This document shows positions 1-64,000 of a stretch of DNA of 64,000 nt, piece after piece; position 1 is the stretch's first letter, and every line of letters begins with the position of its first letter. A program made the translations under genes and the position numbers. The DNA is taken from the NCBI RefSeq assembly GCF_033170155.1, contig NZ_CP137079.1:1-64000 (forward strand), read 5' to 3'. The DNA comes from Raineyella sp. W15-4. GTDB taxonomy: Bacteria > Actinomycetota > Actinomycetes > Propionibacteriales > Propionibacteriaceae. Under the pieces are notes generated by a model. The model did not search any database. It saw only the letters and a program-made list of their open reading frames with translations, and had not been told where the DNA came from.

Positions 1-1
1 C

Positions 2-280
2 TCCTCCAAGGCCGGCGTCATGCACCTGACGAAGTCGCTTGCCGTGGAGTGGGCCCCGCTCGGCATCCGCGTCAACTCGATCAGCCCCGGCTACATCAAC
101 ACCGAGATGACCGGCAACGTCCGCCAGGACTGGCGCGAACTGTGGACCGAGATGATCCCGTTCAAGCGGATGGGCAACCCGGCGGAGCTCGCCGGTGCCG
201 TGATCTACCTGCTGTCGGACGCCTCGACCTACACCTCTGGCGCCGATCTGATCATCGACGGCTGCTTCGTCACCGTCTGA
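2..280 (+). CDS. short-chain dehydrogenase/reductase, C-terminal fragment (5' end outside window)
   Basis: The last 92 residues of a classical SDR oxidoreductase. The fragment opens SSKAGV, so the catalytic Tyr of YxxxK lies just outside the window and the Lys is residue 3. The following helix (HLTKSLAVEWAPLGIRVN) and the SPGYINTEM loop after it are standard Rossmann SDR C-terminal features, and it ends in the usual SGADLIIDGCFVTV strand. SDRs of this type oxidise or reduce sugars, polyols or keto acids with NAD(P). It lies 133 bp upstream of a sugar-type ABC importer on the same strand, so a role in catabolism of the imported polyol or sugar is an inference. The substrate cannot be read from this part. 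Confidence 0.9.
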   Translation, partial: SSKAGVMHLTKSLAVEWAPLGIRVNSISPGYINTEMTGNVRQDWRELWTEMIPFKRMGNPAELAGAVIYLLSDASTYTSGADLIIDGCFVTV

Positions 281-322
281 GCGCTCCGTCCGAGTCGCTT
301 CGTCCTCCACCACGCACGGGTC

Positions 323-353
323 GGCCGACCACCCCGGATCACCGGGTGGGGCC
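323..353 (+). terminator. GC-rich hairpin between the SDR gene and the ABC importer
   Basis: CCACCC (329-334) pairs with GGGTGG (344-349), with GG/CC inside, one bulged C, and GGCC flanks that can extend the stem. There is no U-tract. It may be a terminator or processing stem separating the dehydrogenase from the importer genes. Confidence 0.4.
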
Positions 354-413
354 GGACCCCTCTGCCGGCACGTCCTTTTCACGCTTTTCACGCTTCGAAG
401 AGAGAGCACATCC

Positions 414-1508
414 ATGAAGAAGATCGGCGTCGCCGCGGCCCTCGTCGCCGTGGCACTGTCCCTCACGGCATGTTCCACCGGCGCCACCAGCGCCAACCCG
501 TCCACCGCCGGCTCGGCCGGCCAGTCCCAGGGTGAGATCTGGTACTCCACGAAGAACTCCACCGAGCAGGTGCACGTCGCGATGGCGCAGGGCGTCACCG
601 ATGCCGCCAAGCTGCTCGGCTACACCGGCAAGGTCGTCGTCGCCGAGGCCGATGCGGCCAAGCAGAACGACCAGCTCAACAACCTCGTCCAGAACATCAA
701 GCCCGCCGCCATCGTCGTCAACCCGTACGACAGCGACTCCGTCACCGACGTGCTGGCCCGCGCCAAGGACGCCAAGATCCCGGTCGCTGTGGTCGACAAC
801 AAGGCGAACAACTCCCAGGTGGACGTCTCGGTCCTCTTCGACTCCAAGAAATCCGGCCAGCTGGCCGGCGAGCAGGCCGTCGAGATGCTGACCAAGAAGT
901 ACGGCTCGCCCAAGGGCGTCGTCGTCGACCTCTACGGCGAGGTCGTCTCCCAGGTGTTCAAGGACCGGGCCGAGGGCTTCGAGACCGTGATCAAGAAGTA
1001 CCCCGACATCAAGCTGGTCTCGGTGCTCGGCGCCCCACAGGCCGACAAGGCCACCAGCGCGCTGAACAACGTCATCGCCGACCAGAAGGCCGCCGGGACA
1101 ACGATCGACCTGGTCAACACGCCGACCGACACCGCCACCCTCGGGGTCATCGAGTCGCTCAAGACGAACAACCTGTGGCAGAAGGCGGGCGCCGACGGCC
1201 ACGTGATGATCATCTCCCACGACGGCCTCGGCGACATCCTCAAGCTGGTCAAGGACGGCTACGTCGACCGGGAGGTCGCCATCGACGTCTTCGGTGTCGG
1301 TGGCATCGCCGCCGAGATCCTGCACGCCTACCCGATGCAGGGACAGCCGGTGCCGACCTCGGGCACCTTCACCCCCAAGGGGCAGTACCTCAACAAGGAG
1401 GTCACCTTCACCCAGGGTGAGTCCGGCCCGACCGTCATGCTCGATCCGGTGGTCGTCGACGCCTCCACCGCGGACAACCCGCTGATCTGGGGCAACGCGA
1501 GCAAGTGA
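414..1508 (+). CDS. sugar ABC transporter substrate-binding lipoprotein (ribose/LacI-type fold)
   Basis: 364 residues. The N-terminus is a lipoprotein signal with lipobox LTAC and lipidated Cys20, followed by a Ser/Thr/Gly-rich linker. The mature part has the two-lobed periplasmic-binding fold of the RbsB class (IWYSTKNSTEQVHVAMAQGV, later IKPAAIVVNPYDSDSV and VPVAVVDNK-like strands). It should capture a monosaccharide or polyol outside the membrane and deliver it to the permease encoded two genes downstream. GAAGAGAGAG lies about 8 nt before the ATG. A repeated TTTTCACGC lies just upstream (about 372-389). It is the first gene of a binding protein-ATPase-permease set with 57 bp to the next start. 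The ligand is not identifiable by eye. Confidence 0.92.
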   Translation: MKKIGVAAALVAVALSLTACSTGATSANPSTAGSAGQSQGEIWYSTKNSTEQVHVAMAQGVTDAAKLLGYTGKVVVAEADAAKQNDQLNNLVQNIKPAAIVVNPYDSDSVTDVLARAKDAKIPVAVVDNKANNSQVDVSVLFDSKKSGQLAGEQAVEMLTKKYGSPKGVVVDLYGEVVSQVFKDRAEGFETVIKKYPDIKLVSVLGAPQADKATSALNNVIADQKAAGTTIDLVNTPTDTATLGVIESLKTNNLWQKAGADGHVMIISHDGLGDILKLVKDGYVDREVAIDVFGVGGIAAEILHAYPMQGQPVPTSGTFTPKGQYLNKEVTFTQGESGPTVMLDPVVVDASTADNPLIWGNASK

Positions 1509-1565
1509 CCCGGTGGGGTGCCGGCCGCCGTCGCGGCGGCCGGCACCCCGCGGAAGGAACAACCC

Positions 1566-3071
1566 ATGACTGACGCATTACTGCAGGTCCGCGGCGTGTC
1601 GAAGGTGTTCGGGGCCACCCGGGCACTGTCCGACGCGAACCTCACCATCCACCCCGGCGAGATCCACTCGCTGCTCGGCCGCAACGGCGCGGGCAAGTCG
1701 ACCCTGGTGAACATCATCGCGGGCATCTACCCGCCCACCACCGGTGACGTCCTCTTCGAGGGCCAGGACCTCCGCCCACTCAACATCTTCGCCCGCCAGG
1801 AGCTCGGCATCCGGCTCGTCCCCCAGCACGAGAACTCCTTCCCCGACCTGACGGTGGCCGAGAACATCTTCTCCGGCGTGCTGCCGACCCGCCGGGGCCT
1901 GGTCGACTGGAAGCGGATCAACCACGACGCGGCCGAGGAGCTCGCGGCGTACGGCCTGCACGTCGACCCGCGCACCCCGGTCCGTGAGCTCAGTTCGATC
2001 GACGCCCGCAAGCTCAACATCATCCGCGCCATGCACAGCGGCGCCAAGCTGATCATCCTCGACGAGCCGACCACCGCGCTGACCAACCGCGAGCGGGCCG
2101 AACTCTTCGAGTTCGTCCGCGACCTGAAGGCGATGGGCACCGCCTTCATCTTCATCTCCCACTACCTGGGGGAGGTGCTCGAGCTGTCCGACGCGATCTC
2201 GGTGCTCCGCGACGGCCGGATGTACCCGGTGGACGACCTCGAGAACGTCTCCGAGGCACACCTCGCCAGCCTGGTCGCCGGCGAGGAGGTCGAGCTGTCG
2301 CGCCGGCAGCCAGACGAGGCCCCGCCGGAGGGAGCCGACTTCCTGCGGGCGGTGGACCTGCACAGCAAGGACCTGCAGGGCGTCTCGCTGTCCGTACGCC
2401 GCGGCGAGATCCTCGGTGTGATCGGGTTCCCCGGCTCGGGGGCGCGCGAGTTCTGCCGGACCCTGTTCGGGATCGAGCGGCTCACCTCGGGGACGATCCT
2501 CGCCGACGGGCAGGAACTCCGCCTGGCCAGTCCGGCCGAGGCGATCCGCCACGGCATCGCCTACATCTCGTACGACCGGCACCGCGAGGGGATCATGCCG
2601 ACCTTCGACGTCAACGAGAACATCGGCATCAGCAGCTATGCCGGCAAGCTGCGCCGGGCCGGCGGCTTCATCGACCTCGCGCTGCGCAGGTCGCTCGCCG
2701 ACAGCTACCGCGACGCCCTGAAGATCCGCTGCAACTCCGTTGACGACGACATCACCAGCCTGTCCGGCGGCAACCAGCAGAAGGTCATCGTCAGCCGACT
2801 GCTGAACACCGACCCCCGGCTGCTGATCCTCGACGAGCCGACCGTCGGCATCGACATCAAGAGCCGCGAGGAGATCATCTCCACCGTGCTCGAGCTCACC
2901 CGCACCGGGATGAGCACCATCTACCTCACCAACGACTACGAGGAGCTCCTCCGGGTCGCCGACCGCCTGGTCTTCTTCGACGACGGCCGGGTCGTGTCGG
3001 TGCTGGAGAACCAGGGCATCACCATCGACCAACTGACGGCGATCCGCGATCGCGCGAAGGAGGCGGCATAA
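1566..3071 (+). CDS. sugar ABC transporter ATP-binding protein, two fused nucleotide-binding domains (RbsA type)
   Basis: 501 residues, the usual length for RbsA/MglA-type duplicated ATPases. Domain 1 has Walker A GRNGAGKST (38-46) and Walker B LIILDEPTTAL (about 162), but its signature is degenerate (ELSSIDARK). Domain 2 has a broken P-loop (GFPGSGAREF, about 287) with an intact signature LSGGNQQKV (about 399) and Walker B LLILDEP (about 419). This pairing of one defective half with one intact half is normal for the family. The ATG at 1566 follows GGAAGGA; an upstream in-frame start would add 16 residues and has no ribosome site. It powers uptake together with the lipoprotein before it and the permease after it (3 bp gap). 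Confidence 0.95.
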   Translation: MTDALLQVRGVSKVFGATRALSDANLTIHPGEIHSLLGRNGAGKSTLVNIIAGIYPPTTGDVLFEGQDLRPLNIFARQELGIRLVPQHENSFPDLTVAENIFSGVLPTRRGLVDWKRINHDAAEELAAYGLHVDPRTPVRELSSIDARKLNIIRAMHSGAKLIILDEPTTALTNRERAELFEFVRDLKAMGTAFIFISHYLGEVLELSDAISVLRDGRMYPVDDLENVSEAHLASLVAGEEVELSRRQPDEAPPEGADFLRAVDLHSKDLQGVSLSVRRGEILGVIGFPGSGAREFCRTLFGIERLTSGTILADGQELRLASPAEAIRHGIAYISYDRHREGIMPTFDVNENIGISSYAGKLRRAGGFIDLALRRSLADSYRDALKIRCNSVDDDITSLSGGNQQKVIVSRLLNTDPRLLILDEPTVGIDIKSREEIISTVLELTRTGMSTIYLTNDYEELLRVADRLVFFDDGRVVSVLENQGITIDQLTAIRDRAKEAA

Positions 3072-3074
3072 GAC

Positions 3075-4097
3075 ATGTCGACGACATCCACCAGCAGGCC
3101 CGGCGACGTGGCCGCACCGGCTGCGGCCGGGGGGCGTACGGCCCCCTCGATCGCCCGCCGGGCACTCGACTTCTCGATGGACCAGGCGGTGTGGATCCTG
3201 CTGGTCCTCGCCATCGTGATCATGGGGATCTTCAAGCCGTCCTTCTACTCGTTCGGCATCCTGTCCAACATCCTGGTCCAGGCGACCGTGCTCGGCATCC
3301 TCGCCATCGCCATCTCGATGGTGATCCTGCTCGGCGACATCAACCTCGCCACCGTCGGCACGGCGGGTTTCTCGGCCCTGCTCGGGGTGATGGCGATGAA
3401 GGCCGGCCTGCCGGTGCCACTGGCGATCGGGCTGATCCTCGTCGTCGGCTCGCTGATCGGCCTGCTGAACGGCCTGATCGTGACGAAACTGCGGGCCAAC
3501 GCGCTGATCGCCACTCTGGCGATGAACATGGTGCTGCAGGGTGCCCTGCTGGCGATCACCGGCGGCAAGAGCATCACCTCGCTGCCGGCCACGTACAAGT
3601 TCGTCAGCCAGGGCAAGATCGGCGGCTTCCCGGCCCTGCCGATCGTGCTGATCGTGGTGTTCGCCATCTTCTACATCATCTGGGAGCGGACTCGCTTCGG
3701 CCGCGGCCTGTTCGCGGTCGGCGGCAACCAGCGCGGCGCCTACATCGCCGGGATCGACGTGGACCGGGTCAAGATCGGGGCGTACGTGGTCTCCGGGCTG
3801 CTGTCCGGCCTGGCCGGCTGGCTGCTGTCGGGCTACATGGGGGCGGTGACGTCCTCGTTCGGGACGACGTACGAGATGCAGGTGATCGCCGCCGCGGTGA
3901 TCGGCGGCGTCAGCCTCACCGGTGGCCGGGGCAACATGATCGGCGTCCTCGCCGGCACGCTGCTGCTCACCGTGATCCAGGTGGGCCTGGCGGTACTCGG
4001 CATCCAGTCGACGCTGATCACCCTGGCGGGTGGCCTGATGATCTTCGTCGCCGTGCTGATCGACGCGTCGCGGAATCTCTACAACTCCCGCACCTGA
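3075..4097 (+). CDS. sugar ABC transporter permease (RbsC type)
   Basis: 340 residues with about nine or ten hydrophobic segments and a Ser/Thr/Ala-rich N-terminal tail, typical of BPD_transp_2 ribose/xylose permeases. Characteristic stretches are LRANALIATLAMNMVLQG, the cytoplasmic loop RTRFGRGLFAVGGNQRGA that contacts the ATPase, and AAAVIGGVSLTGGRGN. One homodimeric permease with one double ATPase and one binding protein makes a complete importer, so this three-gene set is self-sufficient. The start is 3 bp after the ATPase stop, which suggests translational coupling. Confidence 0.95.
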   Translation: MSTTSTSRPGDVAAPAAAGGRTAPSIARRALDFSMDQAVWILLVLAIVIMGIFKPSFYSFGILSNILVQATVLGILAIAISMVILLGDINLATVGTAGFSALLGVMAMKAGLPVPLAIGLILVVGSLIGLLNGLIVTKLRANALIATLAMNMVLQGALLAITGGKSITSLPATYKFVSQGKIGGFPALPIVLIVVFAIFYIIWERTRFGRGLFAVGGNQRGAYIAGIDVDRVKIGAYVVSGLLSGLAGWLLSGYMGAVTSSFGTTYEMQVIAAAVIGGVSLTGGRGNMIGVLAGTLLLTVIQVGLAVLGIQSTLITLAGGLMIFVAVLIDASRNLYNSRT

Positions 4098-4098
4098 T

Positions 4099-4114
4099 CC
4101 CCCTACCGTGGGGG
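4099..4114 (+). terminator. short hairpin after the ABC permease
   Basis: CCCCC (4099-4103), loop TACCGT, GGGGG (4110-4114), beginning 2 nt after the permease stop. There is no U-tract. It could lower read-through into the ROK gene rather than stop transcription completely. Confidence 0.35.
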
Positions 4115-4159
4115 CAGGCGGGCAGGAAGGTCCACCGACGGAGGATGGAGGAACAGGCG

Positions 4160-5365
4160 ATGGCGGGAGCGCCCGGCAGCACCCGGAGGAGGACCCGTCA
4201 GGCGGTCTACGAGTTCGTCCGCGAGCGAGGGCTGGCGACGAAGAAGGACATCGCCGACGGCCTGGGGATCAGCCTGCCGACCGTCGGGAAGTACCTCAGC
4301 TACTTCCTCGAGGCCGGGCTCCTCGAGGAAGGCGCGAAGCTGTCGTCGGGTGACCACGGTGGGCGCAGTCCGATCGCGTACACCTGCGTCGCCGACGGCC
4401 GCTTCGCGGTCGGCGTCGATGTCAACCGGGACCGGGTCCGCTGCCTGGTGGTGAATCTCGACGGTCGGGTGCTCGGCACCCGGCGCACCCGCCGCGCGTT
4501 CGAGCGCTCCCAGGACTACTTCGCGTTCGTCGGCCGCGAGGTGGCGGCCACGATCGCGGAGACCGGGGTCGACCGCGGCCTGATCCTCGGGGTCGGGGTG
4601 GCCGTGCCCGGCCTGATCAGCGAGACGACCGGGCAGGTGACGTATGGCCGGGTGATCGACAACAAGGGGATCAGCGCCGCCGACTTCGCCGCCCACATCC
4701 CGTACGAGACGCGGCTGGTCCACGACTCGGAGGCCGCCGGATTCGCCGAGTTCTGGGACAAGACGACCGTTGACAACGCCTTCTACGTCAGCCTGTCGCA
4801 CAGCGTCGGCGGCTCGGTGTTGATCAAGAACGCGATGTACCGCGGCGACGGCGAACTGGCCGGCGAGGTCGGCCACATGCGGATCCACGACGCGGGACTC
4901 CGCTGCTACTGCGGCCGGGACGGCTGCCTGGACCCGTACTGCAACTCGACCGTGCTGTCGCGGCACACCGACGGCTCGATCGAGGACTTCTTCACCCGGC
5001 TCGCCGCGGGCGACCCGGCACTGGTGACGGTATGGGACCGCTACACCTCCGACCTGGCGATCGCCGTCAACAACATCCGGGTGATGTTCGGCTGCACGAT
5101 CATCCTCGGCGGCGACGTCGGTGCGCACAGCGGGGCGCAGCTGGACGACCTGCGCCACAAGGTCGAGCGCCTCGACTTCCTGGACACCGACTCGCGGACG
5201 TTCCTGGTCTCCGCCAGCCTCCGGGAGCACCCGATCGCGGTCGGCGCCGCCCTCTACCTGGTCGACGAGTTCCGCCAGCAGCTCGGCCGCACCCTGTCCG
5301 GCGCCCTCAGCTACAGTCAGTCGCCGCGCTGGTCCGGGTCGGTCGAACGCGTCGCGACGGTGTGA
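4160..5365 (+). CDS. ROK-family transcriptional regulator
   Basis: 401 residues. An N-terminal winged helix (residues 5-70; LATKKDIADGLGISLPTVGK is the recognition region) precedes an actin-like ROK domain. The ROK zinc-site region is present as CYCGRDGCLDPYC, after GHM. The sugar-kinase catalytic Asp position reads HDSEAAG, so it is more likely a sugar-sensing repressor than a kinase. The ATG at 4160 was chosen because GGAGG lies 8 nt upstream; an ATG at 4145 is also in frame. Its position directly behind a sugar importer suggests it controls that operon in response to the imported sugar or its phosphate (inference). Confidence 0.9.
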   Translation: MAGAPGSTRRRTRQAVYEFVRERGLATKKDIADGLGISLPTVGKYLSYFLEAGLLEEGAKLSSGDHGGRSPIAYTCVADGRFAVGVDVNRDRVRCLVVNLDGRVLGTRRTRRAFERSQDYFAFVGREVAATIAETGVDRGLILGVGVAVPGLISETTGQVTYGRVIDNKGISAADFAAHIPYETRLVHDSEAAGFAEFWDKTTVDNAFYVSLSHSVGGSVLIKNAMYRGDGELAGEVGHMRIHDAGLRCYCGRDGCLDPYCNSTVLSRHTDGSIEDFFTRLAAGDPALVTVWDRYTSDLAIAVNNIRVMFGCTIILGGDVGAHSGAQLDDLRHKVERLDFLDTDSRTFLVSASLREHPIAVGAALYLVDEFRQQLGRTLSGALSYSQSPRWSGSVERVATV

Positions 5366-5378
5366 CCGGGGCCACCGT

Positions 5379-5384
5379 TAGCAT
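5379..5384 (+). promoter_or_regulatory. -10 element, leaderless start of the APC permease
   Basis: TAGCAT, 7 nt before the ATG at 5392. It lies just past the ROK stop at 5365, so the permease can be transcribed separately. Confidence 0.55.
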
Positions 5385-5391
5385 CGGCGCC

Positions 5392-6660
5392 ATGGACGAG
5401 TCGACACCCGCCGCCGGCGGGGGAACCCTCCAGCGCAGGCTCCGTCTGCCGGACGCCATCATGATCGGCCTGGGCTCGATGATCGGGGCGGGCATCTTCG
5501 CCGCCTTCGGCCCGGCCGCCGCTGCCGCCGGTACGGGCCTGCTGATCGGCCTGGTCGTTGCCGGGGCGATCGCCTTCTGCAACGCCACCTCGTCGGCCCA
5601 GCTGGCCGCCCAGTACCCCACCTCCGGCGGCACGTACGTGTACGGCCGCGAACAGCTCGGCCCCTGGCCCGGATTCCTCGCCGGCTGGTCGTTCGTCATC
5701 GGCAAGACCGCCAGCGCGGCGGCGATGGCGATCACCGTCGCGACGTACGCCGTGCCCGCCGCCTGGGTAAAACCGGCTGCGCTGCTCGCGGTGGCCGCGC
5801 TGACGATCGTCAACACCCTGGGCATCACCCGCACCGCGGCGCTCACCCGGGCGTTGGTCGTCGTCTCGGTGATCGCCCTCGGTGTCGCCGTCGCGATCGG
5901 CGCCACTCATACCGGCCCCTCGGCCGCCCTGGCCGGTCCGGCGGTGACCGTTCACGGGGTGCTGCAGTCGGCGGGGTTCCTGTTCTTCGCCTTCGCCGGG
6001 TACGCCCGGGTGGCGACCCTCGGGGAGGAGGTGATCGATCCGGCCCGGACCATCCCGCGGGCGATCACCTCGTCGCTGGCCATCACCCTGGTGCTCTACC
6101 TGCTGGTCGGCTCGTCCGCCCTGCACGCCCTCGGCGCGGCCGGGCTCGCGTCGTCGCCGGCGCCGTTGAGCGCGGTGGCCGAGATCGCCGGGGCGGTCTG
6201 GCCGACGGTGGTGATCCGGGTCGGGGCGGCCGCGGCGGCGTTGGGGGCGCTGCTGGCGATGGTCGCCGGGATCGGCCGGACGAGCCTGGCGATGGCCCGC
6301 CAGCGCGACCTGCCGGGCTGGTTCGCGGCGGTGCACCCCCGATTCGGGGTGCCGTACCGGGCGGAGCTGACGCTGGGGCTGATCGTCTGTGTGCTGGTGG
6401 TGCTGACCGACCTGCGCAACGCGATCGGCTTCTCCTCGTTCGGCGTGCTGGTCTACTACTTCATCGCGAACGTCTCGGCGTGGACCCAGGACGCCGCGCA
6501 CCGCCGGTATCCGCGGTTCCTGACCGTCGTCGGGGCGGTCGGCTGCCTGACCTTGGTGGCGACGCTGCCACCTGCCTCGATCATTGCCGGGGTGATCGTG
6601 CTGGCGATCGGGGTCGGGTACCGGCTCGTCCGGGTGCGGCGGCGGCCAATCTCCAAGTGA
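5392..6660 (+). CDS. APC-superfamily amino acid permease
   Basis: 422 residues with about 12 membrane segments. The first helix carries the APC substrate-binding glycine motif GLGSMIGAGIFAAFGPAAAA, followed by ATSSAQLAAQYPTSGGTYVYG. Later motifs are FLFFAFAGYARVATLGEEVIDPARTIPRAI and a loop MARQRDLPGWFAAVHPRFGVPYRAE, all typical of cationic or small amino acid permeases. The C-terminal half is somewhat short. The ATG at 5392 is preceded by a -10 hexamer and no ribosome site. A GTG at 5362 that overlaps the ROK stop (GTGA) is an alternative start that would couple the two genes. The substrate is not predicted. Confidence 0.88.
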   Translation: MDESTPAAGGGTLQRRLRLPDAIMIGLGSMIGAGIFAAFGPAAAAAGTGLLIGLVVAGAIAFCNATSSAQLAAQYPTSGGTYVYGREQLGPWPGFLAGWSFVIGKTASAAAMAITVATYAVPAAWVKPAALLAVAALTIVNTLGITRTAALTRALVVVSVIALGVAVAIGATHTGPSAALAGPAVTVHGVLQSAGFLFFAFAGYARVATLGEEVIDPARTIPRAITSSLAITLVLYLLVGSSALHALGAAGLASSPAPLSAVAEIAGAVWPTVVIRVGAAAAALGALLAMVAGIGRTSLAMARQRDLPGWFAAVHPRFGVPYRAELTLGLIVCVLVVLTDLRNAIGFSSFGVLVYYFIANVSAWTQDAAHRRYPRFLTVVGAVGCLTLVATLPPASIIAGVIVLAIGVGYRLVRVRRRPISK

Positions 6661-6675
6661 TCGCCTCTTCAGCGG

Positions 6676-6712
6676 TTCACTTTCTGATTAGCGGGTGGCT
6701 AATCTAAAAGTG
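6676..6712 (+). promoter_or_regulatory. promoter with a MarR/SlyA-like palindrome in its spacer
   Basis: A 15-nt arm (6678-6692) is repeated inverted at 6698-6712 around a 5-nt centre, with two mismatched positions. The core GATTAGC/GCTAATC resembles the MarR/SlyA operator TTAGCAAGCTAA. It lies between TTCACT (6676-6681) and TAATCT (6700-6705) with an 18-nt spacer, so a bound repressor would block polymerase. The AT-rich block stands out from its GC-rich surroundings. No MarR gene lies nearby. Confidence 0.5.
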
Positions 6713-6929
6713 TTGGGCCAACCGGCGGGATGTGTTGGCGATTGCGGACCTGCGGAAGCGCGACCGGCGGGTGGTCATCCTCCTGGACGCTTTCTTCCGT
6801 CGTCCTGCCGCGCTGTTCTGGTGGCCACAGTGGCTCTCCGGACCGATGGCTGGTCGGCCCAGGTCGCGCTGGCGTCTTCACGGCGTGCGTCGTTCGCGCA
6901 GGGAGGCGGCTTGTCGTGAGCCGCGAACG
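6713..6929. other. gene-free stretch, possible decayed ORF
   Basis: From a GTG at 6732 a short plausible peptide can be read (LAIADLRKRDRRVVILLDAFF), after which the composition stops looking like protein and the frame runs antisense into the toxin gene. The first 20-30 codons may remain from the gene once driven by the promoter at 6676-6705. I cannot name it. Confidence 0.3.
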
Positions 6930-7313
6930 TCAGCGCCGAACGTCGAGAGTCCTGTACTGCGATGCGAGAAGGCGCCTGTCGGCGGTGATCAGCGCCAGAT
7001 CGTCGGTCTGCGCCTGCGCGACCAGCATGGCGTCGAACGGATCCCCGTGCGGCAGATCGATCCTCGGCAACGCCACCAGGTGTCGATGCTCGATCGGCAG
7101 TTCCTCGACCCCCAGTGCACCGACACCGGCGACGAACTCGGTGGCATCGTGGGGCAGCTTTCCCTTCGCGGCTTTCAGGGTCAGTTCCCACAGGCTGACG
7201 GTCGACAGAAAGACCTCTTCGGAGGTCTCGATCACGTCGAGTGCCGTCTGCCCGATCGCTTGTGGTTCGAACAGCAGCCAGAGGAAGACGTGGGAGTCGA
7301 TCAGCGCCTTCAC
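6930..7313 (-). CDS. PIN-domain toxin (VapC family)
   Basis: 127 residues. The PIN ribonuclease acidic residues are visible: D5 in MKALIDSH, Glu in LWELTLK, Asp in HGDPFDAMLVAQAQ, and Asp in LITADRRL. It probably cleaves tRNA or rRNA when free of antitoxin. The start is GTG and overlaps the antitoxin stop (GTGA), so the pair is translationally coupled. The DPFDAMLVAQA form is characteristic of the PIN subgroup paired with Phd/YefM-like antitoxins. Confidence 0.9.
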   Translation of the reverse strand: MKALIDSHVFLWLLFEPQAIGQTALDVIETSEEVFLSTVSLWELTLKAAKGKLPHDATEFVAGVGALGVEELPIEHRHLVALPRIDLPHGDPFDAMLVAQAQTDDLALITADRRLLASQYRTLDVRR

Positions 7314-7579
7314 TGCGGGGGAGCCTCATCGAGGGACGCCGCCACAGCGTCGGCCAGGTCGGAGTCCGGGCCGATGATCTCCTCGCTGTCGTAAGCGAAG
7401 TCGGGATGCCGCCGGTCCCGCCAGACGCCGACCGCGATCCGGCGGCGAGACGGTACGGGGGCGAGGATCGCCTCGGCGTGACCGTACGCCCCCACGTAGA
7501 TGATCTCGCCAGCGTGTGCACGCTTGACCAGCTTGCTGAGGTTCGCTTTCGCCTCAGAGATCGACACGACATCGCCCAT
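7310..7579 (-). CDS. antitoxin of the Phd/YefM type
   Basis: 89 residues, upstream of and overlapping the PIN toxin. The N-terminus GDVVSISEAKANLSKLVKRAHAG has the Phd/YefM fold signature (beta strand, then the helix ISEAKANLSKL), which normally binds DNA as a dimer. The acidic C-terminal part (DSEEIIGPDSDLADAVAASL) would wrap around the toxin. The ATG is preceded by a -10 hexamer with 6 nt between them and no Shine-Dalgarno sequence. Self-repression by the toxin-antitoxin complex is the usual mode in the family. Confidence 0.88.
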   Translation of the reverse strand: MGDVVSISEAKANLSKLVKRAHAGEIIYVGAYGHAEAILAPVPSRRRIAVGVWRDRRHPDFAYDSEEIIGPDSDLADAVAASLDEAPPQ

Positions 7580-7585
7580 GCGTCC

Positions 7586-7591
7586 ACGATA
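7586..7591 (-). promoter_or_regulatory. -10 element, leaderless start of the antitoxin
   Basis: TATCGT on the minus strand, 6 nt (GGACGC) before the ATG at 7579. Confidence 0.55.
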
Positions 7592-7641
7592 CCGGTCTGG
7601 CCAGGGTCGGACCAGCTTGCGGTATAACTCGTAGGTGCGTT

Positions 7642-7687
7642 TCGCCCGTGCACTTGTGTTCGACTACCGACACAAGTGCACGGGCGA
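7642..7687. repeat. perfect 18-bp inverted repeat, hairpin family copy 1
   Basis: TCGCCCGTGCACTTGTGT (7642-7659) faces its exact complement (7670-7687) across a 10-nt loop TCGACTACCG. A second element at 10400-10447 shares the stem base and the loop core GACTACC but has different, compensated stem pairs. It lies between the antitoxin promoter and the 3' end of cysK. I see no gene or other structure in 7688-7926. Confidence 0.8.
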
Positions 7688-7926
7688 GACCCACAGGTGA
7701 CGAGGGCCGTTGGTGCTGGGCATACGCGTACGCGCGGCTCCACACGCCCGAGGCCGCCCCACCTGCCACTGACGAACAGGGGGGCAGGACAGGACGGCCG
7801 CGGCGCGTAGCGAGAGTCGGACTCAGGTGACCGTCGAATGATCGCCGAAGTCGGTGGAGCGGTGTTGGAGGAGCGAATCGCCCGGGGTCGGTGGATCGAG
7901 GTCGGTGTGACCAGGACTCCGAAAGC

Positions 7927-8859
7927 TCAGTCGAGCAGGTCGGAGTACAGCGGGGTGGACAGGTAGCGCTCGCCCCAGTCGGGGATGATCGCGACGATCG
8001 TCTTGCCGGCGTTCGCCGGATCGGCGGCCAGGTCGGCGGCGGCGCGCAGCGCGGCACCCGACGAGATGCCCACCAGCAGGCCCTCTTCCTTGGCGGAACG
8101 GCGCGCCCACTCGATCGCGTCGTCACCCTTCACCTGGATGATGCCGTCGACGACGTCCTTGTTGTAGATCGCCGGGACGAAGCCCGGGCTGATGCCCTGG
8201 ATCTTGTGCGGGCCCTTCGGGCCACCGGACAGCACCGGCGACTCCGCGGCCTCCACGGCGTAGATCTTCACCTCGGGCTTGCGGCTCTTGAGCACCTCGC
8301 CGACACCGGTCACGGTGCCGCCGGTGCCCACACCGGACACAACGATGTCGACCTTGCCGTCGGTGTCGGCCCAGATCTCCTCGGCGGTCGTCTTGCGGTG
8401 GATCTCGACGTTGGCCGGGTTCTCGAACTGCCGGGCCAGGATGGCGCCGGGGGTGTTGGCGACGATCTCCTCGGCGCGCTTGTTGGCGCCGGGCACGCCG
8501 TCGGCCGCCGGGGTCAGCACCAGCTCGGCCCCGAAGGCACGCAGCACGGCGCGACGCTCCTTGGAGAAGGTCTCCGGCAGGGTGATGATCACTCGGTAGC
8601 CACGAGCGGCGCCGACCCACGCCAGGGCGATGCCGGTGTTACCCGAGGTGCCCTCGACGATGGTGCCGCCGGGCTTCAGGGAACCGTCGGCCTCGGCGGC
8701 GTCGACGATGGACACGCCGATGCGGTCCTTCACCGAGTTTGCCGGGTTGTAGAACTCGAGCTTCCCCAGGACGGTCGCCTGAGAATCACCGTAGAGCCGA
8801 TTGATCTTCACCAAGGGGGTGCGACCGATGAGTTTGGTCGCGTCTTCGAAATAGGCCAT
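7927..8859 (-). CDS. cysK: cysteine synthase A (O-acetylserine sulfhydrylase)
   Basis: 310 residues, full family length. It makes cysteine from O-acetylserine and sulfide using PLP. Lys44 in NSVKDR is the Schiff-base lysine; the phosphate and substrate loops are EGTSGNTG (about residue 69) and [10 protein letters not shown], and GISSGAA lies near the C-terminus. The ATG follows GAAGGAAG. No cysE lies beside it. It is transcribed from a promoter more than 240 bp upstream, and the leader encodes a 21-residue peptide with two adjacent Cys codons, which points to attenuation by cysteine supply. Confidence 0.97.
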
Positions 8860-9028
8860 TACCTGACTTCCTTCATGTCGTACGGGTGCTGGGTGGACAG
8901 GGAGAGAATGCGCGCCGGAACGGGCTCCTGAATCAGCTGGAGCCCATTTCCCGAAAGAGAGGACCGCGTTCGGCGGAAGTGTTCCGGCCGACAGCGGTGC
9001 GTGGTGGCGACGTTTCCGGGAGGAATGA
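8860..9028 (-). promoter_or_regulatory. structured leader of cysK downstream of the leader peptide
   Basis: The untranslated part of the cysK transcript. Two hairpins can be drawn: 8970-8991 (TTCCG/CGGAA plus TCGG/CCGA, one bulge, loop 3 nt) and 8922-8945 (GGGCTCC/GGAGCCC, loop 10 nt), followed by the ribosome site next to the cysK ATG. No run of U follows either hairpin, so control of ribosome access is more likely than intrinsic termination (inference). Confidence 0.5.
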
Positions 9029-9094
9029 TCAGGATTCCGGACAACACCTCGTCGCGAAGGAGGGGCTCGACGGGGTGACGCGCTCGGTGATCAT
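9029..9094 (-). CDS. cysK leader peptide with tandem Cys codons (cysteine attenuator)
   Basis: A 21-codon ORF beginning at an ATG that lies exactly 6 nt after a strong -10 hexamer, so it should be leaderless. The peptide starts MITERV and ends ATRCCPES, with two adjacent TGT codons at positions 17 and 18, four codons before the TGA. Leaderless short ORFs rich in Cys codons are known in mycobacteria to control sulfur genes: ribosomes that stall for lack of Cys-tRNA change the fold of the leader and expose the next gene. The placement upstream of cysK fits that scheme fully. Only two Cys codons are present, fewer than in some known examples. Confidence 0.75.
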
Positions 9095-9100
9095 GGCTGA

Positions 9101-9129
9101 ACACTAACGTGAGCTTTGGGAAGGTGCAA
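9101..9129 (-). promoter_or_regulatory. sigma-70-type promoter of the cysK leader transcript
   Basis: -35 TTGCAC (9124-9129), 17-nt spacer, -10 TAGTGT (9101-9106), then TCAGCC and the leader-peptide ATG. It is one of the best promoter matches in the window. The AT-rich run at 9129-9140 lies just upstream of the -35. Confidence 0.7.
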
Positions 9130-9283
9130 GTTTTTGTAATAGGTAGTCTCGCATGCCGGACCACGAGTGTTGCTGGGTGGTCCGCCGACGGTGTCGTGTC
9201 GAGGGCCGGTGGGGTCCGGGGGAGCCGGCGCGAGGTGGGGTCGCTGGTGCCCAGCCCCCACACAGGCTGTCCCGGGCGCCCAC

Positions 9284-9289
9284 TACGGT
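9284..9289 (+). promoter_or_regulatory. -10 element, leaderless start of galE
   Basis: TACGGT, 7 nt before the ATG at 9297. The intervening GAGGATC contains GAGG, but it is too close to the start to act as a ribosome site. Confidence 0.5.
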
Positions 9290-9296
9290 GAGGATC

Positions 9297-10322
9297 ATGA
9301 AGATCCTCGTCACCGGTGGCGCCGGCTACATCGGCTCGCACACCGTGCTGCTGCTCCAGGAGGCCGGTCACGAGGTGACCGTCCTCGACAACCTCTCCAA
9401 CTCCTCCCCCGTCGCCCTGCAGCGGGTGGCGGAGTTGAGCGGGCGTGAGGTGCCGCTGGTGCAGGCCGACATCCGTGACCGTACGGCCCTGGATCGGGTG
9501 ATGGCGGACTTCCGGCCCGACGGGGTGGTGCACTTCGCCGGGATGAAGGCTGTCGGCGAGTCCGCCCAGATCCCACTGACGTACTACGAGAACAACGTCG
9601 CCGGCACGATCAGCCTGCTGCGGGCGATGGAGGCGGTCGACTGCCGCACCATCGTGTTCTCGTCCTCGGCCACTGTCTACGGCGACGTCGACGAGATGCC
9701 GCTGACCGAGAAGCTGCCGCTCGACGCGGTCAACCCGTACGGGCGGACGAAGGAGCAGGTCGAGGACATCCTCGCCGACGTGGCAGCCGCCGACCCCCGG
9801 TGGAACATCGCACTGCTGCGCTACTTCAACCCGGTCGGTGCCCACCCGTCGGGCCGGATCGGTGAGGACCCCAACGGCATCCCGAACAATCTGATGCCCT
9901 TCGTCGCCCAGGTCGCCGTCGGCCGCCGGGAGAAGCTGCTGGTCTTCGGCAACGACTACCCGACCCCGGACGGCACCGGCGTCCGCGACTACATCCACGT
10001 GATGGACCTGGGTGACGGCCACGTCGCGGCGATCGAGTACCTGGCCCAGCACGGCGGCCTGCACCGGTGGAACCTCGGCACGGGCCGGGGCTACTCCGTC
10101 CTCGATGTCCGGGCCGCGTTCGAGCGGGCCAGCGGCCGGCCGATCCCGTACGAGATCGTCGCCCGTCGTCCCGGTGACGTCGCCGTGTCGTACGCCGACC
10201 CGTCCTCGGCGCTGGCCGACCTCGGCTGGGCCGCGATCCGCGACCTGGACGAGATGTGCCGGGACCACTGGCGCTGGCAGGAGCAGAACCCGTACGGCTA
10301 CCAGGGCGCGCCGCAGGGCTGA
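9297..10322 (+). CDS. galE: UDP-glucose 4-epimerase
   Basis: 341 residues, family length. It interconverts UDP-glucose and UDP-galactose with tightly bound NAD. The nucleotide-binding loop is GGAGYIGSH (residues 7-15); the catalytic serine/threonine region is SSSATVYG and the Tyr-Lys pair is in NPYGRTK (YxxxK). HFAGMKAVGES, LRYFNPVGAHPSG and GTGVRDYIHVMDL are GalE hallmarks. It stands alone between cysK (divergent) and a non-coding stretch, so it probably serves cell-surface polysaccharide rather than a Leloir operon (inference). Confidence 0.96.
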   Translation: MKILVTGGAGYIGSHTVLLLQEAGHEVTVLDNLSNSSPVALQRVAELSGREVPLVQADIRDRTALDRVMADFRPDGVVHFAGMKAVGESAQIPLTYYENNVAGTISLLRAMEAVDCRTIVFSSSATVYGDVDEMPLTEKLPLDAVNPYGRTKEQVEDILADVAAADPRWNIALLRYFNPVGAHPSGRIGEDPNGIPNNLMPFVAQVAVGRREKLLVFGNDYPTPDGTGVRDYIHVMDLGDGHVAAIEYLAQHGGLHRWNLGTGRGYSVLDVRAAFERASGRPIPYEIVARRPGDVAVSYADPSSALADLGWAAIRDLDEMCRDHWRWQEQNPYGYQGAPQG

Positions 10323-10399
10323 GGGGGATTGCCGGGCCCGTCCGTGGTGCACCGGACCCCATGGCGTGCCGGATCCCGTGGCCGACCCCGCGGGTAGAT

Positions 10400-10447
10400 T
10401 TCGCCCGCGCGTTCGTGTCTGACTACCAGCACGAACGCGCGGGCGAA
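10400..10447. repeat. perfect 18-bp inverted repeat, hairpin family copy 2
   Basis: TTCGCCCGCGCGTTCGTG (10400-10417) and its exact complement (10430-10447) enclose a 12-nt loop TCTGACTACCAG. The loop core GACTACC and the stem base TCGCCCG match copy 1, while the upper stem differs with both partners changed. It lies about 80 bp after galE. Confidence 0.8.
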
Positions 10448-10570
10448 CCCCCCAGGCGTGATTGAGCTCAGGCGTGATCGGTCTACTTCGCCGACCCCCA
10501 CTCACCCTGGCAGCACGGCAGTAATGAGAACATCCTCCGGTGCCAACAGGCCGCTTGACATAGAAGCATC

Positions 10571-10747
10571 AATGGGCTGATACGGGAGTACCTGCCCAAG
10601 GGCATTGAGATCACCAGCCACCAGCCCTACCTGGACGCGATCGCCGAAGAACTCAACGACCGGCCCCGCGCGGTGCTGGACTACCTGACCCGTCGCGAAG
10701 CGTTCGAACACCTCCTCCTCGACCAAACCGTTGCTTCGACGCCTTGA
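10571..10747 (+). mobile_element. IS30-family transposase remnant (C-terminal fragment)
   Basis: An open frame of 58 codons to a TGA reads NGLIREYLPKGIEITSH, then LDAIAEELNDRPRAVLDYLT and EAFEHLL. This is the conserved C-terminal end of IS30 transposases, where NGLIR-YFPKG and ELN-RPR-L are diagnostic. No start codon, N-terminal domain or catalytic DDE residues precede it, and the similarity stops near 10568, so it is a truncated relic. No terminal inverted repeats were recognised. The flanks (10448-10570, 10748-10866) hold no gene. Confidence 0.8.
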
Positions 10748-10866
10748 CACTGCCCGTGATGTGGGGCACCCGGTGGAAGCATTGGGGTCTGCCGATTTTC
10801 CAAAACGTTTGCCTACTTCCTGAGCGAAGCATAAGGTTCTAGCCAAGTACTCACGAGGGGGGCTTC

Positions 10867-11166
10867 ATGAAGACTTTCAAACGCGCGCTGGCGATGCTTG
10901 TTGTGTCGGTTGGGTTGGCGGTGGGGATTGCGCCGGCGGCCTTCGCTGATTACCGGACGGTTGTCGCGGATTGGTTCTATTCTTCCGGTACGTGCGCTGC
11001 TCGAGGCGTGTACCTCGCCGTTACAAGTCCCGTGTATTACAACCCGACCTGTGTTAGGAACTCGACCGGCCGATACACGCTATACATGTGGGTCAAGACT
11101 GGCGTAGGGGGCGGTGGCGGTGGCGGCGGTAGTTGGAGCGTCCCGACCGGCGCAGTCGTCGACTGA
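10867..11166 (+). CDS. small secreted protein with a C-terminal glycine run, function unknown
   Basis: 99 residues. A clear Sec signal peptide (MKTFKRALAMLVVSVGLAVG, cleavage near AFA-DY at residues 26-28) precedes a short mature domain with several Tyr, two Cys that could form a disulfide, and then eight consecutive Gly followed by SWSVPTGAVVD. A strong ribosome site (GAGGGGG) precedes the ATG. Codon use is visibly more AT-rich than the neighbouring genes, and an IS30 relic lies just upstream, which suggests acquired DNA. I do not recognise a family. The end of the gene overlaps a possible upstream start of the next gene in another frame. Confidence 0.6.
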   Translation: MKTFKRALAMLVVSVGLAVGIAPAAFADYRTVVADWFYSSGTCAARGVYLAVTSPVYYNPTCVRNSTGRYTLYMWVKTGVGGGGGGGGSWSVPTGAVVD

Positions 11167-11170
11167 GTCC

Positions 11171-11758
11171 GTGTTACCGCACATTGAGGACGTGCTGTTT
11201 CCGGGCGACCTGGCGAAGTGCTGTGGGCAAGTCGTCTCGGTCGCTGGTGTGACTTATGTTGATCCAATTCCTGTAAAAAGCCGGGTTGAGGCGATCAGAC
11301 TGGGACTTGGGGTCGACCATGATTCCGATGAGTTGCCGACCTCATGGCTTGCCCTGGCGTGCGTGATTGATTCGTCAGTCACTGTTGGCCAGTTGTTGCC
11401 AGGTGCTTATTGTCATTTCTGGGGGCGCTGGGATGGAGAGGTTTTCCATCTCGAGGAAGCGGTTCCCTTCACTGCGGCAGAGGATCGCGAACGTCGGGCT
11501 CAACACTTCTACAAGCTGCCGCGCTGGATGGAGTGCTCGCTGTCCGTTGGTGACCTCGAATCATTGCTCAACTCGATTCCTGGGCACCTCGAAGAGCAGG
11601 TGATGGAGATAGCGGCTCCATCCGATGGCGAACCTCCCACTGGCTGGGGTCTGCGGGTGTTAATCCATCACATGACCCCGGAGTGGAAGCAGTACGCCGA
11701 AGGGCTTCCGAAGGGCTCCTGCGCGGTCGTTCCGTTGCTGTCCGTGGCGCACCGCTGA
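11171..11758 (+). CDS. hypothetical protein, function unknown
   Basis: 195 residues from a GTG at 11171, 4 nt after the stop of the secreted protein. A GTG at 11114 is also in frame and would overlap the glycine-run coding sequence. No signal peptide or membrane segment is visible. The sequence is mixed alpha/beta with an early Cys-Cys, a Trp-rich middle (WGRWDGEVFHLEEAVPF), a stretch RRAQHFYKLPRWMECSLSVG, and a Gly/Trp-rich C-terminal part. Like its neighbour it looks less GC-rich than the rest of the window. No family is recognised; the two may form a small acquired operon. Confidence 0.6.
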   Translation: MLPHIEDVLFPGDLAKCCGQVVSVAGVTYVDPIPVKSRVEAIRLGLGVDHDSDELPTSWLALACVIDSSVTVGQLLPGAYCHFWGRWDGEVFHLEEAVPFTAAEDRERRAQHFYKLPRWMECSLSVGDLESLLNSIPGHLEEQVMEIAAPSDGEPPTGWGLRVLIHHMTPEWKQYAEGLPKGSCAVVPLLSVAHR

Positions 11759-11787
11759 TCTTCGGAGGAGCGCGAGCCGCGTAGCCC

Positions 11788-12726
11788 TCAGCCGGCGTAC
11801 GGGGTGACCGGCACCCCGGGCACCTCCACCGACAGTGCGAAGACCGCGCCGGCGTCGGGTTCGGGGTCGGTGAGGTTCTCCCGCGAGGTGGTGACGTAGA
11901 GCGTGCGCAGGTCGTCCCCGCCCAGGGTGCAGGCGGTGACCAGCTGCGCCGGCAGCTCGACCACCGCGAGCAGCTCACCCTCCGGGGAGACCTGGTGCAC
12001 CTCGCCGAAGCGGTTCATCGCGATCCAGACATTGCCTGCGGCGTCCACGCACAGGCCGTCGGGGCTGGCCGGCGAGCCGGCACGCTCCCCGCGGGTGAGG
12101 AGCGGTGCGTCGTGGAACGGTCGGCGCCCGTCCAGCTCGTCGTCGACCACGTCGAAGACGTCGGTGCGCTTCAGGCCGGTGTCGTTGTAGTACGCCCGCG
12201 ACAGGTCGGCGGTGAAGGCGATGCCGTTGGAGGTGGTCACCTCGGCGGCGACGACCTCGACCGAGCCGTCGGGGCCGATCCGGTGGAGCGCCGAGGCCTT
12301 CGGCGTACGGTCGTACGCCATCCCGCCGGCGTAGAGCCGGCCCCACGGGTCGGTGCCGCCCTCGTTCATCCGCAGGTTGGGGTCGTCCCAGAGCGCCACG
12401 ACCCGGTCCGGCGGGGCGTCGACGTCGTCGGCCAGTCCGTAGCCGCGTTCCAGACCGACCACGTAGCCGCCCTCGGCGCGCGGCCGGCAGAACGCGGCGA
12501 TCGGCTTCCACTCGCGGCCCCGCGAGGTGCCGATCGCGGCGTCGACCCAGGGGCCGGTCCCGACGTGCAGCCGGCCGACGCCGCCGTCGGCCCGGAGGGT
12601 GAGCAGGTCACCGGCGAGAAGGTCGACCCAGCGCAGGCCGCCCCATGAGGCTGACCACACCGGCCCCTCCGCGTGGTAGCAGAGCGGCTCGGTGATCCGG
12701 GTGGCGGTGCGGCGTACGGGCGTCAT
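11788..12726 (-). CDS. SMP-30/gluconolactonase-like beta-propeller hydrolase
   Basis: 312 residues. The metal-binding residues of the SMP-30/gluconolactonase six-bladed propeller can be placed: Glu in HAEGPVW (about 20), Asn in LRMNEGGTDPWGRLYAG, Asn in TTSNGIAFT, and Asp in SPDGLCVDAAGN. Family members hydrolyse sugar lactones with a divalent metal. The substrate is open; there are no sugar-pathway neighbours. The ATG is preceded by a -10 hexamer and no ribosome site. Confidence 0.9.
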   Translation of the reverse strand: MTPVRRTATRITEPLCYHAEGPVWSASWGGLRWVDLLAGDLLTLRADGGVGRLHVGTGPWVDAAIGTSRGREWKPIAAFCRPRAEGGYVVGLERGYGLADDVDAPPDRVVALWDDPNLRMNEGGTDPWGRLYAGGMAYDRTPKASALHRIGPDGSVEVVAAEVTTSNGIAFTADLSRAYYNDTGLKRTDVFDVVDDELDGRRPFHDAPLLTRGERAGSPASPDGLCVDAAGNVWIAMNRFGEVHQVSPEGELLAVVELPAQLVTACTLGGDDLRTLYVTTSRENLTDPEPDAGAVFALSVEVPGVPVTPYAG

Positions 12727-12732
12727 GGGGTC

Positions 12733-12738
12733 AGGCTA
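12733..12738 (-). promoter_or_regulatory. -10 element, leaderless start of the SMP-30 gene
   Basis: TAGCCT on the minus strand, 6 nt (GACCCC) before the ATG at 12726. Confidence 0.55.
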
Positions 12739-12826
12739 CGTCGGCCGCCAGGGCAGCGTCGGTCCCGCGGGGGTGGACGGTGCATCCGGTGGGCGCGAGG
12801 AGCCCGGTCGTGAGGATCGGGCAGGC

Positions 12827-13492
12827 TCAGACCGGGGACCCGTCGCCGACCGGCCGGACGATGCTGGTGATCACGTGGATGAAGGGGCCCAGGCAGGCCT
12901 GGACCCGCTCCTCGTCGCCGAGCTCGGGATGGTGCAGCAGCGCCTGGAGGAGGGTGCCCTCGTACATGTCGTCGAAGATCTGCAACACCGAGTCGAGCGG
13001 GACGGTGAACTCACAGCCGGAGCGGCGGGCGATGGTCAGCGCACTCTGGAGCAGCTCGGCCTCGGTGGCCCGCTGGTGGGCCAGGAACGCCTGGCGGATC
13101 TCCGGCTCGCGGGCGGCATAGAGGCGCAGTTCCGCCGATGCCATCACCCAGTCCCGGTCGAGGCGGCGCTTCGAGACGAAGCGGCGGACCGCGCTCTCGA
13201 CCAGGGCGCCGATCTCGTCCGACGAGGTCACCGGCCGGTCCACCAGGCCTGAGGCGGCCACGCCGTCCACCATCGCCTGCTGGCGTTCCCGGTCCTGTTC
13301 CAGCAACGCCAGGACCAGGTCGTTCTTCGAGGCGTAGTTCGAGTAGAAGGCGCCGCGGGTGAAGCCGGCCCGGTCGCAGATCTCCTCCACGCTGGCCGCC
13401 AGCACCCCGCGGTCGGCGAACACCCCGACCGCCCCGTCCAGCAGCCGTTGCCGGGTCTCGGCACGTCGGGGCGAGATGGGGATGTCGGACAT
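12827..13492 (-). CDS. TetR-family transcriptional regulator
   Basis: 221 residues. The N-terminal helix-turn-helix is typical: RQRLLDGAVGVFADRGVLAASVEEICDRAG, then FTRGAFYSNYASKNDLVLALL. The C-terminal ligand domain resembles the AcrR-like group. It is divergent from the MMPL/YhgE exporter genes with 127 bp between starts. GAGGAGAGCC precedes the ATG. A partial palindrome at 13553-13568 could be its operator. It most likely represses the exporter until a toxic lipid or drug binds (inference from arrangement). Confidence 0.92.
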   Translation of the reverse strand: MSDIPISPRRAETRQRLLDGAVGVFADRGVLAASVEEICDRAGFTRGAFYSNYASKNDLVLALLEQDRERQQAMVDGVAASGLVDRPVTSSDEIGALVESAVRRFVSKRRLDRDWVMASAELRLYAAREPEIRQAFLAHQRATEAELLQSALTIARRSGCEFTVPLDSVLQIFDDMYEGTLLQALLHHPELGDEERVQACLGPFIHVITSIVRPVGDGSPV

Positions 13493-13552
13493 GGCTCTCC
13501 TCGGCAGGGGTTCGCGATGCAGGATAGCGGGTCGGGCCGGGGCCGGACGGTG

Positions 13553-13568
13553 GATACACTGATGTCTC
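13553..13568 (+). promoter_or_regulatory. candidate TetR operator overlapping the MMPL -10
   Basis: GATACACTGATGTCTC is an imperfect palindrome (GA-ACA....TGT-TC, 10 of 16 positions symmetric) that includes a possible -10 TACACT (13555-13560) for the exporter operon. It is located between the divergent regulator and exporter genes. Confidence 0.35.
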
Positions 13569-13619
13569 GAATGCGGCGGATGCCGGTCCTTGCCGTCGCG
13601 CCGGGCACTTGGGAGTCAC

Positions 13620-16544
13620 ATGTCGTCGGTCCTGTACGTCATCGGTCGGTGGTGTTTCCGCCACGGAGGGCGCGTCCTGCTGGGGTGGCTGGTCATCCTC
13701 GCCCTCGCCGGCGGGGCGGCACTGGGGCTGATGGGCAAGTTCGACAACTCGTTCACGCTGCCCGGCACCCAGTCCCAGCAGGCCCTTGACCAACTCGGCA
13801 TGACCTTCCCGGAGATGTCCGGCACCTCGGCCACCATGGTCGTCGTCGCCGGGCCCGGTGACACTCTCGACGACCCGGCCGTACGCTCCGCGATCGCACG
13901 GACCACCGACGAGCTCGGCAAGCTCGACGTCGTCCGTACCGCCCAGTCGCCCTACGACGAGCTGATGCAGGGGATGATCAGCACCGACCGACGAGCCGGC
14001 CTGGTCTCGATCATGCTGGACGTCAAGATGACCGACTTCACCCCGGCGCAGAAGCAGGAGCTGCTCGACGCGGCCGACCGGCTGCAGACGCAGCTGCCCG
14101 GCTCGACGGTCCGGATGGGCGGCGAAGCGTTCAACGCCACCATCCCGACGATCGGCGTCGTCGAGCTGCTCGGCCTGGGCGTCGCCCTGGTGGTGCTGGT
14201 GCTCACCATGGGGTCGCTGATCGCGGCGGGCATGCCGCTGCTCACCGCGCTGATCGGGGTCGGCATCTCGATGGCGCTGATCCTCGCCTCCACCGGCTTC
14301 ATCACCACCAACTCCACCACCCCGATGCTCGCCCTGATGCTGGGCCTGGCGGTGGGGATCGACTACGCCCTGTTCATCCTGTCCCGGCACCGCGAACAGC
14401 TCGGCGAGGGGCTGGCCCCCGAGGAGTCCGCCGCCCGGGCGGTCGCCACCTCCGGGTCGGCGGTGGTCTTCGCCGGGCTCACCGTCTTCATCGCCCTGAT
14501 CGGCCTGGGCGTCGCCGGCATCCCGTTCCTCACCACGATGGGGGTGGCCGCCGCGATGGCGATCGCGGTGACCGTCTCCATCGCCCTCACCCTGGTCCCC
14601 GCCCTGGCCGGGCTGGCCGGGGAACGGATGCGTCCGCGGCCACGGCGGCTGAGCCGGCGGATGCAGGCCCGGCGGGCCGCCGGGACGTACGTCGACGACC
14701 CGCACGAGGCGGCCCGGCGGCGGATGCAGGCGGTCGCCGAGGGGCGCGGCGGGGGCCCGTCGGGCTGGTGGGTGCGGACCGTCACTCGCCGGCCGGTGCT
14801 GACCATCGTCGCGGTCGTGCTCGTTCTCGGCGCGCTCGCCGTGCCGGTGCGGAACCTGCAGCTCGCCCTGCCCAACGCCGGGCAGGCGAAGGCCGGGACC
14901 CCGGCCCGCGAGGCGTACGACCTGATCCGCGAACACTTCGGGGCCGGCTACAACGGCCCGCTCGTGGTCACCGCCCAGATCGTCGGGTCGACCGACCCGG
15001 TGGGCGTGATGGACGGGCTGAAGAAGGACATCGAGGCGATGCCCGGGGTCGCCGTCGTGCCGATCGCCACCCCGAACCGCACCGCCGACACCGGTATCGT
15101 CCAGATCTTCCCGACCACCGCCCCCGACGACCCGGCCACCGAGGCGCTGGTGCAGCAGATCCGGGCCGCGGCCCCGCAGTGGAAGGACCGCTACGGTGTC
15201 GACACCGCGGTGACCGGTTACACCGCCATCGCGATCGATGTCTCGCAGCGCCTCGGCGCGGCCCTGCTGCCGTTCGGCATCTTCGTGGTGGGCCTGTCGA
15301 TGGTGCTGCTGACGATGGTGTTCCGCTCGCTGGTGGTGCCGATCAAGGCGACGGTCGGCTACCTGCTGTCGGTCTTCGCCTGCTTCGGTCTCACCACCCT
15401 GGTCTTCACCGACGGCTTCGGCGCCCGGCTGATCAACGTCGAGGTGCCCGGGCCGCTGATCTCCTTCCTGCCGATCATCACCATGGGCATCCTCTTCGGC
15501 CTGTCGATGGACTACGAGGTGTTCCTCGTCTCCCGGATGCGGGAGGACCACGTGCACGGGACACCGGCCCGGGCGGCGGTGCACACCGGCTTCGTCGGTT
15601 CCTCGATGGTGGTGGTCGCGGCCGCGGTGATCATGGTCTCGGTCTTCGCCTTCTTCGTGCCCGAATCCGACCGCGGGACGCTGCAGCCGATCGCCTTCGC
15701 ACTGACCGTCGGTGTCGCGATCGACGCCTTCCTGGTCCGGATGACCCTGGTGCCGGCGGTGATGTATCTGCTCGGGGACCGCGCCTGGTGGCTGCCGCAC
15801 TGGCTGGACGCCCGGATGCCGATGCTCGACGTCGAGGGATCCGACCTGGCCCGGGAGCTCGCGCTGCGGGACTGGCCGGGGCCCGGGGAGCCGACCGTCC
15901 TCACCGCCGAGGGGCTGGTCGCCGGCGACGCGGACCGCCGGCTCAACCACCCCGTCGACATCCGCCTGCAGCCCGGGGAGCGGTTGTTGGTGACCGGTGA
16001 GCCCGCGGACCGTACGGCGCTGCTGCTCGCGTTGGCCGGCCGGCTGCCGGTGGTCGAGGGCCGCGCCCGGGTGGCCGGCGGGCTGTTGGAACGTGCCGGC
16101 CGGGTGCGCCGACGGGTCGCGTACGTCGACCTGTGGCGATCGCCCGACCCGGCCGCAGAACTGACCCGGCTGGCCGACCGGCCGACCGAAGCCCAGCGGG
16201 TGATCGTCATCGACGACGCCGACATGGCGGCCGATGCCCGGACCCGCGCGCTGCTGACCACCCTGGTGCGGCACAGCCCGGCGACGGTGGTGATCGGCGC
16301 GCTGGACGAGCGCGGCCTGGAGCCGCTGCTGCCGTTCGGCACGCCGCGGGTGGTGGCCCGACCGTACGTGGCGTCGTACGGGGCCGGCACGGACCTGACC
16401 CGAGCGGACGCGCCGGCACTGGACGCGACCGCACCGGAGGTGCCGCCGGGGGATGTGGCCCCGGAGGACGTGGCGCCCGTCGCCCCCGACCAACTGCCCA
16501 CCGCGCCGGCCGCCCACGTCCTCCAGGGAGGAGAACCCCGATGA
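13620..16544 (+). CDS. MMPL/RND-type exporter with a fused degenerate ABC ATPase-like domain
   Basis: 974 residues. Residues 1 to about 740 form a complete MMPL transporter: 12 membrane segments in two halves, each with the proton-relay motif (GLAVGIDYALFILSRHRE; GLSMDYEVFLVSRMRE) and a large outer loop after TM1 and TM7. A C-terminal cytoplasmic part (about 757-905) reads like an ABC ATPase: strand, LQPGERLLVTGEPADRTALL in place of Walker A with the GKS/T lost, LALAGRLPVVEGRARVAGG, then a Walker B-like RVIVIDDADM. No LSGGQ signature is present, and a Pro/Ala-rich tail ends the protein. The ATG at 13620 follows GGGAG. The last 4 bp overlap the YhgE gene (ATGA). It probably exports lipids or hydrophobic drugs. 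Confidence 0.9.
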   Translation: MSSVLYVIGRWCFRHGGRVLLGWLVILALAGGAALGLMGKFDNSFTLPGTQSQQALDQLGMTFPEMSGTSATMVVVAGPGDTLDDPAVRSAIARTTDELGKLDVVRTAQSPYDELMQGMISTDRRAGLVSIMLDVKMTDFTPAQKQELLDAADRLQTQLPGSTVRMGGEAFNATIPTIGVVELLGLGVALVVLVLTMGSLIAAGMPLLTALIGVGISMALILASTGFITTNSTTPMLALMLGLAVGIDYALFILSRHREQLGEGLAPEESAARAVATSGSAVVFAGLTVFIALIGLGVAGIPFLTTMGVAAAMAIAVTVSIALTLVPALAGLAGERMRPRPRRLSRRMQARRAAGTYVDDPHEAARRRMQAVAEGRGGGPSGWWVRTVTRRPVLTIVAVVLVLGALAVPVRNLQLALPNAGQAKAGTPAREAYDLIREHFGAGYNGPLVVTAQIVGSTDPVGVMDGLKKDIEAMPGVAVVPIATPNRTADTGIVQIFPTTAPDDPATEALVQQIRAAAPQWKDRYGVDTAVTGYTAIAIDVSQRLGAALLPFGIFVVGLSMVLLTMVFRSLVVPIKATVGYLLSVFACFGLTTLVFTDGFGARLINVEVPGPLISFLPIITMGILFGLSMDYEVFLVSRMREDHVHGTPARAAVHTGFVGSSMVVVAAAVIMVSVFAFFVPESDRGTLQPIAFALTVGVAIDAFLVRMTLVPAVMYLLGDRAWWLPHWLDARMPMLDVEGSDLARELALRDWPGPGEPTVLTAEGLVAGDADRRLNHPVDIRLQPGERLLVTGEPADRTALLLALAGRLPVVEGRARVAGGLLERAGRVRRRVAYVDLWRSPDPAAELTRLADRPTEAQRVIVIDDADMAADARTRALLTTLVRHSPATVVIGALDERGLEPLLPFGTPRVVARPYVASYGAGTDLTRADAPALDATAPEVPPGDVAPEDVAPVAPDQLPTAPAAHVLQGGEPR

Positions 16545-18946
16545 CCTCCAACGCCACCGCGGCCCGACGCTGGGGGACCGTGCTCGGACTGGTCCTGGTG
16601 CCGCTGCTCATCGTCGGCTCGCTGGGCTGGGTGACCGCCACGGCCGAGACCCGCCGGCCGACCGTCAAGGCAGCCATCGTCAACCACGACGTCCCGGTGA
16701 CCGTCCAGGGACAGCTCGCCCCGATGGGTCGCCAGCTCTCGGCGGCGCTGGTCGAAGGCCCCACCGAAGGCACCGACTACACCTGGGTGCTCAGCGACGA
16801 CAGTGACGCGGCCGCCGGGCTCGCCTCGGGGCGCTATGTCGCCCGGGTCGTCATTCCCGCCGACTTCTCCGCCGCCGCCACCTCGTACGGCGGCCCTGCC
16901 CAGGACGCCCGCCGCGCCACCCTCGACGTCACCACCTCCTCGATCACCGGGATCGCCGACGCCGAGATCGCCCGCCAGCTCTCCGACGCCGCCGCCCGCA
17001 GCCTGAACAGCACCCTCACCGAGGGCTACCTGGACCAGATCTACCTGGGCTTCAACAAATCGGCCGACGGCATGCGCCAGCTCGCCTCCGGCACCTCCGA
17101 CCTGGCCGACGGCGCCGCGCAGCTGTCCGGCGGAGCAGGGTCCGCCCACACCGGCGCCGTCCAGCTCGCCGACGGGCTGGCCCAGCTGCAGGCCGGGACC
17201 GCCCAGCTGCCGGCGCAGACCGCGCAACTGGCCCAGGGCTCACGGCAGGTCTCCGACGGCCTCGGCCAGCTGACGTCCGGGCTGGGACAGCTCTCCGACG
17301 GCGCCCAGCAGCTCTCCGGCGGAGCGTCCACGTACGCCTCGGGGGTCAAGCAGTACACCGACGGGGTCTCCTCGGCCGCCGACGGTGCCGCCCAGATCAG
17401 CTCCGGCATCAACCAGATGAGCAGCCAGCTCGACTCGGCCCTGCCCAGCCCCGAGCAGCTGGCCCAGATCCAGAAGACGATCGACCAGTTGCGGCCGGTG
17501 CTGGACCAGATCACCGCCGCACTGAAGGACATGCAGGGCACCGCCGACCGGCTCAGCGCCGGCACCGGCGCGGTGGTCAAGGGTCTCGATACGACCGTGA
17601 CCAGCCTCACGGCGATGTCGAAGGGCGAGGTCAGCTGCCCTGCCGACATCAGCGCGCAGGGACAGCAGGTATGCGACGGGTGGAAGGCGGGCGTCAAGCA
17701 GGGCGCCGACCGGGCCCTCGCGCTGCTCACCACCAAGGACCAGAAGACCGGCTACAGCGTGGTCACCGCCGCGAAGGCGGCCGATGACGGGGCAACCAGT
17801 TTCCAGGAGCTGGTCCGGGCCAACGGCGGCACCCTGCCCGGGCTCGACCAGGGCACGATCGACGCGATCACGGCCGCGCTGAGCGACCTGCCCGGCCAGG
17901 TCTCCCAGTTGCAGTCCGGGGTGCACCAGCTCAACGACGGGGCCGCGCAGTTGTCGTCCGGGCTCGCCCAGCTCAAGGCCAACGGGCCGGCCCTGGTCGA
18001 CGGGGCGAACCAGCTGGCCACCGGCAGCGCACAACTCGCCGACGGGGCGTCCGCCTCCGCCTCCGGAGCCGGCCAACTGGCCTCCGGAGCCGCCCAGCTG
18101 GCCTCCGGCACGGCACAGCTCGCCGCCGGCATGGGGCAGCTGGCCTCCGGGATCGCCCAGTCGGCCGACGGTGGCCGGCAGCTGGCGGACGGGCTCGGGC
18201 AGCTCGCCGACGGCGCCACCAAGCTCGCCGACGGGGCGGACCAGCTGGCCCGCGGGGTGCGCGACAATCTCGGTGCCATCCCCACCTACACCGACGCCCA
18301 GGCCAAGAACCTCGCCTCCGTCGTGGCTTCGCCGGTCGCCACCGGCCGGTTCGCGGTGGCGTCGACGCCGGTGCTGGCCGCCGGCGCGCTGCTGGCCGTG
18401 GTGGCCCTGTGGTTCGGGACGCTGGTGACGTACGTGCTCCGCCGGCCGCTCTCGGACCGGCTGCTGACCTCGACCCGGTCGACCCCGTGGCTGTTCGCCC
18501 GGACCGTCGGACCCGGTGTCGCGATCGCCGTGGTCCAGGCGGTCGGGGTGGCACTGGCGGTCCAGGCGGTGATGGGGCTGTCCGCGGCGCGAGCCGCGGC
18601 GGTGCTCGGGGTGCTCGTCCTGGGCGGGGTGATGTTCGCCCTGGTCCAGCACGCGCTGGCGGCCTGGGGCGGCAACATCGGCCGGGCGGTGGGGCTGCTG
18701 ATGGGCGTCCTCACCATCGCCGCCGGACTCACCTCTGCGCTGCCCGCCTTCTTCGACACCGTACGGCCGCTGCTGGCGCTGAGCCCGGTGCTGGACGCGG
18801 TCCGGGCCGCGGCCACCGGCGGGTCGGTCGGTACGCCGCTGGTGGGGATCCTGGCCTGGGGGTTGCTCGGCGGGTTCGCCGGGGCGCTCGCCGTGGCACG
18901 GCGGCGGCGGGTGGGGGTGACCCAGTTCGTCCGGTCGTACCAGTAG
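16541..18946 (+). CDS. YhgE/Pip-domain membrane protein
   Basis: 801 residues. An N-terminal anchor helix (residues 11-32) precedes an extracellular domain that starts KAAIVNHDVPVTVQG, the YhgE/Pip signature. Long stretches (about 180-350 and 460-580) are built of 7-residue repeats of the type QLASGxA / QLADGxx, predicted as a rod-like extracellular helix. Five or six membrane segments close the C-terminus (SVVASPVATGRFAVASTPVLAAG onward). GGAGGAGAAC precedes the ATG and the start overlaps the MMPL stop. YhgE/Pip proteins are ABC2-type permease relatives; paired with the MMPL gene this looks like one export system under the divergent TetR. Confidence 0.88.
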   Translation: MTSNATAARRWGTVLGLVLVPLLIVGSLGWVTATAETRRPTVKAAIVNHDVPVTVQGQLAPMGRQLSAALVEGPTEGTDYTWVLSDDSDAAAGLASGRYVARVVIPADFSAAATSYGGPAQDARRATLDVTTSSITGIADAEIARQLSDAAARSLNSTLTEGYLDQIYLGFNKSADGMRQLASGTSDLADGAAQLSGGAGSAHTGAVQLADGLAQLQAGTAQLPAQTAQLAQGSRQVSDGLGQLTSGLGQLSDGAQQLSGGASTYASGVKQYTDGVSSAADGAAQISSGINQMSSQLDSALPSPEQLAQIQKTIDQLRPVLDQITAALKDMQGTADRLSAGTGAVVKGLDTTVTSLTAMSKGEVSCPADISAQGQQVCDGWKAGVKQGADRALALLTTKDQKTGYSVVTAAKAADDGATSFQELVRANGGTLPGLDQGTIDAITAALSDLPGQVSQLQSGVHQLNDGAAQLSSGLAQLKANGPALVDGANQLATGSAQLADGASASASGAGQLASGAAQLASGTAQLAAGMGQLASGIAQSADGGRQLADGLGQLADGATKLADGADQLARGVRDNLGAIPTYTDAQAKNLASVVASPVATGRFAVASTPVLAAGALLAVVALWFGTLVTYVLRRPLSDRLLTSTRSTPWLFARTVGPGVAIAVVQAVGVALAVQAVMGLSAARAAAVLGVLVLGGVMFALVQHALAAWGGNIGRAVGLLMGVLTIAAGLTSALPAFFDTVRPLLALSPVLDAVRAAATGGSVGTPLVGILAWGLLGGFAGALAVARRRRVGVTQFVRSYQ

Positions 18947-19064
18947 TGGTGTCTTGCGGCAGTGGTGTCTTGCGGCAGTGGGGCATCTGGGGCGCCGGGG
19001 TCTGAGGATGCTCTCCCGGCGACCGTAACCCCATCGCTGGGGCCAGTTGAAAGGCAACGGGCCG

Positions 19065-19070
19065 TAGCAT
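19065..19070 (+). promoter_or_regulatory. -10 element, leaderless start of the small membrane protein
   Basis: TAGCAT, 6 nt (GGCGCC) before the GTG at 19077. The preceding 18947-19064 stretch holds a 16-nt tandem duplication (about 18950-18983) and a small stem CCCCA/TGGGG. Confidence 0.55.
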
Positions 19071-19076
19071 GGCGCC

Positions 19077-19415
19077 GTGACGGACCATCCCCGCGAACCC
19101 CTGGCGCCCCGGCGGCCGCCGCCGAGTGAACGCGCGCCGCACCAGCTGTCCTCGCGCTGGTCGTTGCTGCTCTCGCTGCTGTTCATGACGGCGGTCGAGA
19201 CGATGCTCGCGGTGGCTCTGGGCCGCTGGGAGTTTGCCGTCTCCGTGGTGCTGTTCCTGGCAGCCGCCGGGACCGGCTGGCGCGCGCTCCCGATCGCCCG
19301 TGACGCCCCGCACGGTGGTCGCGGGGCGCCGGGGCGTACGGTCCTCGGCTGGGGTGTCGCCACGGTGGTCCTGGTGATCGGCGGTTTCGTGGCCGGGGGA
19401 CTGGGCACCCGCTGA
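19077..19415 (+). CDS. small membrane protein, function unknown
   Basis: 112 residues from a leaderless GTG. A Pro/Arg-rich cytoplasmic N-terminus (residues 1-27) is followed by three hydrophobic segments (about 30-46, 49-66, 88-108). No catalytic motif or known domain is visible. It lies between the exporter operon and the phosphatase gene, each with its own promoter, so the context says little about function. Confidence 0.65.
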   Translation: MTDHPREPLAPRRPPPSERAPHQLSSRWSLLLSLLFMTAVETMLAVALGRWEFAVSVVLFLAAAGTGWRALPIARDAPHGGRGAPGRTVLGWGVATVVLVIGGFVAGGLGTR

Positions 19416-19493
19416 CGACGGGGCCTCGCGCCGATGATCCTCGGCGCCGCCGGACCGTCGCGCCGGGTTCACCTGGTGTTAGGGGCGGCGTGC

Positions 19494-19499
19494 CAGACT
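19494..19499 (+). promoter_or_regulatory. -10 element, leaderless start of the phosphatase
   Basis: CAGACT, 6 nt (GCCAGC) before the GTG at 19506. It is a weak hexamer but the spacing is exact. Confidence 0.4.
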
Positions 19500-19505
19500 G
19501 CCAGC

Positions 19506-20348
19506 GTGAGTGTGCGATGGTTGGATTTCGATTCGCTGGTCAATGCCCGTGACGTGGGCGGCATCCCGACGGTCGACGGGGGCTACATCCGGCCCCGCCG
19601 GCTGATCCGCTCGGACAACCTCCAGGCCCTCACCCCGGCCGACATCCAGCAGCTGCGGGAGCTGGGGGTCACCGATGTGATCGACCTGCGGTCCGCGTTC
19701 GAGGTGCACTCCGAGGGGCCCGGACCGCTGGAGGACGAGGCCGGCTTCGCCATCCACCGGCACTCCTTCCTGATCGAGCGCTCTGCTGACGGCACGGTGC
19801 TGACGGCAACCCCGGGGCTCACGGCAACCCAAGGGCTCACCGTCCCGGGCGAGCGACGGGCGGCCGAGCTGCCGGGCGACGCCCTGCCCTGGGCCGAGGA
19901 ACGGCCCCACTCGGTCCGGATCGCCGACGCGTTCGCCTCGTCGTACCTGTCCTTCCTCGCCGATCGTCCGGAATCCGTGCTCGGGGCGCTGCGCGACGTG
20001 GCGTACGCCGACGGCGCCGCCCTGGTGCACTGTGCCGCGGGCAAGGACCGCACCGGGACGACGGTGGCGCTGGCGCTGATGATCGCCGGCGCCGACGCCG
20101 AGGCGGTGATCGAGGACTATGCCGCCAGCACCGAGCGGATGGAGCTGATCGTCGCCCGGCTGATCGCCCGGGACACGTACGCCGACATGGTCGGCCGGCC
20201 GGTCGACTCGCACAACACTCGCCCCGAGTCCATGCGGGCCTTCCTCGACTATGCGGAGGAGCAGTTCGGGGGCGTCGAACCGATGCTCGACCGGATCGGC
20301 TGGACCCCGGCCGACACCGCGCAGATGCGTCGCAAACTGCTGGCCTGA
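19506..20348 (+). CDS. tyrosine-protein phosphatase (LipA/Tyr_phosphatase_3 type)
   Basis: 280 residues. The catalytic P-loop HCAAGKDRTGT (CX5R) is intact. The N-terminus NARDVGGIPTVDGGYIRPRRLIRSDNL and TDVIDLRSAFE are the standard opening of secreted or cytosolic mycobacterial PtpB/LipA-like phosphatases. Members remove phosphate from Tyr, sometimes Ser/Thr or phosphoinositides. There is no signal peptide. Residues around 115-130 carry a small tandem repeat (TATPGLTATQGLT). It has its own weak leaderless promoter. Confidence 0.9.
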   Translation: MSVRWLDFDSLVNARDVGGIPTVDGGYIRPRRLIRSDNLQALTPADIQQLRELGVTDVIDLRSAFEVHSEGPGPLEDEAGFAIHRHSFLIERSADGTVLTATPGLTATQGLTVPGERRAAELPGDALPWAEERPHSVRIADAFASSYLSFLADRPESVLGALRDVAYADGAALVHCAAGKDRTGTTVALALMIAGADAEAVIEDYAASTERMELIVARLIARDTYADMVGRPVDSHNTRPESMRAFLDYAEEQFGGVEPMLDRIGWTPADTAQMRRKLLA

Positions 20349-20384
20349 GCGGGCGCGGGGACTACCCTGAGAGCGCGGGGGGGA

Positions 20385-21452
20385 CTACCCCGTACGTCCG
20401 GTGACCACGTCGTCGAACAGGGCGGTGGTCATCCGGACCTCCACCGGCACCTGATCGCCCACTTGCGGCGGGGTCGACCCGTGCGGCAGGAACACCATCG
20501 ACGACTGCATATGCGGGGGCTCCAGGAACATCCGCTTCTTTCCGGCCAGCGTGTACGGCGACAGGGCGCGGCCGGCAGCCTCCATCGCCCCGGTCGCCAC
20601 CGAAATGGCCTTCGAGCGCATCGTCGTCCCGGAGGTCGGTGCCTCCATGCCGACGCCGTTCGCGGTGCCGCCGGCCACGACGACCACCCAGCCGTCGCCG
20701 GGGGCCCGGTGCTGGTGATAGCCGACCCGTTCGCCGCGGGACACCTCGTGGAGGTCGAGGACCGTGGCGGAGGTGGCGTACGCGGATCGTTGGCCGAGCC
20801 ACAGCTCGGTGCCGATCCGCAGCCGGGCCCGGAGCGGTTCGCCCTGCGCGCTGAGTTCCCCGGAGATGGCCTGCGCGGTGGCCGCCGGAACGTGGGACAG
20901 CCACACCGGGGCCCGGAACGCATCCACGGCCCGGTCCGCGAGAGTACGGGCCTCGGCCTCGGTCGCCGCGGAGTGCAGCGGCAGGTGGATCGTCCAGCCC
21001 TCGATCTCGACCAGCCCGGAGGCGGCCTCGGCGCCCGCCAGATCGGCGGTGGACAGGCCGTGCCGGCGCATCGAGGTGAGCACCTCGAGGACCACCCGGG
21101 GTCGTACGCCACCACCGAGGTTGCCCAGCACCTCCAGGTCGTCGAGCCGGGAGACCGTCGAGATGACGCGCGGGTCGCGGGCCAGCTCGACCGCGCGGGC
21201 GTCGAACGGACGCCACGGCTGCAGGATGACGATGTCGCCGTCGAAGTGGTCCCGGACCGCGGCGACCTCCCCCGGTACCCCCACAGCGAGGGTGGGGACG
21301 TCCAGCGCCGCGGCCTCCTCGGCCAGCCGGGCCAGGCCGAACCCGTACCCGTTGCCCTTGGCGACAGGAATGATGCCGGGCGTCTGCTCGACGACGGCCC
21401 GCTGGTGGGCACGCCAGGCGTCGGTGTCGATGGTCAGGGTCAGTCCACTCAC
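20385..21452 (-). CDS. alanine racemase-like PLP enzyme
   Basis: 355 residues. The N-terminal PLP barrel starts LTIDTDAWRAHQRAV and carries the Schiff-base lysine in PVAKGNGYGFG (Lys32, where alanine racemases have KADAYGHG). The C-terminal beta domain includes RGERVGYHQHRAP, which may carry the second catalytic base Tyr. The KGNGYG form is divergent from housekeeping alanine racemases, so activity on another amino acid or none is possible. It lies next to a FemX-like ligase on the same strand, which suggests a role in the peptidoglycan stem or cross-bridge. GTG start with its own -10 hexamer. Confidence 0.8.
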   Translation of the reverse strand: MSGLTLTIDTDAWRAHQRAVVEQTPGIIPVAKGNGYGFGLARLAEEAAALDVPTLAVGVPGEVAAVRDHFDGDIVILQPWRPFDARAVELARDPRVISTVSRLDDLEVLGNLGGGVRPRVVLEVLTSMRRHGLSTADLAGAEAASGLVEIEGWTIHLPLHSAATEAEARTLADRAVDAFRAPVWLSHVPAATAQAISGELSAQGEPLRARLRIGTELWLGQRSAYATSATVLDLHEVSRGERVGYHQHRAPGDGWVVVVAGGTANGVGMEAPTSGTTMRSKAISVATGAMEAAGRALSPYTLAGKKRMFLEPPHMQSSMVFLPHGSTPPQVGDQVPVEVRMTTALFDDVVTGRTG

Positions 21453-21458
21453 GGGGTC

Positions 21459-21464
21459 AGCCTA
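21459..21464 (-). promoter_or_regulatory. -10 element, leaderless start of the racemase-like gene
   Basis: TAGGCT on the minus strand, 6 nt (GACCCC) before the GTG at 21452. Confidence 0.55.
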
Positions 21465-21500
21465 ACGGCCGGGGGTGCGCCGGGCTCACCGTCCACGTCC

Positions 21501-21536
21501 GCTTCGTCCGCTGGACCCGCTTCGTCCGCTGGACCC
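21501..21536. repeat. 18-bp tandem duplication
   Basis: GCTTCGTCCGCTGGACCC occurs twice in a row in non-coding DNA upstream of the racemase-like gene. Confidence 0.8.
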
Positions 21537-21567
21537 GCTCCGCGCGAGCGACCCCTCGGAAATCTCC

Positions 21568-21748
21568 GGTCTGTTCTCGAGCTGAGTTTCCACCCGGGGG
21601 GTGACACTCCTGGTGGTCTGCGATTCGTGGCTGAGTGGGGAAATCCGGACCATATGCGTCCTGACGAGGGAGGACATCTTCGGGACCGAGAGGATGGCCT
21701 GCCGGAATGTGTCACCCCGGGGGTGCATCTCTCGCTGGACAACAGACC
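21568..21748. repeat. dispersed repeat element, inverted pair of ~40-bp arms (copy A)
   Basis: The left arm 21568-21607 contains GGTCTGTTCTCGAGC and CACCCGGGGGGTGACAC; the right arm 21709-21748 is a diverged inverted copy (GTGTCACCCCGGGGGTG ... ACAACAGACC). About 100 bp separate them. The same arms occur again at 46120-46285. The interval 21465-21896 holds no gene I can support, so this may be a small non-autonomous mobile element or a structured RNA. Confidence 0.65.
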
Positions 21749-21896
21749 TGACGCTGCGTCGAGCGGGTTCAGCCGGGGCGTCACGCAGCGTCCGCGACCG
21801 CCCTAGGCGTCGGGACCCGTGTCGCCTTCCCGTCGCGACTCTGTCAGCAGCTGGGCCGAAGTCCTGGCGACGCCGCGGGTGGGTGCGATCCAGACC

Positions 21897-23114
21897 TCAG
21901 CCGCGCCGCTTCATGTAGAGCTCGAAGGCGGTGTAGAGCACCCGGTTCAGCGGCAGGTCCCATTCGCCGAGGTACTCGACAGCCTCGCCGCCGGTGCCGA
22001 CCTTGAACTCGATCAGCCCGACGTGCGGGTCGTTCTTGTCCACTGAGTCGGTGATGCCGCGCAGGTCGTAGACGTCGGCCCCCGCGGCGATCGAGTCCTG
22101 GATCATCCGCCACTGGATCGCGTTGGAGCCGCGGACCTCGCGCTTCGTCGTCGAGGAGGCGCCGTACGAATACCAGGTGTGCCCGCCGACCCGCACCCAG
22201 GTGGTGGCGGCGATGAGATCGCCCTCGTGCTCGGCCAGGTAGAGATGGATGCGGTCCGGGTCCTCGGCCTCCATCGCCTCCATCATGGTCCGGAAATAGC
22301 TGGCCGGCCGCGGGGTGAACCCGTCGCGCTGGGCCGTCTCGACGTACAGCGTGTGGAAGGCCGGGAGGTCGGCGATGGTGCCGCGGCGCACCTCGACGCC
22401 GAGCTTGTCGGCCTTCTTGATGTTGCGGCGCCACAGCTGGTTCATGCCCTTGAGGACCTCGTCCGGCGTACGTCCGGTGAGCGGCAGCTGGAAGTTGAAC
22501 TCCGGCTGGCCCGCGGAGAACCCCTCGCCGGCCTTCGGCGGCTGCCAGCCGAGCGTACGCAGCGCGTTGTGGACGCGGGCGGCGGGGATGTTCGTCTCGT
22601 CCGGCTCGACCGTACGCAGCGAGGTCACCGCGTCATCGGCCAACGCATCCTTGATCGTGCGGGTGTCCCAGCGGCGGACCACCACCGGCGGCCCGATCCG
22701 GACGCCGAAGGCCCCTTGGTGCTTCACGTGGGCCACGAACGGCTTGAGATAGGCGCCGAGGTCGGTGATGTTCTCCCAGTCGAGCAGCGGCCCCTCCGGG
22801 ACGTACGCCAGATAGCGCCGGAGCCGCGGGATCTGGCGGTAGAGCACCAGCGCGACGCCGACCAGTCGCTCCGCCTTGTGGCTGTCCGACGCCGCACCGT
22901 CCGCTGCGTCCGCCCCGGTTTCGTCCGCCCCGGTTTCGTCCGCCCCGTGCGCGGCCGTTTCGTCCGCCCCGGTTTCGAACCAGCCGAGCGACTCGTGCTG
23001 CCACTCGCTCTTCACCTTTGCCCACGCCGGGGTCTGCAGGAAGCTCGCCGAGCGGAGAGTGGAGATGTACTCCAGATGCTGGGAGGCCGGGATGCTGCGT
23101 ACGGTGATCGCCAC
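21897..23114 (-). CDS. FemX/FemAB-like peptidoglycan interpeptide bridge aminoacyltransferase
   Basis: 405 residues. FemAB/FemX ligases add the first amino acid of the cross-bridge to lipid II using aminoacyl-tRNA. Family stretches include ASFLQTPAWAKVKSEWQHESLG at the N-terminus, RYLAYVPEGPLLDW, MNQLWRRNIKKADKLGVEVRRG, and the C-terminal DVYDLRGITDSVDKNDPHVGLIEFKVGTGGEAVEYLGEWDLPLN. An insertion at about residues 47-75 is made of GADET-type acidic repeats, encoded by 15-bp tandem repeats at about 22905-22978. It begins with a leaderless GTG. The pairing with a racemase-like gene supports a cell-wall role. Confidence 0.9.
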   Translation of the reverse strand: MAITVRSIPASQHLEYISTLRSASFLQTPAWAKVKSEWQHESLGWFETGADETAAHGADETGADETGADAADGAASDSHKAERLVGVALVLYRQIPRLRRYLAYVPEGPLLDWENITDLGAYLKPFVAHVKHQGAFGVRIGPPVVVRRWDTRTIKDALADDAVTSLRTVEPDETNIPAARVHNALRTLGWQPPKAGEGFSAGQPEFNFQLPLTGRTPDEVLKGMNQLWRRNIKKADKLGVEVRRGTIADLPAFHTLYVETAQRDGFTPRPASYFRTMMEAMEAEDPDRIHLYLAEHEGDLIAATTWVRVGGHTWYSYGASSTTKREVRGSNAIQWRMIQDSIAAGADVYDLRGITDSVDKNDPHVGLIEFKVGTGGEAVEYLGEWDLPLNRVLYTAFELYMKRRG

Positions 23115-23120
23115 GCCCCG

Positions 23121-23126
23121 ACTCTA
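23121..23126 (-). promoter_or_regulatory. -10 element, leaderless start of the FemX-like gene
   Basis: TAGAGT on the minus strand, 6 nt (CGGGGC) before the GTG at 23114. Confidence 0.55.
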
Positions 23127-23341
23127 CCGGTCCGCCGTGGGTGCCTCGTGCTGCGGGCGGGGCCGCCGGGGAGCTCGGGATGCGGCCCTGGAAGACCGCG
23201 GTGGCGGCACCCCCGCAGGGATGCCGCCACCGGGTCGAAAGGACAGCGAGTCGCTCGGGTGATCAGTGCTCGGGTGATCACCGCGCGTGTGGCCAGTGGG
23301 TCGCTGTGATCAGCGGAACCGACGACACGGCCGGGTGCTGA

Positions 23342-25432
23342 TCAGCGGAACCGACGGACCAGCAGGGTGCCGGCGCCGATCAGCGCCAGCGCGCCGACCG
23401 CGGCGAGCGCCACCGGGCCACCGGTGCGGGCGAGGTCGGCCGCGGCGTTGCCGCTCGGGGTCCCGTTGTCGCCGTTGCCGTTCTGACCATCCTGGCCGTT
23501 CTGGCCGCCCTGATCGTTGTTGCCCTGACCGTTGTCGGTGCCGCCCTGGTTCTGGTCGCACGACCCGGTGGTCAGCGTGACCGGCACGGTGACCGTGGTG
23601 CCGGAGTCGGCCGCCTTGAGGGTCAGCACGTCCGCGGTGCCCTCGACGGTGCAGGGCACCGTGATGGACAGGTCGGCGCGGCCGTCCTTGACGTCGGCCT
23701 TGCCGACCTGCACGTCACCGATGCTGGCGGTGACGGTGGAGTTCTTGACGAAGCCGACCGAGGTGAGGTCAAGAGTGCCGTTGGCGACCGGGGCAGTGAC
23801 GATGGACCCGCCGACGGTGAAGGTCACCGAGGTGCCCTTCGTGATCTTGGTGGTGTCCAGCCCGGACAGTTCGACGCCCAGCTTGGCGTAGTCCGGAGTG
23901 ATCGTCGTCTTCTTCTTGAGCCACGCTGTCCAGGCGTCCAGGTCGGTCCAGCCGCTGTCCTTGGAGTTCTTCCCCTCGGCAATGACGCGGAAGTTGTCGC
24001 CGCCGGCGATCAGGAAGCTGCCGGAGCCGACGGTGTAGGTCGCCGTGGGATCGAGCGGCTTGCCGTCGATGGTCACCGAGGTCACCCGGTCGCCCTCCGG
24101 ACGGGACTCGTCGAAGGTCCAGTGCACATTGTCCGACAGGGACAGAGCGAGGAACGGGCGGGCCGGGACGAGCCCGGCGGCATCGCGCTGCCACTGCTGC
24201 TCCAGCATGGTCTTGAACTGGGCACCGGTCAGGTCCGTCGTCATCAGCGTGTTCGCGAACGGCAGGATGGTGGCGGCCTGCTTGAAGGTGACGGTGCCGG
24301 CAGTGAGGTCGGCGCGGGTGCCGCCCGGATTCTGGATGCCGATCACTTTCTTGCCCGTGGCATCGGTCAGCTCGTCGCGGAACATGTTGGCGACCAGGTT
24401 GGACATGGTCGACTCGTCACCGCGATCCTCCGCGGGGGTGGCCAGGCCCATACCGCCGCGGGAGAACGGTCCGGCGGCGGTGGCGACCTGGGCGGCGCCC
24501 TCGACCGCGGACTGCTCCACCGCCTTGGCGGAGATGGACTTGACCGCGTCGAACGCCGTGGAAGTGTAGGTCTTGGACAGGTCCGTGGTCGGGGCGACGT
24601 TCTTGGCCGAGGCGACGGTGGTCTTGTGGCTCACCGCGTCGTAGCTCAGCTTGATCTCACCGAGTTGCGCACCGTACGAACCCGCTTCGAGCACGGCGCG
24701 CCCGTTGGCGGTGTTGGCGTACGTCTCATGGGTGTGGCCGTTGAGGATGACGCTGACCTTCGGCGAGGTCCCACTGGTGATCGCGTCGCCGTATCCCTCG
24801 TGGTAACCGGCGATCAGGACGTCGGCCTCGCCGTTGGAAGGATCACCGTCGGTCAGCTGGTCGGCGACCTTGTTGACCGCCGCGACCGGATCGCTGACAG
24901 TCAGGCCGGCGATGCCGGCCGGGCTCACCAGCGAGGGCAGGTCGGCGGTGGTGGCGCCGATGTAGCCGATCCTGACGCCGTTCTTCTCGATGATGGTGTA
25001 CGGCTTCACCTGCGGGCTGACGCCGCTGATGTTGGCCGAGAGGTAAGGGAACTTCGCGGCCGGGATGATCCGGTCACGCAGGTCGCTCCAGCCCTGGTCG
25101 AGCTCGTGGTTGCCGACGACCGACGCGTCGACGCCGATCGCGTTGAGCATGTCGATGGTCGGCTGGTCCTTCAGGATCGACGACTCGAACAGCGACGCGC
25201 CCACGTTGTCGCCGACCGACAGCACGGCGGTCTTGTCCGCGCCCGAGGCCGCCCGCTCCTGGTCGAGGGTGGCGAAGAAATCGAGATTGGTGATCCGACC
25301 GTGGAAGTCGGTGAACGTCAGGACCGTCAGGTCCTGCTCGGCGGCTGTGGCCGGAAGGGCGAGAAAGCCACCCATCCCCAGGCCCAGTGCGGTGATCCCC
25401 GCAGCAGCGCGCTTCCATACCGGCGTGTGCAT
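23342..25432 (-). CDS. secreted 5'-nucleotidase/metallophosphatase (UshA-like), LARTG cell-wall anchored
   Basis: 696 residues. A signal peptide (1 to about 31, cleavage near ATAA) is followed by a calcineurin-like metallophosphatase domain with the metal motifs TDFHGR (Asp42, His44), SVGDNVGAS, VVGNHELDQGW and LNGHTHETY. The 5'-nucleotidase C-terminal domain (about 330-510) has GIQNPGGTRADL and GSGSFLIAGGDNF. After an immunoglobulin-like region and an Asn/Gly/Gln-rich spacer, the sorting signal LARTG (667-671), hydrophobic helix and RRFR tail match class E sortase LAxTG substrates. GGGGAGG precedes the ATG. It releases phosphate from nucleotides outside the cell; the PHO-box-like repeats upstream fit that. 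Confidence 0.93.
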   Translation of the reverse strand: MHTPVWKRAAAGITALGLGMGGFLALPATAAEQDLTVLTFTDFHGRITNLDFFATLDQERAASGADKTAVLSVGDNVGASLFESSILKDQPTIDMLNAIGVDASVVGNHELDQGWSDLRDRIIPAAKFPYLSANISGVSPQVKPYTIIEKNGVRIGYIGATTADLPSLVSPAGIAGLTVSDPVAAVNKVADQLTDGDPSNGEADVLIAGYHEGYGDAITSGTSPKVSVILNGHTHETYANTANGRAVLEAGSYGAQLGEIKLSYDAVSHKTTVASAKNVAPTTDLSKTYTSTAFDAVKSISAKAVEQSAVEGAAQVATAAGPFSRGGMGLATPAEDRGDESTMSNLVANMFRDELTDATGKKVIGIQNPGGTRADLTAGTVTFKQAATILPFANTLMTTDLTGAQFKTMLEQQWQRDAAGLVPARPFLALSLSDNVHWTFDESRPEGDRVTSVTIDGKPLDPTATYTVGSGSFLIAGGDNFRVIAEGKNSKDSGWTDLDAWTAWLKKKTTITPDYAKLGVELSGLDTTKITKGTSVTFTVGGSIVTAPVANGTLDLTSVGFVKNSTVTASIGDVQVGKADVKDGRADLSITVPCTVEGTADVLTLKAADSGTTVTVPVTLTTGSCDQNQGGTDNGQGNNDQGGQNGQDGQNGNGDNGTPSGNAAADLARTGGPVALAAVGALALIGAGTLLVRRFR

Positions 25433-25504
25433 GTGTCCTCCCCTGTGTCCTGCTTTCACGTGCGGCACCGGACCGGTTCCGCACACCCTGTCGTTCCTCT
25501 CAGA

Positions 25505-25537
25505 TCGGGGTGAACGACCGGGGAACAGCGAGGAACC
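25505..25537 (-). promoter_or_regulatory. candidate PHO box upstream of the nucleotidase
   Basis: Adjacent 11-nt units on the minus strand, GTTCACCCCGA (25505-25515) and GTTCCCCGGTC (25516-25526), with a third, one base out of phase, GGTTCCTCGCT (25527-25537). They match the actinobacterial PhoP direct-repeat form GTTCACC at 11-nt period and lie 73 bp before the start. Confidence 0.5.
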
Positions 25538-25630
25538 GCAGGGGAGCCCGGCGGTCACGGATGGATACCGGTGCCGGGGCGATATCAGGCACATTCGCAG
25601 AGGTACACCACGGCTGGACAAGGGAGGCAC

Positions 25631-25665
25631 CGACGGCGGCACTCCGGGGAGGAGTACCGCCGTCG
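25631..25665 (-). terminator. terminator-like hairpin after the AGPS-like gene
   Basis: CGACGGCGG (25631-25639) pairs with CCGCCGTCG (25657-25665), then ACTCC/GGAGT inside after one mismatch, loop GGGGA. It lies 30 nt past the stop of the minus-strand oxidase gene. No U-tract. Confidence 0.6.
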
Positions 25666-25694
25666 GACCGAGATCGATGGACCCGCCAGCCGGA

Positions 25695-27434
25695 TCAGTC
25701 GACCGGCGTGCCGGGCACTCCGCCGGGCAGCGGGGCGTCGTACGAGTGCACGGCCACCCCCGGCTTGCCGTCGTGGAGGATCTTGCCGGGGTTGAAGTGG
25801 TGACCCGGGTCGGCACCGTCCAGCAGCACCCGCTGCAGGTGCGTGCCGGCGGGGGAGATGTCCTCGGCCAGCCAGGGGGAGTGCTCGCTGCCCACCCCGT
25901 GGTGGTGGGAGACCGTCGCCCCGGTGTCCATGAAGTTCTGCTGGATGGCGCGCTTCACCAGGTCGTAGTTCCGGTACGTGCTGTCCGGGTCGGAGTCGGG
26001 GATGGCGAAGGTGAAGTACAGGCAGGCGCCGCTGTGGTAGGAGTGCGCGAAGTGGCACATCACGAAGCCCTGCGTCTGAGCCTTCTGGAACGCCTGGGTG
26101 ACCGCCTCGATGGTGGTGTCGTAGAGGTTCTGCAGGTTCGACCACGGGGTGGTGGTCTCCGACACGTCGGCCGTCGCACCCCGGTCCAGCAGGAAGTCGC
26201 GGATGTAGGGCACCTGGAACTTCTTCGAGTCGTAGACCGCGCCCACCCCGGTGCCGACGACGATGCCGCCGTGCGCCTTGACGATCTCCTTGACGATGGC
26301 CTGGTTCTGCTTCACGTAGCGGCGCCCGCCCTCGAACCCGACGTACGACAGGCAGATCTGGTCGGTGTCCCAGCCGCGGCGCTTCAGGTAGCCGAACAGG
26401 CCGTTCATGACGATCTTCTGCACCCCCCGCTGCGCTTTCTGGGTGGCGAAGGAGAACTGCGTCTCCGGCGCGTCGGAGACCCGGGACACCGTGACGTGCG
26501 CGTCGGAGTCGTCGATCGCCTTCATCGCCCGCAGCCCGGAGCTGAAGTCCGGGAAGAAGTAGCCGACGATCTCACGCACCTCCGGCACCCGGTGGACGTT
26601 CACCCAGGCCTCGGTGATGATGCCCAGCCGACCCTCCGAGCCGAGGATCATCTCCCGCACGCTCGGGCCCGAAGACGTCGACGGCAGCGGCCGCAGCGCC
26701 AGCACCTCGCCCTGACGGACCGCACGCAGGCCCTTGACGATGTCGGCGATGTCGCCGTACTTGTCGGACTGCATGCCGGTCGAACGGGTGGCGATCCAGC
26801 CGCCGAGGGTGGAGTGGGTGAAGGAGTCGGGGAAGTGGCCCATCGTCCAGCCGCGCCGGCCGAGCTGCTCCTCGATCTGCGGGCCGAGCGCGCCGGCCTG
26901 GATCCGGGCCAGCCCGGACTCGTCGTCGATCTCCAGGACCTTCGTCATCCGGCCGAGGTCGACCGACACGACCGTACGCCGCTCGGTCGGCTCCGGCTCC
27001 AGGGCGCCGACGATGTTGGAACCGCCACCGAACGGGATCAGCACGGCATCGGCTTCGACACAGGTGTCGACGACCCGCTGCACCTGCGCCTCGTCGGCCG
27101 GGTAGACGACCACGTCGACGACCCGGCGCAGGTCGCCGCGGCGGATCCGGATCAGGTCGCGGACGCCCTTGCCGAAGGTGTGCACGATCCGGTCGAGGTC
27201 GTCCTCGAGGAGGAACCGCTCACCGACGATGCCGAGCAGCCGGTCGTGCAGGTCCGCCGCGATCACCGGCGCCGGCACGTCGAGGTCCTCGAACTTCGGC
27301 GGGGTGCCCGGTTCGGAGATGTCCAGACCGATCTGCTTCCTCACGAAGGGCGCGAAGTTCGGCTTCCCCTCGGGGCTGAAGCCGATCCCCTCGACACCCC
27401 ATCCCCACCACTTCTGGTGCTTGACGCCGGTCAT
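25695..27434 (-). CDS. FAD-binding oxidase, alkyldihydroxyacetonephosphate synthase (AGPS) family
   Basis: 579 residues. The FAD-binding VAO-type domain has PFGGGSNIVGAL and HFPDSFTHSTLGGWIATRS with TGMQSDKYGDI, which match AGPS closely. The active-site histidine cluster SHHHGVG and the GACLYFTFA strand are also those of AGPS. AGPS replaces the acyl chain of acyl-DHAP by a fatty alcohol, the committed step of ether-lipid synthesis. Its start overlaps the stop of the upstream acyltransferase gene (4 bp), so the two are co-translated. Together with the neighbouring SDR this could be an ether-lipid or related glycerolipid pathway. Some bacterial family members oxidise other substrates, so the exact reaction is open. 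Confidence 0.88.
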   Translation of the reverse strand: MTGVKHQKWWGWGVEGIGFSPEGKPNFAPFVRKQIGLDISEPGTPPKFEDLDVPAPVIAADLHDRLLGIVGERFLLEDDLDRIVHTFGKGVRDLIRIRRGDLRRVVDVVVYPADEAQVQRVVDTCVEADAVLIPFGGGSNIVGALEPEPTERRTVVSVDLGRMTKVLEIDDESGLARIQAGALGPQIEEQLGRRGWTMGHFPDSFTHSTLGGWIATRSTGMQSDKYGDIADIVKGLRAVRQGEVLALRPLPSTSSGPSVREMILGSEGRLGIITEAWVNVHRVPEVREIVGYFFPDFSSGLRAMKAIDDSDAHVTVSRVSDAPETQFSFATQKAQRGVQKIVMNGLFGYLKRRGWDTDQICLSYVGFEGGRRYVKQNQAIVKEIVKAHGGIVVGTGVGAVYDSKKFQVPYIRDFLLDRGATADVSETTTPWSNLQNLYDTTIEAVTQAFQKAQTQGFVMCHFAHSYHSGACLYFTFAIPDSDPDSTYRNYDLVKRAIQQNFMDTGATVSHHHGVGSEHSPWLAEDISPAGTHLQRVLLDGADPGHHFNPGKILHDGKPGVAVHSYDAPLPGGVPGTPVD

Positions 27435-28309
27435 TGGTTGTCCTTCCGCTCACGGTCACGCGTGGCCGGGCGGTCCGCCCCTGCGTGCTTGCTGTCATGC
27501 CCTGCGGTCCGCTCGTGCTCGACGGTCCGCTCGTCCTCGGCGGCCTGTCCGACCGCCTTCTGCTGTTCGGTCTCGACCGCTTTCTGCTGCTTCAGCCGTT
27601 CGGCCTCGGCGGCATAGTCCGCCATGGTGGGGAACCCGGTGGCGAGCGCCATCGAGTCGTGCATCCGGAGCACCTGGTCGTGCATCCGGTCGGCGAACTT
27701 GCGCGCCGTCTCGCCCTTCTCGGCCCACATCGGCCGGCCGAGCACGATGTGCACGTCGGGTCGTCCCGATTTGGGTAGTGCCGAGTCGGTCGGCATCGCC
27801 AGGTGGGCGCCGACCAAGGCGATCGGGATCGCCGGCACGTTGCGGGAGATGCACAGGGCGGCCGGGCCGGGCTTGAAGGCGGCCATCGCCCCGCTCCGGG
27901 AGCGGGTGCCCTCGGGGAAGAGCAGGATCGGTACGCCCTCGGTGAGCAGGTTGCCGGACAGGCCCCGGTGCTTGGACCGGCTGCCGCCGCGTTCGACCGG
28001 GAAGGCGTTCATGAACACCACCGGGGCGAAGGCCTTGGTGGGGCTGGTGAAGAAGTAGTCGGCGGCGGCGCCGGTGGCGAGGTAGCGGGTCAGCCGGGGC
28101 GGCAGCGCGCTCATCACCAGCGGGCCGTCCAGGTGACTGGAATGGTTGGCCACCGCGATGTAGGGGCCGGACATCCCGGCCAGGTTGCGCTTGCCGTGCA
28201 CATGGACGTTCAGCAGGCTCCAGAACAGCGGTTTCATGAAGCCCCGCTGCGCGAGGAAACGGGCCATCGCCCAGCTGGCCGAGGTATAGCGGCGATGTCC
28301 GGTGCTCAC
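27431..28309 (-). CDS. 1-acylglycerol-3-phosphate acyltransferase-like protein (PlsC family)
   Basis: 292 residues. The acyltransferase HX4D motif is NHSSHLD (about residue 55) and the substrate motif is FPEGTRSRSG (about 130). GGSRSKHRGLSGNLLTEGVPILL lies between them as in PlsC. A long charged C-terminal tail (about 225-292; Gln, Lys, Glu, Arg rich, probably helical) is unusual and may be a membrane or protein contact. Start GTG with AAGGTG upstream. It overlaps the AGPS-like gene by 4 bp and would acylate a lysophospholipid or an alkyl- or acyl-glycerol phosphate. Confidence 0.88.
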   Translation of the reverse strand: MSTGHRRYTSASWAMARFLAQRGFMKPLFWSLLNVHVHGKRNLAGMSGPYIAVANHSSHLDGPLVMSALPPRLTRYLATGAAADYFFTSPTKAFAPVVFMNAFPVERGGSRSKHRGLSGNLLTEGVPILLFPEGTRSRSGAMAAFKPGPAALCISRNVPAIPIALVGAHLAMPTDSALPKSGRPDVHIVLGRPMWAEKGETARKFADRMHDQVLRMHDSMALATGFPTMADYAAEAERLKQQKAVETEQQKAVGQAAEDERTVEHERTAGHDSKHAGADRPATRDRERKDNQ

Positions 28310-28366
28310 TGCATCACCTTAAGACCCGCATCCGTGGTCGCCGACCACCGGCCGGTGGCGGGCACC

Positions 28367-29152
28367 TCAGCGGACATCGGAGCCCTTGGCCCGGGAGCTG
28401 ACCAGCTTGCCCGAGAGCCACCGGATGGCGCCCCGCGGGGCGATCCGGGCCAGCCCGACGGCGACCTTCCACTGCGGCGTCGGCACGCAGATCACCCGGC
28501 CCTTCCGGACCGCGTCCAGGGCCTCGCGGACCGCTGCGTCGGCGTCGATCCAGACGATGGACGGCAGCTTGGAGGAGTCGATCTCCGCCCGCTGGTGGAA
28601 CTCGGTGTGCACCCAGCCCGGGCAGAACGCGGTGACGTGGACCCGGCTGCCGTGCAGCTGGGTGGCCAGCGCCTCGGTGTAGATCAGCACCCAGGCCTTG
28701 ACCGCGGAGTAGTTGCCGGTGGTGATGAACGCGGCGGACGAGGAGGTGTTGACGATCCCCCCGCCGCCGCGCCGGAGCATGGACCGGGCGGCTGCCCCGC
28801 CGAGCAGGTAGACCGCCCGGATCATCACGTCGAACGCCCGCTCGTCGCTCTCGGTGTCGGAGGTGAGCAGGTCGGCGTGCAGCCCGAAGCCGGCGTTGTT
28901 GATGAAGGTGGTGATCGGGTCGACGGAGGACTCCAGCCGGGCGACGACGCTGTTCACCTGGGTCCGATCCGCCAGGTCCGCCTGCAGCACCTCCACCCGC
29001 ACCCCGTACGTGGCGCGCAGCCGGGCCGCCTCCTCCTCCAGCCGGACGTGGTCCCTCGCGACCAGCACCAGGTCGTCACCCCGCTCGGCGAGCACCCGCG
29101 CGTACGCGGCCCCGATGCCCGAGGTCCCCCCGGTGATCAGCGCAGTTCCCAT
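28367..29152 (-). CDS. short-chain dehydrogenase (DltE/SDR type)
   Basis: 261 residues. NADP-binding GGTSGIG (about 7-13), NNAG, catalytic Ser in NTSSSAAF and YSAVK (Tyr/Lys). The first 11 codons of a longer reading are discarded because the ATG at 29152 sits 7 nt after a -10 hexamer. It lies 57 bp before the acyltransferase on the same strand. A reductase acting on a keto intermediate such as acyl- or alkyl-DHAP would complete the neighbouring lipid pathway, but the sequence does not prove that. Confidence 0.85.
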   Translation of the reverse strand: MGTALITGGTSGIGAAYARVLAERGDDLVLVARDHVRLEEEAARLRATYGVRVEVLQADLADRTQVNSVVARLESSVDPITTFINNAGFGLHADLLTSDTESDERAFDVMIRAVYLLGGAAARSMLRRGGGGIVNTSSSAAFITTGNYSAVKAWVLIYTEALATQLHGSRVHVTAFCPGWVHTEFHQRAEIDSSKLPSIVWIDADAAVREALDAVRKGRVICVPTPQWKVAVGLARIAPRGAIRWLSGKLVSSRAKGSDVR

Positions 29153-29159
29153 GGTCGGC

Positions 29160-29165
29160 AGCCTA
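29160..29165 (-). promoter_or_regulatory. -10 element, leaderless start of the SDR gene
   Basis: TAGGCT on the minus strand, 7 nt (GCCGACC) before the ATG at 29152. It probably drives the SDR-acyltransferase-oxidase series. Confidence 0.55.
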
Positions 29166-29171
29166 TCGGGG

Positions 29172-29975
29172 TCAGAGGTGGTCACGCAGCCACGCGATGT
29201 CCGCCCGGCGCTCGTCGATGCCGCCGGGTGTCTCCAGGATCGCCGGGACGCCGGCGTCGCGGACCAGCGCGACCAGTTCGCCGGCGTCGATCAGGCCCTC
29301 GCCGAGGTTGGCGTGCCGGTCCGCACCGGAGCCGGCCTCGCCGCGGGAGTCGTTGAGGTGCACCAAGTCGATCCGGCCGGTGATGGCGCGGACGTCCTCG
29401 ACCACGGTGGTCAGGTCCAGCCCGGCGGCGAAGGCGTGGCAGGTGTCGAGGCAGAACCCGACCTGCTCGGCGCCGTCCGCGGCTGCGATCGCCGTCCACA
29501 GCTCGGCCAGGGAGTCCAGCTGGCGGGCCATCGCGTGGGAGCCGCCGGCGGTGTTCTCGATCAGCAGCGGCACCGCGATCTCGGCCCCCTCGACGGCCTT
29601 GTACCAGTTCTCGAAGCCCTGTCCCGGCTCGTCGTCGGCGGTGACGTGGCCGCCGTGGACGATCACTCCGGCGGCACCGATCTCCGCGGCGGCGTGCAGG
29701 GTCTGGTTGAGCAGCTTGCGCGACGGGATCCGGATCCGGTTGTTGGTGGAGGCGACGTTGATGACGTACGGCGCGTGGACGTACGCGGTGATGCCGGTCT
29801 CGCCGAGCGCCTCACGGAACGCGAGGGGCCCGCCCTCGAAATCCAGCACCGGCTTTTTCCAGCCCTGGGGGTCGCCGATGAAGATCTGGACCGCGTGGAT
29901 CCCGACGGCTCGCGCCTCGTCCAGGGACGTGGCGGCGTCGACATGGGCGCCGACCGACACGGGGAGTTCAGCCAT
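29172..29975 (-). CDS. nfo: endonuclease IV-type AP endonuclease
   Basis: 267 residues, slightly short for the family. The TIM-barrel metal ligands of endonuclease IV are recognisable: VGAHVD, VHGGH, LLIENTAGG, CLDTCHAFAAG, and HLNDSRGEAGSGADRHANLGEG. It cuts DNA at abasic sites in base-excision repair using zinc. It begins with a leaderless ATG and is 19 bp upstream of the SDR start, so transcription could run on into the lipid genes. Confidence 0.9.
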   Translation of the reverse strand: MAELPVSVGAHVDAATSLDEARAVGIHAVQIFIGDPQGWKKPVLDFEGGPLAFREALGETGITAYVHAPYVINVASTNNRIRIPSRKLLNQTLHAAAEIGAAGVIVHGGHVTADDEPGQGFENWYKAVEGAEIAVPLLIENTAGGSHAMARQLDSLAELWTAIAAADGAEQVGFCLDTCHAFAAGLDLTTVVEDVRAITGRIDLVHLNDSRGEAGSGADRHANLGEGLIDAGELVALVRDAGVPAILETPGGIDERRADIAWLRDHL

Positions 29976-29981
29976 GGTGCG

Positions 29982-29987
29982 ACCCTA
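29982..29987 (-). promoter_or_regulatory. -10 element, leaderless start of the endonuclease IV gene
   Basis: TAGGGT on the minus strand, 6 nt (CGCACC) before the ATG at 29975. It is divergent from the aldo/keto reductase promoter at 30036. Confidence 0.55.
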
Positions 29988-30035
29988 GCCCGGCCCGAGG
30001 CCGGGAGTTCAGCGGACGCCGTGGGACGGGACGAG

Positions 30036-30041
30036 CACAAT
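30036..30041 (+). promoter_or_regulatory. -10 element, leaderless start of the aldo/keto reductase
   Basis: CACAAT, 7 nt (GGGCGCC) before the ATG at 30049. Confidence 0.55.
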
Positions 30042-30048
30042 GGGCGCC

Positions 30049-31107
30049 ATGATGCTCTCCGGAACCCCGTACGTCGCCGCCGAGGACCGCTATGACCCCG
30101 ATCGGCCGGGCGCCATGGTCTACCGGCGGGTCGGGAAGTGGGGGCTGAAGCTGCCCGTGCTGTCCCTCGGTCTGTGGCACAACTTCGGTGATCTGCACCT
30201 GCTCGGTCACCAGCGGGAGATCCTGCACCGGGCGTTCGACGCCGGCATCACCCACTTCGACCTGGCCAACAACTACGGCCCGCCGTACGGTGCCGCGGAG
30301 ATCAACTTCGGCCAGTTCCTGCGCACCGACCTCAGGCCCTACCGCGACGAACTGGTCATCTCCACCAAGGCCGGCTGGGACATGTGGCCCGGCCCGTACG
30401 GTCAGGGTGGCGGCTCCCGCAAGTACGTGCTGGCCTCGCTCGATCAGTCGCTGGAGCGGCTGGGGCTGGACTACGTGGACATCTTCTACAGCCACCGGTA
30501 CGACCCGGAGACCCCGATCGAGGAGACCATGATGGCCCTCGACCAAGCGGTCCGCTCCGGCCGGGCACTCTACGTCGGGATCTCCTCCTACTCCCCGGAG
30601 AAGACCGCGGAGGCCGCCCGGATCGCCGCCGACCTCGGCACCCCGCTGCTGATCCACCAGCCGTCGTACAACCTGTTCAACCGGTGGATCGAGGGCGGCC
30701 TGTTGGACGAACTGGAGCGCCAGGGGATGGGCTGCATCGCCTTCACCGCGCTCGGCCAGGGGCTGCTGACCGACCGCTACCTGCACGGCATCCCAGCGGA
30801 CTCCCGGGCCGCACTGCACTCCTCGTTCGACACCCACTGGCTCAACGAGCGGACCCTCGACCGGGTCCGCGGCCTGAACGAGATCGCCCGCGACCGCGGC
30901 CAGAGCCTGGCCCAGATGGCGCTGGCCTGGGTGCTCCGCGATCCGCGGATGTCCTCCACCCTGATCGGCGCCTCCAGCGTCGGCCAGCTCGAGGACAACC
31001 TCGGCGCACTGGCCCACCTCGACTTCACCGCGGAGGAGCTGACCGCGATCGACGCGTACGCCGTCGACTCCGGGATCAACCTCTGGGCCGAACAGACCGC
31101 GGAGTGA
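30049..31107 (+). CDS. aldo/keto reductase, L-glyceraldehyde 3-phosphate reductase (YghZ) group
   Basis: 352 residues. It follows the E. coli YghZ pattern almost throughout: LPVLSLGLWHNFGD, GITHFDLANNYGPPYG (catalytic Asp and Tyr), STKAGWDMWPGPYG, YVDIFYSHRYDPETP (catalytic His), and LIHQPSYNLFNRWIE. These NADPH enzymes reduce toxic aldehydes including L-glyceraldehyde 3-phosphate and methylglyoxal. The stop overlaps the GTG of the acyl-CoA ligase (GTGA). Confidence 0.92.
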   Translation: MMLSGTPYVAAEDRYDPDRPGAMVYRRVGKWGLKLPVLSLGLWHNFGDLHLLGHQREILHRAFDAGITHFDLANNYGPPYGAAEINFGQFLRTDLRPYRDELVISTKAGWDMWPGPYGQGGGSRKYVLASLDQSLERLGLDYVDIFYSHRYDPETPIEETMMALDQAVRSGRALYVGISSYSPEKTAEAARIAADLGTPLLIHQPSYNLFNRWIEGGLLDELERQGMGCIAFTALGQGLLTDRYLHGIPADSRAALHSSFDTHWLNERTLDRVRGLNEIARDRGQSLAQMALAWVLRDPRMSSTLIGASSVGQLEDNLGALAHLDFTAEELTAIDAYAVDSGINLWAEQTAE

Positions 31108-32996
31108 TCCCGGTGCCACACTCGATCCCCGACCTGCTGCTCGCCGCCGTCGCCGCGTATCCGACCCGGACCGCCACCCGGGCCTGGGTGGACGACGCCT
31201 GGGTGACGATGACCCACACCGAACTGGCCGCCGCGGTGGAGGCCACCGCCTCTCGGCTGGTGGCCGACGGGATCGCGGTCGGGGACCGGGTGGCGATCTT
31301 CGCCCCGAACTCCCCGATGTGGACGATCGTCGACCTCGCCGTCCAGTCGGTCGGGGCGGTCGTGGTGCCGATCTACCAGACCTCCACCGCCGGGCAGGCC
31401 CGGGCGATCCTCGCCGGGTCCGGCGCCCGCTGGGTGTTCTGCGGATCTTTCCTGGAGACCGACCGGATCGCCGAGGTCCGCGACGGCCTGCCCGATCTCG
31501 ACCGGGTGGTGGTGATGGACGACGAGGACCTGGCCGAGGCACCCGTCCCGGAGGCGTACGCCGAGGTCCACCGGCGCCGGGCGGCGGTCCGGCCCGAGGA
31601 CCTGGCGACGATCATCTACACCTCCGGCACCACCGGCACCCCCAAGGGGGTGATGCTCACCCACGGGGCGTTCCTGGCCGAGATCGCCGTGGTCCAGGGC
31701 ACCTTCCGGCTCGTCCCCGAGGACAGCAGCTTGTGTTTCCTGCCGCTGGCGCACGCGCTGGAGCGGGCCTGGACGTTCTGCGTGCTGGCCGCCGGGGCAT
31801 CCAACACCTATGTCACCGACACCCGGACCCTGCCGGTGATGATGCCCCGGGCCCGCACCTCGCTGATGGTGATGGTGCCGATGGTCTACGAGCGGGTGCT
31901 GAGCACCGTACGTGACCAGGCGTCCTCGCCGCTGAAGCGCCGGATCCTCGACTGGTCCGTCGCCACCGGCCTGGCCGCCCAGCGGGCCGGACGCGACGGA
32001 CTGCGGGCCGACCCGCTGCTGCGCGGCCGGCTCGCCCTGGCCGACCGGCTGGTGCTGGCCAAGGTGCGCCACGCCCTCGGCGGGCAGAAGAAGCTGATGG
32101 TCGCCGGCGGCGCGCCGCTGCGTCAGGAGGTCGAGGAGTTCTTCTGGGCCTGCGGGATGTTGATCACCACCGGCTACGGGATGACCGAGGCGGCCCCGCT
32201 GATGTCGTACAACGCGCCCGGGCAGGTGCGCTTCGGGTCGGTCGGCCGGCCGATGCCCGGCTCGCAGGTGCGGATCGTGCCAGTGCCCGGCGTCGCGCAC
32301 GGTGACCTGGCGGCGGGTGACGGCGAGATCCAGTACCGGGGGCCGAACGTGATGGCCGGCTACTGGAACGACCCGGCGGCCACCGCCGAGGCCTTCGACG
32401 ACGGCTGGCTGCGGACCGGTGACATCGGCCACTTCGACGTGGACGGCTATCTGGTCATCACCGACCGGCTGAAGGACCTGATCGTGACCCGGCAGGGCAA
32501 GAACATCGCCCCCGGACCGATCGAGGAGGAACTGGGCGCCGACCCGTTCATCGCCCACGCCGTGCTGGTCGGGGATGACCGGCCGTGCGTGACGGTGCTG
32601 ATCTCTCCCGACGTCGGCGAGCTGGAGGCGTGGGCGGAGGCGCACGCCGTCGCGTACGAGTCGCTGGAGGACCTGGTGGCGCACCCCGACGTGCTCGCCG
32701 AGCTGCGTCGGCGGGTGGAGAAGGTATCCGCCCGGTTGCCGCACCAGGAGAAGATCCGCGACCTGCGGGTGATCTTCGACGAGTTCACCATGGAGAACGG
32801 GCTGCTCACCCCGACCCTGAAGGTGCGCCGGCGGGCGGTGGAGAAGCGTTTCGCGGCGGTGGTCGACGAGATGTACGAGCGGATCGCCGCCGCCCGGCAG
32901 GCGGCCAAGGAGGCCGCCGAGCACGCCCGGGAGGCCGCGGACCATGCTCGGGAGGTCGCCGACCAAGCGCTGCACCGGCGGAACGGGGACCATTGA
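31104..32996 (+). CDS. long-chain fatty acid-CoA ligase (FadD type)
   Basis: 630 residues from a GTG overlapping the reductase stop; a GTG at 31113 is an alternative. The AMP-binding P-loop is IIYTSGTTGTPKGVMLTH (about 172), followed by the family's TTGYGMTEAAPLMS, DGWLRTGDIG and DRLKDLIVTRQGKNIAPGPIE motifs with the expected adenylate-forming Lys region. It activates fatty acids to acyl-CoA, which could supply the acyltransferase encoded 3-4 kb away on the other strand. The tail (about 590-625) is a charged Ala/Glu/His-rich helix with a repeated EAAEHAREAADHAREVAD pattern. Confidence 0.93.
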   Translation: MIPVPHSIPDLLLAAVAAYPTRTATRAWVDDAWVTMTHTELAAAVEATASRLVADGIAVGDRVAIFAPNSPMWTIVDLAVQSVGAVVVPIYQTSTAGQARAILAGSGARWVFCGSFLETDRIAEVRDGLPDLDRVVVMDDEDLAEAPVPEAYAEVHRRRAAVRPEDLATIIYTSGTTGTPKGVMLTHGAFLAEIAVVQGTFRLVPEDSSLCFLPLAHALERAWTFCVLAAGASNTYVTDTRTLPVMMPRARTSLMVMVPMVYERVLSTVRDQASSPLKRRILDWSVATGLAAQRAGRDGLRADPLLRGRLALADRLVLAKVRHALGGQKKLMVAGGAPLRQEVEEFFWACGMLITTGYGMTEAAPLMSYNAPGQVRFGSVGRPMPGSQVRIVPVPGVAHGDLAAGDGEIQYRGPNVMAGYWNDPAATAEAFDDGWLRTGDIGHFDVDGYLVITDRLKDLIVTRQGKNIAPGPIEEELGADPFIAHAVLVGDDRPCVTVLISPDVGELEAWAEAHAVAYESLEDLVAHPDVLAELRRRVEKVSARLPHQEKIRDLRVIFDEFTMENGLLTPTLKVRRRAVEKRFAAVVDEMYERIAAARQAAKEAAEHAREAADHAREVADQALHRRNGDH

Positions 32997-33110
32997 CACC
33001 GGTTCCCGGACTGTTGCCGAGGGTCGCCGGCCACTGTGCCGTCGCACCGGTATCGAGGGCGTCCGTCGCCGACACCGGTGCGAGGCGTTCCGGGGACTAC
33101 TGGCCGGGGA

Positions 33111-33515
33111 CTACTGGGGAGAACCGGCCGGGGCCGCCGGAGCTGCCCCGGCGCCCTTCGGGTTCGGGCCGTACTGGTTGTCGCCGGGCTGGGAGTCCTG
33201 GATGTAGAACAAGAAGATCAGGATCAGGGTGCCGATGAACGGGATCAGGTTGAGCAGGATCCACCAGCCCGACCGGTTCACGTCGTGGAGCCGGCGGAAG
33301 ACCACGGCCAGACCGGGCAGCAGGACGGCCAGGTTGACCAACCCGGTGATCGGGGTGGCGGTGCTGTTGCGGAAGAGGATGTTGTCGAGGATGCCGGCGA
33401 CGATGCCGATCAGCACGACGAACAGCACCCAGTACCAGAACTCGGACCGGGTGGCCCGGCCGGTGAAGTCGACGTACTTGCGGAAACAGATCTGAATCGC
33501 TTCGGAGAAGCCCAT
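33111..33515 (-). CDS. DUF805 membrane protein (copy 1)
   Basis: 134 residues with three or four membrane helices. The DUF805 signature FTGRATRSEFWYWVLF starts the domain, and VVFRRLHDVNRSGWW marks the conserved cytoplasmic loop. The tail is Pro/Ala/Gly rich. AGGAGCAACC precedes the ATG. The function of DUF805 proteins is not established. A paralogue is encoded next to it on the same strand. Confidence 0.9.
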   Translation of the reverse strand: MGFSEAIQICFRKYVDFTGRATRSEFWYWVLFVVLIGIVAGILDNILFRNSTATPITGLVNLAVLLPGLAVVFRRLHDVNRSGWWILLNLIPFIGTLILIFLFYIQDSQPGDNQYGPNPKGAGAAPAAPAGSPQ

Positions 33516-33668
33516 GGTTGCTCCTGTCGGTGAGGGACCGGTGTGAGCCCGGTCTCATTCACCACGGTACGGCGCGGGGAGGTCGAGCGGCAGGGTCTCG
33601 GTCGGTGGATCTGGCCTGGCCTGGCCGGGAGGGGAATTTCGCCGCGGCCGGCGCGGACCCACGAACGG

Positions 33669-33704
33669 CACGACGGCCCGGGCTGAGCGCACCGGGCCGT
33701 CGTG
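33669..33704 (-). terminator. 13-bp hairpin after DUF805 copy 2
   Basis: CACGACGGCCCGG (33669-33681) and its exact complement (33692-33704), loop 10 nt, 20 nt past the stop of the minus-strand gene. A short TGTGTTG run follows on one side. Confidence 0.7.
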
Positions 33705-33723
33705 TGTTGCGATGTCGGGAAGA

Positions 33724-34131
33724 TCAGGCCTCCGGGGTGGCGACGGACTGGTCGTTGCCACCGGCGGCCGGGACGACAGGCTGCGGGCCGAAGCGGTTGT
33801 CACCCTGCTGGGACGGCTTGATCAGGTAGGCGAAGATCAGGATGAGGGCGCCGACCAGCGGGATCAGGCCGAGCAGCAGCCACCAGCCGGACTTGTCGAT
33901 GTCGTGCAGACGGCGAACCGCGACGCCGAGACCCGGCAGCAGCAGGGCGAGGGACACGATCCACGAGATCGGGCCGGAGCCGTTGAAACCGATCAGGTTG
34001 TCGATCCCGGCGGTGATGATGTCGACGATCACGACGGCGAGGACGAAGTACCAGTACTCGGTACGGCTGGCGCGGCCGTTGAATTCGGCGTACTTGAAGA
34101 AGGTGGACTTGATCGAATCGAGGAAGGCCAT
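33724..34131 (-). CDS. DUF805 membrane protein (copy 2)
   Basis: 135 residues, a paralogue of the next gene downstream. FNGRASRTEYWYFVLAVVIV, AVRRLHDIDKSGWWLLLGLIPLVGALILI and GDNRFGPQP align with copy 1. The ATG at 34131 follows AGGAGCAC; an upstream in-frame start would add 29 residues of unlikely composition. Tandem duplication of DUF805 genes is common, and their role is unknown. Confidence 0.9.
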   Translation of the reverse strand: MAFLDSIKSTFFKYAEFNGRASRTEYWYFVLAVVIVDIITAGIDNLIGFNGSGPISWIVSLALLLPGLGVAVRRLHDIDKSGWWLLLGLIPLVGALILIFAYLIKPSQQGDNRFGPQPVVPAAGGNDQSVATPEA

Positions 34132-34225
34132 GTGATGTGCTCCTGAGGTCCGGGCCGGCGGGGGGTGGCCGGCCTCGGGAGGAAGGTAGGGCAGCAGGGG
34201 GTCAAGTCCGGGTTCCACGGGGGGA

Positions 34226-34255
34226 TTGGTGTCGTCCCCGGCCGGCCGCTAGAAT
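34226..34255 (+). promoter_or_regulatory. promoter of the rpsF-ssb-rpsR-rplI operon
   Basis: -35 TTGGTG (34226-34231), 18-nt spacer, -10 TAGAAT (34250-34255). This places the transcript start near 34262 and leaves a leader of about 95 nt. Confidence 0.6.
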
Positions 34256-34299
34256 CACCCCTTGGTCCCCACTCCCCATGAGCAGGGACCGGCACACGC

Positions 34300-34344
34300 C
34301 CTCCTGCCATGGGACAGACCCATGGCCGCAGAGACCACAGGAGG
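34300..34344 (+). promoter_or_regulatory. S6:S18-binding leader (rpsF autoregulatory RNA)
   Basis: CCTCCTG (34300-34306) pairs with CAGGAGG (34338-34344), which is the rpsF Shine-Dalgarno sequence. Inside, CCATGGG (34307-34313) pairs with CCCATGG (34319-34325), loop ACAGA. The 12-nt one-sided internal loop (34326-34337) opens with CCG. This is the known S6:S18 motif: a stem with a CCG in an asymmetric internal loop that mimics the rRNA site. Binding of the S6:S18 dimer would hold the ribosome site closed. Confidence 0.75.
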
Positions 34345-34356
34345 TGGGACACGCGT

Positions 34357-34650
34357 ATGCGCAAGTACGAGATCATGGTCCTCATCGATCCGGACACCGA
34401 TGACCGCCAGGTCGCCCCGATGCTGGACAAGCACCTGGAGACGATCACCAACGAAGGCGGCACCGTCGACAACATCGACCTCTGGGGCAAGCGGAAGCTC
34501 GCCTACGACATCAACAAGAAGTCCGAGGCGTTCTACGCGGTCATCAACCTGACCGCCGAGCCGGCCTCCATCCAGGAGATGGACCGACTGATGACCATCA
34601 ACGAGCAGATCATCCGGACCAAGGTGCTCCGCCCCGACCTGCACGCCTGA
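34357..34650 (+). CDS. rpsF: 30S ribosomal protein S6
   Basis: 97 residues. MRKYEIMVLIDPDTDDRQV, then GGTVDNIDLWGKRKLAYDINKKSEAFYAVINL are S6 throughout. S6 binds S18 and the central domain of 16S rRNA in the platform of the small subunit. The start at 34357 follows AGGAGGTG, a near-perfect ribosome site that is sequestered in the S6:S18 leader stem. First gene of the operon. Confidence 0.97.
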   Translation: MRKYEIMVLIDPDTDDRQVAPMLDKHLETITNEGGTVDNIDLWGKRKLAYDINKKSEAFYAVINLTAEPASIQEMDRLMTINEQIIRTKVLRPDLHA

Positions 34651-34735
34651 TCGTCCTCCCGACCCGGCCCGACCCGACCGCTGGGACCACCGATTGTCAG
34701 TGGCCCGTGGCAAGGTGGGAGCATCGGTCCGACGT

Positions 34736-34767
34736 GTCAGATCCGTCTGACGCAGGACGTCTGCGTC
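34736..34767 (+). other. overlapping small hairpins between rpsF and ssb
   Basis: GTCAGA/TCTGAC (34736-34751) and GACGCAG/CTGCGTC (34749-34767) share three bases, so only one can form. They lie 40-70 nt before ssb. A switch or processing site is possible; the stems are short. Confidence 0.3.
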
Positions 34768-34806
34768 GGGTCACCGGACACCCACAATCTCGACTGGAGA
34801 TCCCTC

Positions 34807-35394
34807 ATGGCTGGCGAAACCGTCATCACCGTCGTCGGTAACCTCACCGCCGACCCCGAGCTGCGCTTCCTCCCCTCCGGGGCGGCCGTCGCGAACTTCA
34901 CCGTGGCCTCGACGCCGCGGACGTTCGACCGGCAGTCCGGCGAGTGGAAGGACGGCGACGCACTGTTCCTCAACTGCGCCGTGTGGCGTCAGGCGGCCGA
35001 GAATGTCGCCGAGTCGCTGCGCAAGGGCATGCGGGTGCTGGTGCAGGGCCGGCTGCGGCAGCGCAGTTACGAGACCCAGCAGGGCGAGCGCCGTACCGTC
35101 TTCGAGCTCGAGGTCGACGAGGTCGGCCCGTCGCTGCGCTACGCCACCGCCGCCGTCACCCGCTCCTCGGGTGGTCAGGGCGGTCAAGGTGGTCAGGGCA
35201 GCGGCTTCGGTGGTGGCCAGGGTGGCTACGGCTCCCAGGGCGGTGGCCAGTCCGCCGGCGGTCGCAGCAACCAGGGTGGCTACGGCAACCAGCGCGGTGG
35301 CCAGTCCGGCCAGGGATCGTACGGCGGCGGGGACAACCGCGAGCAGCTGGCCGACCCGTGGGGCCAGCCGCAGAGCGACGAGCCCCCGTTCTGA
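34807..35394 (+). CDS. ssb: single-stranded DNA-binding protein
   Basis: 195 residues. The OB fold (about 1-110) has [20 protein letters not shown] and [23 protein letters not shown] Gly/Gln-rich linker (about 118-180) has several GGQGG-type repeats. The C-terminal tip is DEPPF, the acidic tail that recruits repair and replication partners. The tetramer coats single-stranded DNA. In the operon between rpsF and rpsR, as in many bacteria. Confidence 0.97.
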
Positions 35395-35400
35395 TCCCCC

Positions 35401-35440
35401 GTCCTCCGGTCGAGGACACAGTCCTCCGGTCGAGGACACA
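35401..35440 (+). repeat. 20-bp tandem duplication, each unit a hairpin, between ssb and rpsR
   Basis: The unit GTCCTCCGGTCGAGGACACA occurs twice (35401-35420, 35421-35440). Each contains the stem GTCCTC/GAGGAC with loop CGGTC. It begins 6 nt after the ssb stop, inside the operon. Confidence 0.85.
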
Positions 35441-35497
35441 GCACACATCCCAAGGCACATTCCGGCTCACGCCGGGCTCTGAAAGGAGAGCACCACA

Positions 35498-35731
35498 ATG
35501 GCCGTACGCAAGCCCATCAGCAAGAAGAAGGCTGCGCCGATCAAGAAGACCCGGATCGGCAAGGTGGACTACAAGGACACCGCGCTGCTGCGCAAGTTCA
35601 TCTCCGAGCGCGGCAAGATCCGGGCCCGCCGGGTGACCGGCCTGTCGGTCCAGGACCAGCGCAAGGTCGCCATCGCCATCAAGAACGCTCGCGAGGTGGC
35701 CCTGCTGCCGTACACCTCCAGCACGCGCTGA
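35498..35731 (+). CDS. rpsR: 30S ribosomal protein S18, cysteine-free form
   Basis: 77 residues. [20 protein letters not shown] and [20 protein letters not shown] are the S18 core. The N-terminal CxxC zinc pair found in many S18 proteins is absent; the protein has no Cys at all. So this main-operon copy should not need zinc. GAAAGGAG precedes the ATG. S18 is the partner of S6 in the ribosome and in the leader above. Confidence 0.97.
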
Positions 35732-35751
35732 TCAGGAGAAGGAGAACCATC

Positions 35752-36198
35752 ATGAAGCTCATCCTGACCAACGCCGTGGCCAATCTCGGCATCGCCGGGG
35801 ACGTCGTCGAGGTGAAGGACGGCTACGCCCGCAACTACCTGATCCCGCAGGGACTCGGGATCAAGTGGACCCGCGGCGCCGAGTCGCAGATCGCCGGCAT
35901 CAAGCGCAACCGGGACGCCCGTCAGGTGCGTGACCGCGCCCACGCCGACGAGCTGCGCACCCAGATCGAGGCCCTCAAGGTCCAGGTCGTCGTCCGCGCC
36001 TCCGAGGAGGGCAAGCTCTTCGGTGCCGTCACCTCGGCGGACATCGCCAAGGCCGTCAAGGCCGCCGGTGGCCCGACCATCGACAAGCGTGGGGTGAAGA
36101 TCGAGAAGCCGATCAAGACCGTCGGTGAGCACAACGTGGGCCTGAAGATCCACGAGGCCGTCACCGCCTACTTCCCGGTGGTCGTCGTCGCCTCCTGA
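35752..36198 (+). CDS. rplI: 50S ribosomal protein L9
   Basis: 148 residues, the family length. MKLILTNAVANLGIAGDVVEVKDGYARNYLIPQGL is the N-terminal domain; the long connecting helix (about 45-75) and the C-terminal domain (SEEGKLFGAVTSADIAKAV) follow. AGGAGAAGGAG precedes the ATG. Last gene of the operon; dnaB, which often follows, is not here. Confidence 0.97.
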   Translation: MKLILTNAVANLGIAGDVVEVKDGYARNYLIPQGLGIKWTRGAESQIAGIKRNRDARQVRDRAHADELRTQIEALKVQVVVRASEEGKLFGAVTSADIAKAVKAAGGPTIDKRGVKIEKPIKTVGEHNVGLKIHEAVTAYFPVVVVAS

Positions 36199-36245
36199 GC
36201 GCCGCGCAGCTGAGTGGTTCGACGCAGGTGATGTGTCGACCGTAC

Positions 36246-36277
36246 GAAGGGGCCGATCCTACGGGGTCGGCCCCTTC
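36246..36277 (+). terminator. terminator of the rpsF-rplI operon
   Basis: GAAGGGGCCGA (36246-36256) and its exact complement (36267-36277) with a 10-nt loop, 48 nt past the rplI stop. Confidence 0.75.
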
Positions 36278-36404
36278 GGTGTGCCCGGCTCTTTCGTGTG
36301 CCCGGAAAGTTCGGTGCTCGGGCCACCGTACGGCGTACTCATGCCACAGATGATGCTCGGTCGGCGGTGAGCGCTCTCCCATGCATGATGTATGGATACC
36401 AATG

Positions 36405-36410
36405 CATACT
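36405..36410 (+). promoter_or_regulatory. -10 element and operator region of the vapBC pair
   Basis: CATACT, 6 nt (GGTGTC) before the ATG at 36417. GTATG (about 36390-36394) and CATAC (36405-36409) form an inverted pair over the promoter, and ATGCAT occurs twice (36381, 36402). This is a likely site for autorepression by VapBC. Confidence 0.5.
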
Positions 36411-36416
36411 GGTGTC

Positions 36417-36725
36417 ATGGGAGTGCTGATCCAGATCCGTGATGTCGAGCCCGAGATCCGTAATCGGCTCAAGGCGAAGGCTGCCCTGCGTGGCGAGTCG
36501 CTCAACACCTACCTGGCCCGACTGTTGGCGCGGGACGCCGCCCAGCCGTCCCGTGAGGAGGTCGTCGCTCGATTGGCTGCTCGGCCCGACGGGTTCACCG
36601 GCTCATCGACGGACCTGGTCCGGGAGGCGCGGGACCGCGGATCCGCGACCGATGTCGTCCATCCGCCGATCCCCGTGGAGACAGATCCGGCGACCAGGAC
36701 GAAGGTGGCCGACCGACGTGGCTGA
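36417..36725 (+). CDS. vapB: antitoxin, ribbon-helix-helix (FitA/VapB type)
   Basis: 102 residues. VLIQIRDVEPEIRNRLKAKA then LRGESLNTYLARLLARDA is a FitA/Arc-type ribbon-helix-helix that binds DNA as a dimer. The disordered C-terminal half would block the toxin. The ATG is preceded by an exact leaderless -10. It overlaps the toxin start by 8 bp. Confidence 0.88.
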   Translation: MGVLIQIRDVEPEIRNRLKAKAALRGESLNTYLARLLARDAAQPSREEVVARLAARPDGFTGSSTDLVREARDRGSATDVVHPPIPVETDPATRTKVADRRG

Positions 36726-37146
36726 TCCGGGCGTCATGCCTGGCGATGGCCCGGTGGGTATCGTGCTCGACTGCTCGGTCGTGGTCGACCTGCTCGGCTC
36801 GACGGAGGCTCCGGAGCTGCTGTCGCGCCTACCCGTGGATGCGGTCTGGCATGCCCCGGTGCTGCTGGCGACGGAGGTCGTTTCGGCCGCCCGGGGGCTC
36901 ATGCTCGGCGGGCGGGTCAGCAGTGACCGTGCCTGTGCGATGGTCGCGGCGTTCGACGATCTCGGGATCACTCTCTGGTCACCTGATCGGGCCCAGTCCC
37001 TGCATGCCCTCGATCTGGCGGAGAACCTGACCGCCTACGACGCCGCCTACGTCGTTCTGGCCGAGGGCCTGGACCTGCCGCTGGTGACCCGGGACCGGCG
37101 GTTGGCCGCGGCCGTCGGTGGCCGGGTGCAGGTCCTGTCGGTCTGA
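36718..37146 (+). CDS. vapC: PIN-domain ribonuclease toxin VapC
   Basis: 142 residues from a GTG inside the antitoxin end; ATG 36736 is an alternative. The PIN residues are Asp in IVLDCSVVVDLLG, Glu in LLATEVVSAARG, Asp in TAYDAAYVVLAEGL, and Asp in LVTRDRRLAAA. Family members cut tRNA or the 23S sarcin-ricin loop with Mg. This pair differs in antitoxin type from the one at 6930-7579, so the two modules are unrelated insertions. Confidence 0.92.
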   Translation: MADPGVMPGDGPVGIVLDCSVVVDLLGSTEAPELLSRLPVDAVWHAPVLLATEVVSAARGLMLGGRVSSDRACAMVAAFDDLGITLWSPDRAQSLHALDLAENLTAYDAAYVVLAEGLDLPLVTRDRRLAAAVGGRVQVLSV

Positions 37147-37243
37147 TTTCTCACTTCGCCGGAGACAGGTCACCCGGCCTCCAGTGATCCGAGCAGCAAG
37201 TTTCCGTGTGAGGCTCGGCGCTGCCCCGCCTCGCCGAACCCGA

Positions 37244-38581
37244 CTACCGTCCGACGACCATCCAGGCGGTCCCGCGGGCCCGGAGCCACAGCGTCACCGC
37301 GCGGGCGGCGATCCACACGCCGTACGCGGCCCACAGCCAGGCCAGCCCGGCGTCCATCGCCCGCACCACCAGCGCGAGTGGGGTGTAGATCACCGTGACC
37401 AGCAGCCCGGCCAGCGAGAGGTAGCGGGCGTCGCCGGCGCCGATCAGTACGCCGTCGAGCACGAATGTCACCCCGCCGACGGGGACGATGCAGGCGAGGA
37501 CCACCAGGGTCACCATCAGGACGGCGTGCACCCGGGGGTCGGGGGTGAACAGGCCGCCCAGCACCGGCCGGGCCAGCACCAGCAGCAGCCCGACGACGAT
37601 GCCGAAGCCGACTCCCCAGACGAGCACCCGCCGGGTGATCCGCCGAGTGCCGGCGACGTCGCCGGCGCCGAGTCGCAGTCCGATCAGCGCCTGGGCGGCG
37701 ATGGCGAACGCGTCCAGGGCGTACGCCATCGTCTGCCACAGGCTGTAGGCGACCTGGTGACCGGCCAGCGCGACCTCCCCCATCCCCGAGGCGGTGAACG
37801 TGGTGACCGTGATGGCGGCCTGCAGGGTGGCGGCCCGCAGCACCAGCCAGCCGCCGGAGCGGGCGGCAGCCAGCACGCCACCGAATGCCGGCCGGAACCT
37901 GACCCCGTGACGTGCCGCGCCGCGCAGCACGGTGGCGCCGAGCACCGTCGCCCCCGCCCACTGGGACAGTGCCGTGCCGAGGGCGGCGCCGGCGATCCCC
38001 ATCCCGACGCCGTAGACCAGGGTGAGGTTGAGGGCGATGTTGGCCAGGTTCACGCCCACCGCGACGTAGAGCGGTGTCCGGGTGTCCTGCAGCCCGCGCA
38101 GTACCCCGGTCGAGGCCAGGCTGACCAGCTGGGCGGGCAGCCCCAGCGCCACGATGCGCAGGTACGTGGCGGCGTAGCCGGTGGCCTCCGGGCTGGAGCC
38201 GTAGAGACCGAGGATGCTGGGCGCGCCGACCACCAGGCCGAGGAAGAGGGCCAGCCCGATCAGCAGGCCCAGCACCATGCCGTCCATCCCCCCGGACAGG
38301 GCGCCGCGCCGGTCCCCGGCGCCCAGCCGACGCGCGACGGTGGCCGTGGTGCCGTACGCCAGGAAGATCGACAGCCCGACGAGGACGCCCACCACGTTCG
38401 AGGCGAGGGTAAGGCCGGCCAGCTGGGCAGTGCCGAGGTGCCCGACGATCGTGGTGTCGACCAGGATCAGCAGCGGTTCGGCGACCAGGGTGGCGAACGC
38501 CGGCACGGCCAGGGCAAGGATCTCGCGGTTGAGGGTGCGGACGTTCCTACTCGGCCGTGTGTTCCGGGCTGCCGCGTTCAC
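37244..38581 (-). CDS. MATE-family multidrug efflux transporter (DinF group)
   Basis: 445 residues, 12 membrane segments in two homologous halves. Hallmarks: LAVPAFATLVAEPLLILVDTTIVGHLG at TM1, GVLRGLQDTRTPLYVAVGVNLANI, and ALIGLRLGAGDVAGTRRITRR after TM7. These export drugs or metabolites in exchange for Na+ or H+. The second of two consecutive GTG codons (38581) was chosen because it is 6 nt from the -10; the first (38584) adds one residue. Confidence 0.92.
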   Translation of the reverse strand: MNAAARNTRPSRNVRTLNREILALAVPAFATLVAEPLLILVDTTIVGHLGTAQLAGLTLASNVVGVLVGLSIFLAYGTTATVARRLGAGDRRGALSGGMDGMVLGLLIGLALFLGLVVGAPSILGLYGSSPEATGYAATYLRIVALGLPAQLVSLASTGVLRGLQDTRTPLYVAVGVNLANIALNLTLVYGVGMGIAGAALGTALSQWAGATVLGATVLRGAARHGVRFRPAFGGVLAAARSGGWLVLRAATLQAAITVTTFTASGMGEVALAGHQVAYSLWQTMAYALDAFAIAAQALIGLRLGAGDVAGTRRITRRVLVWGVGFGIVVGLLLVLARPVLGGLFTPDPRVHAVLMVTLVVLACIVPVGGVTFVLDGVLIGAGDARYLSLAGLLVTVIYTPLALVVRAMDAGLAWLWAAYGVWIAARAVTLWLRARGTAWMVVGR

Positions 38582-38587
38582 CACGTC

Positions 38588-38593
38588 AGCATA
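38588..38593 (-). promoter_or_regulatory. -10 element, leaderless start of the MATE gene
   Basis: TATGCT on the minus strand, 6 nt (GACGTG) before the GTG at 38581. Confidence 0.55.
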
Positions 38594-38671
38594 GGGTCCA
38601 CCTGGTCGGGGACCGAGCAGGTCCGTACGCTAGCCTTGCCGTCCGCAGCCGCTTGACCCTGAGAGAGACCT

Positions 38672-39055
38672 ATGGACATCACCGGGGACCTCACCGCCCT
38701 CTTCGAGACGTACGCGACCCTGCTCACCGAGGGTGACCTCGACCACCTGGCGCGGCTCTACGTCTACCCGGCGATGGTGATCGCCCCACACGCCCGGCTG
38801 GTCGTGCAGGACCACGACCAGACCCGGCGCTACTTCGCCGGCGCCGTGAAGGGCTACGCCGAGAAGGGGATCGTCCGCTCGCACCCGACGGTCACCTGGT
38901 GCGACCAGCCCGGCCGGGGCGTCGCCGTCGCGTACGTCACCCTCCGCAACGTCGACGCCGCGGGCCGCGAGGTCAACCAGGAGCACTACTGCTACCAGTT
39001 GGTCCAGCTCGACGGCTGGTGGAAGATCAGCACGATCACCCCGCTGCTGGGCTGA
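38672..39055 (+). CDS. NTF2-like/SnoaL-fold protein
   Basis: 127 residues, matching the small cone-shaped alpha+beta NTF2-like fold: N-terminal helix LTALFETYATLLTEGDLDHLARLYVYP, a middle RRYFAGAVKGYAEKGI helix, and the end strands VAVAYVTLRNVDAAG and WWKISTITPLLG. Members bind or isomerise small molecules or are dimerisation modules. No catalytic residues can be assigned. GAGAGAG precedes the ATG. Confidence 0.75.
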   Translation: MDITGDLTALFETYATLLTEGDLDHLARLYVYPAMVIAPHARLVVQDHDQTRRYFAGAVKGYAEKGIVRSHPTVTWCDQPGRGVAVAYVTLRNVDAAGREVNQEHYCYQLVQLDGWWKISTITPLLG

Positions 39056-39123
39056 GCCGCGTCCGGCGGTGACCCCGCCGATCACCGCGGCGTGGTCACC
39101 GCAAGGCGATCACCGCAGCGTGA

Positions 39124-40314
39124 TCACCAGACCGCGGCGATCGCCGTCGCCACGTGGTCGATATTGCCCGGGTTGAGCGCTGCCACGCAGATCCGGCCCT
39201 TGTCGGTGCCGTACACGTGGAACTCCTCGCGCAGCCGGACCATCTGGTCCTTCGACAGCCCGGAGTAGGAGAACATCCCCACCTGGTCGGTGATGAACGA
39301 GACGTCGTCGGTGACCCCCGCGGCCTGCAGTCCGGCGACCAGCGCGGCGCGCATCTCCTTGATCCGGTCGCGCATCTCGGCCAGCTCGACCTCCCACCGG
39401 GCGCGCAGCTCCGGGTCGCCCAGCACGGTGGCGACGATCTTCGCGCCGTGGGTGGGCGGGTTGGAGTAGAGCGTACGGACCACCGGCTTCAGCTGGGACA
39501 GCACCCGCTTCGCCTCGTCCGCGTCACCACAGACCACCGAGAGGGCGCCGTCGCGCTCCCCGTACAGCGAGAAGCTCTTCGAGAACGAGGTGGAGCAGAC
39601 GAACGACAGGCCGGCGGCGGCGAACCGCCGCACCACCTGGGCATCCTCCTCCAGACCCTGCGAGAAGCCCTGGTAGGCCATGTCGAGGAACGGGATCAGG
39701 CCGCCCTCGGCGACCACCTCGATCACGGTGCCCCACTGGTCCGCGTCGAGGTCGTAGCCGGTCGGGTTGTGGCAGCAGGCGTGCAGCACCACGATCGACC
39801 CCGGCGCGGCGGCCCGCAGGTCCTCGACCATCCCGGGGAAGTCGATGCTGCGGCTGGCGGCGTCGTAGTAGCGGTAGCTCTCCACCGGGTAGCCGGCCGC
39901 GGTGAACAGCGCGCGGTGGTTCTCCCAGGACGGGTCGGAGATCAGCACGGTCGCGCCGGCGGCAACTTTCTTGAGGAACTCCGCGCCCACCCGCAGCGCG
40001 CCGGTCCCGCCGAGGGACTGGACGGTCGCCGTACGTTCGATCACCGGGCTGCCGACGCCGAGGACGAGCTCCTTGACATAGCGGTTGTACGCCGCCAGGC
40101 CGTCGATCGGCAGATAGGGGATCGGCTGGGGATCCGCGGCGATCCGCCGGCGGGCCTCGGCGACGCAGCCCAGCAACGGCAGCTTGCCGACAGCGTTCTG
40201 GTAGGCGCCGACGCCGAGATTGGCCTTGTCCGGGTCGGTGTCCGCCTTGAACTTCTCGGTCAGGCCGAGGATCGGGTCGGCGGGAGCTGTTTCGACGGCG
40301 GAGAACAAGGACAT
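39124..40314 (-). CDS. aromatic/aspartate aminotransferase (class I, AspC/TyrB group)
   Basis: 396 residues. The PLP lysine is in TSFSKSFSLYGERDGAL; the family's Ia features are present: LGVGAYQNAVGKLPLL, HACCHNPTGYD (PLP Asn), PFLDMAYQGFSQGLEEDAQ, and SNPPTHGAKIV. It transfers amino groups between aromatic amino acids or aspartate and 2-oxoglutarate. GAAGGGG lies before the ATG. A -10 at 40368 gives a leader of about 50 nt. GATCACCGC-type repeats fill the 68 bp after its end. Confidence 0.92.
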   Translation of the reverse strand: MSLFSAVETAPADPILGLTEKFKADTDPDKANLGVGAYQNAVGKLPLLGCVAEARRRIAADPQPIPYLPIDGLAAYNRYVKELVLGVGSPVIERTATVQSLGGTGALRVGAEFLKKVAAGATVLISDPSWENHRALFTAAGYPVESYRYYDAASRSIDFPGMVEDLRAAAPGSIVVLHACCHNPTGYDLDADQWGTVIEVVAEGGLIPFLDMAYQGFSQGLEEDAQVVRRFAAAGLSFVCSTSFSKSFSLYGERDGALSVVCGDADEAKRVLSQLKPVVRTLYSNPPTHGAKIVATVLGDPELRARWEVELAEMRDRIKEMRAALVAGLQAAGVTDDVSFITDQVGMFSYSGLSKDQMVRLREEFHVYGTDKGRICVAALNPGNIDHVATAIAAVW

Positions 40315-40367
40315 GAAGGCCCCTTCGCTGGGTTGGGATGCGGCGCCACCCGGGCGACGCGCAGTCC

Positions 40368-40373
40368 AGCCTA
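40368..40373 (-). promoter_or_regulatory. -10 element of the aminotransferase gene
   Basis: TAGGCT on the minus strand, 53 nt before the start. No clear -35. The gene keeps a leader with a ribosome site. The rest of 40374-40499 shows nothing else. Confidence 0.4.
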
Positions 40374-40499
40374 GTGGGCGGGCAGGGCCTTGGGGAGGGC
40401 GTCGTCACGGGGTGGGCACTGTCGACGGGTCGGGCATCGGTGGTCGGAGGCCGGCCGGTTCGGGAGCCGCACACTATGGCGCCTGGTGGAGGTCGGCGG

Positions 40500-40505
40500 T
40501 AGCGT
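40500..40505 (+). promoter_or_regulatory. -10 element, leaderless start of the DUF885 gene
   Basis: TAGCGT, 7 nt (CGGCCCG) before the GTG at 40513. Confidence 0.55.
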
Positions 40506-40512
40506 CGGCCCG

Positions 40513-42306
40513 GTGAGGAACCCCAGCGTCATTGATCGGATCGCCGAGGACCACACCCGGCGACTCGCCGCCCTGCGGCCTACCTGGGCGACCGCCCTCG
40601 GCATCCCCGGCCATGACGACCGGATGGGCGACTTCTCGTCCGCCGGGCATGCGGCGTACGCCGACCTGGTCCGGGACACGCTCGCTCGGCTGGACCGTGC
40701 GGAGCGTGACGCGACCGCCGGTCCGTCCGAGGTGGCCCACGCCGAGCCGACCGCCACCGAAGCACCCGCCGCTGAGGCCCGGGACGTCGTCACCCTCGCT
40801 GCGATGCGGGACCGGCTCGGCCTGGAACTGGAGCTGTACGAGGCGCGCGAATACCGGGCCGCGGCGAACAACATCGAGTCGCCGGTGCAGGGCCTGCGCG
40901 ATGTGATCGACCTGATGCCTACCGACACGGCCGCCGAGCTGGAGGTGATCGCCGCGCGTGTGGCGGACATCCCGCAGGCCGTCGATGGGTACATCGGCTG
41001 CCTGCGGGAGGGCCTCACCGCCGGTCCACGTCCGACCCGTCGACAGGCCGAACAGGCGCTCGGCGACGCGATCCTGCTCGGGGACCCGTCCTCCTCGTGG
41101 TTCGTCAGCTACCTGACCGGGCTGCTGGCCGGCGCCGGTGACTCGGCCGCCGGGACTGCTCCGGCCGCCGTGGCCGGCCGGGTGAACCCCACCGACCGCG
41201 CGTTGGCCGTACGCCTCGGGCAGGCGGCCCGGGACGCTGCCGCGGCGTACGCCCGGCTGGCCGAGGTGCTGCGCGACGAGGTCCTCCCCGGCGCCCCCGA
41301 GGCCGATGCGGTGGGCCGGGACCGTTATGCCCGGTTCTCCCGGGACTTCGTCGGCGCGGCGGTCGATCTGGACGAGACGTACGCCTGGGGGCTGGACGCC
41401 CTGCACGAACTGGCCGCGGAACAGCAGGCCGTCGCGGCCGACATCGCCGGGCCCGGGGCGTCGGTGCGGGAGGCGATCGCGGTCCTCGACGCCGATCCGG
41501 GGCGGCGGTTGCACGGCACCGACGCGCTCCAGGAGTGGATGACCCGGGTCACCGAGGAGGCCATCACCGCGCTGGACGGGGTGCACTTCGACATCTCCGG
41601 TGAGCTGCGACGCCTGGAGTGCCGGATCGCCCCGACCAACACCGGCGGCATCTACTACACCGCCCCCAGCGACGACTGGTCCCGGCCGGGACGGATGTGG
41701 TGGTCGGTGCCGGCGGGAGTCAACGACTTCACCACCTGGCGGGAACGCACCACCGTCTACCACGAGGGCGTGCCCGGCCATCACCTGCAGATCGGGCAGG
41801 CGGTCGCGAACAAGGACGAGCTCAACACCTGGCGGCGCCTGGTGTGCTGGACCTCCGGACACGGCGAGGGCTGGGCCCTCTACGCCGAGCGGCTGATGGC
41901 CGAGCTCGGCTTCCTTGACGACCCGGGCGACCGGTTCGGCATGCTCGACGCGCAGATGCTGCGGGCGGCGCGGGTGGTGTTCGACCTGGGGGTGCACCTC
42001 GGCAAGCCGGCACCGGACGAGTTCGGTGGCGGCGTCTGGGACGCCGAGAAGGGCTGGGCCTTCCTGCGCCACTACGTCGCCTCCGACGAGGCGACGCTGC
42101 GGTTCGAGTGGAACCGCTACCTCACCTGGCCGGGCCAGGCGCCCAGCTACCGGATCGGTCAGCGGATGTGGCAGGACCTGCGGGCCGATGCCGCCGCGGC
42201 CGCCGCGACCCGCGGGGAATCGTTCTCGGTGGCCGGCTTCCATGCCCGGGCGCTGTCGCTGGGATCACTACCGCTGGACGTGCTGCGGTCGGCGCTGGCG
42301 GGCTGA
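40513..42306 (+). CDS. DUF885 metallopeptidase-like protein
   Basis: 597 residues. The zinc-peptidase motif typical of DUF885 is HEGVPGHHLQIG (His417), followed downstream by the conserved GHGEGWALYAERLMAELGFL, which supplies the third ligand Glu. The C-terminal ...YLTWPGQAPSYRIGQRMW is also characteristic. Probably a cytoplasmic oligopeptidase; no signal peptide. The start GTG is leaderless, and longer in-frame readings upstream have no support. Confidence 0.9.
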   Translation: MRNPSVIDRIAEDHTRRLAALRPTWATALGIPGHDDRMGDFSSAGHAAYADLVRDTLARLDRAERDATAGPSEVAHAEPTATEAPAAEARDVVTLAAMRDRLGLELELYEAREYRAAANNIESPVQGLRDVIDLMPTDTAAELEVIAARVADIPQAVDGYIGCLREGLTAGPRPTRRQAEQALGDAILLGDPSSSWFVSYLTGLLAGAGDSAAGTAPAAVAGRVNPTDRALAVRLGQAARDAAAAYARLAEVLRDEVLPGAPEADAVGRDRYARFSRDFVGAAVDLDETYAWGLDALHELAAEQQAVAADIAGPGASVREAIAVLDADPGRRLHGTDALQEWMTRVTEEAITALDGVHFDISGELRRLECRIAPTNTGGIYYTAPSDDWSRPGRMWWSVPAGVNDFTTWRERTTVYHEGVPGHHLQIGQAVANKDELNTWRRLVCWTSGHGEGWALYAERLMAELGFLDDPGDRFGMLDAQMLRAARVVFDLGVHLGKPAPDEFGGGVWDAEKGWAFLRHYVASDEATLRFEWNRYLTWPGQAPSYRIGQRMWQDLRADAAAAAATRGESFSVAGFHARALSLGSLPLDVLRSALAG

Positions 42307-42417
42307 GGCGGCCGGCGTCAGGGGCAGTACATCCGGGGGTGACGGGTCGGGTGCCCGGCCCCGTCGGTGCGCTGCGTCGTTCGGAGCGGGGGTGCTCGGA
42401 CGGGTGGGTCGTCGGGC

Positions 42418-42981
42418 TCAGATCGCCCCGGCGTACATCACCGCCGGGCAGCGGCACAGGAGCTCGCCGCAGGCCGGGCAGGTGCCCCGATCGCCACCGC
42501 GGTGCTGCCGCCAGAAGTCGGGTACCTCCGCGAAGGGTTCGAGCCCGGCGCGTTCCAGGATGACACCCATGCCGACCCCGCGGGGTGTCTTCGGCGCCGC
42601 CGCCGCCCAGACGCCGGTCTTGTGGCGGCGCAGGTGCGTACGCGCGGCCTGGGTGAGTCGGGTGCCCAGCCCGTGCCCGGTGTGCTCGGGATGGATCGCG
42701 ACCGTGTCGAGCAGGCCGATCCGCCGGGCATGGAGCACATCGGGGAGTCCGCTACGGAGGACCTGGGCCACCGGTCCGGGCTTCATCACGGTGCCGAGGC
42801 AGACCCCGACCACCCCGTGATCGGACTCCGCCACCAGGGTGAAGCCATCGGGATCGCGGCGGAAGACGTCCGGCCCGCCGAGGAGCGGTCGATGATCCGG
42901 CTGCGCGTCAATGATCGCCTGCAGGACGGTCAGGTCCGCCCGGGCGGCGTTGCGGATACTGAGGACTGAGGTACGCGGCAT
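42418..42981 (-). CDS. GNAT acetyltransferase with a C-terminal Cys cluster
   Basis: 187 residues. The GNAT core is visible: VLSIRNAARADLTVLQAII, VAIHPEHTGHGLGTRLTQAA (acetyl-CoA pyrophosphate loop, Q/RxxGxG/A type), and LERAGLEPFAE. After this comes CPACGELLCRCP, four closely spaced Cys that could bind zinc. The substrate is unknown. GAGG lies before the ATG. Confidence 0.8.
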   Translation of the reverse strand: MPRTSVLSIRNAARADLTVLQAIIDAQPDHRPLLGGPDVFRRDPDGFTLVAESDHGVVGVCLGTVMKPGPVAQVLRSGLPDVLHARRIGLLDTVAIHPEHTGHGLGTRLTQAARTHLRRHKTGVWAAAAPKTPRGVGMGVILERAGLEPFAEVPDFWRQHRGGDRGTCPACGELLCRCPAVMYAGAI

Positions 42982-43130
42982 GGCGTACCTCAGCGTAGAT
43001 CCGGCCGACCCGATGCGTCCACTGCGGCCATCGGGCGACCCTCCGTGCCGCCGAGCTCCGGGGTCCGGGCCGACGTGCCTCGGGGTCCGGGCCGCCGCTC
43101 ACCGCGGCCCCGACCTCGCTCTGTTGTCGG

Positions 43131-43214
43131 CACCGTCCTGTCCGGCACCGTCCTGTCCGGCACCGTCCTGTCCGGCACCGTCCTGTCCGGCACCGTCCTG
43201 TCCGGCACCGTCAC
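43131..43214. repeat. 15-bp minisatellite (five full copies)
   Basis: The unit CACCGTCCTGTCCGG occurs at 43131, 43146, 43161, 43176 and 43191, with a partial sixth to 43214. The copies are identical, so expansion is recent. It lies in the gene-free stretch 42982-43424 before the arsenate reductase. There are no spacers, so this is not a CRISPR array. Confidence 0.95.
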
Positions 43215-43334
43215 TCACTGTGTTCTCAACATCGACCGGCAGCCTGGACCCCGGTGATGTCGCACGTCACCCGCGCCCCGCGCCGCGCCGCTGCTCTCCC
43301 ATCCTCCTCCTGGCGGCGCGCGCGGGACTCCCGC

Positions 43335-43354
43335 GGATATCGAGTGGATATCGA
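43335..43354 (+). repeat. direct repeat GGATATCGA, 11-bp spacing
   Basis: Two copies (43335-43343, 43346-43354) on the same face of the helix, 60 bp upstream of the arsenate reductase promoter. An activator or repressor site is possible. Confidence 0.35.
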
Positions 43355-43413
43355 AAGGGTGACCGAAGGGGTGATTGTTGCGCCGAGGCCTCTCCATCCG
43401 GCCCTCGGCCACC

Positions 43414-43419
43414 TAGGCT
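43414..43419 (+). promoter_or_regulatory. -10 element of the arsenate reductase transcript
   Basis: TAGGCT, 5 nt (CGGAC) before the ATG of the leader ORF at 43425. Confidence 0.45.
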
Positions 43420-43424
43420 CGGAC

Positions 43425-43475
43425 ATGGTGAACGAGGACTGTGCCGGGGTGACCCGGGAGGGGGAGGTCCGTTGA
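43425..43475 (+). CDS. leader ORF coupled to arsC
   Basis: 16 codons, [16 protein letters not shown], beginning right after a -10 hexamer and ending in TTGA, so its stop overlaps the TTG start of the arsenate reductase. Its last codons encode the purine-rich ribosome site GGGAGGGGGAGG of the next gene. This is the arrangement of a translationally coupled leader. It could be coincidental because the ORF is short. Confidence 0.45.
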
Positions 43476-44185
43476 GGGCGTCCGGAGATGCCGGCGGTGC
43501 CGGGAAGCCCGTGGGCTGTACGGCTGGGGATCACGGTGGGTTGGAGCCTGTCGTGGATCAGTTGGCGCGCGAGTTCGACGGGACGTTCAGTCCGGCGACG
43601 ATCCGCCGATTCGTCGACGAATCCCATGACCTGGTCGCCCGATTCCTGACACCCGTCACCGCGCGCGGGGTCTCGCCCCGGGTGAGAGGACTGACCCGCA
43701 GGTTCGCCTCCGAGCGGCTCGGCGCCCTGGCGAGGGCGGACCGGCTCGTCCCCCGGCCGGTCCCCGAGGTGCTGTTCATCTGCGTGCAGAACGCCGGCCG
43801 GTCCCAGATGGCGGCGGCGCTGCTGGACCGCTACGCCGGTGGTCGGGCGGTGGCGCACTCGGCCGGCTCGGCTCCCGGCGCGGAGATCCACCCGGCTGTC
43901 GCGGTCGCCATGGCCGAGATCGGCATCGACCTGGCCGACGCTTTCCCCAAGCCGCTCACCGACGAGGCCGTCCGCGCCGCCGACATCGTGGTCACCATGG
44001 GCTGCGGCGACAGCTGCCCGGTGCTCCCCGGCAAGTGCTACCACGATTGGCGCCTGGACGACCCGGCGGAAGGCGGGCTCGACCAGGCGCGCCAGGTCCG
44101 CGACGAGGTGGACCGGCGGGTGCAGGAACTCTGGGCGATCATCGTCTCGCATCCGACCCTCCCGGACGGCCGGCCCAACCTGTAG
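43472..44185 (+). CDS. arsC: arsenate reductase (low-molecular-weight phosphatase type) with N-terminal helical domain
   Basis: 237 residues from a TTG. Residues about 25-95 form a three-helix bundle ([24 protein letters not shown] and on) found fused to actinobacterial ArsC/protein phosphatase-like enzymes. The catalytic domain begins [17 protein letters not shown] (Cys104, CX5R), and the redox cysteines follow in [20 protein letters not shown]. These enzymes reduce arsenate to arsenite using thioredoxin or mycothiol. The last part keeps [10 protein letters not shown]. No arsenite exporter or ArsR is nearby. Translation is coupled to a 16-codon leader ORF. Confidence 0.88.
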
Positions 44186-44328
44186 GCTCGGCCGCCACGC
44201 GCGACGCTGCCGGGCAGGCGTACGAACGGTACGTCGCGTCAGGCTCCCCGCCGTCGCTCTGTGCCCGACCTGTGGATGCTCCGGCACTGCCCACGAGTCG
44301 GCGGATCCCGCCTGTGAGCCGAGCGTAG

Positions 44329-44423
44329 TAGCCTTTCGGTGATGGTCCGCCGGCGGGGAACCTCCTAGCGTGGACGCTGAGCCGGTGGCCGACGATCCCC
44401 CCATTGTTGTCGGCCACCGGCTC
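44329..44423 (+). ncRNA. candidate short transcript: leaderless 8-codon ORF and terminator
   Basis: TAGCCT (44329-44334), 7 nt, then ATG (44342) opening MVRRRGTS to a TAG at 44366-44368, then a strong 15-bp hairpin (44379-44423). It has the layout of an attenuator or leader without a downstream gene on this strand. There is no good -35. Confidence 0.3.
44379..44423. terminator. 15-bp bidirectional terminator between arsC and the oxidoreductase
   Basis: GAGCCGGTGGCCGAC (44379-44393) and its exact complement (44409-44423), loop 15 nt, between convergent genes. Confidence 0.75.
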
Positions 44424-44485
44424 GCCGTCGTTACGCGCTGATCGGGTCCTTCGGGCCTCTCGTGCCGGGTCCTTCGGGCTACCCG

Positions 44486-45205
44486 TCAGGCCCGCACCAC
44501 GGCCTTTGCCAGTGCCAGCCGCAGTCCCTCGGCGGTCCATCGCCCGTGGAAGATCAGGGTGCCGGGGGCGAAGGCCCAGGCATTGGCCAGCGGGCCCGCG
44601 TCGACCGGGTCGAACCCCAGGGCATCCACCAGCATGCTGACCCGCGCCGCAGCGGCCGGGTGGTCGGAGGCGATCGCCAGTGCGCGGCGGCCCTCCTCCC
44701 CGGAAGGACGGGAGTCGGTGCCGATCTCGCGGGCCCCGATGTGGTTGAGCGTGCGGACGACGTACGCACCGGCCAGATGGGCTTGGACGATCTCGCTGGT
44801 CGACCGGGGATCCTCGTCGAACTCCGGGATCGGTCCGTCGACGAGAGGGAAGTGGTTCATCACGTCGACAACGATGTGGCCACGCAGTGCCGCGGCCGGG
44901 AGGCTGCGGTAACGCCGAAGGGGGATCGCGGCGATGACGATGTCGCTGTCGTACGCCTCGGCCCGGGAGACCGCTGCGACCCCCGGCAGGTAAGGAGCGA
45001 TCTGCTCGGCCGTTACCCGTGCCGGGCGGCGGGTCGCGAGGCGTACGGCGTAGCCGGTGCCCAGTAGCCGGGAGGCGAGGGCCATCCCGAGGTGTCCCGC
45101 CCCGAGGATTCCGACGGTGGTGTTGCCCACTTCACCGGTGGTTGTCCCGCCGGTGCTCGCCTGACCGGTGCTCGCCTGACCCGAGTTCGTGTCGCCGACT
45201 GTCAC
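44486..45205 (-). CDS. F420-dependent/NADP oxidoreductase-like protein (NpdG type)
   Basis: 239 residues. The Rossmann loop GILGAGHLGMALASRLL is near residue 35, followed by LATRRPARVTAEQIAPY and SDIVIAAIPLRRYRSLPAAALRG; these match the F420:NADP oxidoreductase coenzyme-binding family. The N-terminal 30 residues hold a Ser/Thr/Gly repeat (QASTGQASTGG) encoded by short tandem repeats. The GTG at 45205 is preceded by a leaderless -10, which sets the start; longer readings have no support. Confidence 0.8.
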   Translation of the reverse strand: MTVGDTNSGQASTGQASTGGTTTGEVGNTTVGILGAGHLGMALASRLLGTGYAVRLATRRPARVTAEQIAPYLPGVAAVSRAEAYDSDIVIAAIPLRRYRSLPAAALRGHIVVDVMNHFPLVDGPIPEFDEDPRSTSEIVQAHLAGAYVVRTLNHIGAREIGTDSRPSGEEGRRALAIASDHPAAAARVSMLVDALGFDPVDAGPLANAWAFAPGTLIFHGRWTAEGLRLALAKAVVRA

Positions 45206-45211
45206 TCCGCC

Positions 45212-45217
45212 ATTGTC
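45212..45217 (-). promoter_or_regulatory. -10 element, leaderless start of the oxidoreductase
   Basis: GACAAT on the minus strand, 6 nt (GGCGGA) before the GTG at 45205. Confidence 0.5.
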
Positions 45218-45398
45218 AGCGTCGGGCTGGCGGGAGCCGGCGCGGGTCGCGGACCGGACCGTCGGCTCGACCGCTGACTTGGCCGCCCTGAGCGGCGATG
45301 TTTCCATTCTCGCCGCCGCGAACCTCGCCGGAGGCGCTCCCACCGCCGCCATCCTCACCGCAGGCGGTCCCCCTGGCCGCCCCTGACTGCCGACCCTG

Positions 45399-46151
45399 TC
45401 ATTCTCCCGGTCCGTCCACCTCTCGGTCCGTCCACGGGGTGGTCGCGACGAAGTCCGTGGGCTTCCCGGACCGTCCGATCCGGTACACCTTCTGCCGCGC
45501 CACGCCCAGGTCGAGGGCCAGGGAGGAGGCAGGCCACGTGAGCAGCAGATCGCGGACCGCCCGCGAGCGGACGAATGCTGCCCGGGCACTGAGGTGGGCC
45601 TGCAGGGCACTGACCTCGGCCGCGACCAGGGCGACGGCCAGGGCTCCGCCATGTCGCTCGGCCCACTCGGGAGTGGACTCGCCGGGGATCCTGTTCACCG
45701 GATCCCCGCCCTCGAGCGCGGACCGATACAGCGCGTCCCCGCCGTCGGCGTAGGCGTCCAGCAGGACCTCAGGCGTCACGCCGGCGTTCGCCAGGCGACG
45801 CACCGTCTCGTGGAACGTGCCCTCGTGGACCCGGTGCGGGAGAGCAGCCTGCCACCGGGCCGATGCTCCTCCCGCGTCGGGGTCGGGGGGATCCTCGGGT
45901 CCTGAGGCGTCGAGGCCGGTGGGAGTGGCCCGGTCCGCGGCCCAGTCCTCGGCATCCTCGTTCGAGTCGTACGCCGGGTTGTACGGCCGGTCGTACGCCG
46001 GGCCGGAGTCCGGGCCGACCAAGAGCTCGCGGATCGAAGCGCGTCTGGCGGCGGCCGCATCGTCGGAATCCGCATCGTCGGAATCCGGAGTGTCGGAATC
46101 CGGAGTTGTTTCTCTTCCCGAGTTTTCACCCGGGGGGTGACGCTTCTCCAT
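45399..46151 (-). CDS. hypothetical protein with acidic N-terminus and possible C-terminal helix-turn-helix
   Basis: 250 residues from ATG 46151; a TTG at 46187 would add 12. Residues 15-35 are Asp/Ser repeats (DSDTPDSDDADSDD). The middle is acidic and Pro/Gly rich. The C-terminal 150 residues are helical: VRRLANAGVTPEVLLDAYADG and, near the end, LLLTWPASSLALDLGVARQKVYRIG, which reads like a helix-turn-helix. I do not recognise the family. The first codons lie inside the dispersed repeat element at 46120-46285, so the start may have been created by that insertion. Confidence 0.55.
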   Translation of the reverse strand: MEKRHPPGENSGRETTPDSDTPDSDDADSDDAAAARRASIRELLVGPDSGPAYDRPYNPAYDSNEDAEDWAADRATPTGLDASGPEDPPDPDAGGASARWQAALPHRVHEGTFHETVRRLANAGVTPEVLLDAYADGGDALYRSALEGGDPVNRIPGESTPEWAERHGGALAVALVAAEVSALQAHLSARAAFVRSRAVRDLLLTWPASSLALDLGVARQKVYRIGRSGKPTDFVATTPWTDREVDGPGE

Positions 46152-46285
46152 GGGGTCACTTTCCCGTGCGGACGGCGAATCGGTCAACCTATGCGGCTCA
46201 GAAGGTCGCCAAGCCCGGTCAGAGCGCCGTCACCCCCCTGGTGATGCGTCACCAGGGGGGTGAAACCTGAGTTCGAGAACAGACC
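46120..46285. repeat. dispersed repeat element, inverted arms (copy B)
   Basis: The left arm 46120-46143 (GAGTTTTCACCCGGGGGG then TGACGC) and the inverted right arm 46246-46285 (GCGTCACCAGGGGGGTGAAA ... GAGAACAGACC) match the arms at 21568-21748. Within it, TCACCCCCCTGGTGA (46230-46244) and its exact complement (46249-46263) form a 15-bp stem with loop TGCG. The gap 46286-46423 to the uppP stop holds no other gene. Confidence 0.65.
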
Positions 46286-46423
46286 TGACGTTTCGGCGAG
46301 TGCCACCCTGGCGTGGGGCGGCCTGTCCGGCGTGGGGCCGACCCGTCAGGGCGCGCAGTGGGGCCGGCTGGTCAGGACGCGGCGGACCGGGCCGGCGAGG
46401 ACCGGCCCGAGGACCACGGCGCC

Positions 46424-47260
46424 TCAGGCGGGGATCAGCTCGGTCATCAGGAGCCCGAGGAGCAACAGACCGAGCAGGATGCGGTAGACGATGAACCCGG
46501 TGAAGTCGTTGGTCGACACGAACTTCAGCAGCCAGGCGATGGAGACGTACGCGACGACGAAGGAGACCACGGTCGCCAGCACGGTCGGACCCCAGCCGAC
46601 GGTGGCGGAGACCGCTCCCGCCTGGGTGGCGGCTTCCAGCCCCCCGGCGGCGATCAGGGCCGGGATCCCCATGTAGAAGCTCAGCCGGGTGGCGGTGACC
46701 CGGTCGAAGCCCCGGAACAGGCCGGCGGAGATGGTCGCGCCGGAGCGGGAGATGCCCGGGAACAGTGGCGCCAGGGCCTGGAAGAGGCCGATCACCAGAG
46801 AGTCCTTGAGGGTGACGTCGTGCATTCCGCGGTCGTGGTGCGGGAGACGGTCGGCGATCCACATCACGATGCTCCACAGCAGCAGCGCCCCGGCGACGAC
46901 CCACATGCTGCGCAGTGTGGTCTCGATCGCGCCCTTGAAGAGCAGCCCGACGACGGCCACCGGGACGGAGCCGATGATCACTCCCCAGCCCAGCCGGTAG
47001 TCCGGATCATGGCGGGCGTCGGCGCTCCTCAGCCCTCGGTACCACGCGACGGCGATCCGGACGATGTCGGTGCGGAAGTAGACGATGGCCGCGATGATCG
47101 CGCCCACCTGGATGATGGCGGTGAACGCGGTCATACCGGGGTCGTCGATCCGGTACCCGAGGAGGTGCTCGATGATGTTGAGGTGTCCGGTGCTGGAGAC
47201 CGGGAGGAACTCGGTGATTCCCTCGACGATCCCGAGCAGGATGGCGTGGAACCAGTTCAT
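46424..47260 (-). CDS. uppP: undecaprenyl-diphosphatase (BacA family)
   Basis: 278 residues, eight or so membrane helices. The two catalytic signatures are GIVEGITEFLPVSSTGHLNI near the start and FPGISRSGATISAGL (about 165). It recycles the undecaprenyl carrier by removing a phosphate at the outer face, and confers bacitracin tolerance. GAAAGGGCACC precedes the ATG. Confidence 0.95.
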   Translation of the reverse strand: MNWFHAILLGIVEGITEFLPVSSTGHLNIIEHLLGYRIDDPGMTAFTAIIQVGAIIAAIVYFRTDIVRIAVAWYRGLRSADARHDPDYRLGWGVIIGSVPVAVVGLLFKGAIETTLRSMWVVAGALLLWSIVMWIADRLPHHDRGMHDVTLKDSLVIGLFQALAPLFPGISRSGATISAGLFRGFDRVTATRLSFYMGIPALIAAGGLEAATQAGAVSATVGWGPTVLATVVSFVVAYVSIAWLLKFVSTNDFTGFIVYRILLGLLLLGLLMTELIPA

Positions 47261-47362
47261 GGTGCCCTTTCGTGGGTCGGCGGCTGCTGGATGCAGGTCG
47301 ACCGTACCGGAGCCGCGGCACCCGGTCGCCGCTGGTCCGGCCGTCCGACCGTGCCCGGCCGC

Positions 47363-48250
47363 TCAGTGACGCACCGCGCGGTCGACCGCCGCCCTCACCG
47401 GGCCATACGTGGCCGCCCACCACAGCACGGTACCCAACGGCAGTCCCCACCACCCGGACCACTTCGACCGGCTGCCGTCCGGGCGCAGACCGGTCAGCGA
47501 GGCGACGCCGATCCCGGCGAAGAGCGTCGCGTACGCCGGAGCCACCAGCCGTTGGCCGGGCGGGAGCTCCCGGTCCGCGCCGAGGGCGGCCAGGGTGGCG
47601 GCCGCCGCGGCCACGCCCACGGCTCCGGGGACATCGGCCCAGGCCGCCCGACCGGTGAGTCCCCGGCGCCGGCGCCCCGAGACCGAGGCACCGGCGGCGA
47701 CAGTCAGCGCGCCGGCCGCGGTCCAGGCCATCGCTCGGGCCCACCGCCCCGGACCGTCGACCGCCTCGTCCAGCAACTCGTCGTCGAGGTCGTCGGGGTT
47801 GAGCAGACCGAGGCGTACGGCGACCGCCCCCATGTTGAGCGCCCAGCCGATCCCGAACACGTGCGGCACCACCACGTGCGGATCGGACGGGTCGAACGTC
47901 GCCGCCATCCGCTGCAACACGCCGGCGGCCAGCGAGTTCGGCACGCCGAGGATGGTCCGCCACCGCCGCTCGGTGCGCAACTCCTCGTCCAGTTCCGCGG
48001 CGTACGTCCGGGCCGAGCCGAAAGACGCCACCGCGGCGGCCACCGGGTCCTCCGCCGCGGCCGGCGGACCTTCGGGCCGGGTCCCACTGTCCTCGGCGTG
48101 GGCGACGGCGTACCCCGCTGCCGTCTCCCGCAGCGCCGCCTCGAGGTCGGCAAGGGCCTGGCGGCGCGCCGGCCCGCGGGCCTTGAGGTGGCGGGCCACC
48201 TCGGCGACGTAGGCGGCGATGTCCTCGTCCACGGGGTTCGGGGCGGTCAT
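47363..48250 (-). CDS. permease-prefix/HAAS-type membrane protein paired with PadR
   Basis: 295 residues. The cytoplasmic N-terminal domain (residues 5-75; VDEDIAAYVAEVARHLKARGPARRQAL then DLEAALRET) is the permease-prefix/HAAS-like helical domain often seen next to PadR regulators. Several membrane helices follow (LGVPNSLAAGVLQRM; AMAWTAAGALTVAAG; VPGAVGVAAAAATLAALGA; AYATLFAGIGVASL). It overlaps the padR stop by 4 bp. GAGGAG precedes the ATG. Function beyond a possible sensor partner is unknown. Confidence 0.7.
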   Translation of the reverse strand: MTAPNPVDEDIAAYVAEVARHLKARGPARRQALADLEAALRETAAGYAVAHAEDSGTRPEGPPAAAEDPVAAAVASFGSARTYAAELDEELRTERRWRTILGVPNSLAAGVLQRMAATFDPSDPHVVVPHVFGIGWALNMGAVAVRLGLLNPDDLDDELLDEAVDGPGRWARAMAWTAAGALTVAAGASVSGRRRRGLTGRAAWADVPGAVGVAAAAATLAALGADRELPPGQRLVAPAYATLFAGIGVASLTGLRPDGSRSKWSGWWGLPLGTVLWWAATYGPVRAAVDRAVRH

Positions 48251-48582
48251 CGGGACTCCTCGGTGAGCAGTGTGTCCATCGCCGTGACCACCTGGCGCCA
48301 GGCCGCGGTCTGTCCGGCCAGCTCCTCGCGGCCGGCATCGCTGAGCGTGTAGTACTTGCGCGGCGGGCCCTTCGGCGACTCCCGCCAGGTGGTGTTGACC
48401 AGCCGCGAGTTCTTCAGCCTCGTCAGCAGCGGGTAGATCGTGCCGGTCGTCGCCTCCAGGCCGGGCAGCCCGGCCAACCCCTCGACGATCTCGAAGCCGT
48501 ACGACGGGGCGCGGTCGAGAAGGGCGAGGACGGCCAATTCGAGCGCGCCCTTGCGGAGTTGGGTGAGGTGGTCGGTGCGCAT
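48247..48582 (-). CDS. PadR-family transcriptional regulator (short)
   Basis: 111 residues, the small PadR form. LRKGALELAVLALLDRAPSYGFEIVEGL and TGTIYPLLTRLKNSRLV, then GPPRKYYTLSDAGREELAG, make the PadR winged helix. Starting at 48582, 6 nt after its -10, gives a leaderless mRNA. Coupled to the downstream HAAS-type gene. Confidence 0.92.
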   Translation of the reverse strand: MRTDHLTQLRKGALELAVLALLDRAPSYGFEIVEGLAGLPGLEATTGTIYPLLTRLKNSRLVNTTWRESPKGPPRKYYTLSDAGREELAGQTAAWRQVVTAMDTLLTEESR

Positions 48583-48588
48583 AGCTAT

Positions 48589-48624
48589 ATTGCATTGCAC
48601 AGTATCCTGTCGTGTCAATATGCT
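48589..48624. promoter_or_regulatory. overlapping divergent promoters for padR and the YhfC-like gene
   Basis: Minus strand: -35 TTGACA (48613-48618), 18 nt, -10 TGCAAT (48589-48594), 6 nt to the padR ATG. Plus strand: -35 TTGCAC (48595-48600), 18 nt, -10 TATGCT (48619-48624). The two share the same 36 bp, so one bound PadR dimer could control both. Confidence 0.6.
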
Positions 48625-48692
48625 GGTGGTGCCGATCGTTTCCGGTCGTCGCCATCCGCCGTCGCGCCGTCGACCACCTCCCGGAGAGTCCC

Positions 48693-49640
48693 ATGGTCCC
48701 CCTGCTGTCCATCGCCTTCTTGGTCGTCACCCTGCTCATCTGCTTCGGTCTGCCGCTCGGCGGTCTGATCTGGCTCCAGACGCGGCGTACGTCGGACGGC
48801 GGCCCGCGCTACCCGGCGATCGGGCGTGCCTTCCTCTGCGGCATGCTCGCCTTCGCCGCCGCTCAGCTCCTCACCCGGATCCCGCTGATGCTGGTCGTCG
48901 TCCCGACGCTGCCGCCTCCGGTCGCGACCTTCCTGCTGTCCGGCCCGGTGGCGAGCTACACGGCCGGCCTGTTCGAGGAGACCGGACGGCTGGTGGTGAT
49001 GGTGCTGCTGTTGCGCCGCTTCCACCGCTGGATCGACGGCGTCTCGTTCGGCCTGGGCCACGGCGGGCTCGAGGCGATGGTCCTGGTCGGCCTCAACACG
49101 GTGTCCAACCTGGTCCTCGCCGAGATGATCAACACCGGCAACTGGGCCCGGATCGCCGCCACCATGCCCGCCGCGACCGCCCAGCAGGTGCACGACGCCC
49201 TGGTCGGTACGGCGTCGCCGCTGTTCCTGGCCGCCGGCGTCGAGCGGATCGGGGCGATCGGCGTCCATGTCGCACTGTCGGTGCTGGTGCTGTGGGGCGT
49301 CCATCGCTCCCGCAAACTGCTGACCTGGGTGCTCGCCGTCCTGCTGCACGGCACGGTCAATCTCACCGCCGTCCTGATGGCCGAGTACGCGGTCAACCCC
49401 TGGCTGATCGAACTGGCCGTGTTGGTGCTCGCCGCACTGCTGCTGGTGCTGGCCGTACGCTTGCGGCCCGGGTTCGCCACCGAGGTGGTGCCGGACCTGT
49501 CGAGGCTGCCCGCGCCGCAGATCCCGGTGGGGGGTGCGGTGCCGCCGGAGAGTGGCGTCCTACCGGAGGGCGACGTCCCACTGAAACGTGACGTCCCGCC
49601 GGATGCCGTCGACGAGGGGCCGACGCCGCCCCAGGGGTGA
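48693..49640 (+). CDS. YhfC-family intramembrane protease-like protein
   Basis: 315 residues, about seven membrane helices. The YhfC-type features are FEETGRLVVM, DGVSFGLGHGGLEAMVLVGL and VLLHGTVNLTAVL, with Glu/His positions resembling CPBP-type intramembrane metalloproteases. The substrate is unknown. The C-terminal 45 residues form a Pro/Val-rich cytoplasmic tail of VPPE/VLPEGDVP repeats. GGAGAG precedes the ATG. It is divergent from the PadR regulator with overlapping promoters. Confidence 0.8.
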   Translation: MVPLLSIAFLVVTLLICFGLPLGGLIWLQTRRTSDGGPRYPAIGRAFLCGMLAFAAAQLLTRIPLMLVVVPTLPPPVATFLLSGPVASYTAGLFEETGRLVVMVLLLRRFHRWIDGVSFGLGHGGLEAMVLVGLNTVSNLVLAEMINTGNWARIAATMPAATAQQVHDALVGTASPLFLAAGVERIGAIGVHVALSVLVLWGVHRSRKLLTWVLAVLLHGTVNLTAVLMAEYAVNPWLIELAVLVLAALLLVLAVRLRPGFATEVVPDLSRLPAPQIPVGGAVPPESGVLPEGDVPLKRDVPPDAVDEGPTPPQG

Positions 49641-49688
49641 CCGCCCGGGGCTGACCGGTGGACCGTCTCGCTGATCGCGATGCCCCGA

Positions 49689-49726
49689 CCGTGCAGAGGT
49701 GAGTGTCACTCAGCAACTCTGCACGG
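49689..49726. repeat. hairpin related to the 7642/10400 family
   Basis: CCGTGCAGAG (49689-49698) and CTCTGCACGG (49717-49726) enclose a second small stem TGAGT/ACTCA. The right flank TGCACGGGCGAG is identical to copy 1, but the loop lacks GACTACC. It lies in the gene-free interval 49641-49823 after the YhfC-like gene. Confidence 0.5.
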
Positions 49727-49823
49727 GCGAGGTGCGGGGGCGTCGACGGGCCCGCGCTCGATGACGCGGGCCGTCGTTCGTCTGTCTTGTCGGGGTATCT
49801 GCGATGTGTCGGGGTATCTGAGA

Positions 49824-51494
49824 TCAGCGGGCCGCGCGGTCCATGTGCTCGGCCGGCGGCTTGGCGAAGAACAGCGCGGCGACCAGGCCGAGCAGGATCG
49901 CCGCCGCGCCGAGCAGCAGCGACTGGCCCATCGCCGCGGCGAAGGCGTCGTGGAGGAACGGCGGCAGGGTGCCGGAGAAGCCCTCGGTCGCGGTGCCGGC
50001 CGGGATCTGGGCGCGCGCCGCCGGCGGCAGGGCCTGGACCGCGCGGCTCATCTCCACCTGCAGCCGGCTCGACATCACCGCCGCGATCGACGCCGAGCCG
50101 AGGACGCTGCCCATCTGCCGGGTGGTGTTGTAGATGCCCGAGCCGGCGCCCGCCAGCCGTGGCGGGAGGTTGCGGGTGGCGGTCATCGAGACCGGCCCCC
50201 AGATCAGGCTGTTGGCGACGCCGAGCAGGGCCAGCGGGAGCAGGAACATCCAGATCGGGGTGTCCGCGCGGGTGATCCACCAGGCCCAGACCTGGGAGGC
50301 GGAGAACAGCAGGAAGCCGAGCATCGCCAGCCACTTGGGGTTGATCCGGGTCTGGAGCTTGCCGGTCAGCGGTGCCAGACCACCGGACAGCAGGGCCATC
50401 GGGATCATGGTGAGGGCCGCCTGGGTCGGGGTGAGCCCCTTCACCTCCTGGTAGAACAGCATCAGCGGGAACGAGGTGCCGACCACGCAGAAGCCCATCA
50501 CGGTGATCGCGGCGTTCGCGGCGGAGAAGTTGCGGTCCCGGAAGAGGGCGAGCGGCACCAGCGGCTCGCGGGTGTTGATCGCCTGCCAGACGACGAACAG
50601 TGCCAGCACTACCAGGCCGATGGTGATCAGACCCGGCACGGAGATCGGGAGGTGGGTGTGCAGGCCGGCCACGGTGAGGTCGTCGGTGATCCCGGCCCAC
50701 TGGTAGGTGTTGCCCTCCTGGATGCCGAACACGACCAGGAAGGTGCCGAGCGCGCTGAGGATGACGCCGAGCCAGTCGAAGCTGTGCGCGTGCACCGGCA
50801 GGGTGGGGACCAGGCGAACCGCAGCGACGAAGCCGACGATGCCGATCGGCACGTTGACGAAGAAGATCCACTCCCAGCCGAAGCCGTCGGTGAGCAGGCC
50901 GCCCAGCAGCGGGCCGACCAGCATGGCGACGCCGGCGGTCGCGCCCCACAGGGACATCGCCTGGGCCCGCTCCTTCGGTGGGAAGAGGCGGGTGATCACC
51001 GCCATCGTCTGCGGGGTCATCAGCGCCGCGCCGAGGCCCTGCACCACGCGCCAGGCGATCAGTGCCCCGGCCGTGCCGGCCAGGCCGCAGGCCAGCGAGG
51101 AGACGGTGAAGACGGTCAGGCCGATGAGGTAGAGGTTCTTCGGGCCGTAGCGGTCGCCGAGGCGGCCGGTGATCAGCAGCGGCACGGCGTACGCCAGCAG
51201 GTAGGCGCTGGTGACCCAGATCGCCGCGTTCAGGGTGGTGTTCAGTCCGGTGATGATGTGCGGCATCGCCACCGACACGATCGTGGTGTCGATCAGGATC
51301 ATGAAGAACCCGACCACCAGGGCCACCAGGGCGCGCCAGGCGTCCGCCGTGGACACCCCGTGGTCCTCGAACTGGGCGCCGGGGCCGGTCGGGCCGGTGG
51401 GTGCGCTTGGTGTGGGTGCGTCGGGGGTGGTGGCGTCGGGGGTGCTGGGCGCACCGGGTGTCATGGTGACCCGATCGTCGCGGGTGGTGCTCAT
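49824..51494 (-). CDS. MFS multidrug exporter, DHA2 (14-helix, EmrB/QacA) family
   Basis: 556 residues. Motifs: LIDTTIVSVAMPHI (motif D1 of DHA2), LITGRLGDRYGPKNLYLIGL (motif A), WRVVQGLGAALMTPQTMAVI (motif B), and GPLLGGLLTDGFGWEWIFFVNVPIG (motif C region). 14 helices are expected, with an N-terminal Pro/Thr/Ala tail of about 45 residues. It exports toxic organic compounds using the proton gradient. It overlaps the preceding padR stop (ATGA); GAGGAGCAGCC precedes the ATG. Confidence 0.94.
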   Translation of the reverse strand: MSTTRDDRVTMTPGAPSTPDATTPDAPTPSAPTGPTGPGAQFEDHGVSTADAWRALVALVVGFFMILIDTTIVSVAMPHIITGLNTTLNAAIWVTSAYLLAYAVPLLITGRLGDRYGPKNLYLIGLTVFTVSSLACGLAGTAGALIAWRVVQGLGAALMTPQTMAVITRLFPPKERAQAMSLWGATAGVAMLVGPLLGGLLTDGFGWEWIFFVNVPIGIVGFVAAVRLVPTLPVHAHSFDWLGVILSALGTFLVVFGIQEGNTYQWAGITDDLTVAGLHTHLPISVPGLITIGLVVLALFVVWQAINTREPLVPLALFRDRNFSAANAAITVMGFCVVGTSFPLMLFYQEVKGLTPTQAALTMIPMALLSGGLAPLTGKLQTRINPKWLAMLGFLLFSASQVWAWWITRADTPIWMFLLPLALLGVANSLIWGPVSMTATRNLPPRLAGAGSGIYNTTRQMGSVLGSASIAAVMSSRLQVEMSRAVQALPPAARAQIPAGTATEGFSGTLPPFLHDAFAAAMGQSLLLGAAAILLGLVAALFFAKPPAEHMDRAAR

Positions 51495-52267
51495 GGCTGC
51501 TCCTCGGGATCGGCGGGGGTGGATTCGATGGTGGCGTACGCGGGGGTGCCGCGCCGCGGGGCGGCGTGCGCAGGGGCGGCGTGCACCGTGATGTCGTCGT
51601 CGACGGTGGCGTACGCGGGTGGGTCGGGGGGTCCGTAGCGGGCCGGGTCGTAGTACGGGGAGACGCTCAGCGGGCGCTCCGGCAGGGCGTCGGGGTCGGG
51701 TGCCGGCGCGGGGGAGACCCAACTCGTCGTCCCGTCGCCGATCCGGGCGGCGAGGTCGCGGAGCCAGTGGGCCTCCGCGAGCAGCATCGACGCCTGGTAG
51801 TCGAGGTCGAGGGTGAAGCGCTCCGGGAGTCCGCGGCCGCAGACGTACGCCAGGGTCTCGGTGAGCAACGCGCGCTCCGCGTCGAGACGCCCGGCGCGGG
51901 TGATCAGCAGCTCGACGGCCCGGTCGGCGGGCAGCTTGTTGAGCTCGGCGACGGCACAGGGGAACCGCGGATACTCGTACACCGGCCGGGACACCCACTC
52001 GTCGACGGTGGCCCGCAGGGCGTCACGGCCCGCGTCGGTGATCCGGTAGGTCGTACGCTCCGGCCGGTTGCCGCACCGATCGGTGCCGCACGATTCCAGC
52101 AGTCCCTCGTCGGCCAGCCGGCCGATGGCGTGGTAGAGCGTGCCGGGACGGACCTTGACCACCCGGTCCTCCCGGCGCTGCAGCATGAGTTGGTAGACCT
52201 CGTACGGGTGCGACGGTGCCTCGTGCAGGATCGCCAGTGCGGAGAGCTGCAATGGGGTGAGTGGCAT
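51491..52267 (-). CDS. PadR-family regulator with C-terminal effector and long tail
   Basis: 258 residues. The winged helix is SALAILHEAPSHPYEVYQLMLQ, then RPGTLYHAIGRLADEGLLES and the recognition strand. The helical C-terminal domain (about 90-175) is that of the larger PadR class. An extra tail (about 195-258) is Pro/Ala rich with two PAYAT copies and ends in an acidic stretch; it is not usual. The GGAAGGAGGAG ribosome site sets the ATG. It probably represses the MFS gene and itself; the pair is coupled by a 4-bp overlap. Confidence 0.9.
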   Translation of the reverse strand: MPLTPLQLSALAILHEAPSHPYEVYQLMLQRREDRVVKVRPGTLYHAIGRLADEGLLESCGTDRCGNRPERTTYRITDAGRDALRATVDEWVSRPVYEYPRFPCAVAELNKLPADRAVELLITRAGRLDAERALLTETLAYVCGRGLPERFTLDLDYQASMLLAEAHWLRDLAARIGDGTTSWVSPAPAPDPDALPERPLSVSPYYDPARYGPPDPPAYATVDDDITVHAAPAHAAPRRGTPAYATIESTPADPEEQP

Positions 52268-52342
52268 GATCTCCTCCTTCCGGGGCGGAGGCGCTGGGCG
52301 AATGGTGCACAGGATGCGTTGCCAGGTTGTGGCTGCCGTCAC

Positions 52343-52381
52343 ACCATAGGTGCTCCGCGTCGATTATTCCAGTTGGAGTAT
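52343..52381 (-). promoter_or_regulatory. padR-MFS promoter with PadR operator
   Basis: -10 TATGGT (52343-52348) on the minus strand, with a TGGAAT-like -35 at 17 bp. TTATTCCA (52364-52371) and TGGAGTAT (52374-52381), inverted around 2 bp (6 of 8 matching), overlap the -35. This AT-rich patch is unusual here. The rest of 52382-52465 shows nothing. Confidence 0.45.
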
Positions 52382-52465
52382 TGGGGGTCGGGATGCCCAT
52401 GCGGCATGGTGCGGCGCACTCGTCGACGTGCCGCGGGCAACGATCCAGGTCCACGTCGCCCGATA

Positions 52466-54313
52466 TCAGTCCGAGATGACCTCGTCGAGGTAGCACCAGC
52501 GCCAGGACTCGCCGGGCTCGAACGACCGCATCACCGGGTGCCCGGTGTGCTCGAAGTGTTTGCGGGCGTGGTTGCCGGGGGAGGAGTCGCAGCAGCCGAT
52601 GTTGCCGCAGGCCAGGCACATCCGCAGGTGCACCCAGGTCAGGCCCTCCCGTTCGCAGTCCGGGCAGCCGGTGTACGAGGTGGGGACGGCGCAGTCGGTC
52701 GCCTCCTGCAGGTGGGAGCAGGGTTCGGCGATGCTGTGCACGGCGAGGGCGCCGCGTACAGCATCGCTGCGGTCGATGAAGCGTTGCGAGATCACCTCCT
52801 CGAGGTCCAGTCCGTTGAGCACCTCGGAGACGACGGTCTGGTCGGCGTTGCCCTCGTCGCGGATGTCGAGGATGACCTCTCGCTCCCGCCCCAGGGCCAC
52901 TCGGCGAAGCCGACGGCGGGTCGCCTCGGGTGTCTCCTGTTCGGAGCCGGGGCGGCCGAGGCGCTCCCAGAGGGTGTTCAGCCGGTGGGTGTTCTCCGCC
53001 CTGAGCAGGTCGACGGCCGCCCTGTCCTCCGGCCCGGCCGCGCTGTCGGCGGCGTCGAGTCCGGCCGCGGTGGCGCGTTGCAGGATCATCGCGGACTCGA
53101 TGGCGTCCTCGCGGGCGTCCGGTCCCCGCAGCCGCAGGGCGCGGGCCAGCGGGGGAAGGGTGAGGCCCTGGATCAGCAGCGTCCCGATCGTGACGACCAG
53201 GGCGACCAGCACCAGGACGGGTCGGCCGGGCGTGTCGAGCGGAAGCGTCATCGCGGCGGCCAGCGTCACCACGCCGCGCATCCCGGCCCAGCCGATCACC
53301 AGGGTCTCGGCCCACGGCCGGCCGCCGCGACGTACGAGGAACGCCCTGGTGCCGAGCAGCCAGACCAGCCGCAGCAGGATGACCGCTCCCAGGGTCGCCA
53401 GGCAGACCGCGATCACGGTGCCGCGTCCGGGCCCGGAGTCCCAGGCGGCGATGACGATCTGCCGGGTCTGCAGGCCGATCAGCAGGAACACGGCGTTCTC
53501 CAGCAGGAACTGCAGGGTGTGCCAGTTGATCCGGGCGGACAGCCGTGCCTCGGCGGTCTGCTCGCGCTGGGCGCGGTGGCCGAGCACGATGCCGGCGACC
53601 ACCACGGCCAGCACGCCCGAGCCGTGCACCAACTCGGTGAGGACGTACGCCGTGAACGGGACGAGGAAGGACAGGCCGACCGTCATCGCGGCGTCCCGGA
53701 GCCGGCGGAAGAACAGCCCGGCGAGTCGCGCGACGCCCAGCCCGATGACGATGGCGAGGACGACGGCCCGGCCGAAGTCGAGCACCACCGCGCCGACCGA
53801 CAGGGCGGCGGTGAGTGCCAGGGTGGCGGAGCGCAGGCTCACCAGGGCGGTCGCGTCGTTGACCAGGGACTCGCCCTCGAGGATCGTCACCACCCGGCGG
53901 GGGAGCCCGACCTGCCGGGCCACCGCGGTCGCTGCCACCGCATCGGGCGGTGCGACCACGGCGCCGATCGCGAAGGCGGCCGGCCACGGCACGTCGAGCA
54001 GCGGCCGGACCACCGCCGCCACCCCGGCCATGGTGAAGAGCACCAGACCGATCGACAGCCAGCCGATCGACGTGACGTTGGACCGGAAGTCCGCCAGTGG
54101 GGTGTTGACCGCGGCGGCGTAGAGCAGCGGCGGCAGCAGCCCGACCAGGACGAGCTCCGGGGACAGGGCGGGGACATGGAGGAACGGGATCAGCGACCCG
54201 GCGACCCCGACCAACATCAGGGCCAACGGCGCGGAGATCCGCAGCCGATCGGCCCACCAGGTGACCACCAGGACGACGAACGTGAACCCGGCGACGGTGA
54301 TGACGATCTCCAT
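52466..54313 (-). CDS. Na+/H+ antiporter (CPA1) with a C-terminal UBP-type zinc finger
   Basis: 615 residues. The CPA1 membrane domain (about 1-395, 11 or 12 helices) has GLLPPLLYAAAVNTPLADF, GAVVAPPDAVAATAVA, LEGESLVNDATALVS (catalytic region), and GWAGMRGVVTLAAAMTLP. A cytoplasmic helical linker (about 400-520) follows. The last 80 residues (CSHLQEA...GCPDCEREGLTWVHLRMCLACGNIGCCDSSPGNHA, then HFEHTGHPVM) form a zf-UBP finger with its Cys/His ligands. The membrane part exchanges Na+ and H+; the finger may sense a peptide or C-terminus. The start is set by the leaderless -10 at 54320. Confidence 0.92.
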   Translation of the reverse strand: MEIVITVAGFTFVVLVVTWWADRLRISAPLALMLVGVAGSLIPFLHVPALSPELVLVGLLPPLLYAAAVNTPLADFRSNVTSIGWLSIGLVLFTMAGVAAVVRPLLDVPWPAAFAIGAVVAPPDAVAATAVARQVGLPRRVVTILEGESLVNDATALVSLRSATLALTAALSVGAVVLDFGRAVVLAIVIGLGVARLAGLFFRRLRDAAMTVGLSFLVPFTAYVLTELVHGSGVLAVVVAGIVLGHRAQREQTAEARLSARINWHTLQFLLENAVFLLIGLQTRQIVIAAWDSGPGRGTVIAVCLATLGAVILLRLVWLLGTRAFLVRRGGRPWAETLVIGWAGMRGVVTLAAAMTLPLDTPGRPVLVLVALVVTIGTLLIQGLTLPPLARALRLRGPDAREDAIESAMILQRATAAGLDAADSAAGPEDRAAVDLLRAENTHRLNTLWERLGRPGSEQETPEATRRRLRRVALGREREVILDIRDEGNADQTVVSEVLNGLDLEEVISQRFIDRSDAVRGALAVHSIAEPCSHLQEATDCAVPTSYTGCPDCEREGLTWVHLRMCLACGNIGCCDSSPGNHARKHFEHTGHPVMRSFEPGESWRWCYLDEVISD

Positions 54314-54319
54314 GGGGAG

Positions 54320-54325
54320 ATCGTA
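54320..54325 (-). promoter_or_regulatory. -10 element, leaderless start of the antiporter
   Basis: TACGAT on the minus strand, 6 nt (CTCCCC) before the ATG at 54313. It lies 17 bp after the stop of the PCD-VOC gene. Confidence 0.5.
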
Positions 54326-54341
54326 GGGCGGGAGCGGCCGG

Positions 54342-55013
54342 TCACTCCCGGTCGCGGGCCTGCCAGGTGCACAGGCAGGCCTCGTTGCCCTCGGCATCGG
54401 CGAGGACCCAGAACGACGGCGCGCGGCCGTCGCTGACGAGGTGGCCGCCGGCGGCCAGCGCCCGGTCCAGCCGGTGCTGCACCTCGTCGTGGGCCACCCA
54501 CACGTCGAGGTGGATCCGGTTGCGCTGGGGGCGCGGGGCGTCCATCTGTTGGAACCAGATCAGCGGGCCGGTCAGGTCCGGGTCGGGGAGCTCCAGGTCG
54601 CTCTCCTCGGGGGAGTCCGCCGGCGGCATCGGGCGGCCGAGCACCGCGGCCCAGAACGGCTGGACCGCCGGTCGGTTCAGGGCGTCCACCGCGACCTCGA
54701 CGACGGTGAGTCGAGCGTGGTCGGGACGGACGCCCCGGTCGGCGAGCAGGCCGCTGACCCGGGTCGCGAGGCGTACGTCCCGGTCGGTGATGCCGCCGGC
54801 GTCGTGGCTGGTCACCGACAGATGGACCCGGGACCAGCGGATCTCGATGTCCGGGTGGTGGTCGAGGGCCCGGGCGACCTCGGCCACGGCGGTGACGAAC
54901 TCCATCGCCCGGTCGAAGTCGCCGAGATCGGCGCTGAGATGCAGACGGTCGGTGAGGAGCCGCCAGCCAGGGGCGGCGACGCTGGCCTCGCGGCGGGACA
55001 GGACGGTGCTCAT
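54342..55013 (-). CDS. pterin-4a-carbinolamine dehydratase fused to a VOC (glyoxalase-like) domain
   Basis: 223 residues. The first ~95 form a PCD domain: FVTAVAEVARALDHHPDIEIRWSRVHLSVTSHDAGGIT carries the catalytic His-His-Pro pattern. The second half is VOC-like: ARLTVVEVAVDALNRPAVQPFWAAVLG, IWFQQMDAPRPQRNRIHLDVWVAHDE, then an end strand. PCD acts on 4a-hydroxytetrahydropterin. No pterin hydroxylase is near. GGAAGG lies about 10 nt before the ATG at 55013; longer readings upstream lack support. Confidence 0.85.
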   Translation of the reverse strand: MSTVLSRREASVAAPGWRLLTDRLHLSADLGDFDRAMEFVTAVAEVARALDHHPDIEIRWSRVHLSVTSHDAGGITDRDVRLATRVSGLLADRGVRPDHARLTVVEVAVDALNRPAVQPFWAAVLGRPMPPADSPEESDLELPDPDLTGPLIWFQQMDAPRPQRNRIHLDVWVAHDEVQHRLDRALAAGGHLVSDGRAPSFWVLADAEGNEACLCTWQARDRE

Positions 55014-55172
55014 GACAGTGGCCTTCCTCGTGGGTCCCCTCCATTGTTGATCATCGTCCGTGAGGGGTGCATCAGCCCTGTGGTGCCGGTGGTCCCGCCC
55101 GGGCGGCCGGTAGCGGCATCGCCACCTTGCCGACACCCGCGGTCGCAAGGGACCGCCTTGCCGTGCAGGCCC

Positions 55173-55178
55173 CATGCT
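55173..55178 (+). promoter_or_regulatory. -10 element, leaderless start of the Nudix gene
   Basis: CATGCT, 6 nt (GGATCC) before the ATG at 55185. Confidence 0.45.
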
Positions 55179-55184
55179 GGATCC

Positions 55185-55793
55185 ATGACCACAACGGATC
55201 ACTCGGATGAGGACCCCGGGCCGGACCCCGAGCCGCGGGCGACCGTGCCGACGACGCCGGAGAGCATGACCGTGCCAGGGACGCCGGGCGTTACCGCCCC
55301 GCCCGGGGTGTCGGCGGCGCAGCCCTTCGCGGGGTTTGTCCCGCAGGAGATCCCGGTCTCCGCGGGCGCCATCCTGCTCGACGACCGGGGCCGGCTGCTG
55401 GTGCTCAAACCGACCTACAAGTCCGGATGGACGATCCCGGGCGGGATCATGGAGGCCAGCGGCGAGACGCCATGGGAGGCCTGCCGCCGCGAGGTGTTCG
55501 AGGAGACCGGACTGGTCGTCGACGGGGCACGCCTCGTCTGTGTCGACACCCGCCCGGCCCGGGAGGGACGCAAGCTCGGCCTGCGGTTCCTCTTCCACTG
55601 TGGCGCGCTGTCGCCCGAGCGGGTGGCCGACATCGTGATCGACCGGGTGGAGATCGAGGCCTATCGGTTCGTCCCGATCGACGAGGCGCTGACCCTGCTG
55701 CGCAAGCCCGTACGACGTCGGGTCCGCCGCGGGCTCGCCGCCCGACGCTGTGTCTATCTGGAGAACGGGCGGCCGGTCGGCGGGATCAGCTGA
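55185..55793 (+). CDS. Nudix hydrolase
   Basis: 202 residues. A Pro/Thr/Glu-rich N-terminal region (1-52) precedes the Nudix fold. The Nudix box is GGIMEASGETPW then EACRREVFEETGLVVDG; relative to the GX5EX7REUXEEXGU consensus there is one extra residue (Ala-Ser where one residue is usual), so the box is GX6E. The catalytic RREVFEETG part is intact. The end VRRGLAARRCVYLENGRPVG carries basic residues. It hydrolyses a nucleoside diphosphate linked to another group; the substrate is unknown. Confidence 0.85.
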   Translation: MTTTDHSDEDPGPDPEPRATVPTTPESMTVPGTPGVTAPPGVSAAQPFAGFVPQEIPVSAGAILLDDRGRLLVLKPTYKSGWTIPGGIMEASGETPWEACRREVFEETGLVVDGARLVCVDTRPAREGRKLGLRFLFHCGALSPERVADIVIDRVEIEAYRFVPIDEALTLLRKPVRRRVRRGLAARRCVYLENGRPVGGIS

Positions 55794-55921
55794 GCGGGTG
55801 ACAGGAGGGCGACCCGGGCCATCGACACCCCGCGGGACCGGGCGATGTCCGCCATGGTAGCGATGATCGCGGTGTCGGAGTCCGGGTTGTGGGGGACGGG
55901 GCCGTCAGGGCGGTCCGGGGA

Positions 55922-56383
55922 TCAGAACTTGCGACGCATGTAGGAGCGACCGAGCTTTCCGTCGCGGGCCGGCACGAAGGAGGTGAAGCCCTCGCTCGCG
56001 TACAGCTTGCGGGCCCGGTCGTTGTGACACTTCATGTCCAGCCACATGCCGCGACAGGCGTACGTGTCCCGCGCGTAGTCGACGATGTAGCGGATGAACC
56101 GGTGACCGAGGCCGCGGCCACGGTGGGCCGGGTCGATCACCATGCGGCGGAGCTCGATGTCTCCACCGTCGAGGATGCCGGCCAGCACGGCATAGCCGGC
56201 CAGGTCATCGCCGTCGAACAACAGGAAGTGCTCCTGGTCGGGATCGGCCAGGGCTGCCTCGTGGTAGTCGCGGCCTGTCGGACCGAGCCATTCGGCCGTG
56301 TCCGTAGACTTCTCCAGGCGAAGGATCGCCTCGATGTCGCCCTCCGTCGTGTGCCTGACGGTCAAGGGCAGGGTGATTGCCAT
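55922..56383 (-). CDS. GNAT acetyltransferase (RimI-like)
   Basis: 153 residues. LTVRHTTEGDIEAILRLEK starts the GNAT fold, MVIDPAHRGRGLGHRFIRYIV is the acetyl-CoA loop, and LDMKCHNDRARKLYASEGFTSF is the RimI-like C-terminal part. It probably acetylates a protein N-terminus or small amine. The ATG at 56383 is chosen over an earlier in-frame start because the extra 12 residues look non-coding. No clear ribosome site. Confidence 0.85.
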   Translation of the reverse strand: MAITLPLTVRHTTEGDIEAILRLEKSTDTAEWLGPTGRDYHEAALADPDQEHFLLFDGDDLAGYAVLAGILDGGDIELRRMVIDPAHRGRGLGHRFIRYIVDYARDTYACRGMWLDMKCHNDRARKLYASEGFTSFVPARDGKLGRSYMRRKF

Positions 56384-56471
56384 GAAGATGATGATGACAC
56401 CGGAAATGCCCGGGTCCAACTCTGTGAGGCCCAGTTGCCTGTGTGGAACCTGAGCGTCGGTTGCGTACGGG

Positions 56472-57752
56472 CTACGCGTGCGGCATCACCGCGACGAAAT
56501 CCCGGCTGGACGGCTGCAGGTAGCGATCCGCCGCGGCGACCTCGTCGGCGCTGAGCTTCTGCGGGACGGTCCCCGAGCCATCGTGGGTGTAGGTGATGAA
56601 ACTGGTCCAGTCCTTGTTGATGTCGAGCTGCATCGCCTCCACCGCGCCCGCGTCGTGCAGGACCTGGGCCAGCGCGCCGACCGTCAGGGACGGGCCGAGC
56701 ACCACCACCGTCGACCCGTCGGAGCGGGTGCCGATGCCGCTGCGCCACACGGCGGCGGCGTTGCCCACCGTCTTGCCCCAGACCGCGGCGCTCGGATCGG
56801 AGACCTCCGGGGCCACCTTCCCGCTGTGCACCAGCGGGATCAGGTTCTGCCGCACCGCCGCGACCCCCTCCCCGGGGTCCCCGCCGCCCCAGGTCATCAC
56901 CCGCAACGACCCGTTGGTGCCCAGCACCATCGACGCCGCTCCGGTCTGCAGCGGGACGACGGTGTGCCCGGCCTGCCAGTAGCCGCCGCGCGCATCGGTC
57001 ATCTTGAAACCGCTGTTGAAGCTGGCCAGGACGGTGTCCGCCGGCTGGCCGGTGAGCTGGCTGGGCTGCCCGGCGACCGGGCCCGGCTCCTTGGTCCCCG
57101 GGTGCAGCACGAAGGAGTTGAGCTTCGGGTCCAGCCACACCACATGGACGACGTAGGAGGTGTGCACCGCGTCCGGCCGCAGCGAGGCGACCATCGCCGC
57201 GGTGTCTCCCTTGGCGGAGTAGAGCGGCCGCCACTCACCCTCGCCGGCCAGCGCCGGCCCGGCCTGCGACGGGATGGTCGCGGGACGGGCGGTCTTGGTG
57301 CGGACGGTGCCGGTGCCGGCGGCGCTGCCGCCGGCGTCGAGGGCCGACGCGTCGGGGGCGCCGCCGGACTTCGGTGGGTTGAGCTGGTACTGCGCCTGCT
57401 CCAGGGCGGTGACGACACCGCCCAGATAGTGGTCCCGGGCCCACTCCGCGACCCGGGCGGCGGTGGTGTCGGTGCCCGGGGCAGCGAGGGCCGACCCGAG
57501 GGACACCGAGGTCCACAGCACCAGGGCGGCGAGCAGCGCGGCGGGGATCGCTAGCCAGCGCCGCCGCCGGAGCGTACGGCCCGTCGGCCTGCCCGGCCGC
57601 CCGGCGTCCCCGGGCCGCCCGGTGCGTGCCGGCCCGCCGGCGGGGATCCCGCCGGAGGGGGCGAGCGCCCGCCGCGGCGCATCGGTCCGGGGCGGGACCA
57701 CGACCGCGCGCCGCGGCTGCGAGGAGAGATGGTCGGTGGGGCGATCTGACAC
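56472..57752 (-). CDS. membrane-anchored phosphodiester glycosidase (NAGPA-like) family protein
   Basis: 426 residues. The N-terminus is Arg/Pro rich with one membrane helix (about 66-90), leaving the rest outside the cell. The NAGPA-type domain (about 200-420) has VLASFNSGFKMTDARGG, GTNGSLRVMTWGGGD, and MQLDINKDWTSFITYTHDG near the end, which match the phosphodiester glycosidase core. Known relatives remove a sugar from a phosphodiester. Start GTG with GGAAGG 7 nt upstream. Neighbouring genes give no substrate hint. Confidence 0.8.
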   Translation of the reverse strand: MSDRPTDHLSSQPRRAVVVPPRTDAPRRALAPSGGIPAGGPARTGRPGDAGRPGRPTGRTLRRRRWLAIPAALLAALVLWTSVSLGSALAAPGTDTTAARVAEWARDHYLGGVVTALEQAQYQLNPPKSGGAPDASALDAGGSAAGTGTVRTKTARPATIPSQAGPALAGEGEWRPLYSAKGDTAAMVASLRPDAVHTSYVVHVVWLDPKLNSFVLHPGTKEPGPVAGQPSQLTGQPADTVLASFNSGFKMTDARGGYWQAGHTVVPLQTGAASMVLGTNGSLRVMTWGGGDPGEGVAAVRQNLIPLVHSGKVAPEVSDPSAAVWGKTVGNAAAVWRSGIGTRSDGSTVVVLGPSLTVGALAQVLHDAGAVEAMQLDINKDWTSFITYTHDGSGTVPQKLSADEVAAADRYLQPSSRDFVAVMPHA

Positions 57753-57969
57753 GAGGGGTCCTTCCGGGGTGCGACGGACCGGGCGTCGTCACCCCGAACC
57801 CGGCCGGCGGTTCTGTCCCACCGTGCCTCGCAGCGGTGAGAAGAGGATGAGAACGTGGCCGTATGTGCCATCGCGGAACCTACGCTGGCCGCACAGCGGT
57901 GAAGTGGTACCCGCGGACGCGGGACGGCACAGGTGGCACCGCCGGTCGTGGGCAGGCACAGGAGGGCAG

Positions 57970-59376
57970 ATGATACGTGGCGTCCCGGGGATCGGCATGC
58001 GGGCCAAGCTCGCGGCCGCGACCATGGCGGTCGTCGGCATTGCCCTGGTCGTCGGCACCTGCATCGTCAGCCTGGCCCTCTACACGGCGCTGATGGCCTC
58101 GGTCACCCGGGAGGCGACCAGCCAGCTGAGCGTGGCCGCCGACCTGGTCGGCCGGGAGGGTGTCGACGGGCTGACGGGTGAGACCGGCGCCGAGGTGGCG
58201 GTCGGCACGACCGTGCAACTCCTCGGCTCCGACGGCTCGGTCGTCTACTCCACCAGCGGGACCACCGCGCTGACCACCGAACATCCCGGGGTGGGGCAGG
58301 TCGTCCTGGAGGGGGCGACGCCGCTGCCGCAGCCGATCGAGGACCCCGGTCTCGTCGTCGCCTCCACCGGGGTGGCGTACGACGGCAAGCTCGGCACCGC
58401 GGTCGTCGGGGTCTCCCAGGACTCGCAGTACGAGGCGGTCCACACCGTGCTGAAGTTGCTGCTGGTCGGCACCCCGCTGATCGTCCTCGCCGCCGGTGTG
58501 GTGGCGTGGTGGCTGGTCAGTCGTTCGCTGCGCCCGGTGGAGGCGATCCGGACGACGGTGGAGTCCATCTCCTCGCGCCACCTCGAAGCCCGGGTGCCGA
58601 TCCCCAGCGTCGACGACGAGATCGGCCGACTCGCCCTGACGATGAACGCCATGCTCGGCCGTCTCGAGCTCGGCCGCCAGCAGCAGAACCAGTTCGTCGC
58701 CGACGCCAGCCACGAGCTGCGCTCACCGCTGGCCAGTCTGCACACCGCTCTGGACATGGGCACCGGTGACCCGACCGGTCGCCGCTGGCAGGACCTTGCT
58801 CCGGTGATGTCCACCGAGACCCGGCGGATGGAACGTCTCGTCGACGACCTGCTCACCCTTGCCCGCGGCGACGCGGGGATGGTGACCACCGGGCGGTGGC
58901 GCGACGTCGACCTCGACGATCTTGTGGTGGAAGAGGCCCGCCGGCCCCGCAGCCCGGGGCGGGTGGAGGTGCTCTTCGAGGTGGAACCGGCCCGGATCCG
59001 CGGCGACCGGCTGCAGCTCATCCGGGTGCTGCGCAACCTGGCCGACAATGCGGTGCGCGCCGCCTCCTCCCGGGTGGTGCTGTCGGTGGAGACCGAGGAC
59101 GACTCGGCGGTGCTCAGGGTGGAGGACGACGGACCGGGGATCCCGCCGGAGGAGCGGGACCGGGTCTTCGAACGGTTCGTCCGGTTGGACGCCGCCCGGA
59201 CCCGGGACGAGGGAGGCAGCGGCCTCGGCCTGGCCATCGTCCGCGAACTCGTCACGAACCACGGCGGGACGGTCACGGTGGACTCCTCGGCGCTGGGTGG
59301 CGCCCGGTTCACCGTACGGCTGCCGCTGGACTCCCCGGAGCCCCGTCAGGCGGCCGGACTGTCGACCAAGCGGTAG
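57970..59376 (+). CDS. sensor histidine kinase
   Basis: 468 residues. TM1 (about 14-36), extracellular sensor (37-160), TM2 (about 165-187), then a HAMP linker. The dimerisation box is DASHELRSPLASLH with phospho-acceptor His248; the N-box LADNAV, DDGPGIP and GSGLGLAIV follow. ACAGGAGGG precedes the ATG. The partner regulator lies on the opposite strand and the two 3' ends overlap by 31 bp. The signal is unknown; the periplasmic part has no recognised domain. Confidence 0.92.
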   Translation: MIRGVPGIGMRAKLAAATMAVVGIALVVGTCIVSLALYTALMASVTREATSQLSVAADLVGREGVDGLTGETGAEVAVGTTVQLLGSDGSVVYSTSGTTALTTEHPGVGQVVLEGATPLPQPIEDPGLVVASTGVAYDGKLGTAVVGVSQDSQYEAVHTVLKLLLVGTPLIVLAAGVVAWWLVSRSLRPVEAIRTTVESISSRHLEARVPIPSVDDEIGRLALTMNAMLGRLELGRQQQNQFVADASHELRSPLASLHTALDMGTGDPTGRRWQDLAPVMSTETRRMERLVDDLLTLARGDAGMVTTGRWRDVDLDDLVVEEARRPRSPGRVEVLFEVEPARIRGDRLQLIRVLRNLADNAVRAASSRVVLSVETEDDSAVLRVEDDGPGIPPEERDRVFERFVRLDAARTRDEGGSGLGLAIVRELVTNHGGTVTVDSSALGGARFTVRLPLDSPEPRQAAGLSTKR

Positions 59377-60026
59377 CCGACGCCACGGACGGTCTCGATC
59401 GAGTGCCGTCCGTACGGCTCGTCGATCTTGCGGCGCAGGTAGCTGACGTAGACCTGGATGATGTTGGTGTCCCCGGCGAACGCCGGATCCCACACCCCGT
59501 CGAGGATCTGCGACTTGGTCACCACCTGGTCGCGGCGCCGCATCAGGAACTCCAGCAGGGAGAACTCCTTGGCGGTCAGCTCGATCTCCTCGTCCGCCCG
59601 CCACACCCGGTGACTGCCCGGGTCCAGGATCAGGTCACCGACCGACAGGACGGTCGGCCGCTCCGGGGCGCCGCGCCGGATCAGCGCCCGCAGCCGGGCC
59701 ACCAGCACGACGAAGTCGAACGGTTTGGTGAGGTAGTCGTCGGCACCGAGGTCGAAGGCGTCCACCTGGTCGTACGGCCCGTCCTTGGCGGTGAGCATCA
59801 GCACCGGGGTCCAGTCCTGGTGGGCGCGCATCCCCTTGACGATGTCGTAGCCGTTCAGCGCCGGCAACATGATGTCGATCACGGCCACGTCGTAGCTGCC
59901 CTCGAGTGCCATCCACAGGCCCTCGCGGCCGTTGGCGACCACGTCGACCATGAATCCCTCGCTCCGCAGCCCGTCGGAGACGAGCTTCGAGAGGGAGGGA
60001 TCATCCTCGACCATCAGCACACGCAT
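59346..60026 (-). CDS. OmpR-family response regulator
   Basis: 226 residues. The receiver has Asp8/Asp9, phospho-acceptor Asp51 in VIDIMLP, Thr79 and Lys101. The C-terminal winged helix contains LTAKEFSLLEFLMRR and the end VRGVGYRLVDSP. It resembles the MprA/TcrA group of actinobacteria rather than PhoP. The ATG at 60026 has a -10 6 nt upstream, so the mRNA is leaderless. Its stop codon lies inside the kinase gene on the other strand. Confidence 0.93.
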   Translation of the reverse strand: MRVLMVEDDPSLSKLVSDGLRSEGFMVDVVANGREGLWMALEGSYDVAVIDIMLPALNGYDIVKGMRAHQDWTPVLMLTAKDGPYDQVDAFDLGADDYLTKPFDFVVLVARLRALIRRGAPERPTVLSVGDLILDPGSHRVWRADEEIELTAKEFSLLEFLMRRRDQVVTKSQILDGVWDPAFAGDTNIIQVYVSYLRRKIDEPYGRHSIETVRGVGYRLVDSPAA

Positions 60027-60032
60027 GTCACC

Positions 60033-60038
60033 ATTGTG
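60033..60038 (-). promoter_or_regulatory. -10 element, leaderless start of the response regulator
   Basis: CACAAT on the minus strand, 6 nt (GGTGAC) before the ATG at 60026. Confidence 0.5.
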
Positions 60039-60102
60039 GTCCCTGCGGCAAGGGCGCACCGTCCGCGGTGACCCTGCTGTGACCCGGCGATCCCGCGACG
60101 GC

Positions 60103-60108
60103 TACTGT
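60103..60108 (+). promoter_or_regulatory. -10 element, leaderless start of the phosphodiesterase
   Basis: TACTGT, 6 nt (GCAGCC) before the GTG at 60115. Confidence 0.55.
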
Positions 60109-60114
60109 GCAGCC

Positions 60115-60876
60115 GTGACCCTCGTCATCGCCCACCGCGGCTGGTCCGCCCGTCAACCCGAACAGAGCCGCGCCGCGTACGTCGCCGCGATCGACCTGGC
60201 CGCCCGCACCGGGCGCCGGCTGGGGCTGGAATGCGACACCCACTTCAGTGCCGACGACCAGCTCATTTGCCTGCACGATCTCGACCTGGCCCGCACCGGC
60301 GGGCTGCCGGTGGAGGCCCGCGACCTGACCGTCGCCCAGCTCAAGGCGGTCGACGTCGGGTCCTGGCTGGTCGGCCCGGAGGCGACCGCCGACCAGCGGG
60401 AACTGATCACCGTTCCCGAGTTGTTCGACCTGGTGGCCGAGGCCCGCGGCCGGGGCGTCGATGTCTTCGCGGTGGTGGAGACCAAGCACCCGAACCCCTG
60501 CGGCACCGATGTCGAGCGGGCCCTCGCCGGCCTGCTGCAGGAGCGCGGCTGGGTGGGCGCCGATGCGCCGGTGCGGATGATCAGCTTCGACCCCGAGGCG
60601 GTCCACGTCTTCGCCGGACTGCTGCCGGACGTCCCGCGGTCCCAGCTCCAGTTCCCGGCGGAGATTCTCGACGGCGTCGAGGCGCCGGCGATCAGCCCCT
60701 GGCTCGGCATGGTGCGCCGGCGGCCGGAGCTCGTCCGCCGCGCCCACGAGGCGGGTCTCGAGGTGCACGTCTGGACGGTGAACGACCCGGCCGACATCGC
60801 CTTCTGTCTCGACCTCGGCGTCGACGCGATCACCTCCGACCGCCCGGACCTGGCGCTGCAGCTCGTCGCCGGCTGA
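60115..60876 (+). CDS. ugpQ: glycerophosphodiester phosphodiesterase
   Basis: 253 residues, cytoplasmic (no signal peptide). LVIAHRGWSARQPEQS has the catalytic His/Arg, GLECDTHFSADDQLICLHD the Glu/Asp metal site and second His; the family's VDVFAVVETKHP and HVWTVNDPADIAFCLDLGVDAITSDRPD follow. It releases glycerol 3-phosphate from glycerophosphodiesters. It directly precedes an ABC importer of the Ugp type, which matches the UgpQ position. Start GTG is leaderless. Confidence 0.9.
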   Translation: MTLVIAHRGWSARQPEQSRAAYVAAIDLAARTGRRLGLECDTHFSADDQLICLHDLDLARTGGLPVEARDLTVAQLKAVDVGSWLVGPEATADQRELITVPELFDLVAEARGRGVDVFAVVETKHPNPCGTDVERALAGLLQERGWVGADAPVRMISFDPEAVHVFAGLLPDVPRSQLQFPAEILDGVEAPAISPWLGMVRRRPELVRRAHEAGLEVHVWTVNDPADIAFCLDLGVDAITSDRPDLALQLVAG

Positions 60877-60944
60877 GCTCGGGCGGCCGCTTCCGGCCCG
60901 TACGTCGCAGGTCAGAGCGTCCCGCGAGGAGTGGCAGCCCAGCC

Positions 60945-60999
60945 GTTCGTACGACGTACACCTCGGCGTCACATCGGAACTCCACAGCATTCACCACCC
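60945..60999 (+). promoter_or_regulatory. candidate PHO box, five 11-nt units, upstream of ugpA
   Basis: Consecutive 11-nt units: GTTCGTACGAC, GTACACCTCGG, CGTCACATCGG, AACTCCACAGC, ATTCACCACCC. Position 3-4 is mostly TC/AC and ACC follows, as in actinobacterial PhoP direct-repeat units (GTTCACC...). The row ends 19 bp before the GTG of the permease gene. The middle units are the least conserved. Confidence 0.45.
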
Positions 61000-61018
61000 T
61001 GGAGCAGCCTTAGGGCCC

Positions 61019-61957
61019 GTGAGTCCGACGATGCTCTCGCCGCGGACGAGCGGCGATCTGTCCGAGGTGGTGGTCCCCAGGCGCCGGCCGTACGCCTGGC
61101 GCGAGGTCGGGCTGGCCGCGGCGCTGGTGCTGCCCAACCTGATCCTGCTGGCGCTGTTCACCTACCGGCCGCTGCTGGACAACATCCGGCTGTCGTTCTA
61201 CCACTGGAACATCTCCTCGCCCCGCCGGACGTTCATCGGATTCGCCAACTACCTGGAGTGGTTCACCGCCCGGGACACCGGCACGGTGGTGCTGAACACG
61301 CTGATCTTCACCGTCGCCGCGGTGCTCGGGTCGATGGTGCTCGGGCTGGCCCTGGCGCTGCTGCTCGACCAGAAGCTCTTCGGCCGCGGCGCCGTACGGT
61401 CGATGGTCTTCGCCCCGTTCGTGATCTCCGGGGCGGCAATCGGTGTCGCCTTCCAGTTCGTCTTCGATCCCACCTTCGGTCTGATCAAGGACCTGCTGGA
61501 ACGGATCGGCATCGCCTCACCGAACTTCTACCAGGTGCCCGGCTGGGCCCTGTTCATGGTGACGGTGACCTACATCTGGAAGAACGTCGGCTACGTCTTC
61601 GTCATCTACCTGGCCGCCCTCCAGGGCCGCCGGGCCGAGCTGGACGAGGCCGCCGAGATCGACGGCACCTCGGCGGTCCGGACGTTCTTCCGGGTGGTCC
61701 TGCCGCAGCTGCGGCCGACCACCTTCTTCCTGTCGGTCACCGTGCTGCTCAACTCGCTGCAGGTCTTCGACATCATCAACGTGATGACCCGGGGCGGCCC
61801 ACTGGGCACCGGCACCACGACGATGGTCTACCAGGTGTACCAGGAGACCTTCGTCAACTCCCGCGCGGGCTACGGCGCCGCGGTCGCCACCATCATGTTC
61901 CTGGTCGTCCTCGCGATCACGCTCGTCCAGGTGCGACTCCAGGACAGGCAGGACTGA
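61019..61957 (+). CDS. ugpA: sugar/glycerol-3-phosphate ABC transporter permease, MalF/UgpA type
   Basis: 312 residues, six membrane helices. The cytoplasmic EAA loop is RRAELDEAAEIDGTSAVRTFFRVVLPQLRP. The N-terminal helix and LSFYHWNISSPRRTFIGFANYLEWF stretch are those of UgpA-like permeases. GTG start, with an ATG at 61031 possible. It forms a heterodimer with the next gene's product. Ligand assigned from context (UgpQ before it, binding protein after). Confidence 0.85.
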   Translation: MSPTMLSPRTSGDLSEVVVPRRRPYAWREVGLAAALVLPNLILLALFTYRPLLDNIRLSFYHWNISSPRRTFIGFANYLEWFTARDTGTVVLNTLIFTVAAVLGSMVLGLALALLLDQKLFGRGAVRSMVFAPFVISGAAIGVAFQFVFDPTFGLIKDLLERIGIASPNFYQVPGWALFMVTVTYIWKNVGYVFVIYLAALQGRRAELDEAAEIDGTSAVRTFFRVVLPQLRPTTFFLSVTVLLNSLQVFDIINVMTRGGPLGTGTTTMVYQVYQETFVNSRAGYGAAVATIMFLVVLAITLVQVRLQDRQD

Positions 61958-61959
61958 CC

Positions 61960-62952
61960 ATGTCGATCACCAACAGGACCGACGGGACCGAGACCACCGA
62001 ACCGTTCGAGCTCATCGGGTCGGACGGCCGGGCCGGCGCCACCGGGGCGAGCGGACCGGCCGGGGCCGGGACGACCGGGCCCCAGGCCGCGGCGCGTACC
62101 CGGCGACGGACCACCCCGAAGCCCGGCGAACGCGGGACGACCGGCAAGATGCTCGGCTACCTCGGCATCCTGGTCACCGTCGCGGTGATCATGGTCCCGC
62201 TCTACTTCATCGTGATCACCTCGCTGAAGACCCGCCCGGACATCTACTCCGACCCGATCACCTGGTGGCCGAACCCGCTCGCCCCGGAGAACTACCTGTA
62301 CGTGCAGCAGGAGGTGGCCTTCCTGTCCTACCTGCGCAACTCGATGATCATCACCGGGATCCTGGTGGTGGTGAAGGTCACCCTCGGGGTGCTCACCGCG
62401 TACGCCCTGGCCTACCTGCGCTTCCCCGGGCGCAACGTGATCTTCATCCTGGTGATCGCCTCGCTGATGGTGCCCAACCAGATCACCGTCATCTCGAACT
62501 ACGCGCTGGTCGCCAGCCTGGGCTGGCGGAACACCTTCCAGGGCATCATCCTGCCGCTGGCCGGGGTGGCGTTCGGCACCTTCCTGATGCGCAACCACTT
62601 CCTCTCGCTGCCGCGGGAGATCCGTGAGGCGGCGCTGATGGACGGTGCCGGGTTCGGCCGGACACTGTTCCGGGTGATCCTGCCGATGTCGTGGCCGACC
62701 GTGGTCGCCTTCACGCTGATCACGATCGTCAACGAGTGGAACGAGTACCTGTGGCCGTTCCTGATGTCGGACGGCGCCGAGGTGGCGCCGCTGCCGGTCG
62801 GCCTGACGTTCCTGCAGAACAACGAGGGCTTGACGAACTGGGGGCCGGTGATGTCCGGCACGGTGCTCGCCTCGCTGCCGATCCTGATCGTCTTCCTCAT
62901 CCTCCAGAAGCAGATGATCAAGGGCCTCACCGCCGGCGCGGTGAAGGGCTGA
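61960..62952 (+). CDS. ugpE: sugar/glycerol-3-phosphate ABC transporter permease, MalG/UgpE type
   Basis: 330 residues. A Gly/Thr/Ala-rich N-terminal tail (1-50) precedes six helices. The EAA loop is REIREAALMDGAGFGRTLFRVILP. ITIVNEWNEYLWPFLMSDG and the TNWGPVMSG end are typical. It starts 2 bp after the ugpA stop. The ATP-binding subunit (UgpC) is not in the window and may lie beyond it or elsewhere. Confidence 0.85.
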   Translation: MSITNRTDGTETTEPFELIGSDGRAGATGASGPAGAGTTGPQAAARTRRRTTPKPGERGTTGKMLGYLGILVTVAVIMVPLYFIVITSLKTRPDIYSDPITWWPNPLAPENYLYVQQEVAFLSYLRNSMIITGILVVVKVTLGVLTAYALAYLRFPGRNVIFILVIASLMVPNQITVISNYALVASLGWRNTFQGIILPLAGVAFGTFLMRNHFLSLPREIREAALMDGAGFGRTLFRVILPMSWPTVVAFTLITIVNEWNEYLWPFLMSDGAEVAPLPVGLTFLQNNEGLTNWGPVMSGTVLASLPILIVFLILQKQMIKGLTAGAVKG

Positions 62953-63041
62953 GCCCGGTATCCGTACGCCCCTGATCCCCGCGACACCCCCGAGCTCCGT
63001 ACGCGCCCGCGTGCGGCCCCAACCGAAGGAATGGAACGAGC

Positions 63042-64000
63042 ATGTCCCTGTCCCGTCGTAATTTCCTCGCCATCTCCGGCGCCGTCGCGTCGGTGGGTGC
63101 CCTCGCCGCCTGCGGCACCGGGGCCTCCGCCGGTCAGAAGGGCGACGGCACGATCCAGTTCTGGTCCAACCACCCGGGCAAGTCGCAGGCCGTCGAGCAG
63201 CAGATCATCGACGCCTGGAACGCCGCCAACCCGAAGACCCCGGCCAAGCTCGTCGACGGCGGCGCCAACTACGAGGAGCTGGGGCAGAAGTTCAACGCCG
63301 CCCTCGCCGGCGGCCAGCTGCCCGACGTGATCGTCGCCTCCGACGTCACCTGGTTCAACTTCGCCCTCAACAAGGCCACCACTCCGCTGGACGACCTGTG
63401 GACCAAGGCCGGTGTGAAGGCCGACACCTACGTGGACACCCTCCGCGAGGACTACGCCTACAACGGCAAGCACTACGGCATGCCGTACGCCCGCTCCACC
63501 AACCTGGTCTACCTGAACACCGAGCTGATGCAGAAGGCCGGCCTGGGCAGCTCCGGTCCGACCACCTGGGCGCAGTTCGCCGAGTGGGCCCCGAAGCTCA
63601 AGGAGGCCAACGGCGGCAAGCCGGCGCTGGTGATCCCGGACGGCAAGAACTACCTTGACTGGTACTTCCAGGGCATGGTGTGGACCTTCGGTGGTTCCTA
63701 CTCGAAGGACTGGACCCCCACCTTCACCTCCGCCGAGACGATCGCCGCCGGCCAGTTCCTGCAGGACCAGGTCAAGGCGGGCAACATCGCCATCTCCAAC
63801 GACGCGGTGAACCAGTTCGCCACCGGTGGCGCCGCGGGCCTGCTGGAGTCGACCGGCTCGCTGACCGGCCTGACCAAGTCCGCCAAGTCGCCGTTCTTCA
63901 CCGCCTACCTGCCCGGCCCGAAGCCCGGCGCGGCGACCGGTGGTGCCGGCCTCGGGATCCCGGCGGGGATCAGCGACGAGCGCAAGCTGAACGCGGTGAA
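63042..64000 (+). CDS. ugpB: extracellular solute-binding lipoprotein, UgpB type (3' end outside window)
   Basis: 319 codons are visible. The N-terminus has a twin-arginine Tat signal (SRRNFLAISGAVASVGALA) ending in a lipobox LAAC, so it is a Tat-exported lipoprotein. The mature part is a class-type binding protein: IQFWSNHPGKSQAVEQQIIDAWNA, GGANYEELGQKFNAALAGGQLPD, and YGMPYARSTNLVYLNTELMQKAGL. Its place after ugpE supports glycerol-3-phosphate or glycerophosphodiester capture. A GAAGGAATGGAACGAGC stretch before the ATG supplies the ribosome site. Confidence 0.88.
   Translation, partial: MSLSRRNFLAISGAVASVGALAACGTGASAGQKGDGTIQFWSNHPGKSQAVEQQIIDAWNAANPKTPAKLVDGGANYEELGQKFNAALAGGQLPDVIVASDVTWFNFALNKATTPLDDLWTKAGVKADTYVDTLREDYAYNGKHYGMPYARSTNLVYLNTELMQKAGLGSSGPTTWAQFAEWAPKLKEANGGKPALVIPDGKNYLDWYFQGMVWTFGGSYSKDWTPTFTSAETIAAGQFLQDQVKAGNIAISNDAVNQFATGGAAGLLESTGSLTGLTKSAKSPFFTAYLPGPKPGAATGGAGLGIPAGISDERKLNAV

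Follow-up and report, generated by a model that had tools for sequence, protein, structure and literature searches.

Cysteine synthase A of Raineyella sp. W15-4 is encoded on the minus strand of the window, by which is meant the whole stretch of 64,000 nt analysed here (positions 1 to 64,000 of contig NZ_CP137079.1); the genome is a single contig of 3.96 Mb. The gene, cysK (7927–8859, 310 aa), was assigned from TIGR01139 (425.8 bits, cut-off 350.95) and PF00291. It is preceded by a Shine–Dalgarno (SD) sequence, GAAGGA, at 8869–8874, and identical bases stand before cysK in the nearest congener, G003. Upstream of this cysteine-metabolism gene, and on the same strand, lies a 21-codon ORF (9029–9094, stop included) that was recognized from the ORF list and from its relatives upstream of cysK. 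The ATG is at 9094 and the TGA ends at 9029, 169 nt from the cysK ATG at 8859. The peptide terminates in R-C-C-P-E-S, and its adjacent TGT codons (Cys17–Cys18, 9041–9046) are the putative sensor. A −10-like hexamer, TAGTGT (9101–9106), is located 6 nt 5′ of the leader ATG and is separated by 17 nt from a −35-like hexamer, TTGCAC (9124–9129); the ORF is probably leaderless. The two hexamers with their spacing, the ORF and its TGT codons are read directly from the sequence, as the preliminary description had given them, and its distance of about 170 nt to cysK agrees with that measured.

The −35 hexamer is weak, agreeing with TTGACA at 3 of 6 positions, and a strict sigma-70 scan called no promoter at the cysK leader. 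In Streptomyces lividans, according to the available text of PMC8079986, promoters have a −10 of the form TAnnnT together with a weakly conserved −35. Comparison of the −35 hexamers of 19 leaders was uninformative, as 5 reach five of the six consensus bases and the others one to four. Cys codons in the 19 leaders are mostly TGT (47 TGT, 27 TGC). Sampled long GC3-rich ORFs, by contrast, use TGT for the smaller part of their Cys (115 TGT vs 541 TGC), a figure that refers to the window genome alone.

Divergent from the cysK leader is galE, starting at 9297. A near-identical long palindrome (TTCGCCCG...GACTACC...CGGGCGA) is found at 7641–7687 and again at 10400–10447, bracketing the cysK–galE block, and occurs once more in 20 sampled stretches (L135:7190–7237); it may act as a terminator in both directions or be a mobile element. 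Also near cysK, on the minus strand at 6930–7579, are genes for a PIN-domain protein and for a Phd/YefM-like antitoxin whose match falls short of the Pfam cut-off; the two are likely to form a type II toxin–antitoxin pair.

Distribution of Cys leader ORFs

Genome scans used a pattern of TANNNT, 5–8 nt, ATG or GTG and an ORF of 6–35 codons in which two Cys are adjacent or three fall within six codons. Seven leaderless short ORFs fit the pattern's start within the window, and only the cysK leader among them has a Cys cluster. Across 928 strand-kb of the window genome (window included) two leaderless Cys-cluster ORFs were found, the cysK leader and one elsewhere, and in 1338 strand-kb of locus DNA there were 21, of which 19 are the called leaders. 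No leaderless Cys-cluster ORF is present in the other sulfur loci inspected in the window genome (L116–L118), namely the region for sulfate assimilation and the nearer two of the cysK-like genes; six other short Cys ORFs are listed in these loci. A fourth CysK match in the genome is distant (29 % identity). A second match to the leader, 23 nt long, was rejected as chance: it is antisense, and by eye its frame resembles a transporter binding protein.

The preliminary description had proposed that relatives be searched for a Cys-Cys ORF upstream of cysK. In the Propionibacteriaceae, 61 CysK matches at E ≤1e-140 were obtained from 58 of 198 genomes, and the 54 loci with at least 1500 nt of upstream sequence were counted; the seven matches with less were left out. 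A leader was called where TANNNT was followed after 6–7 nt by ATG or GTG and a Cys-clustered short ORF upstream of cysK. A first pass gave 41 loci with a leaderless Cys-cluster ORF, 4 with an SD-led one and 9 with none. With more upstream DNA, G210 and G202 gained a leaderless ORF, for final counts of 43, 4 and 7. The seven loci in which no leader was called are those of G003, G209, G198, G225, G173, G007 and G211; the leaderless ORF that G211 does have is weaker, its two Cys being apart from each other. L030 and L031, two loci of the family, have Cys ORFs upstream of cysK that lack the leaderless pattern.

The 41 leaders of the first pass are 20–27 codons long, with 6 nt (27 leaders) or 7 nt (14 leaders) between the −10 and the start codon. 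They contain two to seven Cys (median 5), and 72 % of these residues are in the second half of the ORF. The window leader has two, the lowest count found, which it shares with three others (4/41). Two-Cys leaders in relatives include MFARGYTGSHRAITVPRMCCPR and MFARGYTGSGRAVVVTRMCCPR. By eye, among the nearest in sequence to the window peptide is MITMRFATMCCCRASMACPAC, located upstream of cysK in another genus, with which it has in common the start MIT and a core of FAT-M/R-CC. Mean identity over an alignment of 19 leaders is 31 %.

Distances from leader to cysK fall into three classes, with none elsewhere: under 450 nt (18 leaders), 1050–1250 nt (12) and 1480–1600 nt (11). Intervening genes are present in all nine inspected loci of the two longer classes. 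At L009, in the 1050–1250 nt class, these encode a DUF4395 protein (PF14340) and a thioredoxin-fold protein (PF00085); at L045, in the 1480–1600 nt class, the gene encodes a Cys/Met-metabolism PLP enzyme (PF01053), presumably an O-acetylhomoserine sulfhydrylase.

The nearest congener, G003, has a CysK 92 % identical to that of the window. It retains galE, the promoter (TTGCAT, TAGAGT) and the cysK SD, whereas the whole leader is missing, leaving 49 nt between the −10 and the cysK ATG vs 241 nt in the window; the promoter comparison rests on a local alignment (region L005/L143, around G003:C1:992609–992690). Given that other genera have the leader, it is simpler to assume that G003 has lost it. 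Two other congeners gave no match to the leader region and no CysK at E ≤1e-140. G003 is in effect a natural attenuator-deletion strain. The window species and this sister without the leaderless ORF offer a ready natural comparison for the effect of the leader on cysK.

Beyond the Propionibacteriaceae, 18 of 80 named loci have a Cys-dense short ORF with an SD-like site no more than 500 nt upstream of cysK (L049, L052, L056, L059, L061, L062, L065, L067, L073, L075, L077, L079, L084, L086, L092, L093, L095 and L098). The genera are Cellulomonas, Cellulosimicrobium, Oerskovia, Demequina, Isoptericola, Antribacter and Georgenia, and none of the 18 ORFs is leaderless by the pattern used. The 1338 strand-kb contained 28 SD-led Cys ORFs: these 18, another 4 ahead of cysK at Propionibacteriaceae loci (L030, L038, L046, L048) and 6 elsewhere. 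The 80 named and 54 family loci share genomes, and the two counts are not independent.

These observations can be combined in a single reading, which as a whole we consider possible and somewhat doubtful. A Cys-sensing ORF would be an ancient component of cysK operons in actinobacteria, in which the input has been kept while the mode of starting and the output have been swapped. The start would be leaderless in Propionibacteriaceae and SD-led in Cellulomonas, Demequina and others; the output would be SD masking in Raineyella, and certain uncultured Propionibacteriaceae would use an intrinsic terminator instead. Whether the first gene is cysK, the DUF4395–thioredoxin pair or the Cys/Met-metabolism PLP enzyme, the leader would keep its place ahead of it. 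In one lineage of Raineyella it would have been cleanly removed.

Leader RNA and the regulation of cysK

Conservation upstream of cysK at 43 of 54 loci, together with rarity otherwise, gives good support to a cysteine-sensing leader peptide, and the window ORF is probably such a leader controlling cysK. The leaderless Cys leader suggested in the preliminary description is thus strongly supported by conservation. The output mechanism in the window is less certain than the leader itself.

The minimum free energy (MFE) fold of the spacer predicts a branched hairpin at about 8998–8963 and a GGGCUCC/GGAGCCC hairpin at 8945–8922 that lacks a U-tract, both on the minus strand. The preliminary description had placed two hairpins before cysK; both are recovered in the fold, but neither is established as the switch, and a predicted pairing between the leader and the cysK SD appears to be a better candidate than either. 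No intrinsic terminator (GC hairpin plus U-tract) was listed between the window's leader and cysK, and Rfam covariance models run against the window at the gathering threshold gave 0 matches, riboswitches and T-boxes included. Over its full length the leader RNA is of ordinary stability (z = −0.80; 40 of 200 shuffles equally stable). A hairpin between the Cys codons and a downstream ACAACAC word, recurrent by eye, was rejected (p = 0.41 over 19 leaders; p = 0.08 when retested over 17, the two leaders without adjacent Cys being omitted).

The candidate anti-SD is TCCTTCG in codons 12–14 of the leader (9055–9061), a stretch that a ribosome stalled at Cys17–Cys18 is assumed to cover. In the predicted fold UCCUUCG pairs with the cysK SD at 0.68–0.96 per base, and 5 of 100 shuffled leaders in which the SD was kept pair equally well with it inside the ORF. 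The predicted openness of the SD core rises from 0.18 in the free RNA to 0.39 when a ribosome occupies the Cys codons, and to 0.29 when it is placed on other codons. With a wider SD window and a different footprint, openness dropped upon stalling, from 0.38 to 0.29. The freed SD is itself predicted to pair with the start of cysK, and in these models release by a stalled ribosome would be partial at best. Among the 19 leaders, stalling on the Cys codons is predicted to open the SD by at least 0.10 in five. Most of these leaders do not share the SD pairing inside the ORF: it was equalled by at least 18 of 100 shuffles in 14 of them, and by 5, 6, 7, 12 and 16 of 100 in L001, L045, L014, L013 and L012, respectively. 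As openness rises by one measure and falls by the other, SD masking is plausible and not secure; masking by codons 12–14 may be the output step at the window's cysK, an assignment that the predictions leave close to evenly balanced.

Beyond the promoter and ORF anatomy and the wide conservation of a leaderless Cys-cluster ORF ahead of cysK, which are observed, we infer cysteine sensing with SD masking as its output, along the following lines. A transcript presumed to begin on the leader ATG itself, or no more than two bases from it, would be translated leaderless. When Cys-tRNA is plentiful the ribosome would clear the two UGU codons and depart, UCCUUCG would pair with the SD and translation of cysK would be kept low. 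Under a shortage of Cys-tRNA the ribosome would stall at UGU-UGU and cover codons 12–14, and the SD would be partly freed.

The same Cys sensor could instead have a transcriptional output, in which a ribosome completing the leader exposes the 169 nt of untranslated RNA to Rho, or refolds the RNA into a terminating structure, so that the transcript ends short of cysK. The available text of Seliverstov et al. (PMC1262725) proposes Rho for Cys leaders without hairpins, and in the related leaders L035 and L041 a GC hairpin and T-run follow soon after the ORF. In the window, however, no intrinsic terminator was listed, and the pairing of leader with SD is better than in most shuffles. A transcriptional output here thus seems rather unlikely, with a probability that overlaps that of the cysteine-sensing leader, the sensor being common to both. 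The terminator-like hairpins themselves are at L035:2441–2462 and L041:1984–2003, soon 3′ of Cys leaders of uncultured relatives. Judging from these hairpins, transcription attenuation is likely at the two leaders and so probably has a place within the family, whose outputs may therefore differ.

Two further readings deny the window ORF a present role. It may have been inherited and be decaying in Raineyella, with cysK no longer usefully regulated, as is suggested by its minimal complement of two Cys codons, by the loss of the leader from G003 with the promoter kept, and by the two other congeners without a match to the leader region. Yet start, frame and promoter spacing are retained, the FAT-R-CC core resembles the FAT-M-CC of relatives, and leaders with only two Cys also occur in those relatives, which makes decay unlikely. 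That a random short ORF happens to lie behind a promoter-like match would be in keeping with the weak −35, the absence of a call in the strict promoter scan and the ordinary stability of the leader RNA. The comparison with related loci already contradicts this: one other such ORF was found in 928 strand-kb, whereas upstream of cysK they are present at 43 of 54 related loci, and chance is accordingly highly improbable. A cysteine-sensing leader peptide controlling cysK is the reading retained below.

Relation to known cysteine leaders

Raineyella and Propionibacterium acnes are both members of the Propionibacteriaceae. Mycobacterial polycysteine ORFs were reportedly described as cysteine-responsive attenuators by Canestrari et al. 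in 2020. Cys-rich leaderless short ORFs of mycobacteria had been described in 2015 (Shell et al., PMC4633059, in its available text), and for cysteine genes of M. smegmatis the accessible parts of two papers describe translation attenuation by such ORFs (PMC13236596, PMC9031893). The window leader resembles these ORFs in its probably leaderless start, in its clustered Cys codons, in its location ahead of a cysteine-metabolism gene and in the proposal that ribosome stalling governs the downstream gene. In contrast to them, it is found in another actinobacterial family, is predicted to control cysK and has only two Cys; the likeness is one of architecture and not of peptide alignment.

The eight amino-acid leader peptides of Streptomyces lividans listed in the available text of PMC8079986, for Leu, Trp, Ala, Ile, Met and Thr, are similar in being attenuator ORFs, several of them stated to be leaderless, and in that a clear terminator is lacking for some. 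None of the eight is a Cys leader.

Closer still are the Cys leader peptides predicted by Seliverstov et al. in 2005 for the cys operon of P. acnes and for cbs of Bifidobacterium longum (PMC1262725). As far as the available portion of that paper goes, these share with the window leader Cys runs near the stop, a location upstream of cys genes and no obvious terminator. The word ‘leaderless’ does not appear in what is available of its main text, whereas the window leader fits the leaderless pattern. Among the matches listed in a literature search, no title concerned cysK leaders of this type, either in other Propionibacteriaceae or in Cellulomonas and its allies; papers of this kind could exist, above all in journals beyond those covered. 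The switch outside mycobacteria put forward in the preliminary description finds support in the conservation of the leader in Propionibacteriaceae, but the idea is not new, Cys leaders outside mycobacteria having already been predicted in 2005. The window's leader is a further case of a known type of switch, with a minimal two-Cys sensor, and the comparison takes the cysteine-sensing leader beyond the mycobacterial case and the prediction of 2005, showing it to be conserved through much of another family of actinobacteria.
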